From a virus: a stretch of 29,673 nucleotides of DNA. This document shows positions 1-29,673 of this stretch, piece after piece. The notes under the pieces were generated by a model, which did not search any database, was not told where the DNA came from, and was given only the letters and a program-made list of their open reading frames with translations. The stretch spans positions 1 through 29,673 of the IMG/VR virus record IMGVR_UViG_3300046736_000115; one strand, written 5' to 3'. Position 1 is the stretch's first letter. Each line of letters opens with the position of its first letter. A program made the translations under genes and the position numbers.

Positions 1-127
1 GCGCAGATCGCCACCGACATCTCGAAGCTGCCACTGTGCCTCGTTGAGCAGACCGACGAGCGGATCTGGACGGAGACGAGCAATCCGGCCTACTCGCCGG
101 TGTTACGTCAGCCCAACCGTTACCAAA
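1..127. repeat. Terminal direct repeat, left copy (assembly overlap)
   Basis: Bases 1-127 are identical to 29547-29673. The repeat lies inside the portal reading frame and joins it without a break. The length of 127 is a usual maximum k-mer of short-read assemblers, so this is best read as the overlap of a circularly closed contig rather than a biological terminal repeat. Confidence 0.95.
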
Positions 128-1203
128 CGCCGGTCAAGTTTATCGAGCAGTGGATCGTGAGCAAGCTGCTGCACGGCAATACCTACGTGCTCAAGCAGCG
201 CGACCACCGCGGGGTCGTGGTCGCGTTGTACGTGCTCGACCCGACCCGGGTGACGCCGCTCGTGGCGCCCGACGGCGCCGTCTACTACCAGCTCGCGCCC
301 GATGATCTCACGGGGTTGACGCCGGCCGCCCTCGCGGAGTCGCCGGCCGTCCCGGCCAGTGAAATCATTCACGACGTGATGGTGCCGCTCTGTCATCCGC
401 TGATCGGCGTCACGCCGATCTACGCCTGCGGGATGGCGGCGCTGCAGGGCAAGAAGATCCTCGAGAACGCCACCAACTTCTTCGCCAATGGCAGCACACC
501 TGGCGGCATCCTCACCGCGCCTGGCGCCATGGACGAGGAGCAAGCGACGCGGCTCAAGGACACGTTCTTCCGGGAGTTCAGCGGCCCGAACGCCGGCAAG
601 CTGCTTGTCGTCTCCGATGGCTTGAAGTACGAAGGGTTAGCCATGAATGCCACCGATGCGCAGCTGATCGAACAGCTGGCGTGGACGGCCGTCCCGATCT
701 GCGCGTGCTATCGGATGCCGGTGTTCATGATCGACTCGACGAAGACCCCGGCCTACGGCAACGTCGAACAGCTGACCATCCACTATCACAGTCAGTGCCT
801 CCAGAGCCTGATCGTCAACCTTGAGACGCTGCTGGATGACGGCCTCGGGCTCGGCCCGGTCTACGGCAATGCGTACGGGACCGAGTTCGACACCGACGAC
901 CTCTTCTGGATGGACACCCAAACCCGGACGAAGGCCGCCAACGACTCGATCGGCTCGGGCGCGCTGGCGCCGAACGAGGCGCGCAAGAAGTACTTTGGCC
1001 TCGGCTCGGTGCCGGGCGGCGACACGCCGTACCTGCAGCAACAGTACTACTCGCTCGAGGCGCTGGCCGCGCGCGATGCCGACCAGCCGTTCGCCAAGCC
1101 CGCGCCGGCCGCCGCGCCGCCCGAGGTCGTCGCGAAGGCCTGGACGGCGGAGGACGAGCAGGCGTTCCTAATCGCCTTCGAGGAGGAACTTGGTGTCCGC
1201 TGA
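1..1203 (+). CDS. Phage portal protein, 3' part (gene continues from 29355 across the circular junction)
   Basis: This is the larger part of an HK97-type portal protein, the dodecameric ring at the capsid vertex through which DNA enters and to which the tail attaches. Joined with 29355-29546 the protein is 464 residues, a normal length for the Phage_portal family. The reading frame is open from base 1 and matches the portal frame at the right end. Recognisable portal features are a WIVSKLLHGNTYV segment in the wing/stem region, a PLIGVTPIYACG segment and a late DDLFWMDTQTRTKA segment. The C-terminus is Ala/Pro-rich and ends in an acidic EEELGVR tail. Its stop overlaps the start of the next gene at 1193. 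Portal here follows the capsid gene, the reverse of the order in HK97. Confidence 0.95.
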   Translation, partial: AQIATDISKLPLCLVEQTDERIWTETSNPAYSPVLRQPNRYQTPVKFIEQWIVSKLLHGNTYVLKQRDHRGVVVALYVLDPTRVTPLVAPDGAVYYQLAPDDLTGLTPAALAESPAVPASEIIHDVMVPLCHPLIGVTPIYACGMAALQGKKILENATNFFANGSTPGGILTAPGAMDEEQATRLKDTFFREFSGPNAGKLLVVSDGLKYEGLAMNATDAQLIEQLAWTAVPICACYRMPVFMIDSTKTPAYGNVEQLTIHYHSQCLQSLIVNLETLLDDGLGLGPVYGNAYGTEFDTDDLFWMDTQTRTKAANDSIGSGALAPNEARKKYFGLGSVPGGDTPYLQQQYYSLEALAARDADQPFAKPAPAAAPPEVVAKAWTAEDEQAFLIAFEEELGVR

Positions 1204-1750
1204 CCCCGGCGACGTCGGTCGGATCCTCGCCCGGACGGTGAAGGGCGCGATGGGGCCAGTGCTGGCCGAACTCGCCGCCACGAAAGCGGCCCTAGCCGCC
1301 ACGGAGACCGCCCTGGTGGCCGTCCAGGCGACGCTGGCGCAGGTCGAGGCCAAGGACGTGCCCGCGCTCGATCGCCGCTTGGAGACGCTGCTGGTGGACG
1401 TGGGGGCCGTCCGGGAGCGCCTCGCCGCCATGGAAGTGAAAACCCTCCAGCCCGGCCCGCCCGGGCCGGCCGGCAAGGACGGGATCGACGGGCTGGGGTT
1501 TGACGACCTCGACTGCGTCGATGACGGCACCGGCGTCGCGCTGCAGTTCCGGCGCGGCGACCAGGTCAAGAGTGTCCCGGTGCCGATTCCGTACGACCGC
1601 GGCACCTACAAGGCCGACGAGACGTACGCGAAGGGCAACTGCGTCAACGACGGCGGGTACTGGACCGCGAAGACCGCGACCAAGGGGATCCGGCCCGGGA
1701 CGTCGCCGCAGGCCTGGCGCCTGCTGGTGCACCCCAAGAGTTATAAGTGA
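1193..1750 (+). CDS. Coiled-coil / collagen-like / carbohydrate-binding-module-like structural protein
   Basis: This 185-residue protein lies between portal and connector. Residues about 20-80 are Ala/Glu-rich and predicted coiled coil. A short collagen-like Gly-X-Y stretch (PGPPGPAGKDG) follows at about residue 85. The C-terminal half (VPIPYDRGTYKADETYAKGN, then GGYWTAK and SPQAWRLLV) resembles the small aromatic carbohydrate-binding modules of the CBM5/12 type. I chose GTG 1193 because AGGAGG at 1181-1186 lies 6 bases upstream; TTG 1190 would be only 3 bases away. Similar coiled-coil plus Gly-X-Y plus binding-module proteins occur near portal genes in many prophages. A trimeric virion decoration or glycan-binding role is inference. 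Confidence 0.7.
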   Translation: MSADPGDVGRILARTVKGAMGPVLAELAATKAALAATETALVAVQATLAQVEAKDVPALDRRLETLLVDVGAVRERLAAMEVKTLQPGPPGPAGKDGIDGLGFDDLDCVDDGTGVALQFRRGDQVKSVPVPIPYDRGTYKADETYAKGNCVNDGGYWTAKTATKGIRPGTSPQAWRLLVHPKSYK

Positions 1751-2085
1751 TGGGCGTCCTCGTGACCCTCCAGGAAGCGAAAGATCACATGCGGCTCTCG
1801 ACGCCGGCCGGGGACGCCGGCGACCCCGATCTGCAGCTGAAGCTGGACGCCGCGGAAGCGATCATCGTGGATTACCTCAAGGTTGCCGACCCGACGCTGT
1901 TCACGGGCGATCGGATTGTCCAGCAGGCGATCCTCCTGCAGTTCGGGGCGCTCTACCGCTGGCGTGGCGACGACCCCGAGACCCTCGCGGCGCGGGCGTC
2001 CGAGGGCTATCAAGGCGAGCAGGGGTACCTGTCGCCGGTGATTACCGCGCTGCTGCAACGCAAGCGCGACCCGACGCTGGTGTAA
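1750..2085 (+). CDS. Head-tail connector protein, HK97 gp6-like (Phage_connect_1)
   Basis: This 111-residue protein matches the gp6-like adaptor family, which forms the ring docking beneath the portal and joins head to tail. Typical features are an N-terminal VTLQEAKDHMRL helix, a DLQLKLDAAEAIIVDYL helix, and a QQAILLQFGALYRWRGD segment. The ATG at 1750 overlaps the upstream stop in a TGATG arrangement, so translation is probably coupled. A GTG at 1747 is a less likely start. Its position directly after portal and before the head closure gene agrees with the assignment. Confidence 0.85.
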   Translation: MGVLVTLQEAKDHMRLSTPAGDAGDPDLQLKLDAAEAIIVDYLKVADPTLFTGDRIVQQAILLQFGALYRWRGDDPETLAARASEGYQGEQGYLSPVITALLQRKRDPTLV

Positions 2086-2089
2086 GCCG

Positions 2090-2443
2090 ATGCCTGTCCT
2101 GATCCAGATGCCCGCGGGTCTCCGGCCGCACCGGGTGACGCTCGACAACCCGGGGCCGCCGATCAAGACCAGCGATGGCAGCTTCACCGAGACGCCCGTG
2201 CCCCTGCAGCCGTCGGCGATGTTCGCGAACATCCTGCCGGTGCTCGAGCGCGGGGGCGAGCGCGCCGAGGGCGGCACCGTCATCGCCCAGGCGACGCACC
2301 GCGTGACGATGCCGTATCACCCGCAGGTCACGCTCCAGACGCGGCTCCGGTTCAACGGGCGCGCGTTCAGCGTGATCAGCCTCGTCAATACCGACGAGCG
2401 CAACGTGGAGCTGGTGCTGCTCTGTGTCGAGGTCGCGCCATGA
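2090..2443 (+). CDS. Phage head-tail joining (head closure) protein
   Basis: This 117-residue protein resembles the Phage_H_T_join / SPP1 gp16-like head closure family, which plugs the connector after DNA packaging. The C-terminal half carries the usual pattern: a THRVTMPYHPQVTLQTRL strand pair, RFNGRAFSVISLVN, a DERN turn and a final hydrophobic ELVLLCVEV strand. The gene starts 5 bases after the connector gene and its stop overlaps the ATG of the next gene (ATGA at 2440), so it belongs to the same translationally coupled head-tail operon. Confidence 0.85.
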   Translation: MPVLIQMPAGLRPHRVTLDNPGPPIKTSDGSFTETPVPLQPSAMFANILPVLERGGERAEGGTVIAQATHRVTMPYHPQVTLQTRLRFNGRAFSVISLVNTDERNVELVLLCVEVAP

Positions 2444-2850
2444 GTGCGTGGTTTGAAATCGACGGCCTCGACGAGCTGAAGGCGTCGCTCCGCAACCTGC
2501 CGGCGGAACTGGCCGGCGAGGCCGCCAAAATCATTGAGGCCCAAGGCAATCGCGCCGTGCTGGACCTGCGTCGCGCGTATCCGAAGGTGACGGGGAACCT
2601 GCGGGCGGGCGTGCAGGTCACGTTCACCAAGAGTCCGTTCGGCGCGAAGGCGCGCGTGCAGACCCGCGCGCCCCATGCCCACCTCTATGAGTACGGGACC
2701 GAGGCGCGGCACTTCGGCCTCCGGAAGCTGAAACGCATGGAGCCCAAGCACACCTACGGCAAGACGATGGCGCGGAATCGGCGTGAGATGTGGGGCGAGA
2801 TCGAGGAGTTGCTCGAGCGCGCCGGCTTGAAGGTGCGGGGGCATGTCTGA
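2440..2850 (+). CDS. HK97 gp10-family tail-completion / minor structural protein
   Basis: This 136-residue protein belongs to the HK97-gp10_like family, found between head closure and tail terminator in siphoviruses and thought to act in head-tail connection. Family features are the N-terminal EIDGLDELKASLRNLP segment, a helix with RRAYPKVTGNLRAGV, and an APHAHLYEYGTEARH motif followed by a basic region. Its ATG overlaps the upstream stop by 4 bases and its 3' end overlaps the next gene by 8 bases. Confidence 0.88.
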   Translation: MSAWFEIDGLDELKASLRNLPAELAGEAAKIIEAQGNRAVLDLRRAYPKVTGNLRAGVQVTFTKSPFGAKARVQTRAPHAHLYEYGTEARHFGLRKLKRMEPKHTYGKTMARNRREMWGEIEELLERAGLKVRGHV

Positions 2851-3289
2851 TTCCTCGGACATCGACAACGCGATCGTCGCGCGGCTCGGGAGCGACACCG
2901 AGCTGCTGGCGCTGATGCCGAACGGGGTCTACTTCGGCCTCGCACCCGAGAAGTCGACGCAGTACGTGTTGGTGTCGCTGGCCGACAACGCGGACGTGCA
3001 CGAGTTCGGCGGGCGGGCGTGGGAGACGTACGTGTACGCCGTGAAGGCCGTCGAATTGTCGACGGTGGCCGCCCGGAACATCAAGGCAGCCGCGGCGCGC
3101 ATTGACGCGATCCTCGATCCGCCACCGCCGGCGCCGCCGCTGGCGCTGACCATTCCCGGCTACAAGCTGCAGCTGGCGCGGCGCCGGGATCGCATTCGCT
3201 ACGACGAGATCGACGACATCGATCGCTCGATTCGCTGGAGTCACCGCGGCGCCGAGTTCACCGTCTGGGTGTCGCCGCGCACGTCCTAA
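2843..3289 (+). CDS. Tail terminator / tail completion protein (DUF3168-like)
   Basis: This 148-residue protein has the position and layout of DUF3168-type tail terminators, which cap the tail tube at the head-proximal end. The N-terminal part (DSSDIDNAIVARLGSDTELL) is a typical short helix; the centre is a VLVSLADN strand followed by a WETYVYAVKAV strand. A proline-rich loop (PPPPAPP) sits at about residue 95. The C-terminus contains RDRIRYDEIDDIDRSIRW, in the place where terminator proteins usually have strands for hexamer contact. Assignment rests on length, synteny and strand pattern. Confidence 0.72.
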   Translation: MSDSSDIDNAIVARLGSDTELLALMPNGVYFGLAPEKSTQYVLVSLADNADVHEFGGRAWETYVYAVKAVELSTVAARNIKAAAARIDAILDPPPPAPPLALTIPGYKLQLARRRDRIRYDEIDDIDRSIRWSHRGAEFTVWVSPRTS

Positions 3290-3317
3290 CTAACCGGGTT
3301 CCGAAGGAGAAGAGCCA

Positions 3318-3779
3318 ATGGCTGCTGATGATCGACTGCACGGGTCGCATGGACTGGTGAAGATGGACCCCACTGGTGTGGGCGGCGTGACCGCCGTCGC
3401 GGTCGCCGGCCTCGACAAGTGGGAACTCGACATGTCGAAGGACCACGTCCGCGTCACGGCGTTCGGCGACACGAACCATGTCTACGTGGACGGGTTGCCC
3501 GATTTGAAGGGCAGCTACGGGGGCTGGTTTGACCCCGTTGACGGCCTGGGCGTCTTCGAGGTCATTTTCGGGACCGTGAAGCCCTATCTCGAGCTGTACC
3601 CGAACGAGGCGGACGTCGACATCAAGTGGTCGGGCAAGGGCTTGATCGACGGCAAGATTTCCGTCGATGCCAACGGCGGCGTGGCGGTCTCGGGCACGTT
3701 CGTCGGCGCCGGCCCGTGGACCTTCCCGACGGCCGCCCTCACGGCCCTGGGCCGCCGGGGCGAGGACCGCCGGGGGTGA
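3318..3779 (+). CDS. Major tail (tube) protein
   Basis: This 153-residue protein sits just after the terminator gene and before the chaperone genes, the usual slot for the tail tube subunit. It has a strong ribosome-binding site (AAGGAGA at 3304-3310, 7 bases from the ATG), as expected for an abundant structural protein. The sequence is rich in beta strands and glycines, with VAGLDKWELDMSKDHVRVTAFGD near the N-terminus, a GSYGGWFDP turn, and a C-terminal GGVAVSGTFVG segment, which matches tail tube folds in general layout. Confidence 0.78.
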   Translation: MAADDRLHGSHGLVKMDPTGVGGVTAVAVAGLDKWELDMSKDHVRVTAFGDTNHVYVDGLPDLKGSYGGWFDPVDGLGVFEVIFGTVKPYLELYPNEADVDIKWSGKGLIDGKISVDANGGVAVSGTFVGAGPWTFPTAALTALGRRGEDRRG

Positions 3780-4039
3780 TCCAGGGCGTCGTCGGCGCCA
3801 TCAAGTGGCAGTACTACACGGCCGCGGCCATCAACGGCTACTCCGTGTCGCGCACGAAGGCCGGTGACTGGTCCGCGAGCGGCATCGTCGTGCTCGCGGA
3901 CGCCTTCAAGCTGTCACAGCGGCCGCTGGTGTTCGTGGCGAAGCACAAGAAAGGCGAGTGGCGCTGGCCGATCCGATCGATGACCCTCCACCCGGACGGG
4001 CATCGTTGGACGGCGCTGCTCGGCCCGCCGCTGCCGTAA
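3776..4039 (+). CDS. Small conserved tail-region protein of unknown function
   Basis: This is an 87-residue protein starting at GTG 3776, which overlaps the tail tube stop (GTGA). The frame stays open to TAA at 4037-4039. It contains WQYYTAAAINGYSVSR, a central VLADAFKLSQRPLVFVAKHK segment and a C-terminal WPIRSMTLHPDG segment. It has no signal peptide or membrane segment. Its place between tube and chaperones suggests a virion or tail-assembly role, but I do not recognise the family. A longer in-frame ATG at 3626 would overlap the tail tube gene by 150 bases and is less likely. Confidence 0.6.
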   Translation: MIQGVVGAIKWQYYTAAAINGYSVSRTKAGDWSASGIVVLADAFKLSQRPLVFVAKHKKGEWRWPIRSMTLHPDGHRWTALLGPPLP

Positions 4040-4078
4040 GTCCTCGGGGATCCTGGGTGCAACAAAGGAGACGAGTCT

Positions 4079-4459
4079 ATGGGGCGTTCACGGGTCGTCG
4101 TCCCCGAAGTGGTCCGCGTGCCACTGTCGGAGGGTGACTACATCGACTGCAAGCGCGAGCTCAACGCGGGCGAGTACTACGACCTCCTCACCGCGATGGC
4201 CGACCGTCAGAAGTTCGCCAAGATCCTCGCCTATGTCGTGGGCTGGTCGCTGGTGGGCGTGGACGATCAGCCGATTCCTTACGACATCGATGACCCCGAA
4301 CCCGCGCGCCGCGACACCATCGGCGCGCTCAACAAGGGGACCTTGCGCGAGTTGATCGCCGCGCTCGACAAGCACGAAGCCGCGCAAGAGCAACTCCAGG
4401 CAAAAAAAAAGGCGACCCCGGCTGGGACCGCTGGCGTGCCCGCATCCGCAGCGACCTGA
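4079..4459 (+). CDS. Tail assembly chaperone, short form (gpG-like)
   Basis: This is the unshifted 126-residue product. It corresponds to the lambda gpG-type chaperone that coats the tape measure during tail assembly. A good ribosome-binding site (AAAGGAG at 4064-4070) precedes ATG 4079. It begins with a VPEVVRVPLSEGDYIDCKREL strand region, then a helical GEYYDLLTAMADRQKF region typical of this family. The 3' end contains nine consecutive A residues (4402-4410) and then a low-complexity TPAGTAGVPASAAT tail, typical of a zero-frame ending beyond a shift site. It sits immediately before the tape measure gene, as expected. Confidence 0.85.
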   Translation: MGRSRVVVPEVVRVPLSEGDYIDCKRELNAGEYYDLLTAMADRQKFAKILAYVVGWSLVGVDDQPIPYDIDDPEPARRDTIGALNKGTLRELIAALDKHEAAQEQLQAKKKATPAGTAGVPASAAT

Positions 4460-4554
4460 ATGTGTGCCGCGCGATGGGCTGGACGTATGACGACGTGCGC
4501 GCCCTCCCGCGCGAGGTCTACACCGTGCTGATCGACCTGCTGAACGAGAAGTAA
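4079..4554 (+). CDS. Tail assembly chaperone, -1 frameshifted long form (gpGT-like)
   Basis: A -1 shift at the A-AAA-AAG site (4405-4411) joins the first 111 codons to a second frame running from 4411 to the TAA at 4552-4554. The product is about 158 residues. The added 47 residues contain WDRWRARIRSDLNV and GWTYDDVRALPREVYTVLID, which look like a genuine gpT domain and have no other start codon or ribosome-binding site. In lambda-like tails, gpG and gpGT made in a fixed ratio guide tube polymerisation around the tape measure. The ratio here is unknown. Confidence 0.85.
4405..4411 (+). promoter_or_regulatory. -1 ribosomal frameshift heptamer (A AAA AAG)
   Basis: In the zero frame (start 4079) the codons are GCA 4400, AAA 4403, AAA 4406, AAG 4409, so A-AAA-AAG is correctly phased as X-XXY-YYZ. 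A G/C-rich stretch (CCCCGGCTGGGACC) follows within 6-20 bases and could supply a stimulatory structure, although I have not folded it. Confidence 0.88.
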
Positions 4555-4557
4555 CCG

Positions 4558-6903
4558 ATGGCCCTCACTGGCGAACTGTTCGCGGATTTCTCAGACTTCA
4601 CCCGCGCCTGCGACGAGGCCGTGGTGTCGCTCAAGGGATTCGAGACCGGCTCCGAGAAGGTCAAGGCGTCGCTCGATCGGATGGTCGACAACTTCACCGG
4701 GCGCAAGATCATCCAGGACGCCACGCTGATGGCCGAGGCCGTCGAGCGCATCGGCGGCAGCTCGAACCTCACGGAGAAGGAACTGCGGCGGGTCGGCGCG
4801 GCGGCCGCTGAAGCCGCGGCGAAGCTGACCGCGATGGGCCAGGCGGTGCCGCCGGAGATCGCCGCGCTCGCGGAAGATTTCAAGAAGCTCGATACGGAGG
4901 CCAAGACCGCCACGACTTCCTTCTCGACTTTGGTGGGCAGCTTCGTCACGGCCGACCTGATTCTGAAAGGTGCGGAGAAAGCCTTCGACGCCATCGTCAA
5001 ACTCGTCACGGAGATCGGCGAACTGGCGCTCGAGGGCGCGACCGTCTCGGGCGTCGCCGGCAACTTCGCGCATCTCACCGAGGAGGCCGGCCGGCTCGGG
5101 GACACACTCCTCGGCGCGCTGCGCACCGGCACCCACAACACGGTGACCGATTTTGAATTGATGCAGCTGGCCAACCGGGACCTGGCCGCCGGCATGACTC
5201 TCACCGACGCGCAGTTCAACACGCTCGCGAAAGGCGCGTTCGCGCTCGCGCAAGCCACCGGGACCGACGTCACGACCGCCCTCGAGACGATGAACGACGC
5301 CATGTTGAGCGGCCGGGGCCGGGCGTTGGAGATGCTCACCGGGCAGATCGACTTGAAGGCCGCCGAGGACGACTACGCGGCCAGCCTGGGGACCACGGCC
5401 GAGAAGCTGGACGACGACGAGAAGCTGCACGCGGATCGCCAGGCGATGCTCAAGGCCGTCGGGGCCGCCACCGACCGACTGGGCGAACAGACCGACGGGC
5501 TCGGCGAACACGTCGCCCAGGCCGAAACCTCGTGGACGAATTTCCGCTTGGCGCTCGGCAAGACGATCGCGGAGTCGGAGACGCTCGAGGCGGGCTTCTC
5601 GACGTTGAAGAAGGCGCTCATCGACGCGTTCGGGGGCAATCAGCAAGCCCTGATTGACGCGATTGCCCTTGCCGTGAATAAGGCGGCGATCGTCGTGGTC
5701 GACTTCGCGCGCTTCGCCATCGAGGGCGCACGCGATTTCAACATCGCGTGGTCGCTGGTCAAGACGGTCGTGCTCGGGGTGGAGTCCGGCCTGGTGAACA
5801 TGTCGGCGGCCGCGGCCGAGGCGTACGCGCGCATTGCCCAGGGCGCCACGTACCTGCCCTTCGCGTCGGAGCAGACGCGGCTGTTGGCGGCTGAGGCGCG
5901 CACGTCGGCCGACGGCCTGTGGGCGATGGCCAAGGCCCTCGACGGCGAAGCCCAGGAAGCCTTCAAGGGTGTGACGGGTAATTCCGAGTTCGATAAGACG
6001 CTCGACAAGCTGGGGGGCGTCCTCGTCACGACACGCGATGCGATGGTCGCCGCGACAGGTGCTACGACCACGCACATCAAGGAGACCAAGGAATCGACGT
6101 CCTCGACCGAGGCGGCCACGACGGCGACCGGGCTGCACGGCCGGGCGCTGAAGGAATTTCAGGACACCCTGAAGGAGATCGCAAAGATCGAGAAGGACAA
6201 CCGCCGCGAGCGCGAGCAGGGCGTCTTGGGCCTCGACAAGGTCGAACAAGAGTCCACGCAGAAGCGGAAGGAAGCCGAAAAAAAGGCGAGCGACGAGATC
6301 ACGAAACTGCATCAGGACGAACACGACCTCATCCTGCGCTCGACGTTGAGCAGCACCGACTACCAAATCGCCAAGGTCAACGAAGCCGCGGCGGCCAAGA
6401 TCAAGGCGTACGCCGGGGCACCGGCGCAGTTGGAGGAGTACTCCCGGCTCATCATGGCGCAGGCCGCGCGCGAAGCTGCCGCGATCAGCAAGTCCGCGAC
6501 GGATGCCCTCGATGTGGTCGCCAAGAAGGGGATGGATACGCTGGCCTTGCTCAACATCGTGGCCAACCAGGTGCAAAAAGGGATGGCGGTCGACGTCGTC
6601 GGCAATGCGGCCGCCGTGGGCGGCCCGAAGACTGGCATGCAGAGCCCCATCTACGTGGCACCGCCGATCTTCGCGCGCGCGGCCGGCGGGCCGGTCACCA
6701 GCGGCCAGCCCTACATGGTCGGCGAGAAAGGCCCAGAGCTGTTCGTGCCCTCGACGAGCGGCGGCATCGTCCCGAACGGGCGCGCGGGGGTCGTGCAGAA
6801 CATCACGATCCACGTGAACGGCACGGCCGCCGACGTCGCCCGCCAGGTGAGCGACGAGATTATGCGAGCGGCCATGAGAGGCCAGCAGTTCGGGGCGAGC
6901 TGA
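4558..6903 (+). CDS. Tail tape measure protein
   Basis: At 781 residues this is one of the longest proteins in the genome and follows the chaperone pair directly, as tape measure genes do. The N-terminal part is helical and Ala/Lys/Glu-rich. The middle contains hydrophobic stretches (SFVTADLILKGAEKAFDAIV, NKAAIVVVDFARFAI) like the membrane-active segments of tape measures. Residues about 525-600 are strongly charged coiled coil (KEIAKIEKDNRREREQ). The C-terminus has the recurrent AAGGPVTSGQPYMVGEKGPE motif and an ITIHVNGTAADVARQ strand. The family rule of about 1.5 angstrom per residue would give a tail near 117 nm, which is inference. No peptidase motif was seen. Confidence 0.92.
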   Translation: MALTGELFADFSDFTRACDEAVVSLKGFETGSEKVKASLDRMVDNFTGRKIIQDATLMAEAVERIGGSSNLTEKELRRVGAAAAEAAAKLTAMGQAVPPEIAALAEDFKKLDTEAKTATTSFSTLVGSFVTADLILKGAEKAFDAIVKLVTEIGELALEGATVSGVAGNFAHLTEEAGRLGDTLLGALRTGTHNTVTDFELMQLANRDLAAGMTLTDAQFNTLAKGAFALAQATGTDVTTALETMNDAMLSGRGRALEMLTGQIDLKAAEDDYAASLGTTAEKLDDDEKLHADRQAMLKAVGAATDRLGEQTDGLGEHVAQAETSWTNFRLALGKTIAESETLEAGFSTLKKALIDAFGGNQQALIDAIALAVNKAAIVVVDFARFAIEGARDFNIAWSLVKTVVLGVESGLVNMSAAAAEAYARIAQGATYLPFASEQTRLLAAEARTSADGLWAMAKALDGEAQEAFKGVTGNSEFDKTLDKLGGVLVTTRDAMVAATGATTTHIKETKESTSSTEAATTATGLHGRALKEFQDTLKEIAKIEKDNRREREQGVLGLDKVEQESTQKRKEAEKKASDEITKLHQDEHDLILRSTLSSTDYQIAKVNEAAAAKIKAYAGAPAQLEEYSRLIMAQAAREAAAISKSATDALDVVAKKGMDTLALLNIVANQVQKGMAVDVVGNAAAVGGPKTGMQSPIYVAPPIFARAAGGPVTSGQPYMVGEKGPELFVPSTSGGIVPNGRAGVVQNITIHVNGTAADVARQVSDEIMRAAMRGQQFGAS

Positions 6904-9290
6904 TGCCGCTGCAGCCCGCTGTCCTCGGCACCGCGCGCCTGAACAATTTCAGGTTGAACTATTTGCCCGCGGCGCTGATGCCGATCCGCGCGACGCGCGT
7001 CGGGATCTACCTCTCGGGCGTGCCGATCACAGGTTCGGTCAAGGTCGGCAGCCTGCGGATCTCGGACATCCTCAACGACGCCCCGAATACCTGCGGCTTC
7101 ACCTTCTATGGCCCCACGGCCCCGCAACCGAACCAGAAATTGGTGGTGACGCTCGACGCCGACTTTCCCGTCGTGCTGTTCTCGGGCACGCTGCAGACGG
7201 TGGCCATCAGCTACGTCGGCCGGCCGTCAAAGTCGGCGTGGGACTGCTCGGCGATCGACGACACCGCCCAGGCGAACCGGCGACGCCCATTCGGCACCTG
7301 GACGAACGTCTCGGCGACCGACGTCGCCATCGAACTGATCGAGGACTTCGCGCCGGCGCTCTCGACCGCGGGCATCGAGGCCGGCCTCCCGCCGGTCACG
7401 GTGATCCTCGACGGCACCGAAGGCATGAGCGGCGCCTTCGCGCAGCTCGCGAAACTGATCCTCGGGTACTTCAAATTTGAGAACGGCGTCGCGTACCTGT
7501 TCACCGAGCTGACCGACGACCCGTGCGATCCGATCGACGCCGGCCACCCGTTCCTCGACGCACCGCCGATCACCGCCAGCGCGGACGTTAGCCAACTTCG
7601 GACCCGGATGTACGGGAAGGGGCACGCGGAACCCTCGCTCGTCGACGTGGCGCCCGGCGAGACCTTCCTGCCGATCGCGGATGCCGTGATGTTCGATGCC
7701 GCTGGCGGGCGGGCGATCGCTCTCTCGCAGCGGCTGACCTACACGGGCCGTATCCTCGGTGGAGACGGCACGATTGTCGGGCCGGGCGTCACGCCCGGCG
7801 TGGCGCCGACGATCACGCCCGTGTCGGGCGCGGGGCTCGGCGTCGGCACCTACCGCGGCGCGTATACGTTTGTCACCCTGACCGGCGAATCGCTACCGAG
7901 CCCGCTCGAGACCTTCACGACCAGCGGGACGACGACGTTGCCCAATCCGACCGTGCCGCCGGCGGCGCCCTCGCAGGTCGACTCACCGGGGCACTTTGGA
8001 ACCGGGGGGACCCCGCCCGATTACAACGCGACGGCGCAACCGCCCCACATCGGGGACGTCGTCGAATATGCCTACTCGTGGACCACGGCGATCGACGCGA
8101 ACGATCTCACCCGTGAAACCGCGCTCAGCCCCGCGAGCCCGTCCATCACGGTCGAACAGTCGATGTATTGGCTGACGAGCTACGGCTACACCATCGCCAA
8201 AATGGTGGGCTGCTATATCACGGGCTATCAGCTCCCGCCTGCAGGATCCACCGGCACGCATGTCTGGCGACGGATCAATGGGGGCAGCTGGCAGATCCTT
8301 GGCAGCGGCGGCTATATCCGGTATGGCCCGACCGAGGTGCCGTACTTCCAGGATAGTGCGTACGCCAACAGCGGCGTGACGCCCCCGACCGCGAACGCGA
8401 TCGTGCCGGCCTTGACGCAGGCCACGGTCGCGGGCATCGCCGTGGGACCGAGTGGCACCACGGCGCGGAAGTACTACCGCACGGCGGTCAACGGCAGCAC
8501 GCTCAAACTGCAGCAGACGATCGCCAACAACACGGCGACGACCGGCGTCCAGGATGCGACGGCGGATGGATCCCTGGGTGCGAATGCGCCGTCGAGCGAT
8601 ACGTCTGGCCTGACCCAGCCATCCGGCCAGGTCAACGCGGGCGCCACGACATTACCCACGTCGGGGCTTAGCACGCTGCCCACCGCGGGCTGGGCGAACC
8701 TCGATGGCGGGCAGATCATCCGCTACACGGGCGTGACCGGGAACAGCGTCACCGGCATCCCGGCGACGGGCGTGGGGGCGATCGTCAACTCGGTGCGGTA
8801 TGGCGATCACCTCGTGGCGGCCCCGCAGCTGACCGGCGTCTCGGGCATCACTGATGCGATCCCGAAGGGCACGCCGATCAACATCTGGGTGCAACGCGAC
8901 GCGCTCAGCGCGCAGGCCTCGCAGGCCGTCATCGATGCGCTCAACGGGATCGTCCCGGCGGATGGCATCTATGAGAGCGACCCGATTGTCGACGAACGCC
9001 GCGGCATCCCGTCACTGACCGCGCTGTGCGACGCGACCTTGGCCATCTTCGCGACCGCGATCCAGACGGTGCGCTATGCGACCAGGGACGTGAAGACGAA
9101 GAGCGGCAAGCCGGTGACCGTGGATCTCATCAGCCCGCCGATCACCGCCGACCTCGTCATTCAGGAAGTGCAGATCAGCGAAATCGACGTGGCGCCCGGC
9201 CTCTATCCGCGCTTCGAGGTCACCGCCTCGAGCACGCGCTTCTCGCTCGACAGCCTGCTCCGCAAACTCACGAAAGCCCTGGGAGTCTAG
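6903..9290 (+). CDS. Tail hub / tip protein with C-terminal fibre-like region
   Basis: This 795-residue protein starts in a TGATG overlap with the tape measure stop and probably forms part of the tail tip. The N-terminal third (VGIYLSGVPITGSVKVGSLR, then VVTLDADFPVVLFSGTLQTV and DCSAIDDTAQANRRRPFG) resembles hub-type proteins of the gp27/gpJ beta-barrel class. Residues from about 270 on are Gly/Thr/Pro-rich with Ig- or fibronectin-like strands (GVGTYRGAYTFVTLTGES; DVVEYAYSWTTAID). The last 100 residues (SLDSLLRKLTKALGV) return to a hub-like pattern. This insertion layout suggests a host-contacting domain carried on the hub. The exact family could not be fixed by eye. Confidence 0.7.
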   Translation: MPLQPAVLGTARLNNFRLNYLPAALMPIRATRVGIYLSGVPITGSVKVGSLRISDILNDAPNTCGFTFYGPTAPQPNQKLVVTLDADFPVVLFSGTLQTVAISYVGRPSKSAWDCSAIDDTAQANRRRPFGTWTNVSATDVAIELIEDFAPALSTAGIEAGLPPVTVILDGTEGMSGAFAQLAKLILGYFKFENGVAYLFTELTDDPCDPIDAGHPFLDAPPITASADVSQLRTRMYGKGHAEPSLVDVAPGETFLPIADAVMFDAAGGRAIALSQRLTYTGRILGGDGTIVGPGVTPGVAPTITPVSGAGLGVGTYRGAYTFVTLTGESLPSPLETFTTSGTTTLPNPTVPPAAPSQVDSPGHFGTGGTPPDYNATAQPPHIGDVVEYAYSWTTAIDANDLTRETALSPASPSITVEQSMYWLTSYGYTIAKMVGCYITGYQLPPAGSTGTHVWRRINGGSWQILGSGGYIRYGPTEVPYFQDSAYANSGVTPPTANAIVPALTQATVAGIAVGPSGTTARKYYRTAVNGSTLKLQQTIANNTATTGVQDATADGSLGANAPSSDTSGLTQPSGQVNAGATTLPTSGLSTLPTAGWANLDGGQIIRYTGVTGNSVTGIPATGVGAIVNSVRYGDHLVAAPQLTGVSGITDAIPKGTPINIWVQRDALSAQASQAVIDALNGIVPADGIYESDPIVDERRGIPSLTALCDATLAIFATAIQTVRYATRDVKTKSGKPVTVDLISPPITADLVIQEVQISEIDVAPGLYPRFEVTASSTRFSLDSLLRKLTKALGV

Positions 9291-9824
9291 ATGGCCATCA
9301 ACCGCGCGCCCTTTAACCTGTTGGTCGACGACGACGGCACCAACACCGTCGGGACCGTCTGGGGCAAGCAAGACATCAAGGACGTGCTCCTCGATCCGAT
9401 CGACGCCTTGCCGGGGGTCAGCGGCCTCTGGACGCCCTTCACGACGGGATGGGCCGGCAGCGATGGGATCGGACCCGGCCTCGGCAACGGCATCCTGAAC
9501 GGACGCTACCTGCAGATCGGGAAGTGGATCGATGTCGCAATCCTCTTGCAGATGGGCACAACCACGACCTACGGCACCAGTGGCTACTGGACCGTGTACC
9601 TGCCGTTTGCGCCCCGCGTCTCGGCGGGCATCTCGCAAGAGACCCACTTTCGCGTTGGGGCGATGACCGGCGCGGGCGGCGTCCAGGGGGCCATTCAGGG
9701 GTACAGCCTGGGCGTGCCCGTGTACATGGTGACCGCGTCCGGGGCGCTGGTGAACGCGACGACCCCGTTCACCTGGTCCGCGGGCGCGATGCTCTCGCTG
9801 CGCGGCGCCTACGAACTGCCCTGA
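9291..9824 (+). CDS. Tail-tip / receptor-binding-like protein
   Basis: This 177-residue protein is Gly/Thr-rich and mostly beta. It opens with MAINRAPFNLLVDDDGTNTV and GKQDIKDVLLDPIDAL, a start seen in small fibre proteins encoded right after the tail hub in many environmental siphoviruses. The remainder (GRYLQIGKWIDVAILLQMG; YWTVYLPFAPRV) suggests a jelly-roll-like head. A GGGAG sequence at 9281-9285 lies 5 bases before the ATG. A receptor-binding role is inferred from position and composition. Confidence 0.6.
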   Translation: MAINRAPFNLLVDDDGTNTVGTVWGKQDIKDVLLDPIDALPGVSGLWTPFTTGWAGSDGIGPGLGNGILNGRYLQIGKWIDVAILLQMGTTTTYGTSGYWTVYLPFAPRVSAGISQETHFRVGAMTGAGGVQGAIQGYSLGVPVYMVTASGALVNATTPFTWSAGAMLSLRGAYELP

Positions 9825-9836
9825 AGGAGATCCGCC

Positions 9837-10115
9837 ATGCCGCCTCCGCATCCGCCGGCCGGGAACCAACAGCAGCACACCGAACGGCCCCTCAAGGTCT
9901 ACGCCGAGCAGTACCTCGCGTCGGCGCCGCTGCCGATCGGCGCGGTGCTGATCCCGGACCTCTTCACCGACGGCCTGCCGCGCGTCTTCACCGACGTGAA
10001 GACCTTCGAGCTGCACGAGACCGAGTGGGTGATCTCGAATCGGTATACCGGCAAGCCGATGGAAGTGATCAGCGACGAAGAAATGACCGAGCGCTTCGGC
10101 GGTGCGGCCGAATAG
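9837..10115 (+). CDS. Small late protein of unknown function
   Basis: This 92-residue protein is preceded by a strong AAGGAGA (9824-9830) 6 bases from its ATG, so it is likely well translated. The N-terminus is Pro/Gln/His-rich (PPPHPPAGNQQQH). The body (LKVYAEQYLASAPLPIGAVL, then DVKTFELHETEWVISNRYTG) looks like a compact folded domain without membrane segments. It lies directly downstream of the receptor-binding-like gene and may be a tail or assembly accessory protein. I do not recognise the family. Confidence 0.65.
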   Translation: MPPPHPPAGNQQQHTERPLKVYAEQYLASAPLPIGAVLIPDLFTDGLPRVFTDVKTFELHETEWVISNRYTGKPMEVISDEEMTERFGGAAE

Positions 10116-10125
10116 GAGCAGCGAC

Positions 10126-10254
10126 ATGAGCCAGAACGACCAGACGATCGTGGACTCCGACGACGACCAGCCCGAGCTGCCTGATACCCCTGATACGCCT
10201 GAGACCCCTGACGAGGACGCGCCCGAGGCGCCGCCCGAGGCCACGATCAATTAG
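10126..10254 (+). CDS. 42-residue acidic, Pro/Asp/Glu-repeat peptide
   Basis: A short reading frame follows the previous gene by 10 bases, with AGGAG at 10114-10118 and ATG at 10126. The peptide is extremely acidic and contains an imperfect three-residue repeat (PDT-PDT-PET-PDE) encoded by 9-bp repeats at 10180-10215. It has no hydrophobic core, so it is probably disordered. The good ribosome-binding site and the operon position support expression. Function is unknown. Confidence 0.55.
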   Translation: MSQNDQTIVDSDDDQPELPDTPDTPETPDEDAPEAPPEATIN

Positions 10255-10278
10255 CCCGCCTGCGGCTAGACTGCGGCC

Positions 10279-10602
10279 ATGAAGCGCGACTTGGAGCTGG
10301 TCCGGAAGATCCTGCTGGCGCTCGAAGTCTACGGGCACGGCTTCGGGCCGGCCGCGTTGACCGTCGCGGGCTACGACCAGGCGGTCATCGAACACCACGT
10401 TTCCCTGCTGACGCAGGAGCACCTGATACAAAACAACGCGATCACCTGGACGGGGCATGACTTCCTCGCCATCGTGCGCAACGGCGTCGTCTGGGCCACG
10501 GTGACCGCGCTCGAGGAGCAGGGCATCGCGCTGCCGTTTGCGGCACTGCAGCAGCTCGGGGGCAAAATCCTGACCGCGCACATGGGCTCGATCTATGGGT
10601 AG
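10279..10602 (+). CDS. DUF2513-like protein
   Basis: This 107-residue protein opens with MKRDLELVRKILLALE and has TWTGHDFLAIVRNGVVW in its centre, both characteristic of the DUF2513 family of short phage and bacterial proteins of unknown function. The ribosome-binding site is weak. It is the last rightward gene before attP and faces the leftward lysogeny block. In the integrated prophage it would sit close to one end, a common place for genes expressed from the lysogen. Confidence 0.72.
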   Translation: MKRDLELVRKILLALEVYGHGFGPAALTVAGYDQAVIEHHVSLLTQEHLIQNNAITWTGHDFLAIVRNGVVWATVTALEEQGIALPFAALQQLGGKILTAHMGSIYG

Positions 10603-10611
10603 GGACCTATA

Positions 10612-10635
10612 GGATGGAAGTCTTGGATGGAAGTA
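10612..10635 (+). repeat. Direct repeat pair, left of attP core (candidate integrase arm sites)
   Basis: GGATGGAAGT occurs at 10612-10621 and again at 10625-10634, 13 bases apart. The same motif with one change (GGTTGGAAGT) occurs twice, also 13 bases apart, on the other side of the attP core. A short inverted repeat (AGTAG at 10632-10636, CTACT at 10644-10648) follows. The arrangement resembles P-arm sites bound by the N-terminal domain of tyrosine integrases. Confidence 0.65.
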
Positions 10636-10676
10636 GCCGCAAACTACTGACAGAAGCCGTGTTACAGAACGGGAAA

Positions 10677-10726
10677 CCCGCCTCCTAAGCGGGGGGCCGG
10701 CAGTTCAAATCTGCCCGGGCGCACCA
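10677..10726 (+). other. attP: attP core: 3' half of tRNA-Arg(CCT)
   Basis: The stretch reads exactly as tRNA positions 27 to the CCA end. The anticodon stem CCCGC/GCGGG encloses the 7-base loop CTCCTAA (anticodon CCT at 10684-10686). Then come a 5-base variable loop, the T arm GGCAG-TTCAAAT-CTGCC, the acceptor strand CGGGCGC, discriminator A and CCA. No matching 5' acceptor strand (GCGCCCG) or D arm is present upstream, so this is not a whole tRNA gene. It is the usual form of a phage attachment site that restores the host tRNA on integration. The 7-base anticodon loop flanked by inverted repeats is the likely crossover region. Confidence 0.9.
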
Positions 10727-10752
10727 CCAAAACATTGAGTAATTCGTTTGAT

Positions 10753-11112
10753 TCAGGGCTTTTTGGGCCGTCGTTTGCCCTGTTTTCCCGCTGATCGCTG
10801 TTTTGAAAACTCCGCCTTTTTCCTGCCATTTCCACTCCTTGCCACGGGAGTGGTTGGAAGTCGTGGTTGGAAGTCGCCCGGCCATGGGCTGGCGCTGTAA
10901 TCGGCACAGACGCGGTCGGCGAGGTCCAGCCAGTACGTGTTCGCGGGCGTCTGGCCGTACCGTTTCAGCGCCGTCTGAAAGCGAACGTCCATGAGATAGG
11001 AAACAAAGGCGGTCGCGAACAATTGCGCAAGCTCTGGGTAGCGGTGCACCTGCGGCCCGGCTGGCGCGTTCGTGTCCTTGCTCCGCTTGACGAACGTGAT
11101 CGGTTTAGCCAT
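10753..11112 (-). CDS. Small basic protein overlapping the integrase gene end
   Basis: This 119-residue protein starts at the ATG complementary to 11110-11112, 8 bases before the integrase stop codon, so it is probably coupled to integrase translation. The middle (VHRYPELAQLFATAFVSYLM; TYWLDLADRVCADY) looks like a folded helical domain. The last 35 residues are very basic (GNGRKKAEFSKQRSAGKQGK). It ends 26 bases from the attP core and its 3' part contains the right-hand repeats. A DNA-binding accessory role in recombination is possible but unproven. Longer starts in this frame run inside the integrase gene and are shadows. Confidence 0.55.
   Translation of the reverse strand: MAKPITFVKRSKDTNAPAGPQVHRYPELAQLFATAFVSYLMDVRFQTALKRYGQTPANTYWLDLADRVCADYSASPWPGDFQPRLPTTPVARSGNGRKKAEFSKQRSAGKQGKRRPKKP
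10852..10875 (+). repeat. Direct repeat pair, right of attP core (candidate integrase arm sites)
   Basis: A 13-base unit, TGGTTGGAAGTCG, is repeated perfectly in tandem at 10851-10863 and 10864-10876. Within it GGTTGGAAGTC (10852-10862 and 10865-10875) matches the left pair at 10 of 11 and 9 of 11 positions. Same orientation and same 13-base spacing on both sides of the core support a P'-arm role. The repeats lie inside the 3' part of the small minus-strand gene. Confidence 0.65.
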
Positions 11113-12331
11113 TGGACCCATCCCCGCTTCTCTTCCGCAACCTAGGCGCGGCCGACTTCGGCAGCTCGGCCGGCTTGGGATGGGGCGCCGCGAAGGCGGC
11201 CTCCAGCGCATCGCCGGCAACTCGCAGGTGGTGCGGGATGGAGCCTCGCGTATACCGCTTCGTGGTGCGTTGGTCTCCATGATCGAGGTACACGGCGATG
11301 ATCGCCTCGTCGCCGATCGCGCGTGACGCCACCGTCGCGAAACTGTGTCGCAGGTCATAGGGGCGCATCGTCTCGGCGCGCTCGAGATCGAGATCGGGCC
11401 GCTCCTGGCGGAGGGCCGCCACGGCGCGATCGCGGGCGGCCGTGAAGGTGCGGTGCAACGACGATCGCGCAAACGGTTTCTCCCAGCCGTCGGCGGCGTC
11501 GAAGGCCAGGAAGGCCGCCAGACCGAGCGTCGTGAGCCGCTTCTGTTGGGGCTTGGTGCCGCGGCCCTTCTTGCGCCCGGGTGTGATCATGGTCGGGGGC
11601 GTCCCGTGCCAGTCAACATCGGATCGCTTCATCAGGCGCAACTGCGCCGGCGTCACCGGCGCGTAGGCAAAGACGCGAATCCGCGCCTTCGTGAGCGATA
11701 CCGACTCGAGGGTCGCGCCGCGGTCGCGGACCTCGTCGATGATCCGCTCGATGATCTCGTACGAGACGTCACGGGCCTCGGGATCGGGCTCGGTGTACTT
11801 CGGCACGTCGTACAGTGGATTCGCCGCATGTTTCCCGTCGAGGACGGTATAGACGTGCGACAGCGCAAAGCGGTACTTGTTCACCGTCGACGCCGCCATC
11901 GGCGTCTTCCCATCGCGGCCGCGATGGCTTAACCCGTTCAAGGCACGCCGTATGTCCGGCGCCTGGAGTTCGGCTCGCCGCCTCATCCCGAAGGATTCAC
12001 ACCACCACTTCAACTGATCAGCGCGTTCGGTCTTGCGCTGCCGCGTCAGCGTCGCCGTCTCGAGATAGGTGCGGACGTCCGCGGCGAGCGTGCCGCGTGA
12101 CACCGGGCCGTCGCCTGCTTTGGTGATCTCGTCCGTGAGGCGCATCTTCTCGCGGTGCCACCGCGCCACCATCGTCGGCAACGGCGTCTCCGGCGGAAAG
12201 CGGATCTCCGGGCTGCTGATGCGCCTGGTGCCGCTCCCGACGGAGGCCATCACGCTGAAGCCGTGCGCGTCTTGATAAATACCGGGGGCGACTCGCTGAC
12301 GTTTAGCGCGCGCCGTGTTCGTCTTCTTCAT
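11105..12331 (-). CDS. int: Tyrosine-type site-specific integrase
   Basis: This 408-residue recombinase integrates and excises the phage at the tRNA-derived att site nearby. Residues about 80-165 form the SAM-like core-binding domain. The catalytic domain contains RPYDLRHSFAT (Arg II at 328), DH at 350-351 and Tyr 360 in TTKRYTRG. At the Arg I position (usually TGxR) the sequence reads APVTPAQL, so the usual Arg appears to be Thr 227, a change I recall from a subfamily of environmental integrases. An acidic/basic C-terminal tail follows. A GGAGGT ribosome-binding site (complement of 12340-12345) precedes the ATG. The gene lies downstream of the repressor on the same strand and points toward attP. 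Confidence 0.93.
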   Translation of the reverse strand: MKKTNTARAKRQRVAPGIYQDAHGFSVMASVGSGTRRISSPEIRFPPETPLPTMVARWHREKMRLTDEITKAGDGPVSRGTLAADVRTYLETATLTRQRKTERADQLKWWCESFGMRRRAELQAPDIRRALNGLSHRGRDGKTPMAASTVNKYRFALSHVYTVLDGKHAANPLYDVPKYTEPDPEARDVSYEIIERIIDEVRDRGATLESVSLTKARIRVFAYAPVTPAQLRLMKRSDVDWHGTPPTMITPGRKKGRGTKPQQKRLTTLGLAAFLAFDAADGWEKPFARSSLHRTFTAARDRAVAALRQERPDLDLERAETMRPYDLRHSFATVASRAIGDEAIIAVYLDHGDQRTTKRYTRGSIPHHLRVAGDALEAAFAAPHPKPAELPKSAAPRLRKRSGDGSNG

Positions 12332-12466
12332 ATTGGCTTACCTCCAGGTTGCACAGAGAAACGGAGCTGCACATAATTTCCAATTGAATGGTTTACCGCG
12401 TAGGCACAATAGCTACTTCCGTCACGCGCCACTCAGGAGGCTGCATGCCGACCGTGCCTAGTCGTT

Positions 12467-12850
12467 CTACCGTGTGCCGGGCAATTTGCCGGCTGTCCCG
12501 TGATTTTTATGTTCGGGCCGCGCGGATGATTTTGAGCGCGGCTCGTGACGACGCTCGACCCAAAACGCCAGGAAGTTCTTCACCTGTTTCCGGGCGACCG
12601 GTGGCAAAGCCTCCCAATCGCGCAGCAGCTTCCGTTGGGCCGCGTTCAAGGCGGGCGGTTCGATATTCAGCAGTACGGCCGAGGCGATCCGAATAAGGTC
12701 GTCGATCGTCGCCTTCCCTGTCCCATTCACGTACTTGTTCAACCAGCCGGTACTGCGGCCGATCCGTTCGGCGAGTTCGGTCTGATTCAGGTCGAGGGTG
12801 CGGAGGTAGTTGCGGATGGCCGTGTCGAGGGGGTGCTTCGCAGCTGGCAT
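12467..12850 (-). CDS. XRE-family phage repressor (CI-like)
   Basis: This is a 127-residue protein from ATG 12848-12850. The N-terminal 65 residues form a Cro/CI helix-turn-helix (LNQTELAERIGRSTGWLNKY), followed by a short helical region (LNAAQRKLLRDWEALPPVAR) and a charged tail rich in Arg, Ser and His. It lacks a LexA-like peptidase domain, so RecA-stimulated self-cleavage is not expected. An ATG at 12901 would add 17 basic residues but has no ribosome-binding site. Divergent placement opposite the Cro-like gene across an AT-rich spacer fits the lysogeny repressor. Confidence 0.82.
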   Translation of the reverse strand: MPAAKHPLDTAIRNYLRTLDLNQTELAERIGRSTGWLNKYVNGTGKATIDDLIRIASAVLLNIEPPALNAAQRKLLRDWEALPPVARKQVKNFLAFWVERRHEPRSKSSARPEHKNHGTAGKLPGTR

Positions 12851-12918
12851 CTGCCTGCGATCGTAACGGCTGTTCTGGCGCTTTGTTCTCAGTCTTTCCA
12901 TTTGGATTTTTTATTATA

Positions 12919-12947
12919 TTGTCAAAACACTAGGTTTAGACTAACAA
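12919..12947 (+). promoter_or_regulatory. Early rightward promoter candidate in the repressor/Cro switch region
   Basis: TTGTCA (12919-12924), a 17-base spacer and TAACAA (12942-12947) form a sigma70-like promoter ending 10 bases before the ATG at 12958. The region is strikingly AT-rich in a GC-rich genome. AAAC-N5-GTTT (12925-12937) lies between the two boxes and could be an operator half-site pair; that part is weak. A minus-strand TATAAT (complement of 12913-12918) may serve the repressor gene. Confidence 0.5.
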
Positions 12948-12957
12948 TCGCCGCGTT

Positions 12958-13281
12958 ATGGCGAAGCTCATCCAGCAAGCTCGACCGTCCAGCCGACCCC
13001 GCCCCCGAACGTTGCGCGTCCTGCGCGCGGAACGTGAAATCACCCAGACCGTCATCGCGGCCCGGGCGAACACGACCCAGACCCGGTATTGGCAAATCGA
13101 ACATGGGGAAGGAGCCCCGCTTCGCAAAGAGGAGCGGATGGCCATCGCGCGCGTCCTCGAGGTCGCCCCCCACGAGATTGCCTGGCCGGAGATGAAGCCC
13201 ACGCAGCTCCAGGTGACGCGGGCGGCGGCGCGCGAGGAACGGCGCCGGATGGCCGAGTCGATGAACGCGGGGCGGGCGTGA
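12958..13281 (+). CDS. Cro-like XRE helix-turn-helix protein
   Basis: This 107-residue protein is the first gene of the rightward early operon. It contains an XRE helix-turn-helix (REITQTVIAARANTTQTRYW; IEHGEGAPLRKEERMAIARV) at residues about 25-75, then a basic helical tail. There is no ribosome-binding site before ATG 12958 and the predicted promoter -10 box lies only 10 bases upstream, so the transcript may be nearly leaderless. Its divergent position relative to the repressor suggests a Cro-type role in blocking repressor transcription. Confidence 0.78.
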   Translation: MAKLIQQARPSSRPRPRTLRVLRAEREITQTVIAARANTTQTRYWQIEHGEGAPLRKEERMAIARVLEVAPHEIAWPEMKPTQLQVTRAAAREERRRMAESMNAGRA

Positions 13282-13553
13282 GTCCGGCAACCGCTCCCCG
13301 GTTTCGGGCGGGGGACGCTCTGCCGGCCGTGCTCGTGCTGCGCGACCTGGCCGAACTCTTGGCCCTTGGCTCGTCGCGCACCTGGGAGCTGTACCAGCGC
13401 GGCGAGTTCGCGCGCTTCGAGCTGCTGCCGCGGCTCGGGAACCGACCGCGCTTCAGCGGCAAGAAGCTGCAAGCGTGGCTCGAACTCGAAGACGAGGCCG
13501 TCGAGTCGCGCTACTTCAAAGCCGGCCGCAAAGCGTTGCGGGGTGTGAAGTGA
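13278..13553 (+). CDS. Small DNA-binding protein, excisionase/HTH_17-like
   Basis: This 91-residue protein starts at GTG 13278, overlapping the previous stop (GTGA). The segment LVLRDLAELLALGSSRTWEL followed by YQRGEFARFELLPRLGNRPR and FSGKKLQAWLE is the winged-helix pattern of MerR/excisionase-like helix-turn-helix proteins, with the basic wing and a final helix. Members act as excisionases or regulators. Its place just after the Cro-like gene fits either role. Confidence 0.7.
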   Translation: MSPATAPRFRAGDALPAVLVLRDLAELLALGSSRTWELYQRGEFARFELLPRLGNRPRFSGKKLQAWLELEDEAVESRYFKAGRKALRGVK

Positions 13554-13852
13554 CGCACACGCCCGGCCCGTGGGTTCTTCGACGACGTGCGAATCGACGT
13601 CAGTACCTGGTGCCACTTAGTGGAGATACCGGGCCCCTGATCGCGCGCGTCTACATGCCGACCGACGGTTCACACGACGCCGACGCCAACTTGGTGGCCG
13701 CGGCGCCGGAACTTCTCGAAGCGCTTGAGGCTGTCTGGCGGCTGGTCGAGACCCTCGACATCGGCAGCTTCGAGAAAGCCCAGATCCGCGATCTCGTCTG
13801 GCCCGCGATCGACGCGTCCCGTGGCCCGTATCCGCGGGTAGGGACGCCATGA
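13550..13852 (+). CDS. Conserved small phage protein (HTPGPW type)
   Basis: This 100-residue protein starts at GTG 13550, overlapping the previous stop. It shows the hallmark of a widespread phage family of unknown function: N-terminal THTPGPW, a central strand region (PLIARVYMP), then DADANLVAAAPELLEALEAV, a helix starting with the N-x-x-L-x-A-A-A-P-E-L-L-E-A-L pattern. The function of this family is unknown. It is embedded in a run of overlapping early genes. Confidence 0.75.
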   Translation: MTHTPGPWVLRRRANRRQYLVPLSGDTGPLIARVYMPTDGSHDADANLVAAAPELLEALEAVWRLVETLDIGSFEKAQIRDLVWPAIDASRGPYPRVGTP

Positions 13853-13953
13853 CGCGCCTCGTGAGCCTGCAGCCACGGCAGCACCCGCCGCCCGAGCGCT
13901 GGTTCGCGCGGCTGCTGCGCCGGCTGCGCGCGGCCTGGCGGGCGTGCCGATGA
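13849..13953 (+). CDS. 34-residue Arg-rich peptide
   Basis: A short frame begins at ATG 13849 inside the previous stop (ATGA) and ends at TGA 13951-13953, which overlaps the next possible start (ATG 13950). The peptide is Arg/Trp/Pro-rich (RWFARLLRRLRAAWRACR), an amphipathic cationic helix. The precise stop-start overlaps on both sides argue for a coupled gene, but such a short frame could be chance. Confidence 0.4.
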   Translation: MTRLVSLQPRQHPPPERWFARLLRRLRAAWRACR

Positions 13954-14015
13954 CCTACGTCAGCCGCAGCGAATACGAGTTCGGCGACCCGCCATCACCC
14001 GAGAGGAGTTCACGC

Positions 14016-14996
14016 ATGACGAAAGACGGTGCCACGGTGCTGGAGCCAGACCCCCTCGAGGTGACGACGCACCACGCGGTCGAGTCGATCACGCGGGGCG
14101 AGATCGACGTGCAGATCGCCACGGCGAAACGCTTTCCGCGCAGCTTGAAGACCTTCAAGGACAGGGCGTTGGAAATGGCCACGCTCGACCAGGAGACCGC
14201 CGAGAGCTGCATCTACGCGCTGCCGCGGGACGGCAAGACGATCGAAGGCCCGTCGGCCCGCCTCGCCGAGCTGCTCGCGAGCGCCTGGCGCAACCTGCGG
14301 ATTGAAGGCCGCGTCGTCGACGACGATGGCCGCTTCGTCACCGCGCGCGGCACCGCGTTCGACATCGAGGCGAATGTGTTGATCGCCTACGAAACGAAAC
14401 GCCGCGTGACCTCGAAGAACGGCAAGCGCTACAGCGACGACATGATCACCGTGACCTCGAACGCGGCCACCTCGATCGCGATCCGCAACGCGATTCTGAA
14501 AGTCGTCCCGAAGGCCTTCTGGGGCCCGGTCTACGACGCCTGCCGCCAGGTGGCCGTCGGCGATGCGTCCACCCTCGTCGGCCGCCGCGACAAGATGCTC
14601 GCCTACTTCCTGAAGATGGGCGTCCACAACGAGAAGGTGTTTCGCCTCCTCGACATCAAAGGCGCCGAGGACATCAGCCTCGAGCACCTGGCCACGCTCA
14701 AGGGTTTGGCGACCGCCATCAAAGAAGGCGACACCAGCGTTGACGAAGCCTTCGCCGGCCCGACCCGCGACCCGAAGCCGACCGACAAGCCGAAGCCCGA
14801 GGCCTTCGACGAGTGGCTGATCGACATGACCGCGGCCGCCGACGAAGGGACCGCGCTCCTGGCCGAGGCCTGGGTGAAGGCGCCGCGCGTGGTCCGCGAC
14901 TACCTCGCCGCGACCGAGCCGGGGGCGTGGGATGGGTTGAAGAAGCGGGCGGTCGAGGCCGACGCGAAGAAGAACACCGCCGCGAAGGACGAGTGA
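14016..14996 (+). CDS. Conserved phage protein, candidate single-strand annealing / recombination partner
   Basis: This 326-residue protein opens with MTKDGATVLEPDPLEVTTHH. The core has features of a large phage family: EIDVQIATAKRFPRSLKTF, TAESCIYALPRDGKTIEGPS, ARLAELLASAWRNLRI and SDDMITVTSNAATSIAIRNA. The C-terminal 80 residues are Lys/Asp/Glu-rich. I chose ATG 14016 because AGAGGAG at 14002-14008 is well spaced. An in-frame ATG at 13950 would add 22 residues and overlaps the upstream gene in ATGA style. The presence of a YqaJ-type exonuclease 1.7 kb downstream suggests the exonuclease/annealase pairing seen in phages, but the biochemical role is inferred. Confidence 0.6.
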   Translation: MTKDGATVLEPDPLEVTTHHAVESITRGEIDVQIATAKRFPRSLKTFKDRALEMATLDQETAESCIYALPRDGKTIEGPSARLAELLASAWRNLRIEGRVVDDDGRFVTARGTAFDIEANVLIAYETKRRVTSKNGKRYSDDMITVTSNAATSIAIRNAILKVVPKAFWGPVYDACRQVAVGDASTLVGRRDKMLAYFLKMGVHNEKVFRLLDIKGAEDISLEHLATLKGLATAIKEGDTSVDEAFAGPTRDPKPTDKPKPEAFDEWLIDMTAAADEGTALLAEAWVKAPRVVRDYLAATEPGAWDGLKKRAVEADAKKNTAAKDE

Positions 14997-15217
14997 TGTC
15001 AGGCACCAGCAATATCACGCAGGAACGCGCGGCCCGGCGCTTCGGCCACATCGCCACGCTCGAGCGGCAGCTGGCGATCACGCTGAGCGACATCCAGCTG
15101 GCGAAAGCCCACGTCAAGGAATTGCAGGACGTCGCCGATGGCCTGATGGCGCGCATGCGCAAGGCCGCGCGGGACGAGGGCGAGCTGCCGCTGTTCGATC
15201 TCGACGAGCAGGCGTAG
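14996..15217 (+). CDS. Small helical protein of unknown function
   Basis: This 73-residue protein starts in a TGATG overlap with the previous stop. It is almost entirely helical, with a likely coiled coil (HIATLERQLAITLSDIQLAK; VKELQDVADGLMARMRKAAR), and ends in an acidic PLFDLDEQA tail that resembles short clamp- or partner-binding peptides. Whether that tail binds a replication protein is speculation. No family recognised. Confidence 0.65.
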   Translation: MSGTSNITQERAARRFGHIATLERQLAITLSDIQLAKAHVKELQDVADGLMARMRKAARDEGELPLFDLDEQA

Positions 15218-15219
15218 GC

Positions 15220-16212
15220 ATGTCGCAGAGTCTCATTCGGTACGACGCGGCGTGTCGGGCGATTGCGGCGGCCCGGTCTGTCGACGAGGCCGTCAAGATT
15301 CGCGACCAGGCGGAAGCGATGCGCGCCTACGCGAAGATTGCCAAGAATCGCACCCTCGAAGGGGACGCCGCGGAAATCCGCATCCGGGCCGAGCGTCGCG
15401 TCGGCGAGTTGATCACCGCACAAAAGGACGCCGTTGGTCTTGGCAAGCCGGGGCGAAAGACGGCTATCGGGTTTGACAAGAACCCGATATCACTGAAAGA
15501 GGTCCTGGGGGACAACCATAAAAACCTCGCTGATCGCGCACGCAAGCTCGCAGCCGTTCCAGAAAAGAGATTCGAGCGCCTGGTCGGTGACTGGCGCGAC
15601 CGGATCAGTCACGAGACCGAGCGCGTGACAACCAATCTCCTGCGGGAAGGCGAGCGGGATCAGACCAGAGTGGCGCGCCCGGCGAAGCCTCTGCCGGTCG
15701 GCGCGTATCGCCTGATCTACGCCGATCCGCCTTGGCGGTACGAACACATCGAGACCGAGAGCCGCGCGATCGAGAACCAGTATCCGACGATGAGCCACGA
15801 CGAGCTCTGCGCGATCAGGGTGCCGGCGGCCGAGGACGCGGTGTTGTTCCTCTGGGCGACGAGCCCGAAGCTGGCCGAGGCGATCCGCGTGCTCGAGGCG
15901 TGGGGCTTCAGTTACCGCACGTGCGCGGTGTGGGACAAGGAGCGGCTGGGGATGGGCTACTACTTCCGCCAGCAGCACGAGCTGCTGCTCGTCGCCGCGC
16001 GTGGCAGCCTGCCGGTGCCAGAGCCGTCTGCGCGCCCGGCCTCGGTCCTTCGCGTCAAGCGTGGCAAGCACAGCGCCAAGCCGGCGCTGGTGTACGAGCT
16101 GCTCGAGTCGATGTACCCCGCCTTCACGGAACGCGATCGCATCGAGCTCTTCAACCGCACCGATCGCCCCGGCTGGACTGCCTGGGGCAATGAACCGGCG
16201 GTGGCCTCATGA
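15220..16212 (+). CDS. MT-A70 family DNA (adenine-N6) methyltransferase with N-terminal helical domain
   Basis: This 330-residue protein has two parts. Residues 1-150 are helical and charged (AAEIRIRAERRVGELI; ISLKEVLGDNHKNLADRARK), like the ParB-like/regulatory extension seen on many phage MT-A70 proteins. Residues 160-320 are the methyltransferase, with the catalytic DPPW at 169-172, QYPTMSHDELCAI, VLFLWATSPKLAEA and a late SAKPALVYELLESMYP motif. The predicted reaction is S-adenosylmethionine-dependent N6 methylation of adenine. No partner restriction enzyme is encoded, so it is probably an orphan enzyme that protects phage DNA or marks it for regulation. Confidence 0.9.
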   Translation: MSQSLIRYDAACRAIAAARSVDEAVKIRDQAEAMRAYAKIAKNRTLEGDAAEIRIRAERRVGELITAQKDAVGLGKPGRKTAIGFDKNPISLKEVLGDNHKNLADRARKLAAVPEKRFERLVGDWRDRISHETERVTTNLLREGERDQTRVARPAKPLPVGAYRLIYADPPWRYEHIETESRAIENQYPTMSHDELCAIRVPAAEDAVLFLWATSPKLAEAIRVLEAWGFSYRTCAVWDKERLGMGYYFRQQHELLLVAARGSLPVPEPSARPASVLRVKRGKHSAKPALVYELLESMYPAFTERDRIELFNRTDRPGWTAWGNEPAVAS

Positions 16213-16706
16213 AACCCCATTGCACCCCAGATCCGCGTTTCGACATCGACTTGGCCTTCGGTCGCGATGCCGAGTGGGAGGCCGCCAAGTATCTGACGTG
16301 GCTGAAAGAGGGCAGCGACAAAGTCGAGGTGAAACACAAACGCCCGCTCGACTTGAACTTCTTCGTCGAGACGCATTGCGACAAGGGGCGCACTGGCGTC
16401 TATCTGCCCTCTGGGATCACGACGACGATCGCTGTCGCGTGGGTCTTCTTTATTGAGACCACTGGGATCTCAGTCACGATTCCCACCGACGAATTGCGCG
16501 CCATGCTCACCGATCCCAGCACGCGCGACGTCGCTGGCGGGCAGGAGTACGAGTGTCCGACGAAAGGCAAACTCGTCAGTCTCAATGTCCTGTTGTATCG
16601 ACGCAAACAACGTGGCGAACAAGAACAGCGGATGTCGCCGCAGCCGACGAATTCTGGCGAAATGGTTCCCGTTTCTGAAATTCCGTTTCGCAGTAACCGG
16701 ACATGA
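16209..16706 (+). CDS. PD-(D/E)XK-like protein (putative nuclease)
   Basis: This 165-residue protein starts in an ATGA overlap. The N-terminus reads DLAFGRDAEWEAAKYLT, then SDKVEVKHKR, which gives an E-V-K (E40, K42) in the position of the PD-(D/E)XK motif II, preceded by acidic residues in a helix. The next segments (RTGVYLPSGITTTIAVAWVF) resemble the beta-sheet core of restriction-like nucleases. Base composition is a little lower in GC than its neighbours toward the 3' end. It lies between the methyltransferase and the YqaJ exonuclease, so a recombination or DNA-processing role is reasonable. Confidence 0.55.
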   Translation: MKPHCTPDPRFDIDLAFGRDAEWEAAKYLTWLKEGSDKVEVKHKRPLDLNFFVETHCDKGRTGVYLPSGITTTIAVAWVFFIETTGISVTIPTDELRAMLTDPSTRDVAGGQEYECPTKGKLVSLNVLLYRRKQRGEQEQRMSPQPTNSGEMVPVSEIPFRSNRT

Positions 16707-17362
16707 GCATGGGATCCTTCACGATCGCCACCCCCGATCAACGCACGCCGGCCTGGTATGCCGCGCGCGTCGGCAAGCTGACGGCCTCGCGCGCCTGCGA
16801 CATGCTGGCGACCATCAAGACCGGCGAGGCCGCGGCCCGGCGCGACCTGCGCATGCAGCTTGTTTGTGAACGGTTGATAAACATGTCGCAGGACAACGGC
16901 TTCGTCAACGCCGAGATGCAGCGCGGGATCGACAAGGAAGCTGACGCCCGCGCCGCCTACGAAGCCGCCACGGGCCACCTGGTGCAGCCGTGCGGCTTCC
17001 TGCAGCACCCTGATCTCGCCACCGGCGGATCACCAGACGGCGAGATCGGTGGCTACACCGGCCTCGTCGAGATCAAGTGTCCGAAGTCGGCGACGCACTT
17101 GTCGTACCTGCGCACGCACGTGGTGCCGAAGGACTACCTCGCGCAGATCCAGCATCAAATCTGGCTGACCGGCGCGCAGTGGTGCGACTTCGTGTCCTTC
17201 GACGATCGCTTTCCCGAGGCCTTGCGCCTGGTGGTGATCCGCGTCTACCGCGAGCACGTGGACCTCAAGGCCTACGAGTTGCTCGTGCGGATGTTTCTCG
17301 CCGAAGTCGATCGCGAGTACGAGGCGGTCGCGGGACTGATGACGACGTTGGTGGAGGCGTGA
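16703..17362 (+). CDS. YqaJ-type viral recombinase (lambda exonuclease fold)
   Basis: This 219-residue protein belongs to the YqaJ viral recombinase family, 5'-3' exonucleases that create single strands for an annealing protein. It contains TPAWYAARVGKLTASRACDM at the N-terminus, GIDKEADARAAYE (Glu 79), SPDGEIGG (Asp 112) and LVEIKCPKS (Glu 123, Lys 125), the full nuclease core. It then has YLAQIQHQIWLTGAQWCDFV, the conserved Q-x-Q-H segment. Length is normal. Start overlaps the previous stop (ATGA); a second ATG is 2 codons in. Confidence 0.92.
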   Translation: MSMGSFTIATPDQRTPAWYAARVGKLTASRACDMLATIKTGEAAARRDLRMQLVCERLINMSQDNGFVNAEMQRGIDKEADARAAYEAATGHLVQPCGFLQHPDLATGGSPDGEIGGYTGLVEIKCPKSATHLSYLRTHVVPKDYLAQIQHQIWLTGAQWCDFVSFDDRFPEALRLVVIRVYREHVDLKAYELLVRMFLAEVDREYEAVAGLMTTLVEA

Positions 17363-17370
17363 TGGCGCGA

Positions 17371-17637
17371 TTACTTCACGAACCGCAGTGCCGCCGAGAT
17401 GGCCGAAAAGAGCGCCGTCATCGCCAACATCAAGGTGACCATCGTTTTCGTGAGATCCGATTTCAGCTCGGCGATGTCTGCCTTGGTGGCCAGCCGCAGG
17501 TCGGTGATGTCCGCCTTGGTGGCCAGGTGCTCTTTGTCTTCGATGGCGATCACCGACTTGGCGGCCGCCCGTGCAACGTCCTCATCCACGCCCGCAGCCT
17601 TCAGGGCGGTATACAGCTCCGAAATCATCGTGGTCAT
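17371..17637 (-). CDS. Coiled-coil protein with C-terminal membrane segment (DUF1640-like), antisense to the early operon
   Basis: This 88-residue protein is encoded on the strand opposite to all neighbouring early genes. The middle has an 11-residue repeat (HLATKADITDL, RLATKADIAEL) typical of trimeric coiled coils of the DUF1640/CCDC90 type. The last 25 residues (TMVTLMLAMTALFSAISAAL) form one membrane helix. The protein would be a membrane-anchored coiled coil. It has its own promoter-like element at 17646-17675. Possible roles are lysogenic conversion or membrane effects such as lysis or exclusion; none can be shown from sequence. Confidence 0.72.
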   Translation of the reverse strand: MTTMISELYTALKAAGVDEDVARAAAKSVIAIEDKEHLATKADITDLRLATKADIAELKSDLTKTMVTLMLAMTALFSAISAALRFVK

Positions 17638-17645
17638 GCCGCAAC

Positions 17646-17675
17646 AGAATATCTAATTCGAGATAAACCCCGCAA
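17646..17675 (-). promoter_or_regulatory. Promoter candidate for the antisense coiled-coil gene
   Basis: On the minus strand TTGCGG (17675-17670), an 18-base spacer and TATTCT (17651-17646) precede the ATG by only 8 bases. No ribosome-binding site is visible, so the transcript may be leaderless. The spacer is AT-rich compared with its surroundings. Confidence 0.45.
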
Positions 17676-17693
17676 GCTGATCGGGGCGCGCCC

Positions 17694-18122
17694 ATGACGC
17701 GCGAGTACGTCGCCTCGGGCTTCGTGCGGCGCGGGCAGCTGAAACTGCGGCAGAAGCTGGCCTTTCAGCAGGCCTGTGCGCAGTGGCCGGATGGCGAGGT
17801 GGTTGTGCAGATTACGCCGGCGTCGGCGACACGATCCCGGGCGCTGAACGCGCGCTACTGGGCCGGCTACGTGGCGCCGCTGTCGGCGCACACCGGCTAC
17901 TCGCCGCTCGAGGTGCATGCGTATCTCAAACAGCGCTTCGTGCCGGCGGCACACCGGGTGCTGATCCACGACGCCCAGGGCGAGGTGGTGGATGACGTCG
18001 AACTGGCCGCGCTGACGACCACGACCACGTTGACGCGGGACGAATTCGCGGCGTATCTCGACCAGGTGGCCGACTTCGCGCGCCGGCTCGGCGTGGTGGT
18101 GGATCACGAGGCCGCGGCATGA
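17694..18122 (+). CDS. NinB-like recombination protein family
   Basis: This 142-residue protein matches the layout of NinB/Orf-like phage proteins: a beta-rich start (VQITPASATRS), a RALNARYWAGYVAPLSAHTG helix corresponding to the family N-x-x-YW pattern, then SPLEVHAYLKQRFV and a TTTLTRDEFAAYLDQVADFA helix near the C-terminus. Lambda NinB (Orf) assists recombination mediator steps on single-stranded DNA. Its presence near YqaJ and RusA homologues supports a recombination role. Confidence 0.72.
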   Translation: MTREYVASGFVRRGQLKLRQKLAFQQACAQWPDGEVVVQITPASATRSRALNARYWAGYVAPLSAHTGYSPLEVHAYLKQRFVPAAHRVLIHDAQGEVVDDVELAALTTTTTLTRDEFAAYLDQVADFARRLGVVVDHEAAA

Positions 18123-18397
18123 CGACTGCACCTCGACCGAATCGCCGCGATCGCTTGGCCGCCCAGCTCGCCGAGGACCGCGCCCAGCAGCAGCTGCAGG
18201 AGGCGCGCCTGAACGTGCCGCCCGACCGGCCGCGCGCGCCGCACCCGTGGGACGCCACGGACGAAGAACCGTGTATCGGGGGCCGAAAACAGCACGATTT
18301 CACCCGACACGATCGCGACGGCTCACGGCGGTGCTGGTACTGCGCCCGGCTCAGTCCACGCAGCCGAGCGGAGATTGCGGCACGTGAACAGAAGTAG
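18119..18397 (+). CDS. Small protein with possible Cys/His zinc site
   Basis: This 92-residue protein starts in an ATGA overlap. The N-terminal half is Arg/Gln/Pro-rich (RLAAQLAEDRAQQQLQEARL). The C-terminal half contains EEPCIGG, KQHDFTRHD and RRCWYCARL, a C-H-C-x2-C spacing compatible with a small zinc ribbon. No family recognised. It directly precedes the replication-initiation-like gene. Confidence 0.6.
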   Translation: MTTAPRPNRRDRLAAQLAEDRAQQQLQEARLNVPPDRPRAPHPWDATDEEPCIGGRKQHDFTRHDRDGSRRCWYCARLSPRSRAEIAAREQK

Positions 18398-18414
18398 GCA
18401 GGGAGCCCGGGCGC

Positions 18415-18777
18415 ATGTGGTCGAAACTCGACGACGCACTGATCGATCACCGCAAGATTTCCACGGCCGGCCGCTTGATCGGGAAGAACGGACCGGCGAT
18501 CGCGTTGGGCTTTTACACCGTGGGGCTGCTATGGAGTAACAAACATTTAACCGACGGGTTTCTGCCCGAGGACGTGGTGCTGCGCTTCGGACATGTCGAC
18601 AATCCGCGATCCATCGCTGACGCGCTTGTGAAAGCGGAACTGCTCGAGAAGGTGTCCGGCGGCTTTCAAATCCACGACTTCGACGAATACAACCCGTCCG
18701 CGAAGCACGTTAAGGCGAAGCGCAAAGGAGAGCGCCTGCGCAAGCAACAGGACCGCGCTAAGAATGGCCACAGTTAA
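18415..18777 (+). CDS. Phage replication-initiation-like protein (N-terminal winged-helix type)
   Basis: This 120-residue protein opens with MWSKLDDALIDHRKISTAGR and continues with GPAIALGFYTVGLLWSNKHL, TDGFLPEDVVLRFG and LLEKVSGGFQIHDFDEYNPS, the pattern of N-terminal domains of phage replisome-organiser or DnaD-like proteins. It ends in a basic KAKRKGERLRKQQDRAKNG tail. It has a usable GGGAG upstream. Many relatives continue after this tail with a Pro/Val-rich stretch. Here a stop occurs at 18775, yet a Val-Pro-rich frame follows in -1 (see finding), so the protein may be shortened. No helicase or polymerase accompanies it, so replication would depend on the host. Confidence 0.65.
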   Translation: MWSKLDDALIDHRKISTAGRLIGKNGPAIALGFYTVGLLWSNKHLTDGFLPEDVVLRFGHVDNPRSIADALVKAELLEKVSGGFQIHDFDEYNPSAKHVKAKRKGERLRKQQDRAKNGHS

Positions 18778-18850
18778 ACAGCAGAGTGGCACGCGATATG
18801 CCGTCCGCGATTTGTCCGCGCGGACGATCGACGGACGGTTTGCGCGCCCT

Positions 18851-18886
18851 CGCGCGCGCGCGCGATCCCGTACCCGTACCCGTACC
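18851..18886 (+). repeat. Alternating CG tract followed by 3x CCCGTA microsatellite
   Basis: An uninterrupted CG alternation (18851-18864) is followed by three CCCGTA units (18867-18884). In one frame the units encode Val-Pro repeats. The stretch 18778-18996 otherwise holds only a weak 83-codon frame (18764-19015), rich in Arg and without homology I recognise, so I do not call a gene there. Confidence 0.8.
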
Positions 18887-18996
18887 ACGGAAGAACAGAA
18901 CCAGCGAATTAGCGAGATCTTCTCTCTTCCTAGATGGTTCTTCTACAAGCAGCTAGGGCAAGGCGCTGGCGCGCCGATACCCTGGCAGAGAACGAA

Positions 18997-19212
18997 ATGC
19001 CGAACGAAAAGTTGATCGCGGCGGTGGTGCACGACCTCGTCGCGGCTCGCCGCTTCTACGGGTGGGCCGACCTCACGGACGCCGTCAAGGCCCGGTGCGC
19101 GCAGTTGCGGATTCCGTACGACAGCCAGAGCGTGACCGACGCGGTGAGCCTGGTCGCCAGGCGCCGGCCGGTGTTCGTCGACGATCGCGATCACGGAGGA
19201 CCGCGTCCATGA
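18997..19212 (+). CDS. Small early protein of unknown function
   Basis: This 71-residue protein is taken from ATG 18997. It contains KLIAAVVHDLVAARRFYGWA, DLTDAVKARCAQLRIPYDSQ and VTDAVSLVARRRP, a compact helical fold that resembles small winged-helix proteins with a final wing (FVDDR). A longer start at 18934 in the same frame begins with a composition-biased segment and is less likely. It is directly coupled to the next gene (ATGA at 19209). Confidence 0.6.
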   Translation: MPNEKLIAAVVHDLVAARRFYGWADLTDAVKARCAQLRIPYDSQSVTDAVSLVARRRPVFVDDRDHGGPRP

Positions 19213-19496
19213 AGACCTGGCTGCGCGCCACCAAGCCGGTGAAGTGCGGCGGCCAGCACGATTCGCTGACGCTGATCCCGAAGGGGGCGCCGGTGCTGGT
19301 GATCGCGCCGACGCTGACGAAGCGTTTCATTCGCTGCGAAGCCTGCGCGGGGCCGGCGCCCGAGCTGCCGGAGCTGGTGGCACCGCCGACCGTCAGTGAT
19401 CGCTTACCGATCGGTATGTCGCGGCCGTCGCGTACGGCGCTCGAGGCGGCGATCCCGTTCGATTACAAGGCCGCGCAAGCGGGCCGGGAGGATTGA
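19209..19496 (+). CDS. Small protein with Cys pairs, possible zinc ribbon
   Basis: This 95-residue protein has a strong ribosome-binding site (GGAGGA at 19196-19201). It contains VKCGGQHDSLTLIPKGAPVL and RFIRCEACAGPAPEL, giving C-x-n-C-x2-C spacing around a beta hairpin. The second half is Pro/Ala-rich and probably flexible, with AIPFDYKAAQAGRED at the end. This composition suits a nucleic-acid- or protein-binding adaptor. Function unknown. Confidence 0.65.
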   Translation: MKTWLRATKPVKCGGQHDSLTLIPKGAPVLVIAPTLTKRFIRCEACAGPAPELPELVAPPTVSDRLPIGMSRPSRTALEAAIPFDYKAAQAGRED

Positions 19497-19497
19497 T

Positions 19498-19710
19498 GTG
19501 GCACTGTTCGGCCGCTGGCACAAAGGCGACGCGCTGATCGATACGCTGATCGTCCCGCCGGTCCTGCGGTATGCCGGCGCGGACGAAGCCCTGGCGCAGA
19601 AGACGAAGCAACGCCGGGAGACGGCGGCGTCGATTCGCCAGCGCGCGTCAGCGGTCGAAGCGGGGGCGACGGTGCCCAAGGTGCTGACGATGGCGAAGCG
19701 ACGATCCTGA
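19498..19710 (+). CDS. Small protein of unknown function
   Basis: This 70-residue protein starts at GTG 19498, supported by GGGAGG (19486-19491) 6 bases upstream. It reads ALFGRWHKGDALIDTLIVPP, then LRYAGADEALAQKTKQRRET with a basic C-terminus. The helical, positively charged second half could bind nucleic acid. No family recognised. Confidence 0.6.
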   Translation: MALFGRWHKGDALIDTLIVPPVLRYAGADEALAQKTKQRRETAASIRQRASAVEAGATVPKVLTMAKRRS

Positions 19711-19736
19711 CGTGTCCTGCGTGGTGAAGGAACACC

Positions 19737-19922
19737 GTGACGCTCTATCAGCACTATCCGTGGGGATTCTGGTTCGACGCAGAAGACGGCCGAATCGTCG
19801 AATCGTGTGATGTCTGGGTAGATGCTGCGGGTAAAGGTCGCTCTTTTTGGTATTTGCGAGACGGGCGTCGTTGCTGTGTGATTCGCGTTGAACCATGGGA
19901 ATTATTGGAAAGGACCGAATGA
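19737..19922 (+). CDS. Small aromatic-rich protein, AT-richer than neighbours
   Basis: This 61-residue protein starts at GTG 19737, with AAGGAA upstream. It is rich in Trp, Tyr and Phe (YQHYPWGFWFDAEDGRIVES) and has a CysCys pair (RRCCVIRVEPWELLE). Strand-turn-strand alternation suggests a small beta-sheet fold. Codons are AT-richer than those around, hinting at recent acquisition. Function unknown. Confidence 0.6.
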   Translation: MTLYQHYPWGFWFDAEDGRIVESCDVWVDAAGKGRSFWYLRDGRRCCVIRVEPWELLERTE

Positions 19923-20344
19923 ACACGCCCTTCTGCCCGCCGCCGTCGGTGCTCGCCGTGGTCGTGCGCGTCCCCTGGGACGGCACGCAGCCCCACCCGA
20001 CGGGGACCGTGCTCGCCGCCGCGATCCGCGCCGCGCTGACCGCCGTCGAAGGCCAGAGCGCGGACCCGGATGCGGACCCGGCGCGGCGGCTCGACGTGGT
20101 CGCCATTGGGCCGAACCAGATCAACCGGATCGACGACGCGCTCGTGACGGTGACGTATCCGGCGGGGACGACGACGGTGCTGTCGGTGCAACCGGACGGG
20201 ACGATCGAGACGCGGCCGCAGGGATCGAACGGCCCGTATGAGCGCGCGCTGCTGGGCAACGACCGGCTGACCTACGCGCCGATCGGCCCGGCGGGCAAGG
20301 TGTTCTTGATTCCCTACGCGGACGTGTTGCCGAATCCGGAGTGA
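19919..20344 (+). CDS. Early protein of unknown function
   Basis: This 141-residue protein starts at ATG 19919 (ATGA overlap), with GGAAAGGA at 19906-19913. The sequence MNTPFCPPPSVLAVVVRVPW leads to a regular alternation of strands and helices (TVLAAAIRAALTAVE; DALVTVTYPAGTTTVLSV). It contains no membrane segments and no recognised catalytic motif. Genes of this kind lie in accessory early regions of many environmental phages without known function. Confidence 0.6.
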   Translation: MNTPFCPPPSVLAVVVRVPWDGTQPHPTGTVLAAAIRAALTAVEGQSADPDADPARRLDVVAIGPNQINRIDDALVTVTYPAGTTTVLSVQPDGTIETRPQGSNGPYERALLGNDRLTYAPIGPAGKVFLIPYADVLPNPE

Positions 20345-20347
20345 GCC

Positions 20348-20569
20348 ATGAAGGATAGACCGCTCCCGCCTGACGTCCTCGCCGATGCCCTGCAGGACGT
20401 GGTGCATCAGCAAAGGGGCCGATTACTCGCCATGAAGTCCGTTCGTCCAGTGGGCGTGCTTGAAGCGAGATCCGCTGCGGGTCTGTGCGGGGCGTTCTCG
20501 GTGCGGACGGGGTGGTGTGTGCTGGCGGCGCATCACGACGGGCCGCACGTGACGGCAGAGGAGCCATGA
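20348..20569 (+). CDS. Small Cys/His protein
   Basis: This 73-residue protein has an N-terminal helix (LPPDVLADALQDVVHQQRGR) and a C-terminal motif GLCGAFSVRTGWCVLAAHHD, then GPHVTAEEP. The C-x-n-C-x-n-H-x5-H layout recurs in small phage proteins of the C..GHDGPH type, probably binding zinc. It overlaps the next gene (ATGA at 20566). Confidence 0.6.
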   Translation: MKDRPLPPDVLADALQDVVHQQRGRLLAMKSVRPVGVLEARSAAGLCGAFSVRTGWCVLAAHHDGPHVTAEEP

Positions 20570-21564
20570 CCTACGCCACCACCTGGCCGCTGCTCTCGAC
20601 CCCGTCGCCCTCGGCGCCTGGGCACGTCGACCCGAGCACGATTCCGCTCGAGCAGCTCGCGCGGATCCGCGGCGCGATGTGGACCGCGACCCTCGGCGGC
20701 CTGCCGTATGGCCCGCGGCCGTTTCAGGACGACAACATCCTCGCGCTGGAGTTCTTGTATTTGTACGACGCCGACGACCAGCGGCGGATGCTGCAGGCGT
20801 GGCAGGCGCGCGGCTACACCCACGTGCCGTTTGGTCCGTGCAACGGGCAGGGCTACCACGGAATGTATCCAGACGTCTCGTTCACCGACAACTTCGACGC
20901 GTACCTCGACGTGTTGCAGTTGCTGTGGGACCACGGCATCGCGCCGATCTTTTTCGTGAAGGGGGATTACTGGACGACGGCGGATCTCGTCGCGCACGAG
21001 CACCTGTTCAAGAGCGAGCGCGCGCAGCGGTTGATTCGGATCGTGGTGCCGGGTGGGTGGGAACCGGCCCGTGAGACGCCCTCGACGGTGTGGCGCGAGT
21101 GGCTCGAATGGGGCGCGCGGGTGTTTCCCAAGGCGTTACGGTTGCTGCATATGGTCGCGGACCACGACGCGCCAGGCAGCAGCTCGGAAGGCATCCCGAA
21201 CGATCAACTCTGGAACAACGTGGTGCACTTGCTGCACGGGTGGCTCGTGCAAAGCTTCGCGTTCGCGGATCCGACGCAGGTGAACGAGGAGCAGGGGATC
21301 ACGGCGTATCAGGAGTGGCTGAACTCGTACGACGTGCGCGTGTCTGGGTCGTATCCCGATCGCTTCCGCAACGGGTACGCGGGCTGGCCGACGCATTCGG
21401 CGTGGGGCGCGTATCGGCCGCTGATCGATTACCCCGGCGAGTACGGCAGCTACTGGGTGTACCACGACAACCGGCCCGAGGCCGAGGCGCAGGCGTGGGG
21501 CGATGCGGCGATCGGCGTCGGCGCGAAGGGGTACCTCGATGGCGGGACGGTGAAGGTCCCGTGA
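20566..21564 (+). CDS. Glycoside-hydrolase-like (TIM-barrel-like) protein in the early region
   Basis: This 332-residue protein is rich in Trp, Tyr, His and Asp. A segment at residues 60-135 (LYLYDADDQRRMLQAWQARG; THVPFGPCNGQGYHGMYPD; VLQLLWDHGIAPIFFVKGDY) reads as the repeated strand-helix units of a TIM barrel with active-site loops. Later segments RIVVPGGWEPARE and AYRPLIDYPGEYGSYWVYHD continue the pattern. Related soil and water phage proteins are usually left unannotated. No signal peptide is visible. It could attack host or capsule glycans, act as a lysin, or modify a sugar. Which of these applies cannot be told from sequence. Confidence 0.55.
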   Translation: MTYATTWPLLSTPSPSAPGHVDPSTIPLEQLARIRGAMWTATLGGLPYGPRPFQDDNILALEFLYLYDADDQRRMLQAWQARGYTHVPFGPCNGQGYHGMYPDVSFTDNFDAYLDVLQLLWDHGIAPIFFVKGDYWTTADLVAHEHLFKSERAQRLIRIVVPGGWEPARETPSTVWREWLEWGARVFPKALRLLHMVADHDAPGSSSEGIPNDQLWNNVVHLLHGWLVQSFAFADPTQVNEEQGITAYQEWLNSYDVRVSGSYPDRFRNGYAGWPTHSAWGAYRPLIDYPGEYGSYWVYHDNRPEAEAQAWGDAAIGVGAKGYLDGGTVKVP

Positions 21565-22055
21565 TTCTCCAATTCCAAGTGTTTGGCGTCGCCCAGAGCA
21601 AGGGCAACCACAGTGCCTATCAAGGCCGCGGGATGAAGTTTCCCATCATCACCGAGACCAACCGCAACGTCGCCAGCTGGCAGCAGCTCGTCGCCGAGGC
21701 CGCGAGTCACGCGCTGCAGCAGCGGCCCGCCGAGGACCGATGTCTGCTGCCTGCCGGCGTGCGCGTCTCGGTCGCGTTCTACCTGCCGCGCCCGAAGCAT
21801 CTGAGCAAGCGCGTGTTCGTGCCCAACTGCAAAAAGCCGGACATCGACCGTTTGACCAGGGCCGTCTTAGACGCGCTCAGCCAGGTGGTGTTTCACGATG
21901 ACAAACAAGTGACCGAACTGTTCGCGTGGAAGTATTACGCGGAGGTTACGGCGCCCCCGCGCATCGATGTGCGCGTCGAGCCGACAGCGAGTGCGGATGT
22001 CCTGCGGGTGGTGGCGCCGCCGCTCCCGCTCTTCGCAGAAGGAGCCAGACCATGA
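21561..22055 (+). CDS. rusA: RusA-like Holliday junction resolvase
   Basis: This 164-residue protein starts at GTG 21561 (GTGA overlap). The diagnostic part is KKPDIDRLTRAVLDALSQVV followed by FHDDKQVTELFAWK, corresponding to the RusA catalytic Asp residues (here Asp 94, Asp 96, Asp 113/114). The N-terminal strands (LQFQVFGVAQSKGNH) also fit. RusA cuts four-way junctions and may process recombination intermediates before packaging. Confidence 0.9.
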   Translation: MILQFQVFGVAQSKGNHSAYQGRGMKFPIITETNRNVASWQQLVAEAASHALQQRPAEDRCLLPAGVRVSVAFYLPRPKHLSKRVFVPNCKKPDIDRLTRAVLDALSQVVFHDDKQVTELFAWKYYAEVTAPPRIDVRVEPTASADVLRVVAPPLPLFAEGARP

Positions 22056-22192
22056 CGTCACTACGCCTCATCTGCCTGGTGTTCGCGTTCGTGTGCTTCC
22101 TGCTCGCGGCGTGCAACGTGCCGACCCCGCCCAGGGTGAACTTGCAAGCGTTGGGGCTGGCGTTCTGGATGGCCACGCTGTTTTTGGTGTAG
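22052..22192 (+). CDS. 46-residue membrane protein with lipobox-like motif
   Basis: This protein begins MTSLRLICLVFAFVCFLLAA, a hydrophobic segment ending in LAAC (lipobox-like), then NVPTPPRVN, then a second hydrophobic helix LQALGLAFWMATLFLV. It has GAAGGAG (22037-22043) before the ATG. Two membrane segments in 46 residues resemble small membrane proteins found in many phages. A holin role is possible but not shown. Confidence 0.65.
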   Translation: MTSLRLICLVFAFVCFLLAACNVPTPPRVNLQALGLAFWMATLFLV

Positions 22193-22197
22193 CGCGG

Positions 22198-22419
22198 ATG
22201 AAAACACAAGCCGATCCCCGCGCCGTCCTCGATCGTCAGGCCACGCTGGCCCGCGAGGCGTTGGTCGGCTACTGGATTGTGCTGAGTCTGCAAGATGGCT
22301 ATGACCTGCTGGCGGGGCGCGTGCCGGCGAAGGTGCGCGTCCAAGTCACCAACCTGCTGAAGCGGGGACCGGCCGAGAGCGAAGAAGAATACGCGGGCCG
22401 ACTGGCAGAACTAACATGA
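22198..22419 (+). CDS. Small helical protein of unknown function
   Basis: This 73-residue protein starts at ATG 22198, 5 bases after the previous stop. It is helical (DPRAVLDRQATLAREALVGY; WIVLSLQDGYDLLAGR) and ends with an acidic tail (EEEYAGRLAELT). It overlaps the next gene by four bases. No family recognised. Confidence 0.6.
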   Translation: MKTQADPRAVLDRQATLAREALVGYWIVLSLQDGYDLLAGRVPAKVRVQVTNLLKRGPAESEEEYAGRLAELT

Positions 22420-22502
22420 ACGTCGACCAACTCCAGAACTTAGCGATCATCATGGTGGTCTTCTCGCTCGTGCTCTACGTGGTCGCGCGCCGCAACCGCT
22501 GA
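22416..22502 (+). CDS. 28-residue single-span membrane peptide
   Basis: A short frame starts in an ATGA overlap and encodes one hydrophobic helix (LAIIMVVFSLVLYVVA) followed by a basic RRNR tail, giving an N-out, C-in topology. Very small membrane peptides of this form occur in phage lysis or exclusion regions. It is the last gene before the tail-fibre pair. Confidence 0.5.
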   Translation: MNVDQLQNLAIIMVVFSLVLYVVARRNR

Positions 22503-22521
22503 CGCGCAGGAGGAACGCCCA

Positions 22522-22851
22522 GTGCCGAGTACCTACCCACTCACGATTTACCGGGGCGATACGGCCCGCTGGCAGTTCCGCGTCTGGGCGGATGCGGCCA
22601 AAACCACGCCCATTGATTTGACCGAGGCCACGGTGAAATCGGAGATTCGCTCGAACAGTGGGAGCGTCGTCACCGCCCTGGCCTGTGCGGTCACGCTCCC
22701 GAATACCATCGACGTGGAACTCTCGGCGACGGCCTCGCAAGCGCTGACCACGGCGCCGGCCCACTGGGATCTGCAACTCACGTGGGACAACGGTGACGTG
22801 CAGACGCCCGTCGCTGGTGCGGTCACCCTGCAGCAGGATGTGACGGTGTAG
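22522..22851 (+). CDS. BppU-like N-terminal tail/baseplate protein
   Basis: This 109-residue protein starts at GTG 22522 with AGGAGGA at 22508-22514. It has the beta-sandwich pattern of the small BppU-like domain found at fibre bases: YPLTIYRGDTARWQFRVW, DLTEATVKSEIRS, HWDLQLTWDNGD and AVTLQQDVTV. In related phages this domain anchors fibres to the tail. It sits immediately before a collagen-like fibre gene. Confidence 0.7.
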   Translation: MPSTYPLTIYRGDTARWQFRVWADAAKTTPIDLTEATVKSEIRSNSGSVVTALACAVTLPNTIDVELSATASQALTTAPAHWDLQLTWDNGDVQTPVAGAVTLQQDVTV

Positions 22852-22853
22852 CT

Positions 22854-23783
22854 ATGGCTGAAGACATCGCGATCATCGACGTCATCGTGCCGCCCCCGTT
22901 CGTCATCGACGTGGTGGCAGGGACGAAAGGCGACCCCGGGCCGCCCGGCCCGCCTGGTGCCTCATCTTCGGTCTTCTTCTATCGCATCGATGCGCTAAGC
23001 ACGGGGGCCAGCGATCCGGGGACGGGGAAACTGCGCTATAACGCGGCCGTCCAAGCGGACGCGACCGCCTTCTACGTCGACTGGCTGACGGCCGACGGCT
23101 TCGACGCCCACTTGTATTTCGACCTCGTGGCGATCGGCAGTCGCCTCGTCATTCAAGACAAGGACCTGGCGGTCAACTATCAGACCTGGGAGATCACAGG
23201 ACCCGCGGTCAACGGTCCCGACTGGTTCGCCGTACCGGTCTCATTCGTGTCGTCGAGTGGGGCTGGGGTCTTCTCGCACAATCAGAACGTCGCCGTCCTG
23301 CTGCTGTCCGGCGAGGGCGCGACCCTGCCGACGGCGCCGCTCGGCCAAGTGCTGGTCTCGCAGGGCGACGGCGTGGCGCCCGTCTTTCGGCAAGACCTCT
23401 TGTTGGTGAATCCGACAGCCCTAACCACGGGGAGTGGCTGGCGCTTCAGGGTCACGCCCGCCGGGGATTTAGAAATACGCAAGACCAATGCGGCGGGCGT
23501 GCCGGAAACGCCCCGCTGTGAGATCGACCCGTGGAATGGCGGCTTCTCAAGCACCTACGGCGGGATCTCGATCAACAACGCCAGCCTGAATACCAAGTGG
23601 CTGTCGCTGATCGCCATTGACCGATTGGACGCGATGGCCAGTGGCGCCGCGAACACGATCGGCAACCTTGCGACCATTCGCGATAGCACGACCAATACGC
23701 CCGGCGCGATCATCGCGGGTGGCGGGACCTTCAACGTGCTGGCCCGGTGGAACGGGACGAACTGGATCGTGGTCAGTGGCTGA
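22854..23783 (+). CDS. Collagen-like tail fibre protein
   Basis: This 309-residue protein has an N-terminal strand region (DIAIIDVIVPPPFVIDVV), a short collagen-like stretch (KGDPGPPGPPGASS) at residues 25-38, and then a beta-rich head (FYRIDALSTGASDPGTGKLR and so on) ending in TFNVLARWNGTNWIVVSG, a common end of fibre proteins. It is likely to form trimers. Its place outside the main tail cluster, next to the BppU-like gene, is typical for exchangeable host-range genes. Confidence 0.75.
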   Translation: MAEDIAIIDVIVPPPFVIDVVAGTKGDPGPPGPPGASSSVFFYRIDALSTGASDPGTGKLRYNAAVQADATAFYVDWLTADGFDAHLYFDLVAIGSRLVIQDKDLAVNYQTWEITGPAVNGPDWFAVPVSFVSSSGAGVFSHNQNVAVLLLSGEGATLPTAPLGQVLVSQGDGVAPVFRQDLLLVNPTALTTGSGWRFRVTPAGDLEIRKTNAAGVPETPRCEIDPWNGGFSSTYGGISINNASLNTKWLSLIAIDRLDAMASGAANTIGNLATIRDSTTNTPGAIIAGGGTFNVLARWNGTNWIVVSG

Positions 23784-23787
23784 GCGG

Positions 23788-24054
23788 TCAGGCTGGGGCG
23801 TCGCCGCCGAGGTGCTTGCGCAACGCCTTGACGTCGGCGCGCAGGCTTTGGAGTTCCTGGCCTTGGGTGACCACGAGACTCTCAAGGCGGGCAATCGTTT
23901 CGTCCCGGTCCTCGTGCTCATCGTGCGCCTCGAGGACGGCGTCGGCCATCTTCTTGAGGCCTTCGCTGGCTTGGATGAGGCCCTCATTCGCGTGGATGAG
24001 GCCGTCCGCGACCTGTTTCATGGTCTCGAACACGGGACGAAACGAATCAGCCAT
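23788..24054 (-). CDS. Coiled-coil protein, antisense to late genes
   Basis: This 88-residue protein lies on the minus strand between the fibre gene and the HNH gene. It contains imperfect heptads (GLIHANEGLIQASEGLKKMA) and a long charged helix (EDRDETIARLESLVVTQGQE), then a basic C-terminal part. There is no membrane segment. A TATAAT lies 7 bases before its ATG with no ribosome-binding site. Its function is unknown; it may be a regulator or a lysogen-expressed gene. Confidence 0.65.
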   Translation of the reverse strand: MADSFRPVFETMKQVADGLIHANEGLIQASEGLKKMADAVLEAHDEHEDRDETIARLESLVVTQGQELQSLRADVKALRKHLGGDAPA

Positions 24055-24061
24055 GCGGGCG

Positions 24062-24067
24062 ATTATA
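24062..24067 (-). promoter_or_regulatory. TATAAT element 7 bases before the antisense coiled-coil gene
   Basis: The complement of 24062-24067 reads TATAAT in an otherwise GC-rich region. No good -35 box is seen at 17 or 18 bases. If used, the transcript would start within a base or two of the ATG at 24054. Confidence 0.4.
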
Positions 24068-24095
24068 TGACGCCGTGGGCGGTCGAGGTGGCGGG

Positions 24096-24485
24096 ATGCC
24101 GCTAGCCCCGCAACGGGCCTGCGCCACGCCCGGTTGTCCCGCGCGCGTGAGGCGCGGCCACTGTGCCCAGCATGCGCGGCCGATCGTGCTGCGCGCCCAG
24201 CAGGCGTTCGACGACCGACGCGCGAACAGCAACGCGCGCGGGTATACCTGGCGCTGGCATCGGCGGCGTGCCCAGTTCCTGCGGCAGTACCCGCTCTGTG
24301 GCATGCGCGCGGGTGGTCGTCCCCCGGTGCTCAGTCTGTGCGCCGACGAAGGACGGACGACTGCTGGCAAGCACGTCGATCACGTCGTGCCGCATCGGGG
24401 AGACCGGGCGTTGTTCGACAATGCGGAGAACTGGCAAACCCTCTGCGCCGCCTGTCACGCGCGGAAGACGGCGATCGGGCAATGA
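24096..24485 (+). CDS. HNH endonuclease (terminase-associated type)
   Basis: This 129-residue protein has an N-terminal CATPGCPARVRRGHCAQHA zinc-type segment, a RGYTWRWHRRRAQFLRQYPL helix and the HNH core VDHVVPHRGD, LFDNAENWQTLC and ACHARKT. This form is found beside terminase genes, where in HK97 the HNH protein assists cos cleavage. I chose ATG 24096 with GAGGTGG upstream; a longer start at 24075 adds only Gly/Met-rich residues. Confidence 0.9.
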   Translation: MPLAPQRACATPGCPARVRRGHCAQHARPIVLRAQQAFDDRRANSNARGYTWRWHRRRAQFLRQYPLCGMRAGGRPPVLSLCADEGRTTAGKHVDHVVPHRGDRALFDNAENWQTLCAACHARKTAIGQ

Positions 24486-24494
24486 GGGCAAGCG

Positions 24495-25274
24495 ATGGGT
24501 CAAGGGCGTCTCTTTCCGGCTACGTTCGTCTGTCAAGGTTGCGGCGATCTAGTGATCAAGAAACCTTCACCAGAACGAGACTGTCGAAGACTGTTCTGTT
24601 CTCAGAAATGCAAGTTGCGTGGGTTTCATCGCCGTCACATTCAACAAGGCGATCGGACGTGTCAGCGTTGCGGGATTGTGCTCGATCGTCAATGTCCCAT
24701 GTGTCGCCCGTGTGTAATCGCTGTGCTACGGGAGCGTGTCAAACTCCGGCCAGCCAAACCGGCCAAGGTCCATCCTGTCCATCCATGCGTGGTCTGTGGG
24801 CACGCAACCAGCCACAATCATCAAACATGCTCGAAGGCGTGTTGGTCCGTGCGCCAGTCTCAGTTGCTCACGGGAAAGAAGTATCGCCTTGCTCGAATGA
24901 AGAAGGAGTGCCGAATCTGTCATCGAGTCATCACGGTCAGCAGGCGGCAAAGCGTGGAGTGTGCGACATGCCAACGACGGAAGCGCAAGCATCTCAAGTC
25001 GGCATACAGGCGCGCCAAGCATTTCGGCGTTACGCGAGACCGATCCATCTCGCTGGCCAAGGTGGGAACTCGAGACCACTGGCAGTGCCAGCTATGTGGG
25101 TGTCGCACGCTACCGAAGCAACGATCCACACACGACCGCTATCCGAATGTCGACCACATCGTGCCGTTGTCACGTGGTGGCACGCACACTTGGGACAATG
25201 TGCAGTTAACCTGCCGCTTGTGCAATCAACGAAAAGCGGCCGAAATCCGCGGCCAGTTCCGGCTGGCAATCTGA
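24495..25274 (+). CDS. Second HNH endonuclease with multiple zinc-knuckle Cys pairs
   Basis: This 259-residue protein has four Cys-rich zinc-type modules (CQGCG with CSQKC; CQRCG with CPMCRPC; CVVCG with CSKAC; CRICH with CATC) before a C-terminal HNH domain (WQCQLCG, VDHIVPLSRGG, NVQLTCRLCNQRK). GC content is visibly lower than in the flanking genes and codon usage differs. This layout resembles free-standing homing endonucleases and mobile HNH genes inserted beside terminase. It may also be the local DNA-cutting partner of the terminase. It lies 10 bases after the first HNH gene. Confidence 0.85.
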   Translation: MGQGRLFPATFVCQGCGDLVIKKPSPERDCRRLFCSQKCKLRGFHRRHIQQGDRTCQRCGIVLDRQCPMCRPCVIAVLRERVKLRPAKPAKVHPVHPCVVCGHATSHNHQTCSKACWSVRQSQLLTGKKYRLARMKKECRICHRVITVSRRQSVECATCQRRKRKHLKSAYRRAKHFGVTRDRSISLAKVGTRDHWQCQLCGCRTLPKQRSTHDRYPNVDHIVPLSRGGTHTWDNVQLTCRLCNQRKAAEIRGQFRLAI

Positions 25275-25390
25275 ATCGGCACCGGGGGGGTGGATCGCTC
25301 TTCGTCGGTGCGTCCCCACCCAAACCGCTGCGGCCTAGCCCTTTTTCGCACGGACACTTCGGGATCAACGACTTACGGTGACTGGTTCAG

Positions 25391-27211
25391 ATGCCCAATC
25401 CCCACCTGCCGGTCGCTGAGAAAGAGCGCCGCGGCACGCTCGTGGGGGGCCGCGAACGTAAGCGCCAGGTGAAGACCGGATCCAAGGCGGATCCGAAGCA
25501 GAAGGCGACGGGGTCTGCGCGGGATTACGTGGGCATCGCGCGGCGGTACGTGGCGGATGTGATGGCCGGCCGCGTCGTCGCCGGCAAGTGGTTGCAACGC
25601 ATCTGCGCGCGGCAGCAGCGCGACGTGAAGCGGGCGACGACCGATCCGACCTGGCCGTACGTCTGGAGCGACGCGCACGCGCGCAAGGCCTGCCGGTTCA
25701 TCGAGCAGTGTCCGCATGTCGAGGGCAGCTGGCCGACGGCGCTGATTCACCTCGAGCCCTGGCAGATCTTCCTGGTCACGACGCTGTTCGGGTGGCGGCA
25801 GCGGCGCGATCCCACCCTGCGGCGCGCGACGGTGTGCTACCTCGAGGTGGGGCGCAAGGCGGCGAAGTCGACGCTGATGGCGACGATCGCGCTGTACCAC
25901 ATGCGGCACGAGATGGAGGCCGGCGCGTGGATTGTCTGTGGGGCGACGACGGGGCAGCAGGCGCGGATCGTCTTTCGCATCCTGCAGCGGATGGTGCGGC
26001 GCTCGCGCTGGCTGCAGGAGACGCACGGCCTGAAGGTCTACGCGAACGCGGTCACCGACGCGACGGGGACGATTCAGCCGGTCAACGCGAAGGCCTCGAC
26101 GCTCGACGGCCTGAACCCGTCGTGCATCATCCTCGACGAATCGCACGCGCAGACGTTCGAGCTGCACGACGTGCTCAAGAGCGCCCAGGGCGCCCGCCGC
26201 AATCCCCTGCTGCTCTGCCCGACGACGGCCGGCTACGACATGCTGTCGGTCGGGTATGCCCTGCGGACGCAATTGACGAAGGTCCTCGAGGGCGTCTTCG
26301 AGGCCGATCACCTCTGCGGGCTCATTTTCACGCTCGACGACGAGGACGACTGGCGCGACCCGCGCGTGTGGCAGAAGGCGAACCCAATGATCGGGATTAC
26401 GCCGAAGCGCGAATGGGTCGAGCAGTACTGCCGCGACGCCCAGCAGGCGCCCGGCCTCGAGGGCGAGTTCCAGACGAAGATCTGCAACCGGTGGCTGCAC
26501 AGTCACGCCTCCTGGTTGTCGATGGCGGCGTGGGATGCGTGCGCGGACCCGGGGCTGACGCTTGAGGCGTTCGCGGGCCGGCCTTGCTGGATTGGCGGCG
26601 ACCTCGCGCAGGTCGACGACCTGGCGGCCGTGGCGCTCGTGTTTCGCGACGGCGAGCAGCTCGTCGGGTTCGTGCGGTGCTATCTGCCCGAGCAGGTCGT
26701 GCACGAGCGCGCCCGCGCCGTTCCGGAGTATCGCCTCTGGGCCGAGGCCGGGCTGCTGACCCTGACCGAGGGCACGATGATCGACTACGGGAAGATCGAA
26801 GCCGACGTGCGCGGCTGGTGTTCGACGTTCGACGTGCGCGACATCGTGTTCGATCAGTTCGGGTCGATGCAGCTCGTGGGGAGCCTGTTCAACGCCGGTC
26901 TGCCGGCGCGGCAGGAACCGAAGAACGCGCGCTCGTTCACGCCCCCGGCGCGGGAACTCGAGGCGCGCGTCAAGCATCGCCGGTTCAAACATGACGGCAA
27001 CGCCTGCCTGAAGTGGCAGGCCAGCAACGTGGTCGTCAGCCGGCGGATTGACGATTCGATCCTGCCGAAGAAAGAGTCGCCCGAGTCGGCGAACAAGATC
27101 GACGCGATCGACGCGCTGCTGCTGGCGATCAGTGGCGTGCTCCGACAGTCCACGCCCGTCGTGGCGCCGACCCCGCAGTACCGGATGTTTGTGCTGGGGA
27201 GCCCGGTGTGA
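25391..27211 (+). CDS. terL: Terminase large subunit
   Basis: This 606-residue ATPase-nuclease packages DNA into the procapsid. The ATPase part has a Q-motif-like EPWQ at 122-125, a Walker A VGRKAAKST at about 153-161 (a variant of GxxxxGKS/T) and a Walker B CIILDE at about 245-250. The C-terminal nuclease domain has IGGDLAQVDD, DIVFDQFGSMQLV and a final KIDAIDALLLA aspartate. The N-terminal 50 residues are basic. No typical small subunit gene precedes it. Ribosome-binding site is weak. Confidence 0.95.
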   Translation: MPNPHLPVAEKERRGTLVGGRERKRQVKTGSKADPKQKATGSARDYVGIARRYVADVMAGRVVAGKWLQRICARQQRDVKRATTDPTWPYVWSDAHARKACRFIEQCPHVEGSWPTALIHLEPWQIFLVTTLFGWRQRRDPTLRRATVCYLEVGRKAAKSTLMATIALYHMRHEMEAGAWIVCGATTGQQARIVFRILQRMVRRSRWLQETHGLKVYANAVTDATGTIQPVNAKASTLDGLNPSCIILDESHAQTFELHDVLKSAQGARRNPLLLCPTTAGYDMLSVGYALRTQLTKVLEGVFEADHLCGLIFTLDDEDDWRDPRVWQKANPMIGITPKREWVEQYCRDAQQAPGLEGEFQTKICNRWLHSHASWLSMAAWDACADPGLTLEAFAGRPCWIGGDLAQVDDLAAVALVFRDGEQLVGFVRCYLPEQVVHERARAVPEYRLWAEAGLLTLTEGTMIDYGKIEADVRGWCSTFDVRDIVFDQFGSMQLVGSLFNAGLPARQEPKNARSFTPPARELEARVKHRRFKHDGNACLKWQASNVVVSRRIDDSILPKKESPESANKIDAIDALLLAISGVLRQSTPVVAPTPQYRMFVLGSPV

Positions 27212-27417
27212 AGCCGCGTCTCACGGGGCGCCCGCCGCTCTATGACACGGCCGCCTCGGCCCGGGTGACCATCGTGATGACGCCCGCGCAACGCCTCGAC
27301 CTGAAGCGGGTCGCCACCCAGAGCGGCACCGGCATGTCGACCATCATCCGCGAGGCCGTCAACGAATTCGTGAGCGATTACGGGGAGCGGCGCCCTTTCA
27401 TTAGAAACAAACCATAG
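27208..27417 (+). CDS. Ribbon-helix-helix (CopG/Arc-like) small protein
   Basis: This 69-residue protein starts at GTG 27208 in overlap with the terminase stop. It reads ASARVTIVMTPAQRLDLKRV, then GTGMSTIIREAVNEFV, the beta-strand and two helices of a ribbon-helix-helix DNA-binding protein. Its position between terminase and capsid genes is unusual for a regulator. It may control late transcription or be linked to packaging. Confidence 0.72.
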   Translation: MKPRLTGRPPLYDTAASARVTIVMTPAQRLDLKRVATQSGTGMSTIIREAVNEFVSDYGERRPFIRNKP

Positions 27418-27447
27418 TCCTGGCCGCACACTCGAACGCGACCCAAC

Positions 27448-29349
27448 ATGGATCGCGCGTTCGGGCTCCTCCACGTCAAAGCCTTCGACGCCGAGCGCCG
27501 GGTGTTTTCCGGCCTCGCCTCCACGCCCGACCTCGATCGCCAGGGGCAGAGCGTGGACCCGATGGGCGTGACCTACCGGAACCCGGTCCCGCTGCTGTTT
27601 CACCACGATCAAAAGCAACCCGTCGGCACGGCCATCCTGAGCACGACGGCCGACGGCATCGCCTTCGAGGCCACGCTCCCGACGGTCACCACGCCGGGCC
27701 GACTGAAAGACCGCGTCGACGAGGCCTGGCACACGATCGAGAACCGGCTGATCACGGGCGTCTCGGTGGGCCTGCTGGTGCAGGAGAAATCCGTCCAAGC
27801 GATCAAGGGCGGCGGCTATCGCCTCACGAAGACCGAAATTGTGGAACTGTCGCTCGTCACGATCCCGGCCAATACGCAGGCCACGATCCTGGCGGTGAAA
27901 TCACTGGCCGCGTCAGGCCCTGACCCGTCCCGCGCTGGGGACCTTCACCCGATTGTGCGCGTGACAAAGGGCACGCTCCCCATGACGACCACCGAACAAA
28001 TCACCGCCCTCGAGAACAAGCGCGCGGCCCATGTGGGACGCATGAACGACATCCAGACGACGTGCGCGACGGACGGCCGATCGAAGGACGACGCCGAGCG
28101 GACGGAGTTCAGCACCTTGCAGGTCGAGGTCAAGACCATCGACGCCGAGCTGGTCGACGCGCGCGAGATGGAACGCCTCAACATCGCCCAGGCCAAGCCG
28201 GTGGTGGCGCCCGCCCTGGCGATGAAGACCACGTCGGTGATCAGCGTCCAGCCCAACGTGGCGCCGGGCAGCGCGTTTGTGCGCCTGGCGTGCGCGAAAC
28301 TCGTGTGCAACGGTAATCTCTTCGAGGCCGCGGAGTACGCGAAACGCTGGAACGATTCGACCCCCGAAGTCGCGCTCGCGCTCAAGGCCGCCGTCGCCCC
28401 GGGCACGACCACGGATGCGACCTGGGCGCTGCCGCTCGTGAACCAGGGCATCGCGAACGAGTTTATCGAACTCTTGCGACCCGCGACGATCCTCGGCAAG
28501 ATCCCCGGGCTGCGGATGGTGCCTTTTAATGTCAAGGTTCCCTCTCAGACCGCCGGGGGCTCATACGGTTGGGTCGGCGAGAGCAAGCCGAAGCCGGTCA
28601 CGAAACTGGCGTTCTCGTCGGTCTCGCTCGGCGTCGCCAAGGCCGCGGGCATCATCGTCCTCACCGAGGAACTCGTCCGTTTGTCGAATCCCTCCGCGGA
28701 GGCGCTCGTGCGCGCCGATATGGTCGCGGGCATCGCCCAGTTCCTCGATGCGCAGTTCATCGACCCTGCGGTCGCCGCCGTGGCGAACGTCAACCCGGCC
28801 TCGATCACCAACGGCGCCCCGACCGCCGCGGCGACCGCGAGCCCCCTCGCCGACATCCTCGGACTGATTCAACACTTCGTGACGAACAACATCTCGCCGG
28901 CCGGGGTGACGTTCATCATGAGCGCTGCCAACGCGCTGTCGTTGTCGTTCCGCACGAACCTCGATGGGTCGCCGCAGTTTCCCGGGATCGGGATCGAGGG
29001 CGGCGCGTATCGCGGGTTGACGTTCATCACGAGCCAGGCCGCTGGCGCGAACATCGTCGCGCTGCAACCCAACCTGATTCTGTACGCCGACGATGGCGGC
29101 GTGACGATCGACGCCTCGCGCGAAGCCTCGCTGCAGATGGACAGCGCGCCCGCGTCGCCGGCCGATGCCACGACCGTCTTCGTGTCGCTCTGGCAAACCA
29201 ACACGGTGGGGTTGCGCGCCGAGCGGTACGTGAACTGGAACAAAGCGAATGCGAACGCGGTCAAGTACCTGACGGCCGCGAACTACCCGGCGCCGGCGGG
29301 CACCACGACCACGCGCGCCCTCGACGAGGCCCCACCCCGCAGCAAGTAG
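27448..29349 (+). CDS. HK97 prohead protease fused to major capsid protein
   Basis: This 633-residue single frame joins two functions. Residues 1-155 are a peptidase U35/S78-type prohead protease with SGLASTPDLDRQG, the catalytic His in FHHDQKQPVG (His 52/53) and Ser 135 in VELSLVTIPAN. Residues about 179-260 form the delta-like scaffolding domain, rich in coiled coil. The rest is an HK97-fold capsid protein (WALPLVNQGIANEFIELLRP, GWVGESKPKPVTKLAFSSVS, VLTEELVRLSNPSAEALVRA; RAERYVNWNKANANAVKYLT). A possible internal start ATG 27982 has no clear ribosome-binding site. Fused forms self-cleave during maturation in other phages; that is inference here. Confidence 0.93.
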   Translation: MDRAFGLLHVKAFDAERRVFSGLASTPDLDRQGQSVDPMGVTYRNPVPLLFHHDQKQPVGTAILSTTADGIAFEATLPTVTTPGRLKDRVDEAWHTIENRLITGVSVGLLVQEKSVQAIKGGGYRLTKTEIVELSLVTIPANTQATILAVKSLAASGPDPSRAGDLHPIVRVTKGTLPMTTTEQITALENKRAAHVGRMNDIQTTCATDGRSKDDAERTEFSTLQVEVKTIDAELVDAREMERLNIAQAKPVVAPALAMKTTSVISVQPNVAPGSAFVRLACAKLVCNGNLFEAAEYAKRWNDSTPEVALALKAAVAPGTTTDATWALPLVNQGIANEFIELLRPATILGKIPGLRMVPFNVKVPSQTAGGSYGWVGESKPKPVTKLAFSSVSLGVAKAAGIIVLTEELVRLSNPSAEALVRADMVAGIAQFLDAQFIDPAVAAVANVNPASITNGAPTAAATASPLADILGLIQHFVTNNISPAGVTFIMSAANALSLSFRTNLDGSPQFPGIGIEGGAYRGLTFITSQAAGANIVALQPNLILYADDGGVTIDASREASLQMDSAPASPADATTVFVSLWQTNTVGLRAERYVNWNKANANAVKYLTAANYPAPAGTTTTRALDEAPPRSK

Positions 29350-29354
29350 CCGAC

Positions 29355-29673
29355 ATGGGGTTCTTCTCGTCGTTCCGCTCGATCCTCGCGCGCGCAAAAA
29401 TGCCGCCCGCCGCGGCGCCGGTCTCGAGATCCGGTAGCCGCGGCTGGTGGCCGATCGTGCGCGAGCCCTATACGGGCGCCTGGCAGCGCAACGACGAGAT
29501 CACGACGGACACGGCCCTCGGCTACTGGGCCGTGTACGCCTGCGTCGCGCAGATCGCCACCGACATCTCGAAGCTGCCACTGTGCCTCGTTGAGCAGACC
29601 GACGAGCGGATCTGGACGGAGACGAGCAATCCGGCCTACTCGCCGGTGTTACGTCAGCCCAACCGTTACCAAA
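29355..29673 (+). CDS. Phage portal protein, 5' part (continues at base 1)
   Basis: The portal gene begins at ATG 29355, 5 bases after the capsid stop. The first residues are MGFFSSFRSILARAKMPPAA, followed by WWPIVREPYTGAWQ and ALGYWAVYACVAQIATDISK, a typical N-terminal clip/helix region. The frame continues past 29546 into base 1 of the window. The 3' 127 bases duplicate the left end. Confidence 0.95.
   Translation, partial: MGFFSSFRSILARAKMPPAAAPVSRSGSRGWWPIVREPYTGAWQRNDEITTDTALGYWAVYACVAQIATDISKLPLCLVEQTDERIWTETSNPAYSPVLRQPNRYQ
29547..29673. repeat. Terminal direct repeat, right copy (assembly overlap)
   Basis: This is the exact copy of 1-127; see the left copy. Removing one copy leaves a 29,546-bp circle with an intact portal frame. 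Confidence 0.95.

Follow-up and report, generated by a model that had tools for sequence, protein, structure and literature searches.

The DNA analysed here (the window) is a viral stretch of 29,673 nt that carries, at 10677-10726 on the plus strand, the 3' half of a tRNA-Arg(CCT) gene. In tRNA numbering, the letters read directly as positions 27-31 (CCCGC), an anticodon loop at 32-38 (CTCCTAA, with anticodon CCT), 39-43 (GCGGG), 44-48 (GGGCC), the T-arm (GGCAG-TTCAAAT-CTGCC), the acceptor strand (CGGGCGC), A73 and CCA. The original prediction had described this segment as an exact fit to tRNA positions 27-76, anticodon and CCA included, which the direct reading bears out. It had also described the 5' half as absent, in agreement with the outcome of two programs: ARAGORN found no whole tRNA in the 29,673-nt window, and the Rfam tRNA model gave a weak match of 27 bits, below its cut-off of 29, with unrelated sequence filling the model's 5' part. 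The half-tRNA occurs once in the window and not at all in shuffled sequence.

A gene for a tyrosine integrase of 408 aa lies on the minus strand at 11105-12331, about 380 bp from the half-tRNA. Around the half-tRNA, the sequence GGWTGGAAGT is repeated four times in two pairs with 13-bp spacing, at -67/-54 and +173/+186 (offsets of the TGGAAGT motif, counted from the first base of the anticodon loop). The pair on the P side consists of GGATGGAAGT at 10612-10621 and 10625-10634, and that on the P' side of GGTTGGAAGT at 10852-10861 and 10865-10874, all on the plus strand. The same pairs stand at equal or near-equal distances beside the integrases of six related phages (L002, L006, L007, L008, L065, and L066) and, with base changes, beside those of four more (L064, L067, L069, and L070); the P' pair is displaced by about 10 bp in some relatives. 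By analogy with the arm sites of lambda and of mycobacteriophages, we infer that these repeats are putative arm-type integrase sites. An ORF of 119 aa on the minus strand (10753-11112), its start overlapping the end of the integrase ORF, contains the P'-arm repeats; it could possibly encode an excision factor, or be no gene at all.

The interval from 10612 to 13556 is about 90% identical to phage L002, and this homology ends exactly at the first P-arm repeat, a pattern that suggests a mobile cassette made up of attP and integrase. The terminases of the two phages are 96% identical as well.

Related attachment sites and the predicted position of the crossover

Integrases related to this one, at 26-98% identity, likewise adjoin the 3' halves of tRNA genes. 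Where the half is recognisable, the target is mostly tRNA-Arg (anticodons CCT, CCG, TCG, and TCT), with a few tRNA-Val, tRNA-Lys or tRNA-Glu candidates in the minority. Four integrases (L091, L079, L099, and L010) lie by tRNA-Lys, tRNA-Val or tRNA-Glu-like halves and would mark target switches within the family. The T-stems of related attPs differ in sequence yet still pair (GGCAG/CTGCC, GCCGG/CCGGC, GCAAG/CTTGC, and GTGGG/CCCAC), and this covariation implies that the phage copies were taken from real tRNA genes. One distant phage, whose integrase is 34% identical, has exactly 47 bp in common with the present site, and its flanks are unrelated.

The 7-bp overlap CTCCTAA at 10682-10688 on the plus strand, corresponding to anticodon-loop positions 32-38, is the predicted place of strand exchange. 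An inverted repeat, formed by the 5-bp anticodon stem around the 7-base loop, had been offered as the sign of a crossover there; the repeat itself is present, but it fails as a locator, because the T-arm shares the same 5-7-5 geometry and positions 27-31 are unconserved in the relatives. Nor can the window's own left identity edge at 10676 fix the loop, since the window agrees with the host gene through 27-31. The relatives supply that edge. In their attPs, positions 32-76 remain a well-formed tRNA half while variation sets in to the left of the loop, where L067, L068, and L069 depart from the host consensus already at position 31. Two further cases come from displaced halves lying by related integrases: in genome G088 (L016/L022), the displaced half and an intact tRNA-Arg(TCG) are identical over exactly 31-76, and in genome G114 (L011/L024), the displaced half and an intact tRNA-Arg(TCG) elsewhere are identical over 29-76. 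The predicted anticodon-loop crossover thus gains support from the left edge in relatives and from both displaced/intact pairs, and exchange within 10682-10688 is, on these sequence comparisons, well supported. The comparison leaves the right-hand limit unfixed, since attP and the candidate attB show no mismatch inside the block.

The strongest competing explanation accepts the attP and places the crossover in the T-loop or at the junction of T-stem and acceptor. In Islander, this type accounts for roughly half of all islands that integrate into tRNA genes, with 1836 T-region sites beside 2083 anticodon-centred ones (PMC4383910), counts that also make anticodon-centred attPs a common kind. The fragment's T-arm, being 5-7-5 as well, does not allow the window alone to discriminate. 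A crossover in the T-loop would, however, free positions 32-48 to drift, whereas the anticodon loop and the 3' strand of its stem are tRNA-like in about 20 attPs, and the bases that vary are those directly left of this loop. We therefore regard a T-loop or T-stem/acceptor crossover as improbable.

The integrase and its probably displaced arginine

An AlphaFold2 model of the integrase (mean pLDDT 85, pTM 0.64) shows an enzyme in three parts, with an N-terminal domain of three strands, one domain for core binding and one for catalysis, and as a predicted structure it confirms the tyrosine-integrase fold; the best Foldseek matches are XerA, the Tn1549 integrase, and lambda integrase. In box I, the sequence VTPAQL stands where XerA has VRVGEL, so that the position of the first catalytic arginine (Arg I) is occupied by Thr227. 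Among the residues of the RKHRH/W-Y catalytic set, Arg I is absent, the lysine (Lys255), Arg II (Arg328), the second histidine (His351), and the tyrosine nucleophile (Tyr360) are present, and the first histidine is replaced by Tyr325. The residues invariant in 32 diverse relatives include Arg253, Lys255, Gly256, Tyr325, Arg328, His329, and Tyr360, and His351 is nearly invariant in the same 32 sequences.

An arginine at position 253, two residues before Lys255, is found in all 49 aligned rows without a box-I arginine (this integrase and 48 relatives, a few of the rows being near-duplicates), while none of the readable rows keeping the box-I arginine has Arg-x-Lys, L126 among them being ambiguous in the alignment; related rows are not independent in these counts. 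The L078 group has the same hairpin with the residues exchanged, arginine in box I and threonine at 253. Thr227/Arg253 here and Arg/Thr there are a reciprocal swap. The two arginine states do not form one clade each, and at least two changes are required on the tree. The arginine of TPAQLR, which follows Thr227 by five residues, was considered as the substitute and ruled out as unconserved. From the sequence pattern, Arg253 would take over the catalytic role of the missing box-I arginine.

A different consequence of the missing arginine has to be weighed, namely that the integrase is catalytically dead and the site hence unused by it. Thr227 does stand in the place of an arginine on which Cre and Flp crucially depend (PMC4499138). 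Against loss of function, the 49 rows without this arginine all keep Lys255, Arg328, and Tyr360 together with Arg253, and their attPs follow host tRNA variants, which argues that the integrases are still in use. A dead integrase is accordingly very unlikely.

A tblastn search with the integrase against 50,697 annotated phage records returned no match, and searches of the literature gave no earlier account of the integrase family, nor of tRNA-Arg prophages in Acidobacteria. The viral sequences were collected by scanning for a PYD-RHS motif, and the sample is thus biased towards this family. Taken together, the data probably describe a family of integrases from environmental phages, large and apparently undescribed, whose members mostly use the anticodon loop of tRNA-Arg and in which the catalytic Arg I has moved to the beta-hairpin before the lysine. 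Such a family amounts to a natural two-state experiment on where in the active site of tyrosine recombinases the phosphate-binding arginine can be placed, and it is the arginine swap, rather than the attP reading, that deserves more study.

Phage genome, host gene and proposed integration

The window begins with a direct repeat of 127 bp (1-127) that is identical to 29547-29673 and lies within the portal gene, which indicates a complete circular phage genome with a closed length of 29,546 bp. Its recognisable genes encode portal, terminase, capsid/protease, and tail proteins, RusA, a methyltransferase, a repressor, and the integrase. The probable repressor gene (12958-13281, plus strand) fits a temperate phage. 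A single ORF of 633 aa at 27448-29349 fuses a head protease with the major capsid protein.

A half-tRNA without a partner, lying beside an integrase gene in a circular phage genome, is expected of an attP and not of a prophage end. Two other origins can be set aside. The fragment might be a decayed phage-encoded tRNA gene, as the scoring of the near-identical L002 copy as tRNA-Arg by ARAGORN could suggest, but the relatives lack the 5' half at the same edge and keep their 3' halves perfectly paired, and the fragment sits amid conserved arm repeats beside an integrase, all of which makes decay highly improbable. An origin as the attL or attR of a prophage, or as an artefact of assembly, is equally remote: proviruses are the source of many viral contigs, but here the repeat within the portal gene closes the genome, and phage genes flank the site on both sides.

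The host gene was sought in 84,980 bacterial and archaeal genomes. An exact 42-base half gave one match, in the MAG Acidobacteria bacterium nzgw76, where it belongs to an intact tRNA-Arg(CCT) gene that shares 52 identical bp with the phage (10676-10727). Other genomes of the same class contain T-arm variants of this gene. Variants of this sort also appear in the attPs of related phages, and the 50 bases of the L006 attP recur in many class-level relatives of the nzgw76 MAG. The expectation that the site would give a handle on the host has therefore held, since the intact nzgw76 gene points to Acidobacteriota. The genome search suggested with it succeeded in part: a matching tRNA-Arg(CCT) gene was found in one MAG, but a prophage with this integrase was found neither there nor in 193 class-level genomes. 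No integrase was found in the nzgw76 MAG, and neither this phage nor any close relative was found integrated in the 193 genomes, whose best integrases are only about 30-40% identical and in which the major capsid protein has three distant matches (34-42% identity). The host is likely to belong to an uncultured lineage of Acidobacteriota, with the insertion gene identified and the host placed to phylum only.

The reading of the site as an attP in tRNA-Arg(CCT) is upheld by the circular genome, the adjoining tyrosine integrase, the arm-type repeats, the host gene identical over 52 bp, and the 47 bp shared with the distant phage. We conclude that 10677-10726 is very probably the core of the phage attP, where exchange with the tRNA-Arg(CCT) gene of the host would take place via an overlap in the anticodon loop. 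In the mechanism that we infer, which comprises integration of this phage, the crossover position, and binding of the arm repeats, the integrase would bind a pair of arm sites on either side (10612-10634 and 10852-10874) as well as a core with the anticodon loop at its centre. Recombination between attP and the host gene would then proceed via CTCCTAA, the phage-borne 3' half would substitute for that of the host to leave the tRNA intact at one junction, and the host's own 3' half would come to lie at the prophage's far end.

By sequence alone, a metagenomic phage has in this way been assigned both its host phylum and the exact gene for insertion. There are probably few genetic tools for Acidobacteriota, and the integrase/attP pair is a possible tool for this phylum.

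Comparison with known systems

As an attachment site, the attP in tRNA-Arg(CCT) is of an already known, ordinary kind. The same tRNA isoacceptor serves as attB in Escherichia coli, where argW (tRNA-Arg CCU) is a prophage site; the tRNA sequence, the host, and the integrase all differ here. The site shows the features of anticodon-centred tRNA attPs: a 3' tRNA fragment that runs to the end of the gene, an adjoining integrase gene, a host tRNA identical through its 3' end, and identity that starts at the anticodon stem-loop. It resembles Islander class 'A' (PMC4383910) in the 3' tRNA fragment of the attP, the core beginning at the anticodon loop, the restored tRNA, and the adjoining integrase, and differs in its uncultured Acidobacteriota host and its tRNA-Arg(CCT) target. 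The attPs of lambda-like Int-Y mycobacteriophages have a common core of 30-45 bp that includes the 3' half of a tRNA and, as here, pairs of arm-type sites on each side of it (PMC10865867); the present integrase is distantly related to theirs, and the arm sequence and host phylum are different. In tRNA-dependent lysogeny, a core of about 10 bp goes with a phage tRNA (PMC10865867); this was ruled out here because the core of 45-52 bp would restore the tRNA and the window has no phage tRNA gene.

For the probably displaced arginine, the closest parallels were described by Smyshlyaev et al. (PMC8138268), who reported that Arg I is missing from the CTnDOT integrase, in which a more downstream arginine is used instead, and that IntDes, from Desulfovibrio only, has a shifted arginine and a tyrosine in place of the first histidine. 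The present integrase resembles the Bacteroides IntDOT/CTnDOT integrase in the absence of the box-I arginine, and its Arg253 may be the counterpart of the downstream arginine. In IntDOT, the substitute arginine is R285, beside K287. A Pfam scan of 32 members of the present family found no CTnDOT arm domain (PF17293), and the family is for this reason not assignable to the IntCTnDOT subgroup, from which it also differs in being a phage family with tRNA genes as targets. The residue pattern of IntDes, likened here by description only, is similar in both its shifted first arginine and its tyrosine for the first histidine. Our findings thus suggest that the present integrase family may work like the CTnDOT integrase and IntDes.
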